Below, one piece after another: positions 1 to 64,000 of a DNA stretch of 64,000 nt. The DNA lies in assembly GCA_028823485.1 (NCBI GenBank), contig JAPKBG010000004.1, forward strand, positions 62,001 through 126,000, given 5' to 3'. The DNA is from Methylophilaceae bacterium. GTDB taxonomy: Bacteria; Pseudomonadota; Gammaproteobacteria; Burkholderiales; Methylophilaceae. A program made the position numbers and the translations under genes. The notes below the pieces were generated by a model. That model did not search any database and had not been told where the DNA came from. It saw only the letters and a program-made list of their open reading frames with translations. Position 1 is the first letter of the stretch. Every line of letters begins with the position of its first letter.

Positions 1-294
1 TTTTTTAGGATCGCCACCAGCGGCTAATACGCGCGCAAGTTCGCCACCAGAAACAATGTCGAAACCAGCGCCTAATTGAGCAAAGACATTCAGCACGGCA
101 ATGTTCGGATTCGCTTTAACCGCGAAGCAGATTAAGTGGTCAGTAGTGGACAGACCAGCTTGAAAATCATTAAAAGCCTGTGTAAGCGCTTGCTTTGAAT
201 ACACATAGCATGGCGTTCCATATTGTTCGGCAATGTCAGTTAGGGCGACATTTTCAGCGTGTAATACGCCACTTTTCAATTCAAAAAAATTCAC
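1..294 (-). CDS. lysA: Diaminopimelate decarboxylase, N-terminal part (runs off the left edge)
   Basis: PLP-dependent decarboxylation of meso-diaminopimelate to L-lysine, the last step of lysine synthesis. Only the first 98 codons are present. The motif CFAVKAN near residues 56-62 carries the PLP-binding lysine (about K60), and the segment ending in GFDIVSGGEL is the usual start of the alanine-racemase-like barrel. The start is a GTG at 294: an in-frame TAA, the stop of lptM, lies 21 bases upstream and no ATG intervenes, so the GTG is the only reasonable choice. No strong Shine-Dalgarno is seen, so coupling to lptM translation is possible. Confidence 0.93.
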   Translation of the reverse strand, partial: MNFFELKSGVLHAENVALTDIAEQYGTPCYVYSKQALTQAFNDFQAGLSTTDHLICFAVKANPNIAVLNVFAQLGAGFDIVSGGELARVLAAGGDPKK

Positions 295-315
295 GGAGGT
301 ATCTTTAGACTTTCT

Positions 316-558
316 TTATTCTTTGGTTGCTTGATTGTCAGGTGTTATTTCTGGAGTCATCTTCAGCGACACTCTTGGTGTCACTTTCGATGTTGCTTCA
401 GGCGTCACTCCCAGCGTCTCAGCTGGTGCTTCTTGTACTTTATCTTGCGTTGGTAGCGGATAGCGTTGCTCAGGAATATACAAAGGTCCGAGCGTGCCGC
501 AGCCGATAAGGGATGTGTAAATAGCGAGCATTAGGATGGTCGAGCATGTTTTAAACAT
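316..558 (-). CDS. lptM: LptM (YifL-type) small lipoprotein
   Basis: An 80-residue predicted lipoprotein with an N-terminal signal, a lipobox ending SLIGC (Cys20) and, directly after it, the motif CGTLGPLYIPE. That matches the CGxKGPLYxP signature of the LptM/YifL family, whose E. coli member helps mature the LPS translocon LptD-LptE at the outer membrane. The remainder is low-complexity and rich in Pro, Thr and Val, including repeats of the form VTPE/MTPE, as expected for a disordered tail. It ends 21 bases before the lysA start on the same strand, so the two genes are probably co-transcribed. The family call rests on the short motif; the function here is inferred. Confidence 0.85.
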   Translation of the reverse strand: MFKTCSTILMLAIYTSLIGCGTLGPLYIPEQRYPLPTQDKVQEAPAETLGVTPEATSKVTPRVSLKMTPEITPDNQATKE

Positions 559-724
559 AATGATCTGACAAACTTAAAAAGTTAAGCACACATTTTATCA
601 CCTTCTGTTTCATCAAGCACTGCCTCATCAAGCAAAAGCGAAGTGCTTTTAGCCGCTCATTCTGCGGTTAAGGCCGATTGTCGGATGACGCTGGACAATG
701 CACAATAGACTTTGGCATGATTAA

Positions 725-1659
725 CTCACCATAAAAGGGTATTGGAATGGAGATGGTAAATGGGTGGTGGTGTTTACATCAGGTTATAACAATATCCCTG
801 ATAACAATGCTTTTTACTCCAGCCCGGCAAATAGTGTATTTAAGCCTAACCTAACGCTGCAGTATAATACGGGTAATGGACAAGGTTACTTATATGTAGT
901 CGATGCTAAAGCAGGCAACAGTTTGGCCACTATTGCCACAGGAGTTGGCTCACACGCCTCACCTAGTGGGTTAGGTAAGATGAGTGCTTATGCAGACTTT
1001 GCGGAAACAAATAATACTGCTACTTATCATTATGGTGGTGATTTGAATGGGGATGTATGCCGGTTTAATATTGAGGCCGGCGTCAACTCAGTCTTACACT
1101 TTGCAACATTAAAAGATGCTTCAAATGTGGGTCAGCCGATTATGACGCCAGTTGGATTAGGTGAGATTAACAATAAAAAAGTTATTATTGTTGGTACTGG
1201 CAAGTACTTAGAAGCATCAGCGTTTAGACGCTACTTCATTTAGTACACAAAGTTTATATGCGCTTAAAGATGTTGCAAATGATGGCGATCCTGAGCCTAT
1301 GTATAATAATCCACATTCGGTAGCCGGCATCGCAAATCAAACAGTCGTGCCAAACTCAGACCCTAGCAAATCTGATGAGCGAGTCAGTGGGACATCAAAT
1401 GGGGTTAATTTTGTTAGCGGTCCTGGCTGGTATCTTTATTTCCCCGATTCTGATGAACGTCAAAATGTTGCATCTCAATTAGTGTCGGGTTGCTAGTGCC
1501 AAAAACAGTGCCTACGGCGAGCGAATGTCAACCAGAAGGTTACGGTTGGTTTAATTTCTTTGATTATAGAACGGGCTTGGCTGTTCTTAATAGTTCAGGT
1601 GCTGTTTCTCAACGGACAGCCGCACCCAGCGTAGGCTTTAGCCACCCTTTTTGTTAACT
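725..1659 (+). pseudogene. pilY1: Decayed pilY1 (type IV pilus tip/adhesin protein), C-terminal remnant
   Basis: Three reading-frame pieces together read like the C-terminal beta-propeller of PilY1. Piece 1 (725-about 1230) contains WVVVFTSGYNN, GYLYVVDAKAG and a calcium-loop-like GGDLNGDVCRFN. Piece 2 (about 1230-1496) contains SLYALKD and SGPGWYLYFP. Piece 3 (1496-1659) contains PEGYGWFNFFDYRTG. Each junction needs a frameshift, and a stop sits at 1494-1496. The N-terminal half of the usual protein of over 1000 residues is missing; the 166 bases between lptM and this remnant show no recognisable coding sequence. No minor-pilin genes lie beside it. Best read as a dead gene left after loss of type IV pilus genes. 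Confidence 0.85.
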
Positions 1660-1670
1660 AAAGCTCAACT

Positions 1671-2210
1671 TTACTTTTTCAGCGATCTCGTTAGTAAGTG
1701 TTTAGTGACGAAGCCATTAACTAAACCAAAAAATAAGCTTGCTAGCCCAAAAATAGGGATAAGGTAGGCAACGCCAGCGTGCGGGATGAGCCAGAGTCTA
1801 ACCAAAATAAGCTGTCCCGCAACGTGGGCAAAGGCTGCTAAAATACTGAGTGTAATGACACTAAAGTGTTTTTTTGGCAGATGTTGTGCAAAAAATAATA
1901 TGCCTAAGCTTAATAGCGCACCAGATAAACTTAAGATAAAAGTCGGCGATAAAAATTGACCAAGTAAGAGACTGCTGGCAAAAACACGTAATAAACTCAC
2001 CCAGGCTGCTGTGCCAAATCCATATTGCACCAAAACATAAAGGGTAATGATGTTGGCGATACCTGGTTTAACGCCAGGTAAAGGTGACGGAAACATAGCC
2101 TCTAACACATGTAAACCAATCGCTAGCGCCGTTAGCTTGGCAATATGATGGTCTGTCTTAGTTGTTTGAATGCTAATAGTTGAGCGAGTCATAAGGCTTT
2201 TTTTCGCCAA
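1671..2210 (-). CDS. Gx transporter family membrane protein
   Basis: A 179-residue hydrophobic protein with about five membrane segments and the motif PSPLPGVKPGIANIITL near residues 41-57, typical of the family named both Gx transporter and heptaprenyl diphosphate synthase component I. The family's substrate is not settled; the prenyl-synthase name is historical and I would not transfer it. Its start lies inside the upstream NusG-II gene: ATG at 2210 gives a 38-base overlap, and an alternative ATG at 2192 gives a 20-base overlap. Together with apbE and the NusG-II protein it forms a three-gene unit that in other bacteria accompanies extracytoplasmic flavin-bearing redox proteins. Confidence 0.8.
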   Translation of the reverse strand: MAKKSLMTRSTISIQTTKTDHHIAKLTALAIGLHVLEAMFPSPLPGVKPGIANIITLYVLVQYGFGTAAWVSLLRVFASSLLLGQFLSPTFILSLSGALLSLGILFFAQHLPKKHFSVITLSILAAFAHVAGQLILVRLWLIPHAGVAYLIPIFGLASLFFGLVNGFVTKHLLTRSLKK

Positions 2211-2550
2211 TCAATTGCAGGCTAATTTGGTTGGGTAAACAGATGGCCACTTGCCCCGCAAGTTTAAGCCAGCCTTGATGAACACAGTATTGATTAGTAC
2301 AAGGCGACTGTTTGAAACGCACTTTCCCTTGCACAATACTAATGTGTGATTCACCTAAGGGGCCGTGTAAATGTAGCTCTCGGTTTTGGTTTAAGTCATA
2401 AGTGCCAACCACTTTATTTCCTTGGCGTATCATAAGTTGACTGGCTGGTGCGTTGCTCCAAAGGGTTTTGAACAGGAAAATGACTACAATGGTACTCACA
2501 ATCATCACCAAGCAGTCGCCAAGCAAAGGTTTTACTTTTACCTTACTCAA
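2173..2550 (-). CDS. NusG domain II-containing membrane-anchored protein
   Basis: A 125-residue protein with a single N-terminal membrane anchor (about residues 10-28) and an extracytoplasmic NusG-II-like domain. The conserved part reads CTNQYCVHQGW followed by GQVAICLPNQISLQL, with three cysteines. It is not the transcription factor NusG; the domain name comes from fold similarity. The start overlaps the end of apbE by 8 bases, which indicates translational coupling. Its genetic link to apbE suggests a role in extracytoplasmic redox chemistry or flavin transfer, but no activity has been assigned to this family that I know of. Confidence 0.82.
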   Translation of the reverse strand: MSKVKVKPLLGDCLVMIVSTIVVIFLFKTLWSNAPASQLMIRQGNKVVGTYDLNQNRELHLHGPLGESHISIVQGKVRFKQSPCTNQYCVHQGWLKLAGQVAICLPNQISLQLIGEKKPYDSLNY

Positions 2551-3586
2551 GGGTAACCATTTTCGCTGCTTTTTCCGCTTCGGTGTCTAGCCAGTTAAGC
2601 TTTGCTTGCATTGATGTGCTAACTTGAATGTTGTCTTGCGCAGTCATAATTAAAAAGTCATTAACCCCAGCTACGCTTGCCTGTTTAACCTGTTCATTTG
2701 CTTTGGCAATAAAAATCGGCTTGGATGCCACATCAGATAATACGCCAGCCTGTGCTTGTGGCGGGATTAATACCGTAACCGATTGCATGCCTTGCACGGG
2801 GTAACCTGTGTTTGGGTCAATCACATGACAGTAGCGTTGACCATCAAACTCAAAATAGCGTTGATAGTCACCAGAAGTGCCAATGGCCCAGCCACTTGGT
2901 AATGCTAATGTTGCAATGGCATTCGGTTGCCGTGGATGCTGAATGCCAACGCGCCAAGGCTTGTCGCCATGTTGGCCTAGCGCAATGATGTTGCCGCCAA
3001 TATTAATCAGAGCATGTTTAATGTTTTGTTCTGTTAAGTAAGTCAAGCCAATGTCGAGCGCATAGCCTTTCGCATAACCACCTAAGTCTAATTGTACGGC
3101 TGGATTGTTACTATAGATTTCATTGCCATTAATCACAATGTCCGACATCTTTGGATTTTTAGAAGCCAGCGCAGTAACAGCATTCTCATCGGCCTGGTGT
3201 GGGATAAACGTATCATTCTGGAAGCCCCACAATTTAATCAGCTGCCCAATTGCAGGGTTAAAAGCACCTTCGGATTGTGTTGAAAGTGCGGTGGCATCTC
3301 TGAGGATTTGTGCAATATCAGGTTTTATGGTGATGGATTTGCCTGCTGAAAACGCTTGATTAATAGCGCTTAACTCACTTGGTTTCCAAGCATGCAGGCG
3401 TTGATGTAGGGCATTATATTGTTGAATAATGCCATTGCTAACAGCTTGTGCTCGTTCATCAGTTTCGCCATAAATCGAGATGTCTACTAGCGTACCAAAA
3501 ACATAGCTTTGGGTGTTGTAGAGTGGTTCTTTTGGGCTGCAGCTCAGTAAGAGTAGAGCGGAAAGTAATAGGAAAACAATGCGCAT
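2543..3586 (-). CDS. apbE: FAD:protein FMN transferase (ApbE), lipoprotein
   Basis: Transfers FMN from FAD to a Thr/Ser of a target protein outside the cytoplasm. The 347-residue product has a lipoprotein signal with Cys16 (LLLLSC), the motif LDLGGYAKGYALD near residues 167-179, the HVIDPNTGYPV segment, and the Mg-binding AGVLSDVASKPIF segment near residue 280. Length is normal. First gene of a unit with the NusG-II and Gx-family genes. No flavinylation target (for example an FMN-binding RnfG-like domain) lies in the window, so the acceptor must be encoded elsewhere. Family assignment is secure; the partner is inferred. Confidence 0.93.
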   Translation of the reverse strand: MRIVFLLLSALLLLSCSPKEPLYNTQSYVFGTLVDISIYGETDERAQAVSNGIIQQYNALHQRLHAWKPSELSAINQAFSAGKSITIKPDIAQILRDATALSTQSEGAFNPAIGQLIKLWGFQNDTFIPHQADENAVTALASKNPKMSDIVINGNEIYSNNPAVQLDLGGYAKGYALDIGLTYLTEQNIKHALINIGGNIIALGQHGDKPWRVGIQHPRQPNAIATLALPSGWAIGTSGDYQRYFEFDGQRYCHVIDPNTGYPVQGMQSVTVLIPPQAQAGVLSDVASKPIFIAKANEQVKQASVAGVNDFLIMTAQDNIQVSTSMQAKLNWLDTEAEKAAKMVTLE

Positions 3587-3625
3587 AGGCGCTACTATAA
3601 CCCTAGTCGCTCAGTGATTCTAGTT

Positions 3626-4567
3626 TTATGCTGAGAGCTTTTCTTCTAATGCTTTGATAAAAACGGTTGCAGGTTGGCAAGGGGCTTGTGCTGCAAGCTC
3701 TACGATACCTGTTGGGCTGGTGACATTGATCTCAGTCACGTAATCACCAATCACATCTAGGCCGACAAAAAACAAGCCTTCTGCTTTCAGTGTGTGGCCG
3801 ATGGTGGTCGCAATCTCACGATCACGTTCAGTTAGCAGCTGCGCTACAGCCTTACCGCCAACAGCCATATTGCCGCGTGTTTCTCCACCTTGCGGAATGC
3901 GAGCAAGTGCGTAGTCTAATGGCTTGCCATCAATCACAACAATGCGTTTGTCACCTTGTTTGATGGCAGGGATGTATTGCTGCACCATGATGGTCTGTTT
4001 GCCATAATTGGTAATGGTTTCTAAAATCACACCAATGTTTGGGTCATTTGCAGTCAGCCTGAATATACTCGTGCCGCCCATTCCATCTAGCGGCTTCACG
4101 ATGATGTCTTGTTGTACAGCCAGAAACTCGCGTATTTGTTGGTTATTCGCGGTCACTAAAAATTCAGGACAAAACTGTGGGAAGCGGGCAACGGAGAGTT
4201 TTTCATTCCAACCACGAACGGCGACAGGATTGTTAATGACAGTGCCGCCTTGTGCTTCGGCAAGTTCTAATAAATAGGTGGTGTATAAATACTCATTATC
4301 AAACGGCGGGTCTTTACGCAACATGATGGCGGAAAAGTTTTTTGGTAAGGTTTCCTTTTCTTTGGCTAGGTTATACCAATTGACACCCTTAGAAAATTCG
4401 AAAGCTTGTGTCTTAATACGAACGGTTTCATTGCGCAGGTGAATATCATGTTGCTGACACACATAGAGTTCGTGGCCGCGTGCGGCTGCTTCTCGCATCA
4501 TAGCGATACTGGTATCTTTTTTTATATTCAAACCCGTGTATGGGTCTAGAATGAAGAGTAGTTTCAT
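3626..4567 (-). CDS. gshB: Glutathione synthetase
   Basis: ATP-grasp ligase joining gamma-glutamylcysteine and glycine to give glutathione, in the cytosol. The 313-residue protein starts with LLFILDPYTGLNIKKDTS, typical of the GshB N-terminal domain, and later shows the ATP-grasp segments VKPLDGMGGTSIFR and FFVGLDVIGDYVTEINVTSPTG, which carries the metal ligands. Normal length. It lies 32 bases after gshA on the same strand, so the two steps of glutathione synthesis are encoded together. In methylotrophs glutathione can also serve formaldehyde detoxification, but nothing in the window shows that. Confidence 0.95.
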   Translation of the reverse strand: MKLLFILDPYTGLNIKKDTSIAMMREAAARGHELYVCQQHDIHLRNETVRIKTQAFEFSKGVNWYNLAKEKETLPKNFSAIMLRKDPPFDNEYLYTTYLLELAEAQGGTVINNPVAVRGWNEKLSVARFPQFCPEFLVTANNQQIREFLAVQQDIIVKPLDGMGGTSIFRLTANDPNIGVILETITNYGKQTIMVQQYIPAIKQGDKRIVVIDGKPLDYALARIPQGGETRGNMAVGGKAVAQLLTERDREIATTIGHTLKAEGLFFVGLDVIGDYVTEINVTSPTGIVELAAQAPCQPATVFIKALEEKLSA

Positions 4568-4599
4568 GGGTTTATATACTCAGGTCTATTTGTTCAAAT

Positions 4600-5895
4600 C
4601 TATGTATTCAATGGATCAGTTTCTTCTAGCTCAATCGTCGTTGCTAGCAACGCTAAACGTGCAACCACACCATAAGCATAAAAGCGGTTAGGCACAGTAT
4701 CAGGTTCGCCAGCGCAGTCAGGTAAGCCACAAGGGGTTTCAAAAGCCAGTGGCTCAAAGTGAGCGCCAGGTGCATTGAGGTTTTCATCCACTGCGCGATT
4801 TGTATGGACGCGATAAAAGCCGCCAATGACGAAGTGATCCATCATGTACACGACAGGTTCAGCAATGGCATCATTGATACTTTCAAAGGTATAAACACCT
4901 TCTTGAATAATGACTTCGCTAACAGTTTGGCCTTCTTTAATGGTCGACATTTTATTCCGTTTTTTGCGATTTAAGCCGCGCATTTCGTCAGCTGACTTCA
5001 CTGACATGATGCCCATGCCGTAAGTGCCAGCATTCGCTTTAACAATCACAAAAGGTACTTGCGTGATGCCATATTCCGCATATTTAACTTTGATTTTTTC
5101 AAGCAAAATATCGACTTTTTGCACTAAGCATTCTTCTCCTTCACGCGCATTAAAATCAATGCCTTCGCAGCGTTCGAAGTAGGGGTTGAGTAACCATTCA
5201 TCAATTTCTAGAAAGTCCGCAAAGCCTTTAACCACATCATTGTAAGCAGAAAAGTGACGTGTTTTGCGTCGTGTTTGCCAGCCTGCATGTAATGGGGGAA
5301 TAAGGTCTTGCTCTAAGTTTTTCAGTATGTCTGGGACGCCGCCTGATAAATCGTTGTTCAGCAGTACCGCGCAGCTATCAAAATCACCTAACTCAGCATT
5401 CTTGAGTTTAATGCGATTACCTTCGCGTACTAATGGCTCTAAAAGTAGCGTATTCCCATCAGGTAAGTCTAAGGTCGTTGGCTCTGTGATATCGGGTGAA
5501 ACGCTACCGATACGCACGTCCAGGCCAGCGGCTTTCATAATATTGCTAAGCTCAAACACATTACGTAAATAAAAAGTATTACGTGAGTGATTTTCTGGAA
5601 TGATGACTAAACGGTGTGCTTCTGGACAAATCTTTTCAACCGCGACGGTGGCAGCCTGCACGCTCAAACTTAAGAAATCAGGGTTTAAGTTGTTAAAGCC
5701 GGCAGGGAATAAGTTGATATCCACAGGAGCCAGCTTAAAGCCACTATTGCGTAAGTCGACTGAGGCATAAAAGGGTGCGCCGTGATCTAACCATTGTGTG
5801 CGAAACCAATGCTCAATTTCAGGCATTTTGTTCAGTATGCGCTTCTCTAAGTCTAGTAGCGGGCCGCTAAGGGCCGTGGTTAAGTGTGGGACCAT
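4600..5895 (-). CDS. gshA: Glutamate-cysteine ligase, betaproteobacterial/Acidithiobacillus type
   Basis: First step of glutathione synthesis: ATP-dependent joining of glutamate and cysteine. The 431-residue sequence (for example FKLAPVDINLFPAGFNNLNPDF near residues 53-74, and VIVKANAGTYGMGIMSVK near residue 285) belongs to the GshA family found in Acidithiobacillus and many betaproteobacteria, which is unrelated in detail to the E. coli GshA. The start ATG at 5895 gives a product of normal length. It is followed by gshB with a 32-base gap and lies 44 bases downstream of lipA on the same strand, so read-through from the large upstream operon is possible. Confidence 0.92.
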   Translation of the reverse strand: MVPHLTTALSGPLLDLEKRILNKMPEIEHWFRTQWLDHGAPFYASVDLRNSGFKLAPVDINLFPAGFNNLNPDFLSLSVQAATVAVEKICPEAHRLVIIPENHSRNTFYLRNVFELSNIMKAAGLDVRIGSVSPDITEPTTLDLPDGNTLLLEPLVREGNRIKLKNAELGDFDSCAVLLNNDLSGGVPDILKNLEQDLIPPLHAGWQTRRKTRHFSAYNDVVKGFADFLEIDEWLLNPYFERCEGIDFNAREGEECLVQKVDILLEKIKVKYAEYGITQVPFVIVKANAGTYGMGIMSVKSADEMRGLNRKKRNKMSTIKEGQTVSEVIIQEGVYTFESINDAIAEPVVYMMDHFVIGGFYRVHTNRAVDENLNAPGAHFEPLAFETPCGLPDCAGEPDTVPNRFYAYGVVARLALLATTIELEETDPLNT

Positions 5896-5939
5896 TGATA
5901 CTCTCTTTTATGACCTGATATGTTTAAATGACATACTTA

Positions 5940-6926
5940 TTAAGCAATATGTCCTGCTTGTAAGTCAGCGTGGTAGCTACTTCTGACCATGGGACCACAG
6001 GCGGCATTATTAAAGCCCATGGTATCTGCTTTTACTTTCAGCGCATCAAAAGCAGCAGGTTCGACATAACGTTCTACAGGCAAGTGATGCTTACTTGGTT
6101 GCAAATACTGACCTAAGGTGAGCATGGTGACATTATGAGTGCGTAAATCTTTCATCACTTCCAATATTTCATCATCTGTTTCACCCAAGCCTAGCATTAA
6201 GCCTGATTTGGTTGGAATGTCTGGATACATTTCGTTAAACGCTTTTAATAGGGTTAATGAGTTTTGGTAATCAGAGCCTGGACGCGCTTGTTTATAAAGG
6301 CGCGGAATCGTTTCCAAATTATGGTTCATGACATCAGGCGGTGCCTCCTCTAAAATACGTAATGCGACATCTAAACGGCCACGAAAATCAGGCACTAAAA
6401 TTTCAATTTTAATATCAGGTGAAGCTGCACGAATCGCTTTAATGCAATCAACAAAATGTTGTGAACCACCATCTGGTAAGTCGTCTCTATCAACACTAGT
6501 CATGACCACATAGTTGAGTTTCATCTCAGCAATGGTTTTGGCTAGGTTGGCTGGTTCATTCACATCAGGCGGTAGCGGTTTGCCGTGCGATACATCACAA
6601 AATGGACAACGGCGCGTACAGATGTCGCCTAAAATCATAAAGGTGGCCGTACCAGCGCTAAAGCACTCTCCAATATTAGGGCAGCTGGCTTCTTCACAAA
6701 CGGTGTGCAAATTATTATTGCGCAAGGCTTGTTTGATGTCTTGGTAGCGCTTGCTGTTCGGCATCTTCATGCGTATCCACTCAGGCTTACGCATGATGGG
6801 CTGTGGAATAATTTTAATCGGGATGCGGGCTACTTTTTCGGCGCTAGTTTCTTTGACACCCGCGATTTTTTTCGGTGGTCGGTTGGTCGTTGATCTGGTT
6901 GGCGTTATATCAGTTTGTTTATTCAT
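5940..6926 (-). CDS. lipA: Lipoyl synthase
   Basis: Radical-SAM enzyme that inserts two sulfurs into octanoyl groups on lipoate-dependent enzymes. The 328-residue protein shows the auxiliary 4Fe-4S cysteines C77, C82 and C88, the radical-SAM CxxxCxxC at C103, C107 and C110, and the C-terminal RSSYHAD serine that completes the auxiliary cluster. The N-terminal extension of about 45 residues is rich in Lys and Pro, common in betaproteobacteria. Its ATG overlaps the lipB stop by four bases (ATGA), so the two are translationally coupled and act in sequence in lipoate assembly. Confidence 0.97.
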
Positions 6927-7528
6927 GTGCTTAATTTCTTCTTTAATATGTCTAGTAATACCTGACCCATATATTGGGGTGATTCTTTAATATTCCAGTC
7001 TTTAGTTTGTGTCATGGCTAAGCCAACATAACCGCAAGGGTCAATGGCTTTGAACGGTGCTAAGTCCATATCAATATTTAAACTTAAACCATGATAACAG
7101 CAGTTTCTTTTTAGCCTTAAGCCAACGGAAGCAATTTTCTGTTCGCCTATGTAAACGCCAGGGGCATTTTTTTGTGTTGAGGCTGTGACTTGGTATTGCG
7201 CTAGCAACTTAATGATACTACCTTCAATGATATCTACCAGTTCACGCACTTTAAGTTGTTGTCTGTCTAAATCAATGAGACAGTAAATCACAACTTGGCC
7301 TAAGCCATGAAAGGTGATTTTTCCGCCGCGATCCACATTGACGACAGGAATCTTGTTTTGAGGTAATCGGACATTTTTACGGTTCAGGCCTAGCGTGTAA
7401 ACACTGTCATGTTCGGTTAACCAAAGCTCATCATCCGTGGCTGTGGTGCGGTCATTGGTAAATGCCTGCATTGCAGCCAGCGTCGTTTGATAGTCGGTAA
7501 GGCCCAGCTTACGCGTAATAAGCGGCAT
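6923..7528 (-). CDS. lipB: Octanoyltransferase
   Basis: Transfers octanoyl from acyl carrier protein to lipoyl domains, supplying the substrate of LipA. The 201-residue protein contains the [12 protein letters not shown] segment (residues 68-78), the conserved lysine of KIASVGLRL (K131) and the catalytic cysteine in AIDPCGY (C165). Length is normal. It sits 11 bases after ybeD and overlaps lipA by four bases, the usual ybeD-lipB-lipA order. Confidence 0.96.
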
Positions 7529-7539
7529 GGTTTGCCCAG

Positions 7540-7818
7540 TTAAAGCACGAACTTAACCAGCGTGTGGCTAGTGAGTGCGCGGTAGATATTGTCTAATTGT
7601 GTTTTAGACTCAACGTAGCAAGTGCAGGTGAGGCTGGTGTACTTCCCACCAGAGCTACCTTTGAGTTCGATTCTAGTCGCATCAAATGTTGCTTCATGTT
7701 GTTGTATTGTTTTAATGACTTCAATACTAAACGACTCATGCGTTTCGCCCATTACCTTAATCGGGAACTCACATGGGAATTCGATTAAGGTTTCTTGTTG
7801 GTCCGTGTCTTTAGTCAT
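7540..7818 (-). CDS. ybeD: YbeD/DUF493 family protein
   Basis: A 92-residue cytosolic protein of the DUF493/YbeD family, an ACT-like fold of unproven function that very often precedes lipB. Recognisable features are the LIEFPCEFPIKVMG start and the GGKYTSLTCTCYVES beta segment; the C terminus reads HTLVKFVL. It lies 9 bases after dacA and 11 bases before lipB. The family and the context agree; a role connected with lipoylation is only suggested by neighbourhood. Confidence 0.9.
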   Translation of the reverse strand: MTKDTDQQETLIEFPCEFPIKVMGETHESFSIEVIKTIQQHEATFDATRIELKGSSGGKYTSLTCTCYVESKTQLDNIYRALTSHTLVKFVL

Positions 7819-7827
7819 ATTGGTATG

Positions 7828-8955
7828 CTATTTAAGTAACAATCTAATGCTATCGATGATTTTGCCTAAAACGCCTGCTTCTCCTACTGAATTCGTGGCA
7901 ATAAGCTTACGCTCAGAGATGATTTGATTATCAAGGCTAAATGTAATTTTCCCAATTTCTTGCCCTGCTTCTACAGGTGCGATTAGCGGTTGCTTAGACG
8001 TCGTTGTTGCTTTTACATTCGCATAATCACCTTTTGGCAATAATAGGTATAAGTCATTTTTTACTGAGGCAATAACTGTTTTTTCAGCGCCTTTATAAAC
8101 GTACATGCTGGAAATAGCTTGTGTTTTTTTATAGACTAAAGTGGATTCATAAAACTGAAAACCATAATTAAGTAAACGTTGGCTCTGAGATACGCGCATG
8201 GCGTTACTTTTTGCGCCTAAGATAATGGAAATGAGGCGTGTTTCTCCACGTTTAGCAGAAGAAACTAAACAATAACCAGCAGCATTTGTATAACCTGTTT
8301 TTATGCCATCTACGTTGTTGTCTAAAAACAATAAACGGTTGCGGTTAAGCTGGGTAATTTTGTTATAGGTATATTCCTTTTGTTTGTATAAACGAACATA
8401 GTCCTCAGGGAAGTCTTTGATGAGCGCTTCTGCCATCAGTGCTAAATCGGTTGCTGTTGTGTAATGATTTTCATCATGCAATCCAGTCGCGTTTATATAG
8501 TTAGTGTGATCCATACCAATTTTTTTGGCTTGCTGGTTCATCATGATTGCAAACTGATCTTCACTGCCGCCAATGACTTCAGCTAAGGCGGTGGCCGCAT
8601 CATTACCTGATTGAATAATCAGCCCATGTAGCAGCTCATCTACAGTGACATTTTTTCTAGGCTCAATAAACATTCTTGAACCTTCCGCTTGCCAAGCTTT
8701 TTTACTCACAGGTACATTTTGAGACAATGTGAGGTGGCCTTGTTTAAGCGCATCAAATGTTAGGTAAGCCGTCATTATCTTAGTCAATGAGGCGGGTTCT
8801 AAACGCTCACTCTCTTTATGCGCAGCAATGGTTGAGCCACTATTAAAATCTTTTAATAAATAGGCACTTACCTCTAAAGAAGGTGCTGGTGCTGCTGCCC
8901 AGCTTGTTAATGGGAGGAGAAAGTAAGCAATAATGATGATTAAGTGTTGGCGCAT
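7828..8955 (-). CDS. dacA: D-alanyl-D-alanine carboxypeptidase (PBP5/6 type)
   Basis: Penicillin-binding protein that removes the terminal D-Ala of peptidoglycan stems in the periplasm. The 375-residue product has a signal peptide (cleavage after about residue 20), the catalytic SLTK (S56-K59), SGN (S116-N118) and KTG (K219-G221) motifs, then a beta-rich C-terminal domain and a C-terminal stretch (IDSIRLLLK) that could be the amphipathic membrane anchor. It follows rlpA by 10 bases. In E. coli dacA also sits between rlpA and ybeD. Confidence 0.95.
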   Translation of the reverse strand: MRQHLIIIIAYFLLPLTSWAAAPAPSLEVSAYLLKDFNSGSTIAAHKESERLEPASLTKIMTAYLTFDALKQGHLTLSQNVPVSKKAWQAEGSRMFIEPRKNVTVDELLHGLIIQSGNDAATALAEVIGGSEDQFAIMMNQQAKKIGMDHTNYINATGLHDENHYTTATDLALMAEALIKDFPEDYVRLYKQKEYTYNKITQLNRNRLLFLDNNVDGIKTGYTNAAGYCLVSSAKRGETRLISIILGAKSNAMRVSQSQRLLNYGFQFYESTLVYKKTQAISSMYVYKGAEKTVIASVKNDLYLLLPKGDYANVKATTTSKQPLIAPVEAGQEIGKITFSLDNQIISERKLIATNSVGEAGVLGKIIDSIRLLLK

Positions 8956-8965
8956 AGTTTTTCTA

Positions 8966-9844
8966 TTATTTAATAAGGATAATGGTGGAAGTGTTTAGTG
9001 TTTTTCGAATCTGCTGGGCTGTTTTTTCTGCTGCTTGTCTCGTTTGGTAAGGCCCAACTTTTAACCGATATAACCCATCATTATACATGCGGTTAATTTT
9101 AGAAATGTCTTCAATATCTAAGTCATTTATTCTGTTTTGCAATGCAATGGCATTGGCTTCGCTGCCAAATGCTCCAGCTTGCACGTAATGCAGTCCTGCT
9201 ACTGATGGTTGTGCATTAGGCGCTGCCGTTACTTTTTCTGGGGCGGTGTTTTTTATGGCGGCCTTGTGGGGTTCAATGTAATTTCTTGGGTCGATGGCTT
9301 CCACCTCTACCATACCGCTACCTTTTTCAATTAAGCGCAATTTGTAGGCAGCCGCATATGATAGGTCAATTTCTCTTTTATGTTTAAAAGGCCCCCTGTC
9401 ATTGACGCGAACAACAACGGAACGCCCATTCTCAATATTGGTGACTTTGACATAGCTTGGTAGCGGTAACACCGTATGGGCAGCCGACATGCTGTACATG
9501 TCATAAGTTTCACCAATGGCTGTTTTTTTGCCATGAAACATCTTGCCATACCAAGAGGCGACACCACGCCTTTTATAGCCTTTTCCCGTTTTTAGAGGAA
9601 CATATTTCTCGCCTAAAGCGACGTAAGGTTTACTAGAAAATTTGTACAAAGTCTCCACTTTTGGGATCGCATCAGGTATTTCATCCAGATTGCCAGGTGG
9701 TTTTGCATGTGGGCCATCTGTACCGTAGTAACCACCAGTATTGGATGTGCTCGTTTTTGGTGAGGGCTTGGTTGTTCTATTGCCACTACAAGCGATGAGC
9801 GCAAGGCAGCTAACCATTATTAAAAAGTATGTTTTTTTCATCAT
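8966..9844 (-). CDS. rlpA: Septal-ring lytic transglycosylase RlpA, lipoprotein
   Basis: Outer-membrane lipoprotein acting on glycan strands lacking stem peptides. It shows a lipobox (ALIAC), a double-psi beta-barrel domain (GVASWYGKMFHGKKTA to VVVRVNDRGPF) and a C-terminal SPOR domain (HYVQAGAFGSEANA to the end) for septal localisation. I chose ATG 9844 rather than an upstream ATG at 9862, because AGGA is placed seven bases before it and the signal peptide then starts MMKKTYFLIM. It starts four bases after the rodA stop. Confidence 0.93.
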   Translation of the reverse strand: MMKKTYFLIMVSCLALIACSGNRTTKPSPKTSTSNTGGYYGTDGPHAKPPGNLDEIPDAIPKVETLYKFSSKPYVALGEKYVPLKTGKGYKRRGVASWYGKMFHGKKTAIGETYDMYSMSAAHTVLPLPSYVKVTNIENGRSVVVRVNDRGPFKHKREIDLSYAAAYKLRLIEKGSGMVEVEAIDPRNYIEPHKAAIKNTAPEKVTAAPNAQPSVAGLHYVQAGAFGSEANAIALQNRINDLDIEDISKINRMYNDGLYRLKVGPYQTRQAAEKTAQQIRKTLNTSTIILIK

Positions 9845-9848
9845 GCAA

Positions 9849-10946
9849 TTATCCTGACGCAACTAATTTTTTGTGAGTGTGGATGCTCATCAGTATGCCA
9901 AAGCCGAGCAATATCGCTACCATTGATGTGCCACCATAACTAATAAGAGGTAATGGTACGCCAACGACAGGCAGGATGCCACTGACCATGCCGATATTCA
10001 CAAATATATATATAAAGAACGTTAGCGTAATACTGCCTGCCAGCAGCCTTGAGAAGGTGCTTTGGGCTTGTGATGTAATATAAAGGCCGCGCGCAATAAT
10101 GAGACTAAACAGGAGTAATAAAAGCACATTGCCAACCATGCCAAACTCCTCGCTAAATACGGAAAAAATAAAATCTGTTGTCCGCTCAGGTACAAAATCT
10201 AATTGAGACTGTGTACCATTTAACCAGCCCTTGCCAGTTAGTCCACCTGAGCCCTGGGCAATTGTCGACTGAATAATATGGTAGCCCGCACCCAGCGGGT
10301 CTTGCGTGGGGTCGATTAAGATGCGAATACGCCTACGTTGATAATCATGCAGCATTGACCAAAATATGGGCATGAGGGCGCCAGCAGCAACTGCACCGCC
10401 GATAATAATGCGCCAACTTAAACCAGCCAGAAAGATAACAAACAACCCTGATACAAAAACCAGTAAAGAAGTGCCTAAGTCAGGTTGTTTTAATATGAAA
10501 AATACGGGTAGAAGGAGGATAATAAAAGCGATAATAAAATCAGTAACACGCAGTGATGCCTCACGTTGAGAAAAAAACCAAGCCAACATCATCGGGACAG
10601 CAATACGCATGAGCTCTGATGGTTGTAATTTGACAATACCTAAATCCAACCAACGCCTTGCACCATGGCTAATGTTGCCAAACAAAGCCACGCCTATCAG
10701 CAACATAATGCCAAGTAAGTACAACGGTAGCGCCATGCGCTCCATAAATTGTGGTTGGACGTTGGCGACTAACCACAAAATGGACATCGCAATAACAATA
10801 TTCATGAGCTGTGCACTGACTCTGCCAACACTTTCTCCAGAGGCGCTGTATAAGATAAATAAGCCAATCAGCAATGTGAATAGGATGCTACTCATTAATA
10901 TAGAGTCTATATGTTGGCCTAGGCGGTAAACAATACGGTTAATCAT
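9849..10946 (-). CDS. rodA: Peptidoglycan glycosyltransferase RodA (SEDS)
   Basis: Polytopic SEDS-family glycan polymerase of the elongation machinery, partner of PBP2. The 365-residue protein has about ten membrane segments, the family segment GTSLLVFVSGLFVIFLAGL and the C-terminal PLPLISYGGTSM motif. Its start overlaps the end of mrdA by eight bases, consistent with production of the two partners in a fixed ratio. Normal length. Confidence 0.96.
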   Translation of the reverse strand: MINRIVYRLGQHIDSILMSSILFTLLIGLFILYSASGESVGRVSAQLMNIVIAMSILWLVANVQPQFMERMALPLYLLGIMLLIGVALFGNISHGARRWLDLGIVKLQPSELMRIAVPMMLAWFFSQREASLRVTDFIIAFIILLLPVFFILKQPDLGTSLLVFVSGLFVIFLAGLSWRIIIGGAVAAGALMPIFWSMLHDYQRRRIRILIDPTQDPLGAGYHIIQSTIAQGSGGLTGKGWLNGTQSQLDFVPERTTDFIFSVFSEEFGMVGNVLLLLLFSLIIARGLYITSQAQSTFSRLLAGSITLTFFIYIFVNIGMVSGILPVVGVPLPLISYGGTSMVAILLGFGILMSIHTHKKLVASG

Positions 10947-12864
10947 GCGTAGATGCCTCCACGGTTGCCTCTTCTGTTACTTTAGGGGCTTTCTTTTCAA
11001 TGGGTTCAGGCGGCAGCTTTCCGAGCAGGTAGTAGTCCATGAGTTGACGCGCAATTGGCCCTGCTGCAGAGCCACCATGACCGCCATTTTCGACAATGGC
11101 GGCAATGGCGATTTGTGGGTTATCAGTGGGGGCATAAGCAATAAATAAGGCATGGTCTCTATGACGTGCTGCAATGTTTTTCTCATCATATTTTTCATTT
11201 TGCTTGATGCCAATCACTTGTGCTGTTCCTGTTTTTGCTGCAATGCTATAACCCGCATTTCTACCAACACTGGAGGCAGTGCCCCCTGGTAACGTTACAT
11301 CTACCATGGCTGTTTTGACTGTTTCTAAATTACTCTCATTTAATGCTATTTGATCGGTCACAACAGGTTTTATTGGGGTTGTTTCTCCTGTTTTTACATC
11401 AGTAATGGCAGTGACTAGATGAGGCTTCATGGCCGTGCCTCTGTTAGCTAGGACGGCGGTTGCATAAGCAAGTTGCAATGGCGTGGTTAGGGTGTACCCT
11501 TGTCCGATACCGATAATAACAGTCTCCCCTTTGTACCAAGGCTTTTTGTAGCGACGCATTTTCCATTCAGGAGTAGGCAGTAAGCCACTATTTTCCCCTG
11601 CGATATCAATACCTGTTTTTTTACCAAAACCAAAATGGCGAACAAAAGTGGATAGCTTTTCTATTCCTAATTCGATAGCAAGCCCGTAGAAAAAGGTATC
11701 ACAAGAAATGGTAATGGCACGCTTGATATCAACAAAACCATGGCCGCCAACCTTCCAGTCACGATAGTGATGGGTACTGTTGGGTAGGATGAAGTAGCCT
11801 GGATCTTTGATATGAAATGGTAGCATGCGCTTTCCTGCTTCAAGTCCCGCTAATGCAACGAATGGTTTGAATGTTGAGCCTGGTGGGTAGACGCCTCTCA
11901 GTGGGCGGTTAATCATCGGTTTGTCTGCGGATTCGTTGAGACGTCTCCAATTGGCGGTGTCAATGCCGCCAACAAAGAGGTTCGGGTCGAAAGTGGGCAT
12001 GCTGACTAAGGCAAGGATTTCACCCGTTTTTGGTTTAATCGCCACTAAAGCACCGCGTCGCTCCCCAAAGGCTCTTTCGGCAATCTCTTGCAATTTAAGG
12101 TCAACAGAAAGTGTTAAGTTATCACCAGAAACGGGTGCGGTACTTGACAGCACACGGACGGCTCTGCCATCTGCGTTAATTTCAACCTGTTTGAAACCAG
12201 CCTTACCATGCAACTTTTTCTCATAAAACTGTTCGATACCACTTTTGCCAATATGATCTGAACCTTTGTAGTTAGATAGCGCGCCTTCTTTTTTGAGTTT
12301 GCTAATATCATTGTCATTAATTCGGCCGATATAGCCAGCGATATGCACCCCCAACTTACCATTAGGGTAATGACGATACAGACGTGATTTAATTTCTACA
12401 CCAGGAAATCGGAAACGATTAGCAGCAAATTTAGCAGCCTCAACTTCATTCAATTGAGTGCGGATGGGTAGTGACTTAAATTCATGGTTACTTGCTTTTA
12501 GTTTTTTAAATCGATTTATATCATTGCTCGATATTTCGACTAACTTACTAAGTTGAGCAATTGTTTTATCCAAGTCCTCTACTTTTACAGGGGTGATTTC
12601 TAAAGCGTAGACAAAAAAGTTATGTGCAATTGTTTTACCGTTCCTATCTGTAATGATGCCTCGAGTTGGTGCAACTGGAATCACAGAGATGCGATTGTTT
12701 TCTGCAAGTGTATGGTAATGATCGTAAGCTGTGATTTGTAGAAAATAAAAGCGAATGATAAGTATGCCAAACCCAAGGAGGACAATACCGCCTAGCACGA
12801 TTAAGCGCAACTTAAAATGCTGCAACTCATGGTGATAGTTTTTTAGTTCGGCTCTACGACGCAT
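10939..12864 (-). CDS. mrdA: Penicillin-binding protein 2 (elongation transpeptidase)
   Basis: Class B PBP that cross-links peptidoglycan with RodA during elongation. The 641-residue protein has one N-terminal membrane anchor (about residues 20-42), a dimerisation domain including RGIITDRNG (residues 68-76), and the transpeptidase domain with STFK (S330-K333), SCD (S387) and KTGTA (K544). The Pro- and Glu-rich tail after about residue 615 is probably disordered. It lies six bases after mreD. Confidence 0.96.
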   Translation of the reverse strand: MRRRAELKNYHHELQHFKLRLIVLGGIVLLGFGILIIRFYFLQITAYDHYHTLAENNRISVIPVAPTRGIITDRNGKTIAHNFFVYALEITPVKVEDLDKTIAQLSKLVEISSNDINRFKKLKASNHEFKSLPIRTQLNEVEAAKFAANRFRFPGVEIKSRLYRHYPNGKLGVHIAGYIGRINDNDISKLKKEGALSNYKGSDHIGKSGIEQFYEKKLHGKAGFKQVEINADGRAVRVLSSTAPVSGDNLTLSVDLKLQEIAERAFGERRGALVAIKPKTGEILALVSMPTFDPNLFVGGIDTANWRRLNESADKPMINRPLRGVYPPGSTFKPFVALAGLEAGKRMLPFHIKDPGYFILPNSTHHYRDWKVGGHGFVDIKRAITISCDTFFYGLAIELGIEKLSTFVRHFGFGKKTGIDIAGENSGLLPTPEWKMRRYKKPWYKGETVIIGIGQGYTLTTPLQLAYATAVLANRGTAMKPHLVTAITDVKTGETTPIKPVVTDQIALNESNLETVKTAMVDVTLPGGTASSVGRNAGYSIAAKTGTAQVIGIKQNEKYDEKNIAARHRDHALFIAYAPTDNPQIAIAAIVENGGHGGSAAGPIARQLMDYYLLGKLPPEPIEKKAPKVTEEATVEASTHD

Positions 12865-12870
12865 ATGCGT

Positions 12871-13359
12871 TTAATTCGCCTCGGTTGATTTTGGGTGTGC
12901 AATGGCCCCTAAAACGAACTTTATAACTAGCCAGAATAAAATGCCTGTTACCGCAGGCCAGAAATAATGCCAAGTTGGCATCTCATTACCTGACAGCAGT
13001 TTTAGAATTAAAACGGCAAACTTAGCAAGCACCAACAAAGCAAAGGTAAATGCCAAGACTTGAGTCTCACTAAACAAAACAAGCCTACGTTGAAAGGAGA
13101 GTGCAACATAAGCGGTTAATGTGAACGCTAAAGCATGCTGACCTAATAAGCTTCCTGCTCCTAAGTCGGCTAATGCACCAACGAGCCATGCGGCACCAAT
13201 ATTGCATAAATAAGGTGCGCGTAATAGCCAGTACAACAACACAACTAGCATGAAGTCAGGGCGGAAGACAATGCCTTGCCCAGTCCAAGGAAATAGTTGG
13301 CAAAGTAAGGCAAACAGGAGTGAGCCAAAAACCAGTAACAGATTAGGAGTTTTTTGCAT
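12871..13359 (-). CDS. mreD: Rod shape-determining protein MreD
   Basis: A 162-residue integral membrane protein of the elongasome with about five membrane segments; FRPDFMLVVLLYWLLRAP near residues 32-49 and GALADLGAGSLLGQHAL near residues 61-77 are typical. It overlaps the end of mreC by 17 bases and precedes mrdA by six bases, the standard mreBCD-mrdA order. Confidence 0.94.
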   Translation of the reverse strand: MQKTPNLLLVFGSLLFALLCQLFPWTGQGIVFRPDFMLVVLLYWLLRAPYLCNIGAAWLVGALADLGAGSLLGQHALAFTLTAYVALSFQRRLVLFSETQVLAFTFALLVLAKFAVLILKLLSGNEMPTWHYFWPAVTGILFWLVIKFVLGAIAHPKSTEAN

Positions 13360-14275
13360 CAGGTTTAGCCTCCTCTTTATTTTTTTCTTTTGATGGTGAT
13401 TTTTTCTCAGCCTCTCTATACTCTGGAAGTTCTAGAATGAGCAGTTGTAAATGATGGCTAACTTTTGCGGTAGGCGTACTAATTATTTTGGCAAACTGGG
13501 TTTCTGGATCTTGGTCAATTTTTGTCACCGTTGCTACGGCTAAGCCTGCTGGGTAAATGCCATCCAAGCCAGAGGTGACTAATTTATCGCCAATTTCAAT
13601 ATCAACATTTGTGGGTAAGTAGGGAATGTCTAAAGTGTTGCCGCTTTGTCCAAAGGCAATTGCGCGTAACTGGTTGCGCTCAACTTGTACGGGAATGGAT
13701 AAGCTTTTATCCGTAATCATTGTGACCTCACTGCTAAACGGATAGACGCGCGTTACTTGGCCTAATACGCCTTTAGCATCGACCACAGCCTGACCAGCTT
13801 GAATGTTGTGTTGAATACCTCTATTAACGATCACGACATTCCTAAAAGGGTCTCTGCCTGTATGTGAAATATTCGCTAATACTGCTCTGGGGTGAATGGA
13901 GATGTCGCCACCAAGCAAGCTGCGCAAATGTTCATTTTCAGCTTGCAATGTATTCAAGCGTTGCAAATTGACCGAATTCTCAAACGCTTGCTGCTTGAGG
14001 ATGTAATTTTCTTGTACTAATTGGTTGTGGCTGGCAAAATACTTTTTTGAATCCCGAATGAGTTCGCCAGGGATGTTGGCAGCCCGCTCAATGGGGTGTA
14101 ATCCGCCAATTAAGGCTTGGCGGATTTGAGATAGATAGTTTAGTTTTGCATCAACTGCCATTAGGATAATGGATAACGCGCAGAAAAAAACCATGCGTGA
14201 GAGTGCACTGAGCCCGTGAACGAAAAAAGCTGGAGTTTGTTGGTGCTCTAGTTTCTGATGAATGCCTTTAAGCAT
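13343..14275 (-). CDS. mreC: Cell shape-determining protein MreC
   Basis: Bitopic periplasmic scaffold linking MreB and the PBP2-RodA complex. The 310-residue protein has a membrane segment at about residues 28-42, a coiled coil at about residues 80-120 (rich in Gln, Asn and Leu), then the two beta-barrel domains (VVDAKGVLGQVTRVYPFSSEV and GDKLVTSGLDGIYPAGLAVA). The last 25 residues are Lys/Glu-rich and probably disordered. It lies 32 bases after mreB. Confidence 0.95.
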   Translation of the reverse strand: MLKGIHQKLEHQQTPAFFVHGLSALSRMVFFCALSIILMAVDAKLNYLSQIRQALIGGLHPIERAANIPGELIRDSKKYFASHNQLVQENYILKQQAFENSVNLQRLNTLQAENEHLRSLLGGDISIHPRAVLANISHTGRDPFRNVVIVNRGIQHNIQAGQAVVDAKGVLGQVTRVYPFSSEVTMITDKSLSIPVQVERNQLRAIAFGQSGNTLDIPYLPTNVDIEIGDKLVTSGLDGIYPAGLAVATVTKIDQDPETQFAKIISTPTAKVSHHLQLLILELPEYREAEKKSPSKEKNKEEAKPDAKNS

Positions 14276-14307
14276 GCTATTGCAGTGGTGTTTTAACTAG
14301 GCAGTCA

Positions 14308-15381
<1,074 letters not shown>

Positions 15382-15514
15382 TCACATGCCTAAAATTAAG
15401 ATGGGATAATAAAATTAAAGTATCAAGGTATAATAACTTATATTCCATTTAAACTTAAGTGGGAATTGAAGTTTATGATACCAAATTTGCAATTCAGAAG
15501 AATGGAACTATTTT

Positions 15515-15802
15515 ATGGCACTTACTATCCACGACATTAAGAGAATTGCGCATCTCGCAAGAATTGAAATTAATGATTCGGAGGCGGACAAAACCCTCAA
15601 CAAAATCACGGGAATTTTAACGCTAATAGAGGAAATGGAAGCAGTGAATACCACTGGCATTATACCAATGTCACATTCTCAAGATGTCGTGCAACGGTTA
15701 AGGGAGGATGTTGTGACAGCGACAAATCAACGTGAGACATTCCAAAAAAATGCACCTACTGTTGGTAGTGGCTTGTATCTAGTGCCGCAAGTCATTGAGT
15801 AA
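15515..15802 (+). CDS. gatC: Asp-tRNA(Asn)/Glu-tRNA(Gln) amidotransferase subunit C
   Basis: Small 95-residue subunit that wraps around GatA and stabilises GatA-GatB contact. The sequence starts ALTIHDIKRIAHLARIEI and contains LREDVVTA, both typical. First gene of gatCAB, divergent from mreB, 56 bases before gatA. Confidence 0.96.
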   Translation: MALTIHDIKRIAHLARIEINDSEADKTLNKITGILTLIEEMEAVNTTGIIPMSHSQDVVQRLREDVVTATNQRETFQKNAPTVGSGLYLVPQVIE

Positions 15803-15858
15803 GTGAACGGAAGTGGACGACCCCGAATTAGACCGCCTAGAATTTAGATAGAAAAGCC

Positions 15859-17328
15859 ATGATTAACCAAAGCCTTAAACAATTAAGCCAAATGTTGGCG
15901 AGCAAAGAAGTGTCAAGCGTTGAAATGACACAAACATTCTTGGATCGCATCAAGCAATATAACCCTGACATTAATGCTTACATTACGCTGGATGAAGATA
16001 AAAGCCTTGCGCAAGCAAAAGCAGCGGATGGCATCCTCGCAGCAGGAACGGCAACGCCACTAACTGGTATTCCCATGGCGCAAAAAGATATTTTTTGTGC
16101 CAAGGATTGGCGGACAACTTGTGGCTCTAAGATGCTAGAAACTTTTATAGCGCCCTATGATGCGAATGTGATTACACAATTTAATCATGCTGGTGCGGTT
16201 AACCTAGGTAAAACTAATATGGATGAGTTCGCCATGGGCTCATCTAATGAGACTAGCTATTTTGGCTGCGTTAATAACCCTTGGGATTTAACCCGTGTCC
16301 CAGGCGGCAGTAGTGGTGGTTCAGCTGCCGCTGTAGCTGGGCGGTTATGTGCAGCAGCAACCGGTACAGATACAGGTGGCTCTATTCGTCAGCCAGCTTC
16401 ATTGTGTGGGTTTACTGGTTTGAAGCCAACTTATGGTTTGGTGTCACGCTATGGCATGATTGCTTTCGCTTCAAGCTTGGATCAAGCAGGGCCTATGGCA
16501 AAATCAGCTGAAGACTGTGCTTTGATGATGAATGTAATGGCTGGTTTTGATGAGCGTGATTCAACGAGCTTGAATCATCCAAAAGAAGATTACACAAGCA
16601 AGCTTAACCAGCCACTGACAGGTTTGAAAGTCGGACTACCTAAAGAATATTTTGCCGAAGGCTTGGATACTGATGTGGCGAAAGTGATTGATAATGCGAT
16701 TGCTGAATATAAAAAGCTAGGGGCTGAATTTGTCGATATCTCATTACCGAATGCAGGCTTGTCGATTCCTGTCTATTACGTACTAGCACCAGCGGAAGCC
16801 TCGACCAATTTGTCACGCTATGATGGCGTGCGTTATGGTCATCGTGCGGCCGAATATGATGATTTGATGGACATGTATATGAAGAGCCGAGCTGAAGGGT
16901 TTGGCGATGAGGTGAAGCGCCGTATCTTGATTGGTACTTATGTATTAAGCGCTGGTTACTATGATGCTTACTATCTAAAGGCGCAGAAAATTCGCCATTT
17001 AATTGCTGATGATTTTAAAGCAGCGTACAAAAAATGTGACATTATCATGGGCCCAACGGTGCCTTCTACGGCGTTTAAAACAGGTGAAAAAACTGATGAC
17101 CCTGTAGCGATGTATTTACAAGATATTTATACCATTGCGACTAACTTGGCTGGGTTGCCTGGGATGAGTATTCCAGCAGGGTTTAGTAAAAGCAGTGATG
17201 GTAAAGACCTGCCAGTAGGCTTGCAAATCATTGGTAGCTATTTTGATGAAGCACGCATGTTGAATGTGGGGCATGCGTATCAACAAGTGACAGATTGGCA
17301 TACAGCCATGCCTGAAGGGTTTGCATAA
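15859..17328 (+). CDS. gatA: Asp-tRNA(Asn)/Glu-tRNA(Gln) amidotransferase subunit A
   Basis: Glutamine-hydrolysing amidase-signature subunit producing ammonia for GatB. The 489-residue protein shows the catalytic lysine in MAQKDIF (about K76), the glycine/serine loop [16 protein letters not shown] and the nucleophile loop [14 protein letters not shown]. Normal length. The stop TAA shares its last A with the gatB ATG, a one-base overlap, so translation is coupled. Confidence 0.97.
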
Positions 17329-18776
17329 TGGAGTGGGAAGTTGTCATTGGGCTGGAAACGCATGCTCAATTAAAAACAAAAACGAAAATTTTTAGTGGCG
17401 CTTCAACCGCCTATGGTGCTGAACCTAATACGCAAGCATGTGAAGTGAGTACAGCTTTGCCTGGTGTGCTACCAGTGCTGAATAAAGAAGCGGTGGAATG
17501 TGCGATTAAATTTGGTTTGGCGATTGGTGCTGAATTACCGAAGCTCTCTGTCTTTTCACGCAAAAATTACTTCTACCCAGATTTACCTAAAGGCTATCAA
17601 ATTAGCCAATTTGAATTGCCTATCGTTGGCAAAGGTAAAGTGACCATACAAGTGCCAGAAACAAAAAACCAGCCGGCTTATGAAAAGGTGATTGGTATCA
17701 CTCGTGCGCATTTAGAAGAAGATGCGGGTAAATCAGTGCATGGTGCTGTAGAAGGCATGAGTGGCATTGATTTAAATCGCGCCGGAACACCGCTACTAGA
17801 AATTGTGACTGAACCTGATATGCGTTCGGCGGCAGAAGCCGTGGCTTATGCGAAGAAATTACATGAATTAGTGCAATGGATTGATATTTGTGATGGCAAC
17901 ATGCAAGAGGGTAGTTTTCGTTGTGATGTGAATGTGTCAGTGCGAGCAAAAGGGACAACCGAATTAGGCACGCGCCGCGAAATTAAGAACTTAAATTCTT
18001 TCAAATTTATGCAGCAAGCGATTGCTTACGAAACGCAATGGCAAATTGAAACGCTAGAAGATGGCGGCACCATTGAGCAAGCAACGATCTTGTTTAACCC
18101 AGATACGGGTGAAACAAAGGCTATGCGTAGCAAAGAGGGTGCGAATGATTACCGCTACTTCCCTGACCCTGATTTGCTGCCATTAGAAGTGACTGAAGCC
18201 GATAAGGCTAGAGTGCAAGCGGATATGCCGGAACTGCCTTTAGCAATGAAAGCGCGCTTTGAAAGTGAGTATGCACTATCGGCTTACGATGCAATAGCAA
18301 TTACTTCTAGCCGAGCAGTAGCGGGTTATTTTGTCGATACGATTAATGCGGGTGGCGACCCTAAGTTGGCTGCAAACTGGGTCATGGGTGGTATTACCGC
18401 CAAGTTAAACACAGAAGGTAAAAGTATTGCAGACTCACCTATTGATGCGGCGACATTGGCGCAATTAGTAAAACGCATTTCTGACGGCACCATTTCTAAT
18501 AATGCAGGTAAACAAGTGTTTGAAGCCATGTGGACAGGTGGCTTAGATGTTGATGCTATTATCGAAGAAAAAGGCTTAAAACAAGTTTCGGATACTGGTG
18601 CGATTGAAGCGCTGGTTAATGAAGTATTAGCGGCGAATCAAGCAATGGTCGAAGAATACAAAGCGGGAAAACAAAAAGCATTTAATGCGCTGGTTGGTCA
18701 AACCATGAAGGCTTCAAAAGGTAAGGCAAATCCAGCTCAGGTGAATCAAGTTTTGAAAAAGAAACTTGATGCTTAA
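17328..18776 (+). CDS. gatB: Asp-tRNA(Asn)/Glu-tRNA(Gln) amidotransferase subunit B
   Basis: The 482-residue subunit that binds the mischarged tRNA and carries out phosphorylation and transamidation. Typical sequences are [13 protein letters not shown] (residues 2-14), [19 protein letters not shown] and [12 protein letters not shown]; the C-terminal YqeY-like tail ends [15 protein letters not shown]. The AspRS in this window looks non-discriminating, so this enzyme probably makes Asn-tRNA(Asn) from Asp-tRNA(Asn); a role with Glu-tRNA(Gln) depends on whether a GlnRS exists elsewhere. Confidence 0.97.
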
Positions 18777-18901
18777 GTATAAGTTTGAGTTAACTGGCTG
18801 TTAGAAAGCTAACGCTTCTCTTTACGCTGAACTAAGACTTGACCTACTGATTCCCTTTTGACCAAACTCAAGGTAACGTAATTTAACTTCATTTTTTGAT
18901 G

Positions 18902-19570
18902 CTATGTTGTTTTTAGTGTTTTAACACAGTACCTTTTTTGGTAACTGCTTACCGCGTGCAAGTGTTGTGCCAATTCATCATTACTTTCAATATGGGCTAA
19001 TAAATCGTTTAGTTGCGCAATGCTGACGACAGGAAGGGCATTCTTTTGTTCTACTTCTTGTACGGCAGATAATTCACCTAATCCTTTTTCCTGCCTATCT
19101 AAAGCAATGCTCACGCCGCTCGCAATGGCACCATGTGCTTGAATCAATTCGACAGACTCACGTACCGATGTACCTGCGGAAATGACGTCATCAACAATCA
19201 ACACTTTACCCTCTAATGGCGCACCGACAACCGACCCACCTTCCCCGTGGTCCTTAGCTTCCTTGCGATTATAGGCATACGGTAAATTGCGACCTCTTTT
19301 TGCAAATGCAATGGCAATACTCGCTGCTAATGGAATGCCTTTATACGCTGGGCCGAATAACATATCAAACGCAATGCCTGATTTTTCGATGCTATTCGCG
19401 TAAAATTCACCTAGCTTTAATAAGCTATCGCCATCACTAAATAAACCCGCGTTAAAGAAGTAAGGGCTCAATCGGCCAGCTTTAGTCTTGAACTCACCAA
19501 ATTTAAGCACCTGCTGCTCGATACAGAATAGAATAAAGTTTTGTGACAAATTTTGATGGTTAAGTGACAT
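18902..19570 (-). CDS. pyrE: Orotate phosphoribosyltransferase
   Basis: Makes OMP from orotate and PRPP in pyrimidine synthesis. The 222-residue protein has the substrate segment [18 protein letters not shown] near residues 99-116 and the PRPP-binding loop [13 protein letters not shown] near residues 128-140. Normal length. Divergent from xthA with a 25-base gap between start codons, so the promoters must overlap the neighbouring gene starts. The 125 bases between gatB and pyrE (converging) hold no gene. Confidence 0.96.
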
Positions 19571-19595
19571 TTTTTGTATAACTTGAAGGAAGTAA

Positions 19596-20369
19596 ATGCG
19601 TATTATAACGTTGAATTTAAATGGAATCCGTTCTGCAACTAAGAAAGGCTTTTACCCATGGTTATACAAAGTGCAGCCTGATGTGATTTGTTTGCAAGAA
19701 TTAAAAGCACAATCAGATAATTTAACGGAAGAGATGCAAGCGCCTGAGGGTTACTACGGCAACTTCCATTATGCGCAGAAAAAAGGCTATAGCGGTGTCG
19801 GTATTTATTCTAAGCAAAAGCCAGATGAAGTGATTGTCGGCTTGGATATAGAGGATATTGACTTTGAAGGCCGTTACTTAGAGTGTCGCTTCGGCAAGCT
19901 TTCCGTGATTTCACTGTACTTGCCGAGTGGCTCTAGTGGTGATGAGCGACAGAGCTATAAGTTTAGTGTGTTAGAACGCTTTATGAAGCATGTTGAAAAG
20001 CTGATTAAAAGCGGCTTTGAAGTCGTGATTTGTGGCGATTGGAATATTGCCCATCAAGAAATTGATTTAAAAAACTATAAAGGCAATAAAAAGAACTCTG
20101 GCTTCTTACCAGAAGAGCGCGCATGGATGACAGACTTGTTTGATCGTGTAGGCTGGGTTGATGTGTATCGTGAGCTATACCCCGACACAACAGGCGATGC
20201 CTACACTTGGTGGAGTAACCGCGGTCAAGCATGGGCGAATAATGTTGGATGGCGTATTGATTACCAGATTGCAACACCTGCAATCGCTTCAAAAGTGAAG
20301 GCGGCTAATGTGTATAAAGAAGAGCGTTTTAGTGATCATGCACCGTTAATCATGGATTACGATGTGTAA
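19596..20369 (+). CDS. xthA: Exodeoxyribonuclease III / AP endonuclease
   Basis: Base-excision-repair nuclease of the exonuclease-endonuclease-phosphatase fold, 257 residues. The motifs [21 protein letters not shown] (metal-binding Glu), [14 protein letters not shown] and the C-terminal [12 protein letters not shown] are all present. pyrE-xthA divergence is common in betaproteobacteria. A Shine-Dalgarno-like GAAGGAAG precedes the ATG. Confidence 0.95.
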
Positions 20370-20573
20370 GTTATCAAGCTGCCAAAATATTGAAATTTGG
20401 ATTGTTACATAAAGTTTATTAAATGGATTGTAAGGTTATCTAATCAGGAGCGGCTAAGCTTAAGTTTTATTTGACATGCCTACTATGTTTAACCATTCAA
20501 ATTTCAAAATGAATCGTCATAACAATCGCTACAAAATCAGTAGCAAATTTTTGGGTTTGACTGAGTGAAAGTA

Positions 20574-20593
20574 AACTAGCAAGCATGCTAGTT
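20574..20593. repeat. Perfect 8-bp inverted repeat between xthA and ampG
   Basis: AACTAGCA and TGCTAGTT are separated by the four-base loop AGCA. Neither strand has a T-run directly after it, so it is not a classical intrinsic terminator. It could be a protein-binding site or a termination/processing hairpin at the convergent ends of xthA and ampG. The rest of this 297-base gap shows only a short unsupported reading frame. Confidence 0.4.
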
Positions 20594-20666
20594 ATGGCAT
20601 ATTTAATTCGCATGACTAAAAATCCAGATGAGAGGTTAGTTATTAGACGTGCTTTTTGAATAAACC

Positions 20667-21959
20667 TCACGTTTCAGCTTTCTGTAGGTCTGACCCTTTT
20701 GCATTCCAAGGCGCAACCTTAAATAATAACAACATGCCTGGAATCGCTAACAAGGTGCACACATAAAAGAAGTGTTCCCAGCCAAGTGACTCCACCATAC
20801 CGCCAGTCATTGCATTGAAAATAGAACGTGGTACAGCAGATAAACTGGTGAATAATGCAAGTTGGGTGGCAGTGTAAGCTGGATTGGTTTCACGCGCCAT
20901 ATAAGCGACATAAGCAACAGTTCCCAAGCCAACACCTAATGCTTCACCACCAATGACCATCGCTAGCATCCAGCGTTCTGTCACGCCAACGACCTCAAAT
21001 GGGCCGGCATTGGCTAGCCATGCGAACCCTAGGATGGTGACTAGTTGCACGACACCAAATACCCATAAGCCGCGATTAATGCCTACTTTCAGCATCCAGA
21101 ATCCACCGATAAAGCCACCAATGATTTGCATCACTAAACCGCTACCTTTGACGATGGCGCCAATGTCAGTATTGCTAAAACCCATATCAATATAGAAAGG
21201 CGTGGCGAGTGCGGTTGCCATACTGTCACCGAGTTTGTAGAGCAGGATAAACAGCAGGACTAATAGTGCATGCTTGATCCCTGCGCGATTAATGAATTCA
21301 GTGAATGGCTCAATGACTGAATCACGTAAGCTTTTAGGGGCGACTGCGCGATTGGGTTCGGTGGCGAATATGGTCATGAGTATGCCGGGAATCATAAAGA
21401 GAGCCACAATCCAAAACACAGAGGACCACGGTAAATGGTCTGACAAAATCAGTGCCAATGAACCAGGGACTAAACCTGATATGCGGTAAGCATTCACGTG
21501 AACGCTATTACCTAAGCCTAGCTCTTCATCACTTAAAATCTCACGTCTAAACGCATCAATGACAATATCTTGGCTAGCTGAAAATAAAGCGACTAAAGTC
21601 GAAATCACGGCGATGCTGGTGATGTTGAGTTTAGGGTCAACAAAACCATAAGCACAGATGGTGATGAATAGCGCGGTTTGGGTAATCAGCATCCAACTAC
21701 GACGACGACCCATGGGAGCAATTAAGTTATAGCGATCCATCAATGGCGCCCAAATAAATTTCCACGTGTAGGGCAGTTGGATTAAAGAAAAGACTGCAAT
21801 CGTTTTAAGGTCTAAACCTTCGGTACGTAACCATGCAGGTAATAGTTGGAATAATAAATATAACGGTAGACCAGAACTAAAGCCCAACATAACGCAAGCC
21901 AGCATACGTTTATTAAATAGAACGTTTATTTTGTTGGTGAGCGCACTGTTATTTTCCAT
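20667..21959 (-). CDS. ampG: AmpG-type muropeptide permease (MFS)
   Basis: Major-facilitator permease of 430 residues with about 12 membrane segments. The start MLGFSSGLPLYLLFQLLPAWLR and LPYTWKFIWAPLMDRY match the AmpG family, which imports anhydro-muropeptides from the periplasm for cell-wall recycling. Its substrate here is inferred from the family. It is monocistronic, converging on xthA and diverging from the DUF481 gene; the divergent region contains a 6-3-6 inverted repeat at 22019-22033 (TTGATT/AATCAA). Confidence 0.88.
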   Translation of the reverse strand: MENNSALTNKINVLFNKRMLACVMLGFSSGLPLYLLFQLLPAWLRTEGLDLKTIAVFSLIQLPYTWKFIWAPLMDRYNLIAPMGRRRSWMLITQTALFITICAYGFVDPKLNITSIAVISTLVALFSASQDIVIDAFRREILSDEELGLGNSVHVNAYRISGLVPGSLALILSDHLPWSSVFWIVALFMIPGILMTIFATEPNRAVAPKSLRDSVIEPFTEFINRAGIKHALLVLLFILLYKLGDSMATALATPFYIDMGFSNTDIGAIVKGSGLVMQIIGGFIGGFWMLKVGINRGLWVFGVVQLVTILGFAWLANAGPFEVVGVTERWMLAMVIGGEALGVGLGTVAYVAYMARETNPAYTATQLALFTSLSAVPRSIFNAMTGGMVESLGWEHFFYVCTLLAIPGMLLLFKVAPWNAKGSDLQKAET

Positions 21960-22178
21960 GCCTGCATTATCTCAGATATCAATCGATACGCCACACTACC
22001 ATTTTCTTGCCCAATAGGTTGATTGACAATCAATAATAAAATCGACATTGCGACATCGGTGATTGATACAATGCGGTGGTTGAATTTAATATTCTTCAAG
22101 CACTTTTAATGTGCTGATTCAATGCGTGCGTTAGTCTTGGTATTGACCGTATTTATTATCTTCTTTTGGGCTTTATCT

Positions 22179-23171
22179 ATGTATTTTTTTAAAACACTCA
22201 TCGTGATGTTTCTTTTTGTTAGCCAGGCAGTCATGGCTGATACCATAAAGTTGAAAAATGGCGACTTGATAACAGGGAGCGTGGTCAAGAAGGGGGCGGA
22301 TACGCTGTTGTTTAAAACAAAATACGCAGGTGAAATTGAAATTACCAGGTCAGAGATTGCCAAATTAAAAACCTCTAGCCCAGAGAGTGTTGTATTGACT
22401 GATGATGCTGCCAATATACAGCCTCAAATATTCGGGCGTGTTAAGGGAGAGGGTGGTGGGCTGAAAATGGCAAAGGCGCTTAATATGGATGCGATTAACG
22501 CTGGTATGAAAGTGGCCGAAGGTTTTGAATGGAAAGGCCATATCAACTTAGGCGGTGCTGTTACTCAGGGGAATACCGATACCAGTTTGTTGCGACTGGA
22601 TGGAGAGGCTATTGCGCGCTCGGAAAGAGACCGCATCACGTTAAGTGCATATGCCAATCGAGCACAGACGAATGATGTAGATACTGAGTTGAATAGTAAA
22701 GGTAAGCTACAATATGATTACTTTTTAACGGAAAAGAGGTTTCTTTATGCGAATACTTCATTAGAGAAAGATCAATTTAGGGATATTGGTTTACGTTCTA
22801 CGTTTGGCTTCGGTTCTGGCTATCAGATTTTTGAGCAGTCAGATCGCAACTTGTCAGTTGAAGCGGGTATTAACTATATTGACACTGATTTTGATGATGC
22901 TGAAGATGATCGCTATATCAGTGCACGTTGGAGCTTGAAATATGATCAATTGATTTTCCAGAGTGTAAAATTTTTCCATCAGCATGAAGTGTTGATGAGT
23001 GAGGAGGGGGCTAACAATGTTTTAGTGTTTACGCAAACAGGTTTACGCGTACCGATTGCAGAAAGGCTGAATGCGACAACGCAGCTGAATGTTGATTACG
23101 CAGGCCAGCCAGCTGCGGGACGTGAAAAAACGGATAAAATGCTACTCTTCAGTTTGGGTTATGGTTGGTAG
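22179..23171 (+). CDS. DUF481 family outer-membrane protein (YdiY-like)
   Basis: About 330 residues: a signal peptide (cleavage after AVMA), a short N-terminal module DTIKLKNGDLITGSVVKKG resembling the small domain often found before DUF481, and then a DUF481 beta-barrel-like region beginning GHINLGGAVTQGNTDTS and ending in the aromatic LLFSLGYGW, typical of outer-membrane strands. I prefer ATG 22179, which gives a clean signal peptide; an in-frame ATG at 22122 would add 19 hydrophobic residues. No clear Shine-Dalgarno decides this. DUF481 proteins have no established biochemical role. Confidence 0.8.
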   Translation: MYFFKTLIVMFLFVSQAVMADTIKLKNGDLITGSVVKKGADTLLFKTKYAGEIEITRSEIAKLKTSSPESVVLTDDAANIQPQIFGRVKGEGGGLKMAKALNMDAINAGMKVAEGFEWKGHINLGGAVTQGNTDTSLLRLDGEAIARSERDRITLSAYANRAQTNDVDTELNSKGKLQYDYFLTEKRFLYANTSLEKDQFRDIGLRSTFGFGSGYQIFEQSDRNLSVEAGINYIDTDFDDAEDDRYISARWSLKYDQLIFQSVKFFHQHEVLMSEEGANNVLVFTQTGLRVPIAERLNATTQLNVDYAGQPAAGREKTDKMLLFSLGYGW

Positions 23172-23282
23172 GCATGGCTGTAAGCAGTAAGTCAGCCAGG
23201 GAAGCTGTCGTTAAAGCGTTGCGATCATTGGATACGGCGCAGATAATAATATTTTTTACCAACGGATACAAATATTTAAGTT

Positions 23283-23879
23283 TTAATCCGCGCATTTCAG
23301 TCGATACATTGCGAGATTACCAAACCAGTTTGGCATCAATGTGACTTCATGACCATTGGTAATAACCTTACGTTCGATGATGGCGATATTGTTACCAGCA
23401 CATAATTGATCAAAATCATGAATCGTACAAAGATGCACATTGGGCGTGTTATACCATTCGTATGGTAAATCTTCAGACACTGGCATATTGCCTGTCATGA
23501 TTTGAAGGCGGTTACGCCAATAACCAAAGTTAGGAAATGTTACAATCGCTTCACGGCCAACTCTGAGCATCTCCTTCACAATGTCTTCTGTGTTGTGCAT
23601 GGCTTGTAGCGTTTGTGAAAGAATCACAGTGTCAAAAGAGTTGTTTTCAAATTCTGAAAGCCCAGCTTCCAAATCCATTTGAATCACATCCACATCATTT
23701 TGCATGGCAGCAAGCCAGTTAGTATCGTCTTTTTCAACACCATAGCCTTTTACTTCTAAACCATCGCGTAGATAGCTGAGTAAAGAGCCGTCGCCACAAC
23801 CTAAGTCGAGCGCCTTGGAGCCAAAGGCTAACCAGCTGGCAATGATGGCAAAATCTTGACGGTATAAGCTATTGGACAT
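23283..23879 (-). CDS. metW: Methionine biosynthesis protein MetW
   Basis: A SAM-methyltransferase-fold protein that acts with MetX in homoserine acylation. It contains DLGCGDGSLLSYL (SAM-binding glycine loop) and later TFPNFGYWRNRL and MPVSEDLPYEWYNTPNVH, typical of MetW. The start at 23879 is supported by a GAGG nine bases upstream; an upstream ATG at 23894 would overlap metX. The metX stop lies only five bases upstream of the chosen start. Confidence 0.94.
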   Translation of the reverse strand: MSNSLYRQDFAIIASWLAFGSKALDLGCGDGSLLSYLRDGLEVKGYGVEKDDTNWLAAMQNDVDVIQMDLEAGLSEFENNSFDTVILSQTLQAMHNTEDIVKEMLRVGREAIVTFPNFGYWRNRLQIMTGNMPVSEDLPYEWYNTPNVHLCTIHDFDQLCAGNNIAIIERKVITNGHEVTLMPNWFGNLAMYRLKCAD

Positions 23880-23883
23880 GTTT

Positions 23884-25023
23884 TTACACCTCAATCTTAC
23901 TTAAGTAGCTACGTAAAATGGCATGATAATGTTCATCTGGCATTAAGAATGCATCGTGACCATGAGCAGCCGTGACTTCCGCATATTTCACTGGCAGTTC
24001 GTTATCTAGGAGTGCTTTGACAATTTCACGTGAACGCTCTGGTGAGAAACGCCAATCACTCGTAAATGAAATAACTAAAAATTTAGCCGTGACCTTATCA
24101 AGTGCCGCCGATAAATCGCCATCAAACGCAGTCGCAGGATCAAAGTAATCCAATGCGCGCGTCATGCGAAGGTAGGTGTTGGCATCAAACTCACCTGCAA
24201 ACTTATCGGCTTGATAACGCAAATAGGATTCCATTTCGAACTCGACATCGAAACTGTATTTGATGGTGTCTTTTAATTTGCGCCCAAATTTCGCACCCAT
24301 GGCATCGTCAGATAAATAGGTAATATGACCTAACATGCGCGCAATACGTAAGCCGCGAGTCGGCACCACATTATGTGCGTAATAATCACCGCCATGAAAT
24401 TCAGGGTCAGTCGTAATAGCTTGTCGTGCCACCTCGTTAAAGGCCATGTTTTGTGCAGTTAGATTGGGCGATGATGCGATGACCAAGGCGTGTTTAATCC
24501 GCTCAGGATAAGCCATGCTCCATTGCAAAGCTTGCATGCCACCAAGGCTACCGCCAACAACAGCGGCAAAAGCATCAATGCCTAAGTAATCCGCTAGCAT
24601 GGCCTGAGATTTCACCCAATCTTCTACTGTAACGATTGGAAAGCTTGCGCCAAATGGTTTGCTCGTTACTGGGTCGATACTGGCGGGGCCAGTAGAGCCA
24701 TGGCAGCCACCTAGATTATTCACGCCAATCACAAAAAACTTATTTGTATCGAGTGGTTTGTTAGGTCCAATTAAATTGTCCCACCAGCCAGCATATTTAT
24801 CTTCTGGCGTGTAGCGGCCAGCTACATGATGCGTACCCGATAAGGCGTGGCAGATTAATACTGCATTTGATTTCTCTGTATTAAGTTCACCGTAGGTTTC
24901 ATAAGTGAGATCAAATACAGGCAATACGCCACCACTTTTTAATGTGAATGATGCGTTAAAGTGTGCGGTTTTCGGGGTGACGATACCAACAGAGTCAGCG
25001 CCAATAGCGTTAATTTCAGACAT
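23884..25023 (-). CDS. metX: Homoserine O-acyltransferase (MetX)
   Basis: Alpha/beta-hydrolase that acylates homoserine in methionine synthesis, 379 residues. The nucleophile elbow [12 protein letters not shown] carries Ser159; [12 protein letters not shown] and the C-terminal AAHGHDAFL with the catalytic His are present. Annotated as an acetyltransferase by family, but MetX proteins working with MetW in some proteobacteria use succinyl-CoA, so the acyl donor is uncertain. Divergent from the broken carbonic-anhydrase gene with a 57-base gap. Confidence 0.94.
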
Positions 25024-25080
25024 ATGCGTATTATACTATGTGAATCTTTGAAAATAATCACATCAATTGTAAGGGTATCG

Positions 25081-25620
25081 ATGCAAAATATTCAAGCCTT
25101 TCAAAATCAGCTGCCTAAGCTAGGTGAGCATGTGTATATCCACCCAAATGCGACGATCATCGGAGAAGTGAAAATTGGTCAAGATAGTTCGGTCTGGCCA
25201 GGTGTTGTGGTGCGAGGTGATGTGAATCATATTCATATTGGTCATGGTACTAATGTGCAGGATTTAAGTGTGCTACATGTCAGCCACAAATCTAGTTGGG
25301 ATCTGGCTGGTTCACCTTGAATTATCGGCAATAATGTCACCGTTGGGCATAGTGTGATTTTGCATGGATGCACGCTAGAAGATGAATGTCTGATTGGTAT
25401 GGGCAGCATTGTGATGGATAAAGCCATCGTGCAAAAGCACGTGCTATTAGCAGTAGGTAGTTTAGTGACAGAAGGTAAAGTGTTGGAAAGTGGCTACTTA
25501 TATATGGGGCGACCAGCTAAAAAAATGCGAGCGCTAACTGAAGGTGAAGTTGCTCACTTTATGTATTCAGCTAATCACTATATCAAGCTAAAAAATGCTT
25601 ACTTAAAAGGCGATGCCTAA
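25081..25620 (+). pseudogene. Gamma-class carbonic anhydrase family gene (YrdA-like) interrupted by one in-frame TGA
   Basis: A left-handed beta-helix protein of the YrdA/CaiE group, 179 codons. Codon 80 is TGA (25318-25320), in the position where relatives have a Leu in a PLIIG-type segment; a single T to G change in a TTA would explain it. Everything else is intact in the same frame: VLHVSH before the stop and TVGHSVILHGC after it supply the expected histidine zinc ligands, and the hexapeptide repeats run to the end. AAGGG lies seven bases before the ATG. An independent restart could come from ATG 25354, but that product would lack half the helix. Read as recently inactivated, a sequencing error, or a read-through gene. 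Confidence 0.85.
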
Positions 25621-25631
25621 AGGACTTTGGT

Positions 25632-26474
25632 TTACGGTTTTTGGCCAAAGGTGACACGGTCATTACTACCCAGGTCTTTTAGCGTTTCAATGCTTCTAAA
25701 GTGAGCGCTCACTAGTAATGTAGAGACATTCTTCGCTTGGTTGTAGCCATGCTCAAACATTAACCAGCCCTTTGGTTTTAAATGCGCAGAGGCATCTAAA
25801 ATAATCTGACGAATATCATCTAAACCATCTTCACCAGAAGCTAAAGCAGAGATTGGCTCAAAGCGTAAATCACCTTGCTTTAAATGGACATCATCTTGTT
25901 CTATATAAGGTGGGTTGCTGACAATCACATCAAAGTGTTGGTTGGTTAATGTACTAAACCAATCACTTAATAGAAATTGTACATTGTGAATATTGAGTGC
26001 TTTCGCATTCTCTTGAGAAACGGATAATGCTGCTTGCGATGCATCAACAGCGATGACGTTAGCGTTCGGCCTATCCTTGGCAATCGCCAATGCAATCGCA
26101 CCAGAGCCTGTACCAAGGTCAAGTATACGGGCCGTTTCTGATGGCGATATTTTCGCTAATGCAGCCTCAACTAATGTTTCAGTATCAGGTCGTGGGATTA
26201 AGGTATCTGGCGTGACTTTAAACGCTAAGCCGTAAAACTCACGCTCACCTAAGATATGCGCAATCGGCTCACCAGAGATGCGGCGCTGGATGAGCGCTTC
26301 AAACTGTTGATCCGTCTCACTATTGATTTCGTCATCGGCATGTGTGATGAGCCATGCATGATTAACGGTTAGCACATGCTCTAAAAGTAACTGCGCTTCT
26401 AGCTTCTCTTCGTCGCTATTGTTTGATGCTTTGAGTGCGATTGTTGCTTCATGCAACACGGCATGAATATTCAT
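25632..26474 (-). CDS. prmC: Release factor glutamine methyltransferase
   Basis: Methylates the Gln of the GGQ motif of release factors. The 280-residue protein has the SAM-binding LDLGTGSGAIALAIA near residues 115-130 and the NPPY catalytic motif in VSNPPYIEQDDV. It lies three bases after prfA, which encodes its substrate RF1. Confidence 0.95.
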   Translation of the reverse strand: MNIHAVLHEATIALKASNNSDEEKLEAQLLLEHVLTVNHAWLITHADDEINSETDQQFEALIQRRISGEPIAHILGEREFYGLAFKVTPDTLIPRPDTETLVEAALAKISPSETARILDLGTGSGAIALAIAKDRPNANVIAVDASQAALSVSQENAKALNIHNVQFLLSDWFSTLTNQHFDVIVSNPPYIEQDDVHLKQGDLRFEPISALASGEDGLDDIRQIILDASAHLKPKGWLMFEHGYNQAKNVSTLLVSAHFRSIETLKDLGSNDRVTFGQKP

Positions 26475-26477
26475 TAT

Positions 26478-27560
26478 TTAGTTGTCTTCACCTAACATCG
26501 CCAACATATCAGCTTGGTGCTCAGCTGCTAATGGGGCAATCAGTTCATCCAAATCACCTTCAGTAATCGCGTCAATTTTATACAGCGTTAAATTAATACG
26601 ATGGTCGGTAATACGGCCTTGAGGGTAGTTGTAAGTGCGAATGCGTTGTGAGCGGTCGCCTGAGCCAATCAGGTTGCGACGTTCAGAAGCGATTTCGGCA
26701 TTTTGTGCATCAACTTCTTTTGCTTTAACCCGTGCGGCAAGCACTTGCATGGCTTGTGCTTTATTCTGATGTTGGCTTCGACCGTCTTGGCATTCCACCA
26801 CAATACCTGTTGGCGCATGGGTAATACGCACGGCAGAGTCAGTTTTATTAATATGTTGACCACCAGCGCCTGAGGCACGGAAAGTATCTAAGCGAATATC
26901 TGCTGGGTTAATGGTGACATCAGCTACATCTTCCACTTCTGGCAAAATCGCGACAGTACAAGCTGAAGTATGAATACGACCTTGCGTTTCAGTATCTGGT
27001 ACTCGTTGCACACGGTGACCACCGGATTCGAATTTCAGTTTTGAGTACGCGCCTTGGCCTTCAATTTTGGCGATGATTTCTTTGTAGCCACCAACATCAC
27101 TTTCATTCGACGATAGAACCTCTAGTTTCCAACGTTTTTTTTCAACATAGCGGCTATACATGCGGAATAAATCACCTGCAAATAGCGCTGATTCATCACC
27201 ACCTGTTCCGGCGCGAATCTCCATGATGATATTTTTGTCATCATTTGGGTCTTTCGGGACGAGCAGTTTTTGCAGCTCTGTTTCAATGGCTTCCAACTGT
27301 TTTTTGCCCGCGCTGATTTCTTCTTGCGCAAACTCTTTCATTTCAGGATCGTTGAGCATGCCCTCTGCTTCTTTCATATCGGCTTCGGTTTGCACGTAAG
27401 TAATATATTGCTCAACAATTGGCGTGATTTCTGCATGCTCACGTGTGATTTTGAGGTAATTATCCATGTCATTGGTAATATCTTCACTCGACATTAGACG
27501 ATTGAGTTCGTCTAGGCGTTCGCTCAAGTTGGCGAGCTTTTGCAATATACTGGGTTTCAT
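26478..27560 (-). CDS. prfA: Peptide chain release factor 1
   Basis: Class I release factor for UAA and UAG, 360 residues. It shows the [18 protein letters not shown] segment with the GGQ motif that acts in the peptidyl-transferase centre and, upstream, the recognition-domain segment with the expected [14 protein letters not shown]. Middle gene of hemA-prfA-prmC, 24 bases after hemA. Confidence 0.97.
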
Positions 27561-27584
27561 GTTTGACTTAATATGTTTTAGGTT

Positions 27585-28829
27585 TTAATTCTTAATCTGG
27601 TAGATATGGCGGAGCTGCTGCGCTAAACGTTCATGCTCGTCACCATGGCTTTGATTGAGCGCATGGCTAGGCGCATGCAGCATTTTATTGGCAATGGCTA
27701 AGCTGAGCTTTTCGAGGACTTTTTCTGGACTTTCACCTTTTTGAATCAGCTTTATTGCTTTTTCTAACTCAGCAGTACGCATGGTTTCAGCTTGGTCGCG
27801 TAGCGCTTTAATCGTTGGTACTGATTTACGCTTTTGTAACCAGTGCATAAAGGCTTCAACTCGCGTTGAGATAATCGTTTCCGCTGACATGGCCGCTTCT
27901 TGACGGTTTTCAATGCCGTCAGTCACAACTTGCGCCAAGTCATCCACGGTGTATAAAAACACATCATCTAATTGTACCACTTCAGCTTCGATATCACGCG
28001 GAACGGCTAAATCGACCATAAATATCGGGCGGTGCTTACGTGCTTTAATCGCGCGCTCTACCATGCCTAAACCAACAATTGGTAATTGACTGGCTGTGCT
28101 GGTGATGACGATATCAAAGTCAGCAAAATGTGCAGGTAAGTCATTCAATAAAATTGCCTCAGCATGAATTTTCCCTGCCAATTCTAAGCCGCGCTCTTTT
28201 GTGCGGTTGGCAACAGTCATGCTTTTTGGCTTTTGTGCCGCAAAGTGATTGGCACACAGTGTAATCATTTCACCTGCGCCAATGAATAGTATTTTTTGCT
28301 CGCACAGGTCGCCAAAAATACGTTGCGCTAATTTAACCGTGGCTGCAGCCATTGAAATGGAACTGCCACCAATGTCCGTATTAGTACGTACTTCTTTGGC
28401 CACTTCAAACGTGCGTTGAAATAGTTGGTGTAGGTGCGTGCCTAATGTACCCGCTTCTTGCGCTAGTTTGACTGACTGTTTGAACTGCCCGAGTATTTCT
28501 GGTTCGCCTAGCACCATACTGTCTAAACCCGAGGCCACTCTGAATGCATGTTTGACGGCTTCTTGATTAGCGAGGGTATAGGTGTAAGGCTGAATATGGT
28601 TTAAATCTAACTGGTGATAATCAGCTAGCCAGCCCATGACAGGTAGCGCGTCGGCTGATTGTACGTAAATCTCAGTGCGATTGCAGGTGGATAAAATCGC
28701 GGCTTCTGCTGCCTTTTTATTCGTTAAATCCGATAACGCTTTGCGTATGCTGTCCGCACCAAACGCGACATTTTCGCGAATTTCGATGGGGGCGGTGGTG
28801 TGATTCACACCTATGGTATACAACTGCAT
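27585..28829 (-). CDS. hemA: Glutamyl-tRNA reductase
   Basis: First committed step of C5 tetrapyrrole synthesis, 414 residues. The catalytic cysteine is in [11 protein letters not shown] (C49), and the NADPH-binding domain contains [11 protein letters not shown] near residue 184. Start and length are normal. The gene order hemA-prfA-prmC is widespread in proteobacteria. Divergent from rpe across 165 bases. Confidence 0.96.
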
Positions 28830-28994
28830 TTCCCTATTTTAACAAGTCATTGATGTTGTTGGAAAATAAACTCACGTTAAAATTGTGGTTGAGTTCACTA
28901 AAACATCGCCCCAGATGTTTATCCAAATAGTGAAATCAGGTTAAAATAGCGGAATAGTAGACCATATTCAAAATAGATAAAGACGGAAACCATT

Positions 28995-29702
28995 ATGAGC
29001 AAAGATTTTAGAATTGCCCCAAGTATTCTTTCAGCTGACTTTTCTAAGTTAGGTCAAGAAGTTGAAGATGTAATTAAATCAGGCACAGACCTTGTGCATT
29101 TTGACGTAATGGATAACCACTACGTGCCAAACTTAACAATCGGCCCACTAGTGTGTGACGCGATTCGCGATTTATCACATAAAGCTGGCGCATTGATTGA
29201 TGTGCATTTAATGGTGAAACCAGTTGATCGCATTATTCCTGACTTCGCCAAAGCAGGTGCGGATATCATTACTTTCCACCCTGAAGCCTCTGATCATGTC
29301 GACCGTAGCCTTGCGATGGTGCGCGAGTTGGGTTGTAAATCTGGCTTGGTATTTAACCCAGCAACATCATTGAGCTACTTAGATCACGTGATGGATAAAG
29401 TGGACATGATTCTATTGATGTCAGTTAACCCTGGTTTCGGCGGTCAAAAATTCATTCCAGAAACATTAGAAAAATTAAAGCAAGCACGTGCACGCATTGA
29501 TGCTTATGAAGAAAAAACTGGCCGTAAAATCTGGTTAGAAGTTGACGGTGGTGTAAACCCTGACAACATCGCTGAAATTGCAAAAGCGGGTGCAGATACA
29601 TTTGTAGCTGGTAGCGCCATCTTCGGTAAGCCAAATGATGCGGATGCAAACCGTTACAACACTGTTGTTGGTAAAATGCGTGACGCATTAGCAACTGTTT
29701 AA
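28995..29702 (+). CDS. rpe: Ribulose-phosphate 3-epimerase
   Basis: Interconverts ribulose-5-phosphate and xylulose-5-phosphate, 235 residues. The TIM-barrel motifs [30 protein letters not shown] (metal-binding His and Asp), [11 protein letters not shown] and [11 protein letters not shown] are all present. In a ribulose-monophosphate methylotroph this enzyme would help regenerate ribulose-5-phosphate. In many betaproteobacteria gph lies between rpe and trpE; here it is absent and the 140-base gap holds the trp leader candidate. Confidence 0.97.
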
Positions 29703-29710
29703 GCGGCACG

Positions 29711-29838
29711 AGGAAATGAATTTCCTTAAAAAGCATGTAGTGATGAGTTGGCGAAGCGGTTTGATTAGCAAATGGGGCTAAACATAGCTTCTCGCGCAGG
29801 CGCTAGCCTGCGCACATCGCAAAAATCTTTTTAAGGAA
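29711..29838 (+). promoter_or_regulatory. Candidate trp leader: alternative pairings, one covering the trpE ribosome-binding site
   Basis: Segment 1 (29711-29716, AGGAAA) can pair with segment 2 (29721-29726, TTTCCT) through a TGAA loop. Segment 2 and the bases after it (29722-29733, TTCCTTAAAAAG) are also perfectly complementary to 29827-29838 (CTTTTTAAGGAA), which includes the AAGGA that serves as trpE Shine-Dalgarno. The two pairings exclude each other. Between them lie a 12-codon frame with two Trp codons and a GC-rich hairpin at 29794-29813 (8-bp stem, GCTA loop). No U-run follows that hairpin, so control would be at translation initiation rather than classical termination. All pairings are read from sequence; function is inferred. 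Confidence 0.45.
29743..29781 (+). CDS. Putative trp leader peptide
   Basis: A 12-codon frame encoding MSWRSGLISKWG, with Trp at positions 3 and 11, ends 61 bases before the trpE ATG. A GTG one codon upstream (29740) is an alternative start. There is no convincing Shine-Dalgarno, which is the main weakness. Two Trp codons in twelve is more than expected by chance, and the position between rpe and trpE, immediately before a strong hairpin, is where a leader peptide would be. Could equally be a chance frame. Confidence 0.35.
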   Translation: MSWRSGLISKWG

Positions 29839-29842
29839 CATC

Positions 29843-31393
29843 ATGCTTCAAACAATTACAAAAACTGAATTCGACGCCTTGGCGCAACAAGGTTATAACC
29901 GTATCCCACTGGTGCAAGAAACTTTTGCCGATCTGGATACGCCATTATCGATATACCTTAAACTGGCTAATCAACCCTTTTCATACTTGTTAGAAAGTGT
30001 GCAAGGCGGTGAGCGTTTCGGCCGTTACTCCATCATTGGCTTACCTGCAAAAACACGCATCGTCGCGAACGGCTTTAGTGTGCAAGTGATGCAGGGTGAT
30101 GAGGTCTTGGAAACTCACGCTGACACCAATCCACTGGATTTCGTTAAAACCTTTCAAGCACGTTTTAAAACGCCGCCATATGAAGGGTTGCCACGTTTCA
30201 CAGGCGGATTAGCGGGCTACTTTGGTTACGAAACCATTCGTTATATTGAAAAGCGTTTAGCCAATAGCCAAAAGCTCGATGTCATCGGCACACCAGATGT
30301 GTTGCTCATGGTGTCAGAAGAGATTGCTGTAGTTGATAACTTAAGCGGCAAGCTTTACTTTATTGTCTATGCCAATCCAGAAGAAGACGGTGCTTACGGT
30401 AAAGCCCGTGAACGCATTCAAGACTTAATGCAGCAACTACGTCAGCCAGCCAAGATTCCTGAATCACTGCAATCAGCACCGACGGAAGCTAAGTCTGACT
30501 TTGGTCAAGAAAACTTTAAAGCTGCAGTCAAAAAAGTACAGGACTATATTTTTGAAGGTGACATCATGCAGGTGGTGTTAAGTCAACGCATGTCGCAAGA
30601 CTTTACGGGTTCGCCATTGTCTCTATACCGCGCACTTAGAAGCCTGAATCCATCACCTTATATGTTCTATTACGACATGGGCGACCATCACGTAGTCGGA
30701 GCTTCACCAGAAATCCTAGTGCGTTTAGAAGGTGGCGTGGTTACTTCACGGCCAATCGCCGGTACGCGCCCACGTGGCAAAACACGTGAAGAAGACATGG
30801 CATTATCTGAAGAGTTGCTAGCTGATCCTAAAGAGTGCGCAGAACATGTACAGTTGATGGACTTAGGCCGTAATGATGTTGGCCGTGTTGCCAAAACAGG
30901 CACAGTGAAAGTGACTGATAATATGATGATAGAGCGTTACTCACATGTAATGCATATTGTGAGTAATGTCGAAGGGCAATTAAAGCCGAATATGGATGCG
31001 ATTGATGTGCTCAAAGCCACGTTCCCAGCTGGCACGGTGTCAGGTGCGCCGAAAGTGCGGGCGATGGAAATTATTGATGAATTCGAACCAACTAAGCGCG
31101 GCATTTATGCTGGTGCAGTTGGTTACCTAGGCTTTAATGGTGATATGGATGTGGCGATTGCGATTAGAACCGGTGTCATTAAAGACAACAAGCTTTATGT
31201 GCAAGCAGGTGCTGGTATCGTGGCTGACTCTGTGCCACAAACCGAATGGGAAGAAACACAAAATAAAGCGAAAGCCGTGATTCGTGCAGCTGAAGTAGTA
31301 CAAGCAGGCTTAGATAACCAAGTACACCTGCAAGGGGTGCCCCCAACTCCACTAAATACTGAAGCATTAAGTCAGTTGAGAGAGGAAAAATAA
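29843..31393 (+). CDS. trpE: Anthranilate synthase component I
   Basis: Converts chorismate to anthranilate with ammonia from TrpG, 516 residues. The segment [19 protein letters not shown] contains the LLES motif of the tryptophan feedback site, and the C-terminal chorismate-binding domain shows [16 protein letters not shown] and [23 protein letters not shown] lies six bases before ATG and may be sequestered in the leader. The stop overlaps the trpG start in TAATG. Confidence 0.97.
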
Positions 31394-31959
31394 TGTTATT
31401 AATGATCGACAATTACGACTCCTTTACTTACAACTTGGTGCAATACTTTGGTGAACTAGGGCAAGATGTTCAGGTGTATCGCAACGATGAAATCGATTTA
31501 GCAAAAGTGGCTGAGTTAAACCCACGTCATATTGTGATTTCACCGGGCCCATGTACCCCGAATGAGGCTGGCATTAGTTTGGCACTTATTAATGAATTTA
31601 AAGGCAAAATACCGCTACTCGGCGTGTGTTTAGGTCACCAGAGCATTGGTCAAGCCTTTGGCGGTGAAATAATCAAAGCTAAAACACTCATGCATGGTAA
31701 AACTTCATTGATTCATCATGAAAATGTTGGCGTGTTTAAAGGCTTGCCGAATCCATATACCGCGACACGTTATCACTCATTAGTGATTGAAAAAGAAAGT
31801 CTGCCTGACTGCTTGGAAATTACCGCATGGACAGAAGATGGTGAAATTATGGGTGTACGCCATAAAACACTCGCCATTGAGGGCGTGCAATTTCACCCAG
31901 AATCAGTACTGACTGAGCATGGGCATGCGCTACTCGATAACTTTATTAAGACTTACTAG
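31393..31959 (+). CDS. trpG: Anthranilate synthase component II (glutamine amidotransferase)
   Basis: Class I glutamine amidotransferase supplying ammonia to TrpE, 188 residues. The nucleophile is C79 in LLGVCLGHQ, and the His/Glu pair is in [34 protein letters not shown] is the typical start. The PabA/TrpG family can serve both folate and tryptophan synthesis; the operon position points to tryptophan. Confidence 0.96.
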
Positions 31960-31974
31960 TTAAGGCTACGAAAT

Positions 31975-32979
31975 ATGTTTAAAGATGCGCTGAATCAATT
32001 ATTAAACAGTCAAGATTTATCACACGACGAAATGTTGGCAGTGATGCAGCAAGTCATGGGTGGTGAACTCACTACTGCGCAAATTTCAGCCTTGTTAATT
32101 GCTTTGCGATTAAAAGGTGAAACCGTTGATGAAATTACCGCCGCGGCAACGGTCATGCGCGAACTTTCAAATAAGGTCAATATTAAGGATACGGCGCATC
32201 TAGTCGATACGTGCGGCACTGGTGGTGATGGCATTCAGACTTTTAACGTCTCAACGGTTTCTGCCTTTGTTGCAGCAGCCGCTGGCGCAAAAGTCGCGAA
32301 GCATGGTGGTCGTTCAGTATCGTCAACTTGCGGTAGTGCTGATGTGCTAGAGGAGCTGGGTGTTGATGTGAACAAAACGCCTGACGAAGTGGCGAACAGT
32401 GTCGATGCGATTGGTATTGGTTTTATGTTCGCACCGAATCATCACAGCGCCATGAAACATGCTGCACCAGTGCGTAAAGAGCTAGGCATACGCACCATCT
32501 TTAACTTGCTTGGCCCACTGACTAACCCAGCCGCAGCACGTCGTCAGGTCATGGGTGTGTTTGATCGAGCTTTGACGGGTAAGCTGGCACAGGTATTACA
32601 AAAGCTAGGCAGTGAGCATGTGTTGGTGGTACATGGTGCTGATGGTATGGATGAAATCTCACTCACAGGTGATACTTATGTTGCCGAACTAAAAAGTGGA
32701 AAAGTCACTGAGTACACAGTGAATCCAACACAGTTTAGTTTGCCGATTCATCAACTCAAAGACATTCAGATCCAAAATGCAGCCGAATCAAAAGCCATGA
32801 TTATGGATGTGCTGAATGGTAAAAAAGGCGCGCCACGTGACATCGTATTACTCAACGCAGGTGCTGCTATTTATGTTGCTGGTATTACTGCTACATTAGC
32901 AGCTGGTATCGAAAAAGCAGCGCAGATGATTGATGATAGCGTTGCGCTTTCAAAACTAGAAGCATTACAGGCAATGTAG
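31975..32979 (+). CDS. trpD: Anthranilate phosphoribosyltransferase
   Basis: Joins anthranilate and PRPP, 334 residues. It shows the PRPP-binding DTCGTGGDGIQTFNVST near residues 79-95, KHGGRSVSSTCGSADVLEELG and FMFAPNHHSAMKHAAPVRKELGIRT. It lies 15 bases after trpG and one base before the DUF3465 gene. Confidence 0.97.
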   Translation: MFKDALNQLLNSQDLSHDEMLAVMQQVMGGELTTAQISALLIALRLKGETVDEITAAATVMRELSNKVNIKDTAHLVDTCGTGGDGIQTFNVSTVSAFVAAAAGAKVAKHGGRSVSSTCGSADVLEELGVDVNKTPDEVANSVDAIGIGFMFAPNHHSAMKHAAPVRKELGIRTIFNLLGPLTNPAAARRQVMGVFDRALTGKLAQVLQKLGSEHVLVVHGADGMDEISLTGDTYVAELKSGKVTEYTVNPTQFSLPIHQLKDIQIQNAAESKAMIMDVLNGKKGAPRDIVLLNAGAAIYVAGITATLAAGIEKAAQMIDDSVALSKLEALQAM

Positions 32980-32980
32980 C

Positions 32981-33448
32981 ATGATGAGAAGCTTAGGCTT
33001 GTTAATCGTTCTGTTGTTGAGTGTTGCTTGCTCGAAAACAGAGCAGTCTTCATTTGCAAATATTGAGTTGTCACCACAACAATTAGAAAGCATTAGTGAA
33101 GTTAAGCTCACGTCAGCCTTTTCTTCTGCAGCAGAGTTGTTTGCACAGCATGCTAACGATGAAATGGTCAAAGGACAGGGCGAAGTTGTACGCTTACTCG
33201 CGGGTGATAATAAAGGGCCTAGGCACCAAAAATTTTTAGTGGAAGTAGGCGGTGGACAAACACTATTATTTGCACATAACATTGATTTGGCGCTAAGAAT
33301 TAACGCGCTTAAAGTGGGCGACAACATTGAGCTTAGAGGTGAGTATAGTTATAACCCGAAAGGTGGCGTTGTTCACTGGACACAGTTGGATCCTAAAAAT
33401 CAGCATGAAGCGGGTTGGATTAAACATAACGGCATTACCTATCAGTAA
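32981..33448 (+). CDS. DUF3465 family lipoprotein within the trp operon
   Basis: A 155-residue predicted lipoprotein: signal with lipobox LSVAC (Cys17) and a DUF3465 domain recognisable from GPRHQKFLVEV, LLFAHNIDLALRINALKVGD, YSYNPKGGVVHWT and GWIKHNG. The fold is likely a small beta barrel. It starts one base after trpD and is 30 bases before trpC, so it is co-transcribed with tryptophan genes, although a periplasmic or outer-membrane lipoprotein has no obvious role in that pathway. The function of the family is unknown. Confidence 0.82.
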   Translation: MMRSLGLLIVLLLSVACSKTEQSSFANIELSPQQLESISEVKLTSAFSSAAELFAQHANDEMVKGQGEVVRLLAGDNKGPRHQKFLVEVGGGQTLLFAHNIDLALRINALKVGDNIELRGEYSYNPKGGVVHWTQLDPKNQHEAGWIKHNGITYQ

Positions 33449-33478
33449 CGATTAAACAATTAAAGTAGATGTAAAAAC

Positions 33479-34267
33479 ATGTCAGATATATTAAATAAAA
33501 TACTTGCCACTAAACGTGAGGAAGTCGCTAAAGTGAGTGCCATTAAATCGCTAAAAGAAATTCACGAAGAGGCGCTCGCGCAGCCAGAGCCAAGAGACTT
33601 TGTAGGGAACTTAGCGAAAAAAGATGCAGCTAACTTGCCAGCAGTGATTGCTGAAATTAAGAAAGCCAGCCCATCAAAAGGCGTGATTCGTGAAGACTTC
33701 AACCCTGCTGAAATTGCAAAAAGCTATGAGCAGGCTGGCGCGGCTTGTTTGTCTGTATTAACGGATGAGCAATACTTCCAAGGTTCAGCCGCTTATTTGA
33801 AACAAGCGCGTGACGCTTGTAGCCTGCCAGTCTTACGCAAAGACTTTATGATTGACCCATACCAAGTAGTTGAAGCGCGAGCCATGGGTGCGGATTGTAT
33901 TCTTCTCATTGCGGCAGCATTAGAGTTAAAGCAAATGCAGCTATTGGAAGATGTTTCCCATGAGCTAGGCATGGCAGTATTGGTCGAAGTGCATAATCAA
34001 AAAGAGCTTGATTTGGCACTAGAGTTGGGTACGCCCTTAGTCGGCATTAATAATCGCAACCTCCGTACATTTGATGTCACGCTACAAACGACTTTAGATT
34101 TATTGAAAAACCTACCTGATGATCGCTTTGTGATTACAGAGTCAGGTATTTTTACACCCGAAGATGTTGCACTGATGCGTGATAATAATGTGAATGGGTT
34201 TTTGGTGGGGGAGGCATTCATGCGTCAGCCAGATCCTGGCGCCGAATTCACTAAGGTATTTGGCTAA
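33479..34267 (+). CDS. trpC: Indole-3-glycerol phosphate synthase
   Basis: TIM-barrel enzyme closing the indole ring, 262 residues, without a fused TrpF. Motifs are [15 protein letters not shown] near residues 57-71, [36 protein letters not shown] and [12 protein letters not shown]. Last trp gene of this cluster; trpF, trpB and trpA must be elsewhere. Confidence 0.96.
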
Positions 34268-34299
34268 ATTTCCGCACACTGAACACAGGGCGGCGTTGT

Positions 34300-34367
34300 C
34301 AGGTTTTGTCGTACTATTCGTACTGTCTGCACCCTTCTGCCTTGCTACGCATTCATTTTGCAAAAAT
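34300..34367. repeat. Possible dispersed intergenic repeat, copy 1
   Basis: The stretch beginning TCGTACTATTCGTACTGTCTGC near 34308 closely matches one at about 60124-60147 upstream of apt (about 21 of 24 bases), and both are followed within about 45 bases by a CATTTTG-like end. It also contains an internal direct repeat of TCGTACT. Such short repeats in gaps between operons suggest a dispersed extragenic element, but with two imperfect copies this stays tentative. Confidence 0.35.
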
Positions 34368-34414
34368 TAGAGTGTAAGATGTACTAAATAGCTTTTTCAA
34401 AGCATTTGTTTTAA

Positions 34415-35437
<1,023 letters not shown>

Positions 35438-35484
35438 AAAGTAAACGCTAGAATTATTAGTTGAGCTATGGCTTTATTGGCCCA

Positions 35485-36099
35485 CTAATCAGGTTGTGGT
35501 GTGATTAACGCCCTCACTTCATCAACATCCGCTTTATCAGCATTGCTGCCATTTGAAGCTCTTTTGGTTGCAACACGAATATCATCATATTCAAACACGC
35601 TGATTTTTTGTAATCCATACTCTGTTTCTAAAGAATACAAAGGCACAGTTTTACGGACTTTGTCTTTTTTGTTTTTACTAGGCCTATCTGATAAACGATG
35701 GGCTTTTTCATCCGTTTCAAATGGGATTTGTTCGCTGAGTAAAAATATTTCTACTTCTTTAGCACTGTCGGCAAATAAGTGAATGTCAGTTTGTGATTGC
35801 TTGCCTGCTGTCCCATCCAATACGCCACCCGTTAAGTAGGGGTTAAAACGTTTAAGCAGTTGCATAGTGACTAGTGCTGCTTGGCGCAGCTGTTTGAGTT
35901 CATGTGGTTGGTCTTCTGAGAACAGTTGGTGATAGAGTTTAATTTCTTCTTCTATTTCCGTATTGCTAGGTAATGCGCTGTTCGCAGATATGCCGACTTG
36001 CCGCCCTGCCTTTTTCTTTGCATAAGCAAAGTCATGAATGCCATCTTCCACCATCATGCGCGCGGCTTGTTGAGCAATGGTTTGTCTTAATTGATCCAT
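35485..36099 (-). CDS. Uncharacterised protein, possibly nucleotidyltransferase-like
   Basis: A 204-residue soluble protein I do not recognise with certainty. The N-terminal 45 residues (RQTIAQQAARMMVEDGIHDFAYAKKKAGRQ) are helical and basic. The middle reads RFNPYLTGGVLDGTAGKQSQ followed by TDIHLFADS, which resembles the G-S...D-x-D/H core of minimal nucleotidyltransferases, followed by EVEIFLLSEQIPFE. The C terminus has a short beta-like segment KISVFEYDDIRVATKRA. It lies 25 bases downstream of mrcA on the same strand and converges on hemB. The family call is a guess from the central motif. Confidence 0.6.
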   Translation of the reverse strand: MDQLRQTIAQQAARMMVEDGIHDFAYAKKKAGRQVGISANSALPSNTEIEEEIKLYHQLFSEDQPHELKQLRQAALVTMQLLKRFNPYLTGGVLDGTAGKQSQTDIHLFADSAKEVEIFLLSEQIPFETDEKAHRLSDRPSKNKKDKVRKTVPLYSLETEYGLQKISVFEYDDIRVATKRASNGSNADKADVDEVRALITPQPD

Positions 36100-36124
36100 A
36101 CACGCGCCTTAGTAAAGCAATAGA

Positions 36125-36157
36125 TTAAAAGCCAGAAGGGTTTAAAACACTTCTGGC
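36125..36157 (-). terminator. Hairpin overlapping the mrcA stop
   Basis: On the minus strand GCCAGAAG and CTTCTGGC form an 8-bp stem with an 11-base loop, directly followed by TTTTAATCT. The stem encodes the last residues of PBP1A and the short T-run contains the stop codon. The weak T-run makes partial read-through into the next gene possible. Confidence 0.45.
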
Positions 36158-38677
36158 GCGGTCGCTACTGGTAGTACCATTGTTGCGTGGAGCGAACCAT
36201 CTAGAGTCTGGCTCTGGCTCAGCTTCATTGGAGTTTGATTTCGATATGGTATTCGTGCTTTTAACTGGCGTGGCTGGATTTTCCGTAATTTCAGGCAAGG
36301 GACCATTGGTGGCCGGACTGCCTGGTTGCAATGGGTTGTCTAGTATGCTGCCCGCCTGAAAATCTAATTCAAAGATATCCAATAGCGGAGGTAGTGCTAA
36401 TTCTAATAGTGGAGGTGGATTTTCATTGTAAAAATATTCGGAAATGCCCACTTCATTTGCACCTACCATTGTGCCAGTAGTTGGATCAATACGTAGAGAC
36501 GTTAAACCTGCAGGCACTTCGTATACTCTGTCAGGCTTGCCTTTAAGTGCAATTTCCATATATTTTATCCAGATTGGTAGTGCAGCTCGTCCACCTGTTT
36601 CAACTCTACCTAATGAATAAGGTCTATCGTAACCCATCCAAGAGATGGCTACTTCATGTGGCGTATAGCCTGCAAACCACGCATCGACAGTATTGTTAGT
36701 TGTGCCTGTTTTCCCAGCTAAGTCTTTTCTACCTAGTGTTTTGGCTTTTTGTGCTGTGCCCCTCTGTACGACATCGCCTAGCATGGATGTCATTAAGAAT
36801 GCATTACGCTCATCAATCACAAGCTCTGCCGTTTTATTGGCGATAGGGAATTCCCCTTCTTCGATAATATTACCTGTGCTATCGGTGATTTTGGTAATCA
36901 AATGCGGTTGAATACGATAACCCCCATTTGCGAAAATCGCGTAGGCATTAGCTAGTTCTAAAGGGGTTACTTCTCCAGCACCCAGTGCCATTGTTAGATA
37001 GGGAGGGTGGTGTTCAGCAGGGAATCCAAATTTGGTTGCATAGTCTTGGGCATAGCGCGGACCAATGCTATCTAAAATACGAATAGAGACAACATTTTTA
37101 GATTTAATTAAAGCCGTTCGCATTCGCATCGGGCCTGAATATTCACTATCATAATTTTTGGGTGTCCACTCCTTGCCAGAGCCAACTTCACTGCCAGTCA
37201 TCGTAATGGGTTCATCTGCAATGATGCTGGCTGGCGTAAAGCCTTTTTCTAAAGCAGCTGAATAAACAAATGGTTTGAAGCTTGATCCTGCTTGACGGTA
37301 GGCTTGAGTCACATGGTTAAACTCGTTTTTATGGAAATCAAAACCACCTACCAGTGCTTTTATTGCGCCATTTTTTGGGTCAAGGGCAACCAGTGCTGAT
37401 TGCACTTCTGGTAGTTGTACAATTTTCCAGCCCCCTTTAATTTTAATGATGCGGACGACAGAGCCAGTTTTAATTTTATGTTTTTTGGTGTCTTTGAGTG
37501 CTAAATTTCCTTTTAATAAGCGCAAGCCTTTACCCGCGATGGTCAGCATCTCGCCTTTTTTGCTCAATAACTCGACAGATTTTGATGAGGTTTTAGTGAC
37601 AATGGCGGGCATAAAGCCGTTGTATGTTTGAATTTTGGCAAGTGCATCTTTCATTTCTTCTTCAAGCTTGCTTGCATCAGTCGCGGAAAAATCAATCCAT
37701 TTTTCCGCCTTTTTATAACCTTGGCGTTCTTGGTATTCCAAAATTCCGTCAACAACAGCCTTATTTGCCGCTTCTTGGTTGGCTTTTAATATTGTTGTAT
37801 AGACTTTCAGCCCACTATTGTAAATTTCATCTTCGTAACGCTCATATAGTTGTTGACGGACTAACTCAGCAACGTAATCAGCCGCTAATGCATTACTGCT
37901 TTTCCTTGCTCTTTTAAATACTAGCTCTTGTGCCATGGCTTCGTCGCGCTGTGCTTCGTCAATGAACCCATAACGCTGCATATCACGTAGTACTTCATGT
38001 TGCCTTCTAATGGCCTTTTTAGGCCTCCTATAAGGGTTGTAGCCAGAAGGGGCTTTTGGCAAGCCCGCTAGCAATGCGGACTCTGCTAGCGATAGTTCAT
38101 CTAGTGTTTTTGCAAAATATACCTGAGAGGCAGCCGCAAAGCCGTATGAGCGTTGCCCCAAATAAATTTGATTTAAATACAGCTCAAGAATTTTATCTTT
38201 TGATAGCGTTTTTTCAATTTTAATTGCCAGTAATGATTCTTTTATTTTTGTAATGATGTTGCGTTTCTTATTCGGCCCAGTGAAAAAGTTTTTGGCGACT
38301 TGCATGGTAATCGTACTGGCGCCTTCATGGCTTCTGCCTGATATGTTGTTTCTGATGGCACGTAAGATGCCCTTGAAATCAACGCCGCCATGCGTGTAAA
38401 AACGCCTGTCTTCAATGGCTAAAACAGCATTCTGCATTTGTTTAGGAATGTCTTTTATTTTAGTGAAAGCGCGTCTTTCTTCGCCAAACTCACCGATTAA
38501 ATAATTATCTGCTGAATAGATTCTTAATGGTTGTATAGGATTGTAATCCGTTATTTTTTCTAACGAAGGTAATGTTGGGTAGATAAGCGTGATAGAAAGT
38601 GCGCCTAGCGCAGCTACAGTCATACCACTCACCAGCCCAAGTAGAACGATAAAGTGCCACCATTTTTTTGGAGTCAT
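36125..38677 (-). CDS. mrcA: Penicillin-binding protein 1A (bifunctional)
   Basis: Class A PBP of 850 residues with glycosyltransferase and transpeptidase activities. The N-terminal anchor is at about residues 10-33; the GT51 motifs are AIEDRRFYTHGGVDFKG (catalytic E89) and GASTITMQVAKNFF; an OB-like insert follows; the transpeptidase motifs are GSSFKPFVY, SKNVVS and KTGTTNNTVDAWF. The tail after about residue 790 is Pro/Asn/Ser-rich. In betaproteobacteria mrcA is usually divergent from pilMNOPQ, and here a pilQ relic lies exactly there. Confidence 0.97.
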   Translation of the reverse strand: MTPKKWWHFIVLLGLVSGMTVAALGALSITLIYPTLPSLEKITDYNPIQPLRIYSADNYLIGEFGEERRAFTKIKDIPKQMQNAVLAIEDRRFYTHGGVDFKGILRAIRNNISGRSHEGASTITMQVAKNFFTGPNKKRNIITKIKESLLAIKIEKTLSKDKILELYLNQIYLGQRSYGFAAASQVYFAKTLDELSLAESALLAGLPKAPSGYNPYRRPKKAIRRQHEVLRDMQRYGFIDEAQRDEAMAQELVFKRARKSSNALAADYVAELVRQQLYERYEDEIYNSGLKVYTTILKANQEAANKAVVDGILEYQERQGYKKAEKWIDFSATDASKLEEEMKDALAKIQTYNGFMPAIVTKTSSKSVELLSKKGEMLTIAGKGLRLLKGNLALKDTKKHKIKTGSVVRIIKIKGGWKIVQLPEVQSALVALDPKNGAIKALVGGFDFHKNEFNHVTQAYRQAGSSFKPFVYSAALEKGFTPASIIADEPITMTGSEVGSGKEWTPKNYDSEYSGPMRMRTALIKSKNVVSIRILDSIGPRYAQDYATKFGFPAEHHPPYLTMALGAGEVTPLELANAYAIFANGGYRIQPHLITKITDSTGNIIEEGEFPIANKTAELVIDERNAFLMTSMLGDVVQRGTAQKAKTLGRKDLAGKTGTTNNTVDAWFAGYTPHEVAISWMGYDRPYSLGRVETGGRAALPIWIKYMEIALKGKPDRVYEVPAGLTSLRIDPTTGTMVGANEVGISEYFYNENPPPLLELALPPLLDIFELDFQAGSILDNPLQPGSPATNGPLPEITENPATPVKSTNTISKSNSNEAEPEPDSRWFAPRNNGTTSSDRARSVLNPSGF

Positions 38678-38852
38678 AGCCTGATTATTTCAATGAAACG
38701 TATGTAATATCATAGTATATAAGGTTATGCAGATTAACCAAAACCATAGTAATAGATAATAATGGCTTAAATACTGTCGCTTAAATGACAAAAGCCTAAA
38801 GAAGTAGGCGTTAAGTGTAGTGTTCTGCGAATAAACTTCTTTACACTGTGGG

Positions 38853-39502
38853 ATGATTGAATCTCGTTTATTGATTGCGGATGAGAAGTTTGGGAAAAAG
38901 CTCGATGCACGATTTGGAATGGGATCTTTTACGACCCCGGGGCAAAACAACCTCGCTATTGGCGGCAGTTCGGATGCTACAAGTTCAGTAAATAGATTTA
39001 GTGATAATGGACAAGCGGTAGCGGAAGCTGCTAGTACTGGAGGGTTGGCTTCGAGCTTTCCAGCCCACGTGTAACAACGGCTAACCAGCAAAAAGCAAAA
39101 ATTGCATAAGGCGCAAAGACCCCCTATTTAGAAGCTTCTAGCAGCGGTGCTGCTACGGCTTCATTTAAAGAGGCTGTGTTAGCTTTAGAAGTTACGTCAC
39201 AAATTACACCTGATAACAAGATTATTATGGATTTAGCTGCAAGGCAAAGAAAGGGTGGGTACTATCTTTACTGGTGTGCCTTCGGTTGATACACAAAACA
39301 TTGCAACGTAAGTATTGGTTTCTAATGGAGAGGCGGTGATATTTACGAACAAGAGGAAGGAAATCAGATGGGAAAAGAGTCGTTCTGGGGACTACCAATT
39401 ATTGGCAAAGCTTTTGAAACGCGACTTAGGCAAGATGATAAGGCCGAGCCGCTAATTCTTGTTATACCAGAAATGATGTATGAAAGATTAACGCCGCGCT
39501 AA
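38853..39502 (+). pseudogene. pilQ: Decayed pilQ (type IV pilus secretin), C-terminal remnant
   Basis: Frame pieces match the secretin domain of PilQ: MIESRLLIADEKFGKKLDARFG (38853 onward), then TPYLEASSSGAATASFKEAV and ALEVTSQITPDNKIIMDL (about 39119-39240), then QVLVSNGEAVIFTN-like and finally FWGLPIIGKAFETRLRQ to MMYERLTPR ending at TAA 39500-39502. At least two frameshifts and several in-frame stops separate them, and the N-terminal two thirds is gone. Position between mrcA and aroK is where pilMNOPQ lies in relatives; pilM, N, O and P are absent. The 175-base gap upstream shows no coding signal. Confidence 0.82.
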
Positions 39503-39580
39503 ATGTGGTCACAAAACTATGGTGATCTATAAGTCGACCTGACAGAGTGGTGACTTTGCCTTAAAATACCTATCATTCAA

Positions 39581-40117
39581 ATGATGGGCATTTTTATTGT
39601 GTCAAAGCAAAACAACATATTTCTAATCGGGCTGATGGGTGCGGGAAAAACAACCGTTGGTAAGCAGCTTGCTAAGCAATTAGGAAAAACTTTTTATGAT
39701 GCAGATCATGAAATTGAGAAACGCACAGGTGTGAAAGTCTCCGTTATTTTTGATTTGGAGGGTGAAGTAGGTTTTAGAAAACGTGAAGCTGACGTAATTG
39801 AAGAGCTGGCGCAGCTGGAAAATATTATCTTGGCTACAGGCGGCGGTGCTGTACTTTCAGAGGCTAATAGAGCGGTTTTAAAAAATAATGGACATGTGAT
39901 TTATTTGCACGCGGCAGTGAATGACCTCTGGAAAAGAATGCGCTATGACAAACAGCGCCCGTTGCTACAAAACGTCGATATACAGGCTAAATTAGAAGCG
40001 CTGTATATAGAGCGGCATCCACTTTATACAGCAACTGCTCATTTAATTGTTGATACGGGCAGGCAGCCAGTGACGACGTTGATTAACCAAATTAAGAAAA
40101 CCTATTTAGGGCTATGA
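39581..40117 (+). CDS. aroK: Shikimate kinase
   Basis: Phosphorylates shikimate in the chorismate pathway, 178 residues. Walker A GLMGAGKTT lies at residues 17-25; EKRTGVKVSVIFDLEGEVGFRKRE and ATGGGAVL are further conserved segments. The start is uncertain: ATG 39581, ATG 39584 or GTG 39599 (giving VSKQNNIFLIG) are all possible and none has a clear Shine-Dalgarno. The old promoter was presumably that of the pil operon, so expression may now depend on a new upstream signal. The stop lies in a 14-base tandem duplication. Confidence 0.94.
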   Translation: MMGIFIVSKQNNIFLIGLMGAGKTTVGKQLAKQLGKTFYDADHEIEKRTGVKVSVIFDLEGEVGFRKREADVIEELAQLENIILATGGGAVLSEANRAVLKNNGHVIYLHAAVNDLWKRMRYDKQRPLLQNVDIQAKLEALYIERHPLYTATAHLIVDTGRQPVTTLINQIKKTYLGL

Positions 40118-40134
40118 AATTAGGGCTATGAAAT
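40107..40134. repeat. Exact tandem duplication of 14 bases at the end of aroK
   Basis: TAGGGCTATGAAAT occurs twice in a row. The first copy contains the last aroK codons and its TGA stop (40115-40117); the second is in the aroK-aroB spacer. This points to a recent slippage or duplication that lengthened the spacer. Confidence 0.8.
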
Positions 40135-40141
40135 TAAAATC

Positions 40142-41233
40142 ATGAAATTTAAAACGATGAAACAAACATTAAGTGTTGCGTTAGCAGAACGCACCTACCC
40201 CATCCATATCGGCGCAGGTTTGCTGGATCAAACAGCGTTATTGCTAGCCCACCTAAAGCATAAGCGTGTGGCAATTGTGAGCAATACGACGGTGGCACCA
40301 TTGTATTTGGAAAGAGTGGCACAACCGCTACGTGAGGCTGGGGTTGATGTTGTCGAAATTATATTGCCAGATGGCGAGCAATATAAAAATAGTGAAATAC
40401 TCAATACGATATACGATGCGCTCATTCAAGCGCGCTGTGAACGCACGACCACGCTGATTGCATTGGGTGGAGGCGTGATTGGTGATTTAACCGGGTATGC
40501 CGCTGCTACCTATTTGCGCGGTGTGCCTTTTATTCAAATACCAACAACACTGTTATCACAAGTGGATTCAAGTGTCGGTGGGAAAACAGGTATCAATCAC
40601 CCGCAAGGCAAGAATATGATTGGGGCTTTCTATCAGCCTCAGCTTGTATTAATTGATACCGAAACCTTAAAAACACTACCACAGCGAGAGCTATCTGCTG
40701 GTATTGCTGAAGTGATTAAATATGGACTCATTCGTGATGCTGACTTTTTTGATTGGCTGGAAATCAATATGGAAAAACTGATGGCGCTAGACGAAACGAC
40801 TGTATCAGGAGCTGTTTACCGGTCTTGTCAAAATAAAGCAGAAGTGGTTGCAGCTGATGAGAGAGAAGCGGGTGAGCGTGCTTTATTAAATTTAGGCCAT
40901 ACTTTTGGGCATGCTATTGAGAATGCAATGGGGTACGGTGTTTGGCTGCATGGGGAGGCAGTTGCAGCAGGCACACTGATGGCAGCAGACCTTTCGTTGC
41001 GAATGGGCTGGTTGAAATTAGAGGATGTGCAAAGAATTAAAGCGATATTTCATGCAGCAGAGCTAAAGCAACAGCCACCAGCGCTAGGTGTAGATCAATA
41101 CCTAGATTTAATGGGCTTGGATAAAAAAGTACAAGATGGGAAAATTAGATTGGTTTTACAACAGGCAATTGGTGAGTCAGTGATGACCAGCGACTACAAT
41201 GTTGATGCACTTAGAGAAACGCTCACGCTGTGA
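40142..41233 (+). CDS. aroB: 3-dehydroquinate synthase
   Basis: NAD- and metal-dependent second step of the shikimate pathway, 363 residues. [49 protein letters not shown] and the metal-binding [13 protein letters not shown] are present. ATG 40142 or the in-frame ATG 40157 could be the start. It follows aroK as in most proteobacteria. Confidence 0.96.
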
Positions 41234-41678
41234 ACGGCATGACAACTTAAGGGTCAATCTTTATATAAAATAATGCGATAAAGGTTGTTTTTAATGCAAA
41301 CAGGGTGCAAATGAATTAAAAGTTTTGACGAGCAATATTTAGACATAGGCTGCCTACATTGATGATTGATTGGGTGACGCTTCCTATCTTTTCTTGATGA
41401 AAATCCCACATAACCACCTAACACCTACCCAGATTGTTGTAAAAACACAACAAGTATAAGAAAACCAAGTGCATAAACACACATTTACTTGCTACGCGAT
41501 GTAATGCTTGGGCATACTAGCGTTTAACGTTCTTATGTAACTAGATGTTAATTCAATTAACATTTAATGAAATGGGAAAGTTTATAAGAATGCTCATTAT
41601 TCTTGGTGTCAAAACTAAAAATATAAAATGAGATCTATTAGCAGTGAATAACGTTAAGTTAAACTTTAGGAGAATTAC
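41234..41678 (+). promoter_or_regulatory. Long porin upstream region with a perfect 19-bp palindrome
   Basis: A 445-base gap without a gene. It holds an inverted repeat TTGTTGT/ACAACAA with a six-base loop at 41434-41453 and a perfect 9-1-9 palindrome ATGTTAATTCAATTAACAT at 41545-41563, 116 bases before the porin ATG. The palindrome looks like a dimeric-regulator operator; the arm sequence does not match the Fur box although the 9-1-9 geometry is the same. AGGAG precedes the ATG. No certain promoter boxes could be assigned by eye. Confidence 0.5.
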
Positions 41679-42923
41679 ATGAATAAAACATTAAAATTAG
41701 CAGTTGCAGCAGCTCTATTGGCTGGTGCTTCAAGCGCTAACGCTGGCATCATGATCCCAGCTGGTGATTGGACACTAGACATCGGCGGCATTGTAAACGC
41801 TTACTACACATCAACAAGCTACAGTGGCGATAACGCTGCTGGAACTGGGCCACTTGGCCTAGGTACTGGTGCTCAAGACACTACATCTAACATCACTACT
41901 GGTCTATTACCTAACTATCTATCAGTTTCTGGTAAAACACGTCAAAACGATTTAGATGTTGCTTTCACTATCTCTATCAACCCAGGTGCTTCTACTACAA
42001 ATTCAGGTATTCAAGGCGGCGGCGCTAACCAAGAGAATCGTCAAGCATTCTTGACATTTGGTGATGCTTCATGGGGTTCTATGAAGTTAGGTAAAGATCT
42101 AGGTATCTATGCTTCAGACGCTATCCTTAACGACATGACATTGTTAGGTGTTGGTTCAGGAGCTGGTAACCTAGCTGGTAACACAACTACATTAGGCCGT
42201 ATTGGTACTGGCTTTATGTATGCTGACTGGAAATCACAAGTTGCTTACACATCACCAAACTTCAATGGCTTCAACTTCACAGTTGGTTTGACACAAGCAT
42301 GGAATGCAGTTGGTGATGGTTCTGCTGCAACTGCCTCAACAAGCGCATCAAGCACAGGCCGTGGTGGTTCATCAACAGCATACGAAGGTAAAGCATCTTA
42401 TGCTTGGACTGGCGATGTGGCTGGTAAAGTATGGACATCATTTATCTCACAAAAAGTTGAAGGTTTAACATCTTTCCAAGGTGGAGCTGCTGCTGTGGCA
42501 GTAGGTGATGATCGTGCAAATGCATGGGATATCGGTACAACAGTTAATGTTGCAGGTTTAGGATTAACTGGTTACTACGGTCAAGGTGATGGTATTGGTC
42601 AAACACTTCAATTAAACGGTGGTTTTGACGCTGCAGGTAAATCACGTGATTCAGATCAGTGGTACGTTCAAGCTACATACGCAATCCCAACAGGTACAAA
42701 ACTAGGCTTTTCATACGGCCAGTCTACACTTGAGGGCAACAGCGGTGAAGCTTTCGATGAGGTTGAAGATAGCATGACAGTGTTTGGTGCTTACCACCCA
42801 ATCACAAAACATCTAAACTTAGTAGCTGAGTACGCAGTTTCAGAGCGTGATCTTGACAACGTAGCCGCTGATGCAAAAGCTAAAGCAAAAACAATCTCAC
42901 TTGGTGCGATCTTATTCTTCTAG
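41679..42923 (+). CDS. Gram-negative general porin
   Basis: Outer-membrane beta-barrel protein of 414 residues. A signal peptide ends at SSANA (cleavage after about residue 22), followed by strand-like alternating segments (WTLDIGGIVNAYYTSTS, RQAFLTFGDASWGSMKLGKDLG, FNFTVGLTQAW), and the C terminus ends in aromatic residues (AKTISLGAILFF) as required for BAM recognition. The sequence RQAFLTFGD...GSMKLG is the usual porin constriction-loop neighbourhood. It is monocistronic, with a strong Shine-Dalgarno, a long upstream region and a strong terminator, which suggests a highly expressed major porin. Solute preference cannot be read from sequence. Confidence 0.9.
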   Translation: MNKTLKLAVAAALLAGASSANAGIMIPAGDWTLDIGGIVNAYYTSTSYSGDNAAGTGPLGLGTGAQDTTSNITTGLLPNYLSVSGKTRQNDLDVAFTISINPGASTTNSGIQGGGANQENRQAFLTFGDASWGSMKLGKDLGIYASDAILNDMTLLGVGSGAGNLAGNTTTLGRIGTGFMYADWKSQVAYTSPNFNGFNFTVGLTQAWNAVGDGSAATASTSASSTGRGGSSTAYEGKASYAWTGDVAGKVWTSFISQKVEGLTSFQGGAAAVAVGDDRANAWDIGTTVNVAGLGLTGYYGQGDGIGQTLQLNGGFDAAGKSRDSDQWYVQATYAIPTGTKLGFSYGQSTLEGNSGEAFDEVEDSMTVFGAYHPITKHLNLVAEYAVSERDLDNVAADAKAKAKTISLGAILFF

Positions 42924-42965
42924 GATAAAATCAATCTAATACAGCAGTACGCTGTAGTGTGATAT

Positions 42966-42995
42966 AAAACGGCAACTCCGGTTGCCGTTTTTTTT
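42966..42995 (+). terminator. Intrinsic terminator of the porin gene
   Basis: AAAACGGCAAC pairs perfectly with GTTGCCGTTTT around a TCCG loop, continuing into a run of eight or more T. It lies 43 bases after the porin stop. Confidence 0.9.
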
Positions 42996-43035
42996 ACACC
43001 AAATATTGGTATACTTTGGTTACTAACTATTTCGT

Positions 43036-43722
43036 ATGATGAGCCAAATGAATTTATATCCAGTAACGATTTTAGAGAATTTTTATGAGGACCCCGATGC
43101 GGTAAGAGCGTTTGCATTGAACCAAAAATATAAGTTTAGGCATCAAATAACTGGTGCTGAATATGTTTTTCCGGGATGTAGATCTAAAGATTTATCAACG
43201 ATTAATAAACCCTTATTTGAAAAAGTCAGCAAAAAAATTATTTCACTCTTTCATAATGAAGAGTATGAGCATATGCAATGGGCAATAGCAACAAGCTTTC
43301 AAAGTGTACCTGCAGAGTATGGACAGGGGGTGATTCATACAGATCACAATACAGTATTTGCGGCAGTTCTCTATTTGACGCCTGATGCACCATCAGAAGC
43401 AGGCACATCACTTTTTAAACCAAATGCTAAATATAATGAGGAAGCCTATAAGAGGTGCTTGAAGGAGAATGATAAGCGCTTTGATCAGGGTAAAATCATC
43501 ATGGATACGTCATACCATGAGATGTTTGATGAGGTCGTTCGGATTAATAACGTGTACAACACGTTAATTTTGTACGAGGGCGGACATCATCATGCTGCGA
43601 ATCAATTTTTTGGTAAAACGCTTAAAGACTCTCGTTTAGCACAGGTCTTTTTTGTAACAAAGATTGATGCACAGAAGTACAGTTCATTCCCAGTGAAACG
43701 TGCTGAAATGATTAAAGTATAA
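43036..43722 (+). CDS. Possible Fe(II)/2-oxoglutarate oxygenase-like protein (DUF6445-like)
   Basis: A 228-residue soluble protein. HTDHNTVFAAVLYLTP (H101, D103) gives an HxD motif, YEGGHHHAANQFFG (H184-H186) a distal histidine, and DSRLAQVFFVTKID (R200) an arginine placed as in 2-oxoglutarate enzymes of the prolyl-hydroxylase type. The N terminus PVTILENFYEDPDAVRAFAL is typical of related proteins found in bacteria and marine phages. No neighbour suggests a substrate: it stands alone between the porin terminator and the end of ntrC. Start ATG 43036, 43039 or 43048; no clear Shine-Dalgarno. The family call is moderate; the activity is inferred. Confidence 0.6.
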   Translation: MMSQMNLYPVTILENFYEDPDAVRAFALNQKYKFRHQITGAEYVFPGCRSKDLSTINKPLFEKVSKKIISLFHNEEYEHMQWAIATSFQSVPAEYGQGVIHTDHNTVFAAVLYLTPDAPSEAGTSLFKPNAKYNEEAYKRCLKENDKRFDQGKIIMDTSYHEMFDEVVRINNVYNTLILYEGGHHHAANQFFGKTLKDSRLAQVFFVTKIDAQKYSSFPVKRAEMIKV

Positions 43723-43730
43723 AGCGAGGA

Positions 43731-45119
43731 TTACTGGTCTATACCGAGTTCTTGAATCTTCCTGGTTAGGGTGTTTCTGCCCATGCCTAGCCGAGTAGCG
43801 GCTTCGATACGGCGACCATCGGTATGCTGTAGTGCACTAGTAATCATGACGCGTTCAAAGTCTTTAGTCATCGCCTCTAATATGCCTGTTTCGCCACGAT
43901 TAAGTGCATCTGCAACTTCTTGTGACAATACGTCTTGCCATGAGTTGTCTGAGATGGTTTTAGTGCTGTTTTCCTTAAGTTCTGGTGGTAAGTCAGCCAC
44001 ATCTACATTTTGGCCTGGTGCCATGACGTTGAGCCAATGACAGACGTTTTCTAACTGACGTACATTACCGCTCCAGCTCACTGTGGACAGGTATTTCAGT
44101 GCATCATCTGTTAAGACTTTTGCTTCTACTCCAAGCGTTAATGCGCTTTGCTGTAAAAAGAATTTTGCTAGCAATGGAATATCTTCACGTCTTTCACGTA
44201 GTGCGGGTAAACGTAAGCGAATCACATTTAAACGGTGAAATAAGTCTTCACGGAATAAGCCTTGCTTAACGCGCTCTTCTAAATTCTGATGGGTAGCGGC
44301 GATAACGCGAACATTAACTTTAATCGGCTGGTGACCACCAACACGGTAAAACTGTCCATCGCTTAACACCCTTAATAAACGGGTTTGTAGCTCTGCTGGC
44401 ATGTCGCCAATTTCATCCAAAAAAAGCGTGCCGTTATCGGCTTGTTCAAAGCGTCCACGTCGTGCGGCTTGGGCGCCAGTAAAAGCGCCACGTTCATGGC
44501 CAAATAATTCAGACTCTAACAAGTCTTTCGGAATCGCTGCCGTGTTAATCGCAATAAACGGACTGTTGGCTCTTGGGCTGTGCTTATGCAAAGCACTGGC
44601 AACCAACTCTTTACCACTACCAGATTCCCCATTAATAAGCACAGTTGCATGCGAGCGACTTAGTCGGCCAATTGCGCGGAATACTTCCTGCATAGCAGGT
44701 GCTTGTCCGATAATTTCTGGGGTCTCTTCTAGGGCGACACTTTCCACATCTTGACGCAGCGTTTCATCAACTGCGCGCTTAATCACGTCTAATGCTTGGT
44801 CAACATCGAACGGTTTTGCTAGATATTCGAATGCGCCATGCTGGAATGCGGCAACTGCACTTTCCAAATCAGAGTAAGCCGTCATAATAATGACAGGAAT
44901 GTCTGGGTATTTTTCTTTAACCTCAGTTAAGAAATCTAAGCCAGAACCACCAGGCATGCGAATGTCGCTCACAATTACTTGTGGCAATTCTTTTTCCAAC
45001 ATTTCAAGCGCATCAGCGGCAGAGGAAAAAGTTTTAAATGCGAGGTCTGCTCGAGCTAAGGCTTTTTCAAATACCCAGCGAATCGATTTATCATCATCTA
45101 ATATCCAAATTGGTTTCAT
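43731..45119 (-). CDS. ntrC: Nitrogen regulation protein NtrC (NR-I)
   Basis: Sigma-54 enhancer-binding response regulator, 462 residues. The receiver domain has the acidic pocket LDDDKS and phosphorylated D52 in VSDIRMPGGSG; the AAA+ domain has Walker A GESGSGKE and the sigma-54-contact loop GAFTGA; the C-terminal helix-turn-helix reads EAATRLGMGRNTLTRKIQELG. It is 19 bases after ntrB. A matching NtrC-type dyad and sigma-54 promoter occur upstream of glnA. Confidence 0.96.
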   Translation of the reverse strand: MKPIWILDDDKSIRWVFEKALARADLAFKTFSSAADALEMLEKELPQVIVSDIRMPGGSGLDFLTEVKEKYPDIPVIIMTAYSDLESAVAAFQHGAFEYLAKPFDVDQALDVIKRAVDETLRQDVESVALEETPEIIGQAPAMQEVFRAIGRLSRSHATVLINGESGSGKELVASALHKHSPRANSPFIAINTAAIPKDLLESELFGHERGAFTGAQAARRGRFEQADNGTLFLDEIGDMPAELQTRLLRVLSDGQFYRVGGHQPIKVNVRVIAATHQNLEERVKQGLFREDLFHRLNVIRLRLPALRERREDIPLLAKFFLQQSALTLGVEAKVLTDDALKYLSTVSWSGNVRQLENVCHWLNVMAPGQNVDVADLPPELKENSTKTISDNSWQDVLSQEVADALNRGETGILEAMTKDFERVMITSALQHTDGRRIEAATRLGMGRNTLTRKIQELGIDQ

Positions 45120-45138
45120 GTGCTCTATTTACCTAAAG

Positions 45139-46239
45139 TTATTGTTTAATAATGGCATGTTTGATGGCCATACTTTCTATCGGTAGCAGGATAGTAAAGC
45201 AAGTGTTGCCAGGCTCGCTTTTGCAGTCAATCATGCCATGATGTTGTGTGATAAAGGTTTGTGCTAATGCTAGACCTAGGCCTGCTCCACCTTCATCTTC
45301 ACGTCCAGTGACTAATGGGTAGAATATCTTATCAAGCATGTTGGATGGAATCCCTGGTCCATTATCAATAATTTCCAATTTAATGGCGACACGATAACGC
45401 TTTCTGCTGAGGGTTACTTGTCGCTCAGCGCGTGTTCTTAATGTAACCTTGGCATCGGGCGTATTACTAGAGAGTAATGCTTGTACAGCGTTACGTGCAA
45501 TATTGAGTACGGCTTGAATAAGCTTTTCCCTATCACCAATCAGATCAGGTAGGCTGGTATCATAATCGCGTTGCATTTTAATATTGTTCGGGGACTCTGC
45601 TAACAAAAGACTACGTACCCGCTCTAGTACCTCATGAATATTAGTTGCTTCATACTGAGGAACACGGTGCGGCACTAATAACCTATCCATCAGGCTTTGT
45701 AGTCTATCTGCTTCTTTGATAATGACTTGGGTGTACTCACGTAATCCTTGACTGGGTAGTTCATGCTCCAATAATTGCGCTGCACCTCGCAAGCCGCCTA
45801 ATGGATTACGAATTTCATGGGCTAAATTACGCAGCAATTCAGAGTTCGCTTGTTGCTGAATCAACATGCGCTCTTCTTTTGCAATGCGCAGTTGTTGATC
45901 CATTTCTTGAAACTCTAATAGCACTTTAGCTTCGTGCATATCCATCGGTGTCACAGTGCAGGTGATTGTGCTTGATTGCTGGCGAACGGTTGTGATTACG
46001 AACTCATGCTCTCTAAAGGGGCTATTGTTTTTAGTTGCGTGATCGATTGCTGAATCAAGCAATTCGCAGCTTAAAAACACCTCTGAGAGATGATTATTTG
46101 CTGTTTGGGTAGCGCTCAGCTCAAACAAAGCCTCTGCACTTGGGTTCATATAGATAACTTGCCTTGAGGCATTCAGCAATATGACCGATGTGGCGAGATG
46201 TTCTAGGCCCGTAAAGCAGGCTGGGATTTTTTGAGGCAT
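45139..46239 (-). CDS. ntrB: Nitrogen sensor kinase NtrB (NR-II)
   Basis: Histidine kinase/phosphatase for NtrC, 366 residues, no membrane segment. An N-terminal PAS-like domain (about residues 10-115), a phosphoacceptor H141 in NLAHEIRNPLGGLRGAAQLL, the N box ILNIARNAVQAL and G boxes DNGPGIP and GGAGLGLALAQ are seen. Immediately downstream of the frameshifted DUF4124 gene and upstream of ntrC. Confidence 0.95.
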   Translation of the reverse strand: MPQKIPACFTGLEHLATSVILLNASRQVIYMNPSAEALFELSATQTANNHLSEVFLSCELLDSAIDHATKNNSPFREHEFVITTVRQQSSTITCTVTPMDMHEAKVLLEFQEMDQQLRIAKEERMLIQQQANSELLRNLAHEIRNPLGGLRGAAQLLEHELPSQGLREYTQVIIKEADRLQSLMDRLLVPHRVPQYEATNIHEVLERVRSLLLAESPNNIKMQRDYDTSLPDLIGDREKLIQAVLNIARNAVQALLSSNTPDAKVTLRTRAERQVTLSRKRYRVAIKLEIIDNGPGIPSNMLDKIFYPLVTGREDEGGAGLGLALAQTFITQHHGMIDCKSEPGNTCFTILLPIESMAIKHAIIKQ

Positions 46240-46242
46240 TAG

Positions 46243-46856
46243 TTAAATATTAGCATTAAATGTGATTAATACTTGATGTGTAAGCAAAATATACGCCACC
46301 TTTGCATGTGCTGTTAATGTTTTAACGGTACGGTGAAGACTGACGAATGTTGCTAATTTTTTTTCTAACAGATTAACATTGCGCTGATACATATTAACAA
46401 TATCTTGCAACTTTTTCATTTTTTCTTCATATTTAGCAACGTTACGACTAGTGCTCCCATTGGCATTCTTAAAAGTTTCAGGTTTTTCCGCCCCTTCATC
46501 ATAAGCTACTTTGGCTGTCGATAAGGCTTGTTCTTCAGATGCGAGTTCAGATAAGAGAATCTGTTTACGAGAGGTATCTCTTTGTTGTTGCGTATTTTTA
46601 GTCACTTCAGGAAAGTAGTCTGGCGTCGATTCTTTTGTAGATGGTTTATATTTCTTTTGTGCATTAGTGCCAAAGCTTGTATAGCAGGTGCTATATCAAG
46701 TTTTTTTGAGCCTTTAATCTTCACGTTTGAATTGGTAACGTGACCCTCTTTATCCACATGTTTATAAATGGCCGCACCACTAGTGAGCGGAAAAGCACAC
46801 GATGCTAAGTATGCGAACAATAAAATAATTTTTATTTGCATTACAAGTTTCTTCAT
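46243..46856 (-). pseudogene. DUF4124 protein gene split by a frameshift
   Basis: The first frame (46856-46602) encodes a signal peptide and the DUF4124 motif AIYKHVDKEGHVTNSNVKIKGSKK. The second frame (46605-46243) encodes the usual C-terminal coiled-coil part (NTQQQRDTSRKQILLSELAS to MYQRNVNLLEKKLATF). In relatives these form one exported protein between glnA and ntrB. Reading the second frame upstream gives STPDYFPEVTK, a natural continuation, so one indel between about 46620 and 46670 separates the halves. The frames overlap as GTGA, so a coupled second start is conceivable, but it would lack a signal peptide. The last 30 residues also look out of frame. Confidence 0.75.
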
Positions 46857-46941
46857 TTGATATTTAAGATGAGACGTTTACTGTTAGCAACGCTGTTCTT
46901 GATATATAGGTTGACGCTTGTATCGCGAGTAAATAGTTGAA

Positions 46942-46973
46942 TGCAAAAGAAAAGGGCAGCGGTGCTGCCCTTT
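46942..46973 (-). terminator. Intrinsic terminator of glnA
   Basis: On the minus strand AAAGGGCAGC and GCTGCCCTTT form a 10-bp stem with a three-base loop, followed by TTCTTTT. It lies 36 bases beyond the glnA stop and separates glnA from the DUF4124-ntrBC genes. Confidence 0.85.
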
Positions 46974-47008
46974 ATTAGCTTGATTATACTGGCTTGCTTA
47001 AAACGTAC

Positions 47009-48418
47009 TTAGCAACTGTAGTACATATCAAATTCTAGTGGAGTTGGTGTTTGACGTTGTGCTGTCACCTCTTCCATTTTGAATGCAATGTATGAATCTA
47101 CCCAATCCTGAGAGAACACACCGCCACGGGTTAAGAATTCACTGTCCGCTTCTAATGCGGCTAATGCCTCTTCTAGTGAAGCTGCAACCGTTGGGATCAA
47201 TGCATCTTCTTCAGGTGGGAGATGGTATAGGTCTTTAGTCGCAGGCTCTCCTGGGTGAATTTTGTTTTGCACACCATCAAGGCCAGCCATGAGCAATGCT
47301 GAGAATGCCAAGTATGGGTTAGCCGTTGGATCTGGGAAACGTGCTTCAATACGACGTGCCTTATCGCCGTGTACAAATGGTACGCGGATAGAAGCAGAGC
47401 GGTTTTTAGCAGAGTAAGCCAATTTAACTGGCGCTTCAAAGCCTGGTACTAAACGCTTGTATGAGTTTGTACTTGGATTAGTAATCGCATTCAATGCGCG
47501 CGCATGTTTGATGATGCCGCCGATGTAGTAAAGGGCAAATTCGCTTAAGCCAGCATAGCCGTCGCCTGCGAATAAGTTTTTACCATCTTTCCATACTGAT
47601 TGATGTACATGCATACCAGAACCGTTGTCATTCAATAATGGTCTCGGCATGAATGTCGCTGTTTTACCATAAGCATGCGCCGTATTTAATACCACGTATT
47701 TTAGGATTTGCGTCCAATCAGCACGCTCAACTAGGCTGGAAAATTTAGTGCCGATTTCACATTGCCCAGCTGTCGCTACTTCATGGTGATGTACTTCAAC
47801 TGGCACACCCATTTCTTCCAATGTCATACACATTGCAGAACGGATGTCGTGTAATGAATCAACTGGCGGTACTGGGAAATAGCCACCTTTTACTTTAGGA
47901 CGATGGCCTGTGTTACCACCTTCAAATGAATCACCTGATTGCCATGCGGCTTCTTCTGAGTTGACCTTAAGGAAGCTGTTCCCCATGCTAACGTCCCAAG
48001 CCACGTTATCAAAAATGAAGAACTCTGGCTCTGGACCAAAGTAAGCCGTATCACCAATACCACTAGCTTGTAAGTAAGCTTCAGCGCGTTTAGCGATAGA
48101 GCGAGGGTCACGATCGTAACCTTTTCCATCAGTTGGGTCGATCACATCACAAGTTAAAATTAATGTTGGCTCATCCATAAAAGGATCAATGTTGGCAGTC
48201 GACGCATCTGGCATCAATTGCATGTCTGATGCTTGAATGCCTTTCCAGCCACCGATAGAAGAGCCATCAAATGCATGGCCTTCAGTAAACTTTTCTTCAT
48301 TAAAGGCTGATACTGGCACAGTGGTATGCTGCTCTTTACCTCGTGTATCAGTGAAACGGAAATCAACAAATTTGATGTCGTTTTCCTTAATCATCTTCAT
48401 TACATTTGCTACGGACAT
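47009..48418 (-). CDS. glnA: Glutamine synthetase, type I
   Basis: Assimilates ammonium into glutamine; dodecameric cytosolic enzyme, 469 residues. It contains FDGSSIGGW near residues 50-58, the catalytic [11 protein letters not shown] and [10 protein letters not shown] segments, and [10 protein letters not shown] with Tyr398, the position adenylylated in regulated type I-beta enzymes, so control by GlnE is likely. Transcription is likely controlled by the sigma-54/NtrC region upstream, and the sensor-regulator pair ntrBC is encoded downstream. Confidence 0.98.
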
Positions 48419-48501
48419 TACAATCTCCTAATATTGAATCATTTAATGCGGTTTGAACTTATAATGGATACTATTGATATTAAACTTCAGTATGCGTTAT
48501 T

Positions 48502-48517
48502 AGCAGGAATTATGCCA
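48502..48517 (-). promoter_or_regulatory. Sigma-54 promoter of glnA
   Basis: On the minus strand the sequence TGGCATAATTCCTGCT matches the -24/-12 consensus TGGCAC-N5-TTGCT at all but two positions, with the invariant GG and GC ten bases apart. It lies 84-99 bases before the glnA ATG, giving a leader of about 70 bases. The presence of ntrBC and upstream dyads supports it. Confidence 0.75.
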
Positions 48518-48576
48518 CTATAAAAATGGTAAATGCGACCATATTTAGAGCTTGTTTTCAATCACTCAGTAACAGG

Positions 48577-48623
48577 CGCACCAATACTGAGCACTTAGGC
48601 TGATATTGCACTTCTTTGGTGCG
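48577..48623 (-). promoter_or_regulatory. NtrC-like enhancer sites upstream of glnA
   Basis: A good dyad TGCACTTCTTTGGTGCG lies at 48607-48623, matching TGCAC-N7-GTGCA-type NtrC sites at all but one conserved base. A weaker dyad, CGCACCAATACTGAGCAC, lies at 48577-48594. The sites are about 80-115 bases upstream of the sigma-54 promoter, the usual enhancer distance. The two sites are 30 bases apart centre to centre, about three helical turns. Confidence 0.65.
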
Positions 48624-48751
48624 TTTTTGGTGGATGTCATTAGTGAGTGTGATGCGTGTTCGGAAATAACGATATACTCATGGAGAGGCTTGCTCAGTTT
48701 AAATCATGTAGCTAGCCTCAAACTACATTAGAAAAAGGCATTGGAGAAAAG

Positions 48752-49198
48752 ATGGAAGCGATTAGTGCTGTTTTAGAGTTAGGGAAAAAACGTGGCGGTG
48801 ATGTGGGTTTGCCATATGCTGGTGCATTAACACCAAATGAAGTTTACGATGTACTACAAAAAACGGAACAGGTTGTTTTAATTGATGTGCGGACAAAAGC
48901 AGAACTTGAGTTGGTGGGTAAGATACCTGGTGTGCGTAATATCGAGTGGGCAACTTATCCGGGTATGGCCGCCAACCCTGATTTCGCTAAACAGTTAGAA
49001 ATGCAAGTCGATAAAGCGTCATTAGTCGTATTCATGTGCCGAACAGGTGGGCGCTCACATCAGGCTGCTGCATTGGCTGCATCGTTAGGGTTTGAGGCAT
49101 ACAATATGTTAGAAGGCTTTGAAGGTGAAGCTAATGCCGAACGCCAACGAACGTTGATTAATGGCTGGCGGCATACTGGTTTGCCTTGGAGTAATTAA
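48752..49198 (+). CDS. Rhodanese-like domain protein
   Basis: Single rhodanese domain, 148 residues, cytosolic. VVLIDVRTKAEL and the active-site loop MCRTGGRSHQAA with C96 are present, so sulfur transfer is possible; the loop length of six residues fits sulfurtransferases. The first 25 residues are an extension before the domain. It is 50 bases before aroE. The physiological sulfur acceptor is unknown. Confidence 0.88.
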   Translation: MEAISAVLELGKKRGGDVGLPYAGALTPNEVYDVLQKTEQVVLIDVRTKAELELVGKIPGVRNIEWATYPGMAANPDFAKQLEMQVDKASLVVFMCRTGGRSHQAAALAASLGFEAYNMLEGFEGEANAERQRTLINGWRHTGLPWSN

Positions 49199-49248
49199 GC
49201 TGATTCAATTGAAGATGGTTCAGTTGAAGATGGAGTAATTGAGTAAAT

Positions 49249-50073
49249 ATGACAGACAAATATGCAGTGTTAGGCAATCCGATTGGCCATAGCAAATCAC
49301 CAATGATACATGCTGAATTTGCTAAACAAACCAAGCAAGATATTAGCTATGAAGCGATATTGGCACCATTAGATGGTTTTTCTGATACGGTTAAGCGTTT
49401 GATTGCTGAAGGTTACAAAGGGGTGAATGTTACCGTGCCATTTAAGTTTGAGGCTTTTGACATGGCGAATGATATTAATGCGAGTGCTGTAGTCCCTGAA
49501 GCTTCGAATACACTTGTTTTCTATGAAGGAAGTGCGGCTGCATACAATACAGATGGAATTGGTTTAGTAACAGATATTCAGAAAAACTTAGCCAGACCCT
49601 TACAAGGTAAGCGCGTACTGATGATCGGTGCTGGTGGTGCGGCGCAAGGCGTTGCAATTGAAATTGCGAAAGCAAACCCTGCTACATTTGTTGTTGTAAA
49701 CCGGTCTGTTGAAAAAGTGCATGATATGCAAAAGAAATTAGAGGGTGCGAAAGAGCAGGACATTGTAGCAATCACCGCTTCATCGTTTAATGGATTGGAT
49801 GGGCAAGTTTTTGATGTTGTGATTAATGCGACTTCAGCAGGGTTGACAGATTCTGTGCTACCCATTCCAGATAGTATATTCACATCAAATATCCTCGCGT
49901 ACGACATGATGTATGGTCGAGAAACGCCGTTTATGTTGCAAGCACGATCTGCGGGTGCACAAGTGGCTGATGGCTTAGGAATGTTAGTAGAGCAAGCGGC
50001 AGAGGCTTTTTCTATTTGGCGTGGTATCAAGCCTGACACAAAGCCTGTTATTGCAACAATAAGAGCGCTTTAA
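49249..50073 (+). CDS. aroE: Shikimate dehydrogenase
   Basis: NADP-dependent reduction of 3-dehydroshikimate, 274 residues. NPIGHSKSP (residues 9-17) binds substrate; GVNVTVPFK carries the catalytic Lys; MIGAGGAAQGVAIEI and VVNRSVEK bind NADP. In the shikimate pathway with aroK and aroB, also in this window but in a separate unit. Confidence 0.96.
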   Translation: MTDKYAVLGNPIGHSKSPMIHAEFAKQTKQDISYEAILAPLDGFSDTVKRLIAEGYKGVNVTVPFKFEAFDMANDINASAVVPEASNTLVFYEGSAAAYNTDGIGLVTDIQKNLARPLQGKRVLMIGAGGAAQGVAIEIAKANPATFVVVNRSVEKVHDMQKKLEGAKEQDIVAITASSFNGLDGQVFDVVINATSAGLTDSVLPIPDSIFTSNILAYDMMYGRETPFMLQARSAGAQVADGLGMLVEQAAEAFSIWRGIKPDTKPVIATIRAL

Positions 50074-50095
50074 TACTAATGCGCTGGAGTAGCTA

Positions 50096-50863
50096 ATGCG
50101 TAGTTTCTTTCGGCGATTGCTTCAATGGTGCTTTGACTGGTTATTCAATCGGAAGCCACAAGCTGAGCCATTAAAATTGGGCGGTTATATCAAACGTGCT
50201 GTCATCTTATTCATTACTTGGTTCTTTTTATATCAAATATGGATATTTCTGCATATTGTTTGGTGGATCAAGTTTAACCCAACTTCAACTGCTTTTATGC
50301 AAACACGGCTAGCTGAGCTTTTAGTAGAAAACCCAAAAGCAGAGTTGAAACATCATTGGGTTGATTATGACAAAATATCTAACAATCTTAAGCGGGCGGT
50401 CATGGCGAGTGAAGATGCTAAGTTTTTACAGCATCAAGGTTTTGACTGGGATGGCATAGAGCATGCATTTAAAAAGAATATTAAACAAGGTAAGTTGGTG
50501 GCAGGCGGCTCTACGATTACGCAGCAATTAGCTAAAAACTTATTTCTATCAAGTAATCGTTCTTTATTCCGTAAGTTTCAGGAAGCCATTATTACAGTCA
50601 TGTTAGAGCGGATATTAAGTAAACAACGTATCTATGAAATATATTTAAATGTCATCGAATGGGGCCGTGGCGTATTTGGCGCTGAGGCTGCTGCAAGGCA
50701 TTATTACAATCAGGGTGTGCGTAGTTTATCGACAACACAAGCAGCCAAGCTGGCGGTGATAGTGCCTAATCCTCGGTTTTATGACAAACACCGTAACACA
50801 AGGTATTTAAACAGGCGAGCTGCAACAATTAGGGCACGCTTACGTTTAGTTGAAGAGCCGTAA
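50096..50863 (+). CDS. mtgA: Monofunctional biosynthetic peptidoglycan transglycosylase
   Basis: GT51 glycan polymerase, 255 residues, with one N-terminal membrane segment at about residues 36-58. Motifs are MASEDAKFLQHQGFDWDGIEHA with the catalytic Glu, GGSTITQQLAKNLFLS, and LNVIEWGRGVFGAEAAARHYY. It lies 22 bases after aroE, a common pairing in betaproteobacteria. Confidence 0.95.
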   Translation: MRSFFRRLLQWCFDWLFNRKPQAEPLKLGGYIKRAVILFITWFFLYQIWIFLHIVWWIKFNPTSTAFMQTRLAELLVENPKAELKHHWVDYDKISNNLKRAVMASEDAKFLQHQGFDWDGIEHAFKKNIKQGKLVAGGSTITQQLAKNLFLSSNRSLFRKFQEAIITVMLERILSKQRIYEIYLNVIEWGRGVFGAEAAARHYYNQGVRSLSTTQAAKLAVIVPNPRFYDKHRNTRYLNRRAATIRARLRLVEEP

Positions 50864-50906
50864 TAAGTAAGTGTCGCAAAAAGGTGAGGCCTAAAAAAGG
50901 AAAAGC

Positions 50907-51383
50907 ATGGATTGGTATTGGGTTGTTGTTGGATTGTTAGTCATAGTAGGATTTGTGGGTTTGTTAGTGCCTATATTGCCAGGCATTGTTTTTATTTTTT
51001 CTGGCTTGTTATTGGCCGCGTGGCTTGATGACTTTTCTCGCGTGAGTGAGGTAACGATGATGGTTATTGGCCTCCTCTCATTGATGGCATGGGCAATCGA
51101 TTTTTTTGCTTCTTACTTTACAGCCAAAAAAGCCAATGCCAGTAAGCTCGCTTTGTTTGGTGTGATGATTGGGGCGCTGGTCGGTATTTTAGGTGGTGTG
51201 GTCGGATTGATTATTGGCCCTGTCATTGGTGCAGTGATTGGTGAATTTATAGCCCGCAAAAATTCCGGAGATGCCGTACGCGTTGGTGTTGCCGCAGGAT
51301 TGGGGTTTTTGTTGGCACTAGTGGTTAAATTAGTGCTAGCGATCATGATTACTTCTATTTTTGCTTATGCTTATTTATATTAA
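50907..51383 (+). CDS. DUF456 family membrane protein
   Basis: A 158-residue membrane protein with about five hydrophobic segments. VGLLVPILPGIVFIFSGLLLAAW at the N terminus and the glycine-rich GGVVGLIIGPVIGAVIGEFI segment are DUF456 hallmarks; the latter resembles glycine-zipper helices. Function unknown. Same strand as mtgA, 43 bases downstream. Confidence 0.85.
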   Translation: MDWYWVVVGLLVIVGFVGLLVPILPGIVFIFSGLLLAAWLDDFSRVSEVTMMVIGLLSLMAWAIDFFASYFTAKKANASKLALFGVMIGALVGILGGVVGLIIGPVIGAVIGEFIARKNSGDAVRVGVAAGLGFLLALVVKLVLAIMITSIFAYAYLY

Positions 51384-51540
51384 GCAACGTATCTATTAAT
51401 TAACTTCAGCTCTCCCTATTTGTTTGCACAATTAATAGTAAGTAGTAACGGTTAAGCTTTGCCTAATGTTTTATAAATAAAACGATAGGCGAGGGTGCAG
51501 CAATGAAGCTAATTGATGATTTTTTGAGCAAACACAGAAT

Positions 51541-52332
51541 ATGCCGTTGCTACCGAAGGTCGTGCAAGAGGTGATGCAGTTACTGAATACTGAGCCTATC
51601 GATGTGGGAACATTGGTCGATAAAATCAATCATGAACAAGTGCTTTCGGCAAAAATATTACGGATGTCAAACTCAGCCTACTTTGGGCGTAGTGGGAAAG
51701 TGAGTACGGTAGAAGAGGCGATTTCTTTGATTGGCTTAGAAAAACTCAATGCATTGGTGGTTGCTTCAGGTGTTACCTCGGCTTTTACAGAAGTACCCAA
51801 TTTAGATTTAAAGCGATTTTGGCAACATAGCTTGATCACTGCTAGTGTTGCTAGGCAACTAGCGACAGAGCTGAAAATGGAAGCTGATACTGCATATATC
51901 GCAGGACTAATGTACACCATTGGTCAACTGCCGATTCATATGGTGTTCCCTAAAGCAGGCGCAGACATTGAGGAGGTATGTAAGGGACGCAATGTGTTAG
52001 AACGCCATGAAGTTGAGCATACAATTTTAGGCACTGACCATAACCTTGTTGGAGAGAATCTGGCTAAACATTGGCACTTTCCTGAAGAGATTTCACGTGT
52101 GATTCGATACTACACGGACCCATTAAGCAAAGAGGCTTGTCGTTTAGCTCCAGTTGTTTATGTAGCTGCACACATTGCATTTGATTTGGAGTCGAAACAA
52201 GAGGCGCAATATATTGCAGAAACACTAAGCGAAGATGTGGTGGCTACATTGGGGCTGGATGACGCGGAGGCTTTAGCAGAGCGCATAGAAACCTACCGCG
52301 TGTTTGTCGATAAAGCAAAAGCTTACCTATAA
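51541..52332 (+). CDS. HDOD domain protein, N terminus apparently frameshifted
   Basis: A 263-residue HDOD-domain protein (LLPKVVQEVMQLL, AKILRMSNSAYFGRSGKVST, LIGLEKLNALVVAS, HSLITASVARQLA), a family of cyclic-dinucleotide- or signalling-linked regulators lacking full HD phosphohydrolase activity. ATG 51541 has no Shine-Dalgarno. An upstream ATG at 51503 has GAGGG at good spacing but is out of frame by one base. Adding one T to the T6 run at 51520-51525 would give MKLIDDFFEQTQN joined to MPLLPKV, a natural HDOD start. So either translation starts internally at 51541 or the gene carries a slippage deletion. Confidence 0.75.
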   Translation: MPLLPKVVQEVMQLLNTEPIDVGTLVDKINHEQVLSAKILRMSNSAYFGRSGKVSTVEEAISLIGLEKLNALVVASGVTSAFTEVPNLDLKRFWQHSLITASVARQLATELKMEADTAYIAGLMYTIGQLPIHMVFPKAGADIEEVCKGRNVLERHEVEHTILGTDHNLVGENLAKHWHFPEEISRVIRYYTDPLSKEACRLAPVVYVAAHIAFDLESKQEAQYIAETLSEDVVATLGLDDAEALAERIETYRVFVDKAKAYL

Positions 52333-52380
52333 AAGGAAATTAAAAGCAGCTTAAGAAAACTACCGAAAGGAGTGCTTGAT

Positions 52381-55200
52381 TTACTTGAGTATTTCTTTCA
52401 AGTACTTTCCGGTATAGCTCTCTTTATTAGCGGCAACTTGTTCAGGTGTCCCTTCGGCAATCACCATGCCGCCACCGTCGCCACCCTCAGGGCCCATATC
52501 GATAATCCAGTCGGCAGTTTTAATCACATCTAAGTTATGTTCAATAATGACGATGGTATTACCTGCATCACGTAGACGATGAATCACATCTAATAGCAAT
52601 TGAATATCTGCAAAATGTAATCCAGTCGTCGGCTCATCTAAAATATACAGCGTGCGACCTGTATCGCGTTTGCTTAATTCTAAGGCTAGTTTAACCCGTT
52701 GTGCTTCACCGCCAGATAGCGTCGTCGCACTTTGCCCTAATGTGATATAGCCCAAGCCCACATCCAATAAGGTTTTCAGTTTTCTGGCAATCGTCGGTTG
52801 TGCGCTAAAGAATGGATGCGCTTGTTCGACAGTCAGGTTCAGAATCTCGCGAATATTTTTACCTTTGAAATTAATTTCTAAGGTTTCACGGTTATAGCGC
52901 TGCCCTTTACACACATCACAAGGCACGTACACATCAGGTAAAAAGTGCATTTCAACGCGAATAACACCATCGCCTTGGCAAGCTTCACAGCGACCACCTT
53001 TAACATTGAATGAATAGCGACCTGGCCCGTAACCACGTGCGCGACTTTCTGGCACAGCAGCAAACAAATCACGAATCGGTGTAAATAAACCAGTATAGGT
53101 AGCTGGGTTAGAACGCGGCGTACGGCCAATCGGGCTTTGGTCTACGTCGACGACTTTGTCGAAGAAAGATAACCCTTCTATCGTACTGTGTGGCGCAGGT
53201 TCTGCATTGCTACGGTACAAATGCTGTGATACAGCGCGGTAAAGCGTGTCATTAATCAACGTCGATTTTCCACTGCCTGAAACGCCTGTAATACAGCTTA
53301 ACAAGCCAACTGGAATTTCAACCGATACATCACGTAAGTTATTACCAGTCGCATTGCTTAATTTAACTAAGCGTTTAGGGTCGCGTTTGGTGCGCACCTT
53401 ATTGTAAGTAATTTGTTTTTTGCCACTTAAATATTGTCCAGTGAGCGATTCTGGATTGGCTAATACCTCTTCTGCCGTGCCTTCAGCCACGACGCTACCA
53501 CCATGCTCACCAGCACCTGGGCCGATGTCGATGACGTGGTCTGCAGCAAGGATGGCATCGTGGTCATGCTCAACCACAATCACACTATTGCCAATGTCAC
53601 GTAAGCGACGTAAGGTTTCTAATAAGCGGTCATTGTCACGTTGGTGCAGCCCAATAGAAGGCTCATCTAATACATACATCACGCCAGTTAATCCACTACC
53701 AATTTGACTGGCTAATCGAATCCGCTGAGCTTCGCCACCTGACAGCGTTTCTGCTGAACGAGAAAGCGATAAGTACTCCAAACCCACATTGGTGAGAAAT
53801 TTTAGACGGTTGCTAATTTCTTTCACGATTTTATCGGCAATGGCTAATTTAGCACCTTGCAGCTCCAGCGAATCAAAAAATGAGTGCGCCTTCTTTAATG
53901 GCATTTTACAGACTTGGTGGATGTTTTTACTACCCACTTTTACATGGCGTGCTTCACGACGTAAACGCGTGCCATTACAATCGTGGCAACTAGAAACATT
54001 GATATATTTAGACAGCTCATCTTTAACTGCAGTTGAATCGCTTTCTTTATAACGGCGTTTTAAGTTGTTTAAGATACCTTCGAAGTTATGTGTTTTGGTG
54101 AAGAATGATCCACGTTCATTGATATATCTAAACGCGATTTGCTCTTTACCTGAGCCATTCAGTAGCACATCTCTGGCTTCATCGGGTAACTCTTCAAAAG
54201 CCGTTTCTAAGTCAAAGCCATAATGCTCAGCTAAGCTGGTCAGCATCTGGAAGTAGAATTGGTTGCGCTTATCCCAGCCTTTAATCGCACCGCTGGCGAG
54301 TGATAGGGTTGGAAAAGCGACGACACGTGCAGGATCAAAGAAGTTAACATTACCTAAACCATCACACGTTGGGCAAGCACCTAATGGGCTATTGAAGCTG
54401 AATAGGCGCGGCTCTAATTCCGCTAGTGAGTAATCACATTCAGGACACGAGAATTTGGCAGAGAATAGGTGTTCTTTATCAGTGTCCATCTCTAACGCAA
54501 TGGCCTTGCCATCGGCAAGGCGGAGTGCGGTTTCAAAACTCTCGGCAATACGTTGCTTCATGTCATCACGAATTTTTAAGCGATCAATCACCACATCAAC
54601 GCTATGCTTGGTGGTTTTGGCGAGCTGAGGGAGTTCGTCCACTTCATAAATCTTGCCGTCCACACGTAGGCGCACAAACCCTTGCGCTTTTAAATTATCA
54701 AATAAATCGAGCTGCTCACCTTTGCGGTTAGAAACCACAGGTGCCAAAATCATGACCTTGGTATCTTCAGGCAGTTTCAGAATGTGGTCGACCATTTGGC
54801 TCACCGTTTGCGCTTCTAATTTAATACCATGCTCAGGACATTCAGGGTCACCAGCACGCGCATAAAGTAAACGCAAGTAGTCGTGAATCTCAGTGACAGT
54901 ACCAACCGTAGAACGCGGGTTATGAGAAGTCGCTTTTTGCTCGATAGAAATTGCAGGTGATAAGCCTTCAATTAAATCCACATCGGGTTTGTCCATCCGT
55001 GCTAAAAACTGTCTGGCGTAAGCCGACAAGCTTTCCACATAACGTCTTTGCCCCTCTGCATACAAAGTATCAAAAGCCAAAGAGGATTTTCCAGAACCTG
55101 ATAAGCCGGTAATCACAACCAGTTTATTGCGAGGAATATCGAGGGAAATGTTTTTTAAGTTATGGGTGCGCGCCCCACGGATTTTAATAAATTCTGTCAT
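52381..55200 (-). CDS. uvrA: Excinuclease ABC subunit A
   Basis: DNA-damage sensor ATPase of nucleotide excision repair, about 939 residues. Two ABC modules have Walker [15 protein letters not shown] and [14 protein letters not shown], signature motifs [12 protein letters not shown] and [12 protein letters not shown], and zinc-binding cysteine pairs ([32 protein letters not shown]). I chose the start [16 protein letters not shown] at 55200; an upstream ATG at 55239 would add 13 residues not seen in relatives. Divergent from the MFS gene. Confidence 0.97.
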
Positions 55201-55264
55201 TGCTTTAACTAAAATTGGGTAACCTGCTAATATACGCAATTATTTTCAATTCAGCTAAGGTTTC

Positions 55265-56656
55265 ATGCAAGTTTCTGAAAAGATGTCGTCTACGGAGCGT
55301 CGTGCGACGATAAGTCTAGCCTCTATCTACGGGTTACGCATGCTCGGCATGTTCTTGATTTTGCCAATATTTGCGATTTACGCGCAAACATTAGAAGGTG
55401 GTCAAGATCATACGATGGTCGGTTTGGCATTGGGCGCTTATGGTTTAACGCAGGTGTTATTGCAATTGCCGTTTGGTATTGCCAGTGATAAATACGGACG
55501 TAAAAAAGTCATTTATATCGGCATGCTAATCTTCATCATCGGTAGCGTCGTAGCGGCTATGGGGACTGACATTATCACGGTCATTATTGGACGTGCGATT
55601 CAAGGTGCGGGCGCTGTATCAGCTGTTGTGATGGCGTTGGTGGCTGACTCGACTAGAGAAGAGCATCGCACGAAAGCCATGGCCACCATTGGCGGCACGA
55701 TTGGTGTGACGTTTGCATTGTCATTAGTGGCTGGACCTTTACTCAATCAATCTATCGGTGTGCCTGGTATTTTTTGGATGACGGCGATTCTGTCAGCTTT
55801 TGCCATTGGCGTGGTGAAGTTTTTAGTACCAGACCCTATTCAGAGCCAATTTCATTCTGATGCGGAAACTGCCCCAACTAAAATTAAAGAAGTCATCCGT
55901 AATACGCAATTACTTCGACTTAACTTCGGTGCTTTTAGTTTGCATGCCGCACAAATGGCGATGTTTGTCGTCGTGCCGTTTGCCTTAAAAGAAACCAGCG
56001 GTATGAATGAAAATCAACATTGGATTGTTTATCTGCCAGTATTGACCATTTCTTTTGTACTCATGTTGCCTGCCATTATTTATGGTGAAAAACGTGCGAA
56101 ACTAAAGCCGGTGTTTATCGGCGCAGTCGCGACTATGCTATTCGCACAACTGATGTTTGCAGTGAATATCCATTCATTCTGGGGTGTGGTTACTGCCTTG
56201 TTTTTCTACTTTCTGGCATTTAACTTACTAGAAGCCACTTTGCCATCACTGATTTCTAAACTGGCGCCTGCTGCATCAAAAGGCACAGCCATCGGTGTAC
56301 ATAACACAGCGCAATCATTTGGTATATTTGTCGGCGCGGTGTTTGGTGGCTATTTGGCAGGCAGCTACGGTTTCTCCAGTGTCTTTATCTTTTGTTCAAT
56401 ATTAATGGGTATTTGGTTAGTCGCTGCGCTTGGTATGAAAACACCGCCTAGTGTTAAAACCAAGATGTATCATGTAGAATCACTGAATGAAAATGAAGCG
56501 GGTGTGCTTAAAGCAGAAGTAGAAAAAATGGTGGGCGTGGAAGAGGTTGCCGTGCTTGCACAAGAGAGCACGTTAATTGTTAAAATCAACAACCAACAAA
56601 CTGTTGAAGTACAAATTGCAATCGAACAAAATATATTGAAATTGATAGGGAGATAA
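55265..56656 (+). CDS. YajR-like MFS transporter with C-terminal YAM-type domain
   Basis: Major-facilitator protein of 463 residues with 12 membrane segments, including [18 protein letters not shown], the loop motif [14 protein letters not shown], and [20 protein letters not shown]. The last about 70 residues (after [14 protein letters not shown]) form a soluble alpha-beta domain like the YAM domain of E. coli YajR. Substrate unknown. It lies three bases before ssb and next to divergent uvrA, a conserved arrangement in betaproteobacteria. Confidence 0.88.
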
Positions 56657-56658
56657 TA

Positions 56659-57159
56659 ATGGCATCAGTCAATAAAGTGATACTGGTTGGAAATTTAGGA
56701 CGTGACCCAGAAGTGCGTTACATGCCGAACGGTGAAGCTGTCTGCAATTTCAGTATTGCGACAACAGAAAACTGGAAAGATAAGAGCGGTGTTAAGCAAG
56801 AGAAAACGGAATGGCACAATATTGTCATGTTCCGCCGTTTAGCTGAAATAGCTGGTGAATACCTGAAAAAAGGTCGCCCTGTTTATATTGAAGGCCGTTT
56901 GCAAACCAGTAAGTGGGAAAAAGATGGTGTGACACGTTACTCAACAGAAATTATTGGTGACCAGATGCAAATGTTAGGCAGTAAAAATGACAATGCTGAT
57001 GGTGGAGCCAGTTATGACGATGGGCAAGCTAGCGCCCAAGACGATTTCAGGCAAACCCCAGCAAGAGATGCGGCCGCTAAACCAGCCGCTTCAACACCTG
57101 CCGCAACACCAGCAGGCGGGGCAGCTTTTGATAACTTTGATGATGATATTCCGTTTTAA
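56659..57159 (+). CDS. ssb: Single-stranded DNA-binding protein
   Basis: OB-fold SSB of 166 residues. [20 protein letters not shown] starts the domain; a Gln/Ala/Pro-rich linker of about 50 residues follows; the acidic tip ends DDDIPF, the protein-interaction tail. GGGAG lies a few bases before ATG. uvrA, MFS and ssb are adjacent in many betaproteobacteria. Confidence 0.97.
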
Positions 57160-57180
57160 TTAACATCAACATCGACTGTA

Positions 57181-57208
57181 AAAGGCCTTCACTATGAAGG
57201 CCTTTTTT
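57181..57208 (+). terminator. Intrinsic terminator of ssb
   Basis: AAAGGCCTTC and GAAGGCCTTT form a 10-bp stem with a five-base loop ACTAT, followed by more T residues. It lies 22 bases after the ssb stop. Confidence 0.88.
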
Positions 57209-57321
57209 ATAACACGGATTAGATGGCGGCTTGATAAGTCTAAACGCTTGAATAAATTAACTAATTGACTGACATCAGTTATAATCTGGCTTTTGATTTG
57301 CAACGTAAGCCATACAACCAT

Positions 57322-57618
57322 ATGCCAATATACGATTTTAAATGCACAGAGTGCGACCATCAGGATGAAATGATGCGTAAATCCAGCGCGGATAGCACCA
57401 TGGAATGCCCTGCGTGCCGCCAAGAAACATTTTCAAAAATGCTTTCTGCGCCTAAGTTTAAATTGAATGGGACTGGTTGGTATGAGACGGATTTTAAGAA
57501 CAAAGCTAAGCCAGCGGCTAAAAGTGACTCAAAAGCTGATTCAACTACTGCTACTGCAAATACTAAAACAGAAACCAAAACGGTCGCATCAGCAGTTGCA
57601 AGTTCGGATGCGACTTAA
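57322..57618 (+). CDS. FmdB-type zinc ribbon protein
   Basis: A 98-residue protein beginning MPIYDFKCTECDHQDEMM, with two CxxC pairs (CTEC, CPAC), the FmdB regulatory-domain zinc ribbon. The C-terminal half is Lys-, Ala- and Thr-rich and probably disordered. The start at 57322 is preferred over an upstream in-frame ATG at 57265 because the family begins MPIY(D/E)(F/Y)xC. It precedes DUF502 and aspS as in many betaproteobacteria; function unknown. Confidence 0.9.
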   Translation: MPIYDFKCTECDHQDEMMRKSSADSTMECPACRQETFSKMLSAPKFKLNGTGWYETDFKNKAKPAAKSDSKADSTTATANTKTETKTVASAVASSDAT

Positions 57619-57624
57619 GTTGCG

Positions 57625-58239
57625 ATGAAAAAATATTTCATTACAGGTTTACTTGTACTCGTGCCAGTGGGGGTAACCTTTTGGGTTGTTAACACACTCA
57701 TCGAAACCTTAGACCAAAGCTTATTATTGCTGCCTGCAGAGTGGCAGCCGCAGGTGTTATTTGGTTTTAGCATGGCAGGATTAGGGGCGATTCTGACCTT
57801 GGTGGTTATTTTCTTAACGGGTGTGATTGCGACGAATATTTTTGGGCAACAAATCATCCTGTTATGGGAGGCGATGTTGTCACGTGTGCCAGTGGTGAAA
57901 TCGATCTACGCCAGTGTGAAGCAAGTGTCAGATACCATTTTTTCAGATTCAGGCAATGCGTTTCGTAAAGCCTTGTTGATTGAGTTTCCACGTAAAGGCT
58001 CATGGACTATTGCCTTTTTAACGGGTGAGCCAGGTGGTGATGTGAGTAATCACTTGAAAGGCGATTTTGTCAGCGTGTATGTGCCGACGACACCAAACCC
58101 TACGGGGGGTTACTTTCTTATGATGGAAACAAAACACATTGTTGAGCTGGATATGAGTGTTGATCAAGCCTTGAAATATATTATTAGCATGGGTACTGTA
58201 ACGCCTGAGCTTAAGTCAGCATTAGCAGCAAAGAAATAA
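57625..58239 (+). CDS. DUF502 family membrane protein
   Basis: A 204-residue protein with two membrane segments (about residues 3-21 and 48-71). KKYFITGLLVLVPVGVTFWV, RVPVVKSIYASVKQVSDTIF and FVSVYVPTTPNPTGGYFLMM are family hallmarks. Function unknown. It lies six bases after the FmdB-type gene and 57 before aspS. Confidence 0.9.
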   Translation: MKKYFITGLLVLVPVGVTFWVVNTLIETLDQSLLLLPAEWQPQVLFGFSMAGLGAILTLVVIFLTGVIATNIFGQQIILLWEAMLSRVPVVKSIYASVKQVSDTIFSDSGNAFRKALLIEFPRKGSWTIAFLTGEPGGDVSNHLKGDFVSVYVPTTPNPTGGYFLMMETKHIVELDMSVDQALKYIISMGTVTPELKSALAAKK

Positions 58240-58296
58240 AGACATTTTAAATATACCGAATTAAACATTAACCTTAATTAAATTGATTAGAATATT

Positions 58297-60084
58297 ATGA
58301 AGCGTACACATTACTGCGGCGAAATGAGCCGCGAACTTATCGGACAAACAGTGACCCTTTGTGGTTGGGCGCATCGTCGTCGTGACCACGGTGGCGTTAT
58401 TTTTATTGACTTGCGTGACCGTGAAGGTATTGCACAAATCGTGATTGATCCAGATACGGCTGAAGCTTTTGCAGCAGCAGAGACAGTACGTAATGAGTTT
58501 GTATTGCAAGTAACTTGTAAGGTTCGTGCGCGCCCTGAAGGTACTGTGAATAAAAATATCCCAACAGGTGAAGTGGAAATGTTGGCGAGTGATATTGAGA
58601 TTCTTAATCCATCATTAACGCCGCCATTCACGTTGGATGATGACAATCTGAGCGAGATGGTGCGTTTGCAACATCGTTATATCGATTTACGTCGTCCAGT
58701 AATGCAAGAAAACATGAAATTGAGATACCGCGTATCTAAAGTAATTCGTGATTACCTTGATCAAAAAGGCTTTATCGAAATAGAAACACCAATGCTAAAC
58801 CGTAGCACGCCAGAAGGTGCGCGCGATTACCTGGTGCCATCACGTGTGCATCACGGCGAGTTCTTTGCATTGCCACAATCACCACAGCTATTTAAACAGC
58901 TACTCATGGTGTCTGGTTTTGATCGCTACTTCCAAATCACTAAGTGTTTCCGTGATGAAGATTTACGTGCGGATCGCCAACCAGAATTCACACAAATTGA
59001 CTTGGAAACTTCTTTCTTAGAAGAAGGCGACATCATGGACATCGTAGAAAACATGATCCGTGACATGTTGAAAAAAGTACAAGACGTCGACTTGCCAGCT
59101 GAGTTCCCACGCATGCCATATGCAGAAGCGATGGCACGTTACGGCTCTGATAAACCTGATATGCGCGTGACATTAGAAATTACTGAGCTTTCAGATGTGA
59201 TGAAAGACGTAGACTTTAAGGTATTCTCAGGCCCAGCGAATAGCGACAAAGGTCGCGTTGCAGCGATTCGTGTGCCAGAAGGCGCGAAGATTAGCCGTAA
59301 AGAAATTGATGCTTACACAGAGTTTGTGAAAATCTACGGGGCTAAAGGCTTGGCTTACATCAAGGTTAACGATGTAACTAAATTGAACGAAGAAGGCTTA
59401 CAAAGCCCAATCGTTAAAAACATACATGAAACTGCATTAAAAGCTATCATGGAACGCACTGGCGCACAAGATGGTGACATCATCTTCTTCGGTGCGGATA
59501 CGACTAAAATTGTGAATGAAGCACTTGGCGCATTACGCCAAAAAGTCGGTCACGATAAAGGCCATGTTGATGGTCGTGCATGGGCGCCACTATGGGTGGT
59601 TGATTTCCCAATGTTTGAACATAATGAAGAAAATGATCGCTGGAACGCATTGCATCACCCATTCACCAGCCCAAAAGACGGCCACGAAGAATTGTTAGAA
59701 ACAGACCCAGGCGCTTGTTTATCAAAAGCCTACGATATGGTGCTAAACGGCTGGGAAGTCGGTGGCGGTTCAGTGCGTATCCATAAACAAGACGTGCAAG
59801 CCAAAGTATTAAAAGCACTGAATATTTCAGATGAGGAAGCACAGGATAAATTCGGCTTCTTGCTAGAAGCCTTACAGTACGGTGCGCCACCACACGGCGG
59901 CCTAGCATTTGGTTTAGACCGTTTAGTGACGTTGATGGCAGGGGCAGAGTCTATTCGTGAAGTGATTGCTTTCCCAAAAACACAAAAAGCACAGTGCTTG
60001 ATGTCGGATGCGCCAAGCCCAGTAGGGGAGAAGCAGTTGAGAGAGTTGCATATCAGAGTCCGTCAACAAAACAAAGCTGAGTAA
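58297..60084 (+). CDS. aspS: Aspartyl-tRNA synthetase, probably non-discriminating
   Basis: Class II synthetase of 595 residues: anticodon-binding OB fold, catalytic core with [20 protein letters not shown] (motif 2) and [15 protein letters not shown] (motif 3), and an inserted GAD domain. The anticodon domain reads [11 protein letters not shown] with His31 and has Gly82 in RPEGTVNKN. In Pseudomonas aeruginosa AspRS these two residues are linked to recognition of tRNA(Asn) as well as tRNA(Asp). With gatCAB in the window, this enzyme likely charges tRNA(Asn) with Asp for amidation. The absence of AsnRS cannot be shown from one window. Confidence 0.96.
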
Positions 60085-60123
60085 AATGCATTCACTTTAC
60101 GATAACCTCGTTACATCCAAATA

Positions 60124-60190
60124 CCGTACTAATCGTACTGTCTGCGCGGATGCGCCTAGTTCTCGTATCGTGAGCTACATTTTGGCAGGC
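60124..60190. repeat. Possible dispersed intergenic repeat, copy 2
   Basis: CCGTACTAATCGTACTGTCTGC matches the copy near 34308 in nearly all positions, and both are followed by CATTTTG-like ends. No terminal inverted repeats or coding capacity are seen. Confidence 0.35.
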
Positions 60191-60283
60191 GTATATATCC
60201 AGAAGGCATAGCCGCCTTTCTGTTAAGCCGCATTTGGAGATGTCTAGAGGGTTTAACTATTACGAGCAATATTATTCATCGAG

Positions 60284-60619
60284 ATGCGTAATAATGGAAT
60301 ATGGCCTGCATTAATCACGAAAATTCAATTATTTATTGACGATGATTTGGTTGGTGTGCAAAGTTCGGAAGCTGTTAGAGATGTTATTCCGACAGTATTC
60401 CATGAGTACACTTACAATCTAGACTATATGATTATTTAGAACTCTTATATGATGAAGCAAAGTGCACGTGAAACTTACATTAAGGTTACGCTTAATCATT
60501 CAGTAGTTACTTTTCCTGTGAGTGAAGGTGAGGTTGTTGATGCAATTCCAAATAGGCTTCTAGTCTTAATAAGTGCCGAGTCAATGTGTGGTGAAAAATT
60601 TAAGTGTAAGGTTGGTTAG
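60284..60619 (+). pseudogene. Unrecognised small gene interrupted by one TAG
   Basis: From ATG 60284 the frame reads MRNNGIWPALITKIQLFIDD and continues to a TAG at 60437-60439, then stays open in the same frame (NSYMMKQSARETYIKVTLNH to GEKFKCKVG) to TAG 60617-60619. The composition looks coding, with alternating hydrophobic residues suggestive of beta strands. I do not recognise the family. It may be a decayed gene, the tail of something larger, or chance. ATG 60449 could start an intact 56-residue product. Confidence 0.4.
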
Positions 60620-60622
60620 GCT

Positions 60623-61150
60623 GTGCCTCTTAAATCCCTAATCCGCACTATTCCTAACCACCCTAAACAGGGCATTATGTTCCGCGACATAACGACTTTG
60701 TTGCAAGACCCTCAGGGTTTGCGCATGGTGGTTGATGGCTTAGTCGCGCAATACGAAAATCAAAAGATAGACAAAGTCGTAGGCATAGAAGCGCGCGGGT
60801 TTGTGATTGGTGCGGCATTGGCTTATGAGTTGGGGGTAGGTTTTGTGCCGATTCGTAAGGCGGGTAAGTTGCCAGCGGAGACGATTTCACAGTCTTATGA
60901 GTTGGAATACGGCACTGACCAATTAGAAATCCATACTGATGCGATTGCTGTGGGTGAGCAGGTATTATTGGTGGATGATTTAATCGCGACGGGTGGTACC
61001 GCATTAGCGGCTGCGGCGTTGATTCAGCAGTTGGGTGGTATCGTCATCGGTAGTGCTTTTGTGATTGATTTACCTGATATTGGTGGGATGGAACGATTGC
61101 GAGAGGTTGGACTCAAAACTTTCTCATTATGTGCATTTGGAGGCGAGTAG
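60623..61150 (+). CDS. apt: Adenine phosphoribosyltransferase
   Basis: Salvages adenine to AMP, 175 residues. [11 protein letters not shown] near the start, [18 protein letters not shown] and the PRPP loop [13 protein letters not shown] are present. The start is GTG at 60623, giving [19 protein letters not shown], the normal N terminus. It lies six bases before the next gene. Confidence 0.95.
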
Positions 61151-61156
61151 TTTGGT

Positions 61157-61657
61157 ATGAAGGTAGTTGTTGTAAATGACACTATGCAAGATGATTACAC
61201 CTACGATCTCACAGCAGTTGTAGGCAAAGATTTTCATCCAGACTTCGCACCTGAATTAACGCCCAAAGAAATGTTAGCGCTGGGTGTGTTTGGTGGCAAA
61301 TACCTGAATGATTGCCAGAGAGAGTTCCCTAGTGATTGGTTTGTCGGTGCTAAATTAAGCCCAGTTAAAAAAGACATCACCCTTAATTTTTTCTCAGTCG
61401 ATGCTTCTCAACCATTAAGTGAATGGGTGAGAAAAGGCTGGATACATGCGCAAGATCCACGCGGTTGGTTTCAATGGTATTGCCGTTATTACATGGGGCG
61501 GCGTACAGATGACGACTCGAGACAAATTAAACGCTGGTTTGCTTTTAGGCGTCATCGTGGCGCGGTGAGAAAGTATTGCGAACGTTATGATTTTAATTGC
61601 CGCAAGAAGCAAAAGCAGGCTTTATTGCATTGGGCGTATGATGCTAGAGAACTGTAG
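61157..61657 (+). CDS. Conserved hypothetical protein rich in aromatic and basic residues
   Basis: A 166-residue protein of a family I recognise from other proteobacteria but that has no assigned function. Conserved parts are PELTPKEMLALGVFGGKY, SDWFVGAKLSP, NFFSVDASQPLS, and above all DPRGWFQWYCRYYMGRR followed by RQIKRW and RRHRGAVRKYCE; the C terminus reads QALLHWAYDARE. The Trp/Tyr/Arg-rich core would suit nucleic-acid or nucleotide binding, but that is a guess. It lies six bases after apt and may be co-transcribed with it. Confidence 0.8.
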   Translation: MKVVVVNDTMQDDYTYDLTAVVGKDFHPDFAPELTPKEMLALGVFGGKYLNDCQREFPSDWFVGAKLSPVKKDITLNFFSVDASQPLSEWVRKGWIHAQDPRGWFQWYCRYYMGRRTDDDSRQIKRWFAFRRHRGAVRKYCERYDFNCRKKQKQALLHWAYDAREL

Positions 61658-61904
61658 CAGGTTGACGTAAGTCTACGTCGCATCCAGTAGTTTAGCCGTT
61701 AAAATGACTAAACTTACTGCGCTATACCAATTTAATGGGAAATCGTTTAATTTTTCGCTGCTGATGATGATGTTTGAAGTGAGTATAGACGGTGCTTAGT
61801 ATCAAGTTAAGGCTTAGGATTGATTGAAGCAGATTTGTTTTTTTGTACTATACTGCCTGACTCGTTAAGTCTATATTTTAACCAATCATCAAGAGTGAGT
61901 TGCT

Positions 61905-62336
61905 ATGCCTGTCACCGAAATTAATCACGTTAACTTTCGTACCGATCGTGAGACCATGCATCAGTTGAGAGACTTTTACTGCGATATTGTTGGTCTAACA
62001 GTTGGTAAGCGCGTAGCGAGTACCTCATACGGTTATTGGTTATACATCGGGGATAACGATGTTGTGCACTTGGCTGGCTATAAAACACCAGAACCACCGC
62101 CATTACATGTGCATGGCCCTTTTGATCATGTTTCCTTCACGTTTACGGATATGCCAGCGATGGAAGCGCACCTTAAAGCCAATGATATTGTCTTCACGAC
62201 AAGAGTCTTAGCCAGTGGTGTGCGTCAAATTAACTTAAAAGATCCAGCAGGTAACGGAGTGGAGCTGAACTTTGAAGAGTATGGCGACCCAAGTTATGAG
62301 ATGAGGCCTTCAGGTGAACCAAGTCATATAGCTTAA
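61905..62336 (+). CDS. VOC family protein (glyoxalase/dioxygenase fold)
   Basis: A 143-residue single vicinal-oxygen-chelate domain. INHVNFRTD gives the first metal-ligand His, HVSFTFTDMPAMEAHL the second, and LKDPAGNGVELNFEE the Glu region. The substrate cannot be told: the fold serves glyoxalase, extradiol dioxygenases and resistance proteins. Monocistronic, followed by a good terminator. The 247 bases upstream hold no gene. Confidence 0.85.
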   Translation: MPVTEINHVNFRTDRETMHQLRDFYCDIVGLTVGKRVASTSYGYWLYIGDNDVVHLAGYKTPEPPPLHVHGPFDHVSFTFTDMPAMEAHLKANDIVFTTRVLASGVRQINLKDPAGNGVELNFEEYGDPSYEMRPSGEPSHIA

Positions 62337-62364
62337 AATATTGATTGGTCTTGGATAACGGCAG

Positions 62365-62392
62365 CTATGTGATGGCAGTCACATAGTTTTTT
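62365..62392 (+). terminator. Intrinsic terminator of the VOC gene
   Basis: CTATGTGA and TCACATAG form an 8-bp stem around a TGGCAG loop, followed by six T. It lies 28 bases after the stop. Confidence 0.85.
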
Positions 62393-62498
62393 GTTTAAAT
62401 AAAACTATAATTGTAGGGTGGTAGATCTAAACTTTAATAAAAGTGTTAATGTATTAGGTATTAAAATAATGATGATTGTAATTTGAGTGGGGTGAACG

Positions 62499-63308
62499 AT
62501 GGGTATTAACAAAACATTAAGTATCATTTGGATAGTGGCTGCAATGCTGTTAACAACTAGTTTATCGGCATTTGCTGAGGCGGATCCTAAGTTGTGGCCT
62601 GTCATGAAAGAGGCTTTCTTTGAAAAAAGAGCGATGAAAAATGTCGACTTCATAAAAATAGATGCACCTAAGCGTGCAGAGAGTGGTGCGCAAGTGCCAG
62701 TGACTTATTCTATTGATACGTCAGCGGCAAAAGCAGCTGGTGTGAAAATTGTGAAGTTGTATGCATTTGTCGATGCCAATCCAATTCCATTGACAGCGAC
62801 GTATCATTTAACCGATGCCTTAGGTGATTTCCAATTGTCGACGCGTATTCGTTTTGAGACGGATGGGTTTGTCCGTTTAGTGGGCGAAGATGCAGCTGGC
62901 AAGCTTTACTTAGCTTCACGCCCAATTCGTGCGGCTGGTGGTTGTGGTGGTATGGTTTCGAATGATGAGGCTGCAGTTAGAGCTGCAGCAGGTAAGATTC
63001 GCATGAAGGTGGCAGCACCTAAGAAATTTGGTACAGCAACATCAGCTAAAGTGAATATCAAGCACATTATGCGTACTGGCTTGCAACGTGATTTAGTATC
63101 ACAAGGCTTCTTGCCAGCGTTTTATATTAAGAAAGCAACATTCACCTATGCTGGTCAGCCATTGATGACGGTTTATGTAAACGTGGGTACAGCAGAAGAC
63201 CCATACTTCAAATTTAACTTTATCCCTGAAATGGCAGGCAAGTTTGTGTTAGTTGCCAGTGACAATGAAGGTAGATATTTTACGAAAGCCATTGATGTGA
63301 AAAGCTAG
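62499..63308 (+). CDS. Quinoprotein dehydrogenase-associated SoxYZ-like carrier
   Basis: Exported protein of 269 residues: a signal peptide (cleavage after AFA, about residue 26), a SoxY-like half ending in AAGGCGGMV with C149, and a SoxZ-like half (PKKFGTATSAKVNIKHIMRTG to YFTKAIDVK). In true SoxY the GGCGG arm with Cys is at the C terminus and carries sulfur intermediates; here it sits between the fused halves. This fused family accompanies PQQ-dependent dehydrogenase genes in methylotrophs. No sox or xox/mxa gene lies beside it in the window, so the partner is unknown. Strong terminator downstream. Confidence 0.88.
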   Translation: MGINKTLSIIWIVAAMLLTTSLSAFAEADPKLWPVMKEAFFEKRAMKNVDFIKIDAPKRAESGAQVPVTYSIDTSAAKAAGVKIVKLYAFVDANPIPLTATYHLTDALGDFQLSTRIRFETDGFVRLVGEDAAGKLYLASRPIRAAGGCGGMVSNDEAAVRAAAGKIRMKVAAPKKFGTATSAKVNIKHIMRTGLQRDLVSQGFLPAFYIKKATFTYAGQPLMTVYVNVGTAEDPYFKFNFIPEMAGKFVLVASDNEGRYFTKAIDVKS

Positions 63309-63323
63309 GTGAGAACTGTTTTT

Positions 63324-63352
63324 AAAAGAGGCCTCCTTGGAGGCCTTTTTTA
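63324..63352 (+). terminator. Intrinsic terminator of the SoxYZ-like gene
   Basis: AAAAGAGGCCTC pairs with GAGGCCTTTTTT around a CTTG loop (one G-T pair), followed by TATT. It lies 15 bases after the stop. Confidence 0.88.
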
Positions 63353-63434
63353 TTGTTCAGCTTTGTAGTGGACTTATATTGAGTGCTAATACAACCATAT
63401 AGTAACTTTGGGAATAGGAGTGAAAAGCTATAAA

Positions 63435-63525
63435 AAGGAACTTTGGTTCAACATTACAGCTTTTAAAAATAAGCCTCACATACTACGAGTATGCTTAGTT
63501 AATTGTTTAAAGCTGCACCTTCCTT
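63435..63525. repeat. Imperfect long hairpin upstream of the U32 gene
   Basis: The ends AAGGAA (63435-63440) and TTCCTT (63520-63525), the inner arms ACAGCTTTTAAA and TTTAAAGCTG (one bulge) and a perfect centre CATACT-ACG-AGTATG (63479-63493) nest into one hairpin of about 90 bases. No coding capacity. It may be a palindromic extragenic element or a structured leader. Confidence 0.5.
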
Positions 63526-63574
63526 AGCTTGACTGTTTAAACTGATGGATATTTGAAAGCTAAAGAAAGAGAGT

Positions 63575-64000
63575 ATGAAACCCTCTGAATTATTAGCTCC
63601 AGCTGGCGATTTAGATCGTATGCAGACCGCGTTTGATTGCGGAGCCGATGCGGTGTATGGGGCAGCCTCGGTATAGTTTGCGTGTGCATGAAAATGATTT
63701 TTCGATGGCTAATTTAGCCATTGGTATCAGTGAGGCACATGCGCGTGGTAAGAAGTTTTTTGTCGCCAGTAATACCACGCCACATAACTTACTAAAGTAA
63801 AAATCTATATGCGCGATATGGACCCAATGATTGCTATGCAGCCAGATGCGCTGACTATGTCTGACCATGGTTTGATTATGATGGTGCGTGAGAAGTGGCC
63901 AGAAATGCCAGTGCATCTTTCAGTACAAGCCAATGCTATCAATTTTGCTTCAGTCAAATTTTGGCACAAGATGAGTTTGACACGGGCCATTTTGTCTCGT
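63575..64000 (+). pseudogene. U32 peptidase family gene (TrhP/YegQ-like), frameshifted, runs off the right edge
   Basis: The first frame reads MKPSELLAPAGDLDRMQTAF to GADAVYG, as in the TrhP/YegQ family of tRNA hydroxylation proteins. Relatives continue AGQPRYSLR; here GQPRYSLRVHENDFS appears only after a frameshift near 63660. A second shift near 63797 is needed to reach VKIYMRDMDPMIAMQPDALTM and MPVHLSVQANAINFASVKFW, which runs to the window end. Two indels in about 430 bases make a working product unlikely, unless the assembly is at fault. A purine-rich AAAGAAAGAGAG precedes the ATG. Confidence 0.8.

Follow-up and report, generated by a model that had tools for sequence, protein, structure and literature searches.

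The window analysed here is a 64,000-nucleotide stretch of a Methylophilaceae genome in which rpe, trpE, trpG, trpD, a small ORF without a family match and trpC follow one another in that order. The start of trpG overlaps the last base of trpE by one base. The ORF between trpD and trpC (32981–33448, 155 amino acids) has a lipoprotein-like start and no NCBIfam match. The gap between rpe and trpE is occupied by a 21-codon frame with two Trp codons, whose ATG lies 13 nt behind the rpe stop and which has an internal ATG at 29743. The features of the region are as follows.

28995–29702, plus strand: rpe, ribulose-phosphate 3-epimerase (ORF; TIGR01163 match over cut-off)
29711–29716/29721–29726, plus strand: 6-bp hairpin AGGAAA/TTTCCT, present but not conserved, and not counted in the mechanism
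29716–29781 (stop included), plus strand: trp leader frame, 21 codons plus TAA, MNFLKKHVVMSWRSGLISKWG (ORF reading; Trp-rich leaders in the family)
29722–29733, plus strand: 5′ arm (anti-SD arm), leader codons 3–6, TTCCTTAAAAAG (perfect complement of 29827–29838; arm co-change)
29749–29751, plus strand: first Trp codon, leader codon 12, the proposed stall site (frame reading; ribosome-masking model)
29773–29775, plus strand: second Trp codon, leader codon 20 (in the model, the SD stays nearly closed with a ribosome at this codon)
within 29740–29820, plus strand: possible inner helix, 29740–29745/29815–29820 in the minimum-energy fold, or 29751–29756/29815–29820 as in most of the genus
29794–29813, plus strand: GC hairpin without a U-run (genus alignment; terminator scan)
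29827–29838, plus strand: 3′ arm, CTTTTTAAGGAA, holding the trpE SD TTAAGGAA at 29831–29838 (pairing; SD cover)
29843–31393, plus strand: trpE, anthranilate synthase component I (ORF; TIGR00564 match over cut-off)

An earlier, sequence-only reading of this DNA had described a 12-codon frame with two Trp codons. Both codons are present, but the 12 codons are only the 3′ part, from the ATG at 29743, of the 21-codon frame. As that frame starts at the ATG at 29716, the 5′ arm lies inside it. Relative to five other aligned sequences of its genus, the window leader carries a 15-nt in-frame insertion. The two arms, claimed to be perfectly complementary over 12 nt, are exact reverse complements. This is the longest inverted pair within 29703–29842; pairs of at least 12 nt arose in 1 of 2000 dinucleotide shuffles, and an exact complement of the SD arm in none of 2000 shuffles of 29703–29826. 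The segment 29690–29870 folds with −59.5 kcal/mol (z −5.0), and none of 200 shuffles was as low.

The inner helix is paired in 88.9% of cells of the genus alignment, with no pair changed on both sides. The GC hairpin, which had been proposed together with its lack of a U-run, is indeed there without one; it is paired in 87.5% of cells in six genus sequences, and 2 of its 8 pairs show changes on both sides. Two such pairs over the whole structure were reached by 48 of 500 shuffles, and the covariation score was matched by 3 of 500. The 6-bp hairpin at 29711–29716/29721–29726, put forward as a competitor of the arm pairing, exists in the window sequence but is absent from the other genus members examined, and it was dropped as a part of the switch. 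Its absence there makes it likely that the ribosome itself is the switch, with no rival hairpin.

The region upstream of trpE was compared at 121 Methylophilaceae loci, made up of the window, 80 named loci and 40 from further genomes; the latter two groups share members, and the number of independent genomes is therefore below 121. By the pattern used, 101 of the 121 loci (duplicates included) have a Trp-rich frame beginning with ATG ahead of trpE, and the other 20 do not. One of these (L023) is cut by a contig end. By eye, L113 has a single Trp and a visible arm, L130 a frame with a TTG start, and L075 a single-Trp frame. The remaining 16 (L134–L149) belong to two small-genome genera (g13 and g15); in L140, L144, L147 and L149 a few bases separate trpE from the gene upstream. 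At L134, a perfect inverted repeat of roughly 14 nt sits immediately upstream of trpE, in a gap of some 50 nt in which no Trp leader was found. In L083, from the genus of the window, the first Trp codon and one arm pair are lost, and two Trp codons are kept.

Outside the family, hand-picked Trp-rich frames precede trpE at 26 of 60 Burkholderiales loci (20 families by their labels), these 60 being a subset of the matches listed, and at 15 of 40 loci from other orders of the class, the 40 being drawn from 92 genomes with a match. Seven loci with longer gaps or doubtful frames (L159, L198, L200, L201, L203, L208 and L209) were excluded from the order-level count beforehand; weak or odd class-level loci (L214, L231 and L247) were retained. 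Two of the excluded loci, L159 and L198, have a Trp leader and a longer gap to trpE, with a hairpin followed by a T-run, resembling a classical attenuator. Dereplication of the family and order samples left 89 loci, 63 from the family and 26 from the order level.

In 53 of these 89 loci the rare Arg codon CGA directly follows the first leader Trp codon (29752–29754 in the window); within the beginning of trpE at these loci, 16 of 311 Arg codons are CGA. CGA might be decoded slowly and so help the stall, or it might reflect a constraint on the local RNA. Pairing with the gap was rejected as the reason for keeping CGA, as only 10 of 76 CGA codons lie within a complement of at least 6 nt. A second Trp leader, before trpF, was also considered and rejected. 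Some Trp-rich frame occurred there in 9 of 30 loci examined (of 40 matched), with no shared peptide or position, and these were taken as chance. In the genome of the window (L254), a Trp-containing frame, MAVAQWCEKYWVNLDLLYIKNL, ends 55 nt before trpF; it is absent from the other 29 loci and is probably also due to chance.

Within the genus of the window, 11 of the 12 arm pairs are invariant among six sequences, and this level is therefore little informative about pairing. Across genera the arm sequences differ and their complementarity is kept. Examples of arm parts (5′ and 3′) are TAATTTTCTAAGT and ACTTAGAAAATTA in L004, ATTTCCTATCCTGAG and CTCAGGATTAGGGGAT in L076, and ACGCCCGAATCCTGA and TCAGGATTCGGGAGT in L117. 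We compared the duplex energy of each locus's own two regions with that of pairs swapped between loci, after removal of near-duplicates. Of these regions, one comprised all leader codons that separate the start codon from the first Trp codon, and the other the 34 nt preceding the start of trpE. In the family (n=50) own pairs averaged −13.0 kcal/mol and swapped pairs −7.5 kcal/mol (z −13.1), a difference reached in 0 of 20,000 permutations. The order-level set gave z −8.9 (n=24; 0 of 20,000). The window's own arm pair (−20.9) was better than all 49 swapped partners, which holds for only 12 of the 50 loci.

Swaps confined to GC quartiles gave z −14.5 (0 of 20,000) for all sets together, including the class level and omitting L156 (n=79). 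Controls treated in the same way gave z +0.9 for the leader arm against trpE codons, −1.7 for the leader arm against the middle of the gap and −0.2 for the sequence upstream of the leader against the SD region. With free swaps, two of the controls had reached z −3.2, falling to −0.2 and −1.7 within quartiles; in an earlier free-swap run the control upstream of the leader against the SD region gave z −3.7. The Trp-codon region, taken with the SD region as the fourth control, showed no covariation with it within GC quartiles (z −0.9). The Trp-codon region has a complement of at least 5 nt in the gap at 66 of 88 loci, against 40.6 expected, corresponding to the inner helix, but this pairing showed no covariation by the swap test (z −1.4). 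The class set alone gave z −6.0 (0 of 20,000) when the 12 nt before the leader ATG were included, and z −2.7 (82 of 20,000) within GC quartiles and without those 12 nt. In L156 (about 270–395), the two arms, in the leader and around the trpE SD, constitute a perfect palindrome of 26 bp with the look of a simple repeat; an interspersed repeat may have inserted there and now supply both arms.

The position of the pairing was examined across loci. An arm of sufficient length is present in 87 loci. At least three SD bases are paired in 71 of them, and the pairing energy is at or below −10 kcal/mol in 61, the arms of about 26 being weaker. Among these 61 strong pairings the trpE SD is covered in 55, and likewise in 55 at most 15 nt separate the end of the 5′ arm from the first Trp codon; neither count has a chance rate, and both follow in part from the regions compared. 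A ribosome halted at the first Trp codon would, in the latter 55 loci, have the end of the 5′ arm within or directly beside its footprint.

The effect of such a ribosome was estimated with a model in which ribosomes mask the RNA that they occupy. In the window, the modelled cost of opening the trpE start is 13.4 kcal/mol with no ribosome; it falls to 7.0 once a ribosome has the first Trp codon in its A site, and to 4.0 when queued ribosomes are added to this stall. With the ribosome at the second Trp codon or at the leader stop the cost is 13.1 and 13.0 kcal/mol, respectively. Over the 89 loci, mean modelled relief is 3.2 kcal/mol for a stall at the first Trp codon and 7.6 with a queue; for a ribosome at the last Trp codon it is 1.3, and for one at the leader stop 0.9. 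Relief becomes steadily smaller the further the ribosome has moved and does not peak at the Trp codon, and at L156 a stall at Trp yields none. In the model, a lone stalled ribosome opens the SD in part only, and the full effect requires a queue. The sequence-only reading had left open whether stalling would expose or hide the trpE start; the model favours exposure, and no modelled position raised the cost in the window.

Leader ATGs as a group carry no SD signal: the mean anti-SD duplex is −1.64 against −1.47 in shuffles (p 0.17), compared with −4.92 at the trpE starts, where the signal is strong. They lie close behind the preceding gene. In the family, the distance from the upstream stop to the leader start has a median of 16.5 nt (60 of 63 loci readable), with 43 loci at 30 nt or less and seven overlapping by 4 nt; at the order level the median is 18.5 nt (24 of 26 readable), with 18 at 30 nt or less. 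Sites resembling a −10 element occur before the leader ATGs at shuffle level (15 of 63 against 15.5 in the family, 3 of 26 against 2.4 at the order level), and shifted windows in the family gave 7–12. Leaderless translation of the leader is not favoured. From the closeness to the upstream stop and the lack of a group SD signal, we infer that termination–reinitiation from the upstream gene is probably the simplest source of ribosomes for the leader.

Taken together, these results point to a translational trp attenuator upstream of trpE, a reading to which we assign a probability of about 0.78. In a leader free of ribosomes, the start of the leader frame would pair with the trpE SD region and block initiation, as the covariation and folding suggest. 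Ribosomes would probably reach the leader by termination–reinitiation from the gene whose stop it adjoins, rpe here or a different one in relatives. When Trp-tRNA is ample, the model predicts that the ribosome runs on to the leader stop, leaving the 5′ arm free and the SD paired. When it is scarce, the ribosome would stall at the first Trp codon, and its trailing edge, with any queued ribosome, would occupy or disturb the 5′ arm, so that the SD opens and trpE is translated. trpG, with its one-base overlap, may follow through coupling. The core of the sequence-only reading, namely that a Trp leader governs whether the trpE SD is accessible, as a translational variant of attenuation, finds support in sequence comparison and modelling. 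Loss of the Trp codons among relatives, or uncompensated variation of the arms, would have spoken against it; Trp codons recur and the arms change together.

In classical trp transcription attenuation, stalling would instead decide whether an antiterminator or a terminator (intrinsic or Rho-dependent) prevails upstream of trpE. The Trp leader peptide, placed in front of trpE as it is in E. coli, speaks for this, and terminator-like sites exceed shuffles outside the family (9 of 26 loci against 3.2 expected at the order level, 4 of 15 against 0.9 at the class level), so that some members there may use termination too. A terminator scan of 28700–30000 gave no sites, against 1.3 in shuffles, and an intrinsic terminator in the window was rejected on this and on a second scan, which recovers the E. 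coli trp terminator; family loci have terminator-like sites at 6 of 63, against 4.8 expected. Rfam gave no match in the window, to Trp_leader or to any other family, and none above threshold at 15 loci, where the only sub-threshold matches were to a microRNA family on the L156 palindrome. The leader was not assigned to the classical trp attenuators, because a terminator is absent from the window and not above chance in the family. With the arm co-change specific to the SD region, we consider transcription attenuation an unlikely account of this locus. A translational block of a first gene often leads to polarity, and one leader could govern both trpE initiation and transcription, through lost translation or a weak terminator (polarity, Rho). 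The excess of terminator-like sites outside the family would fit such a mixed device, but the window has no terminator and the family no excess, and we judge it improbable here.

The helix and short frame might also do no more than couple trpE translation to the upstream gene, with the Trp codons having no role as a sensor. The placement of leaders close behind the upstream stop and without an SD of their own would suit this. Against it, Trp makes up 233 of 1489 leader residues in the 89 dereplicated loci, a Trp-rich small frame lies upstream of just 3 of the 53 window genes examined, that of trpE included, and trpF in the family has no common Trp leader; coupling alone thus seems very improbable. 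That the complementarity is a product of chance or of a repeat is scarcely credible. The inserted-repeat look of the L156 palindrome is in its favour, yet 1 in 2000 shuffles reaches the window pairing, and arm co-change, which persists without L156, contradicts it at the family level.

The preferred reading, translational attenuation, suggests that many relatives may read the Trp signal at translation initiation, without a terminator or a conserved pairing sequence. As no pairing sequence is conserved, family models would miss such leaders. The leaders would form a set of natural switches in which the arms differ and the logic stays, and the relation between transcriptional and translational attenuation becomes testable by comparison. 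Should the leader receive its ribosomes from those that complete the upstream gene, Trp synthesis would also be tied to that gene's translation. A wider proposal, possible but on balance doubtful, is that a reinitiation-fed translational trp attenuator is old and widespread in beta- and other gammaproteobacteria, with the E. coli transcription attenuator as one of several later or parallel outputs on such leaders, and with arms that evolve fast under a pairing constraint only. Such fast evolution, if true, would explain why searches with sequence and covariance models miss these leaders.

The trp operon is the textbook example of transcription attenuation. Like the E. coli trp attenuator (trpL; Rfam Trp_leader), the leader described here is a short frame with Trp codons directly before trpE, with ribosome stalling as its proposed sensor. 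Unlike it, the window has no intrinsic terminator with a U-run and no Rfam match, and the leader arm pairs with the trpE SD. Translational attenuators such as ermC and secM–secA also release a downstream SD when a ribosome halts on the leader frame, as proposed here, but the halt there is due to a drug or to the nascent peptide, whereas here it would be due to missing charged tRNA.

Judged from titles and abstract openings, in a search with most of the subscription literature outside it, no paper was recognised that deals with such a trpE device in beta- or gammaproteobacteria, and the parts seen of PMC2965389, PMC8632094, PMC10272879, PMC3766115 and PMC4633059 describe no such trpE system. 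The amino acid attenuators in Rfam are mostly gammaproteobacterial, according to the part of PMC3766115 that was consulted. Attenuation by overlap with the ribosome-binding site was outlined by Lopatovskaya et al. 2010, as cited in PMC4833913; judged from that one-line mention alone, the principle is the same. The nearest published relative found, among sources seen in part, is the actinobacterial LEU element. In it the SD of leuA pairs with codons of the leader, namely with the run of Leu codons itself, and a pseudoknot was proposed (PMC1262725, consulted in part). As far as that account goes, the two differ in phylum and amino acid, and here the arm lies upstream of the Trp codons, the Trp-codon region itself not covarying with the SD. 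They share a leader that contains codons for the amino acid product and pairs with the SD of the first biosynthetic gene (PMC1262725).
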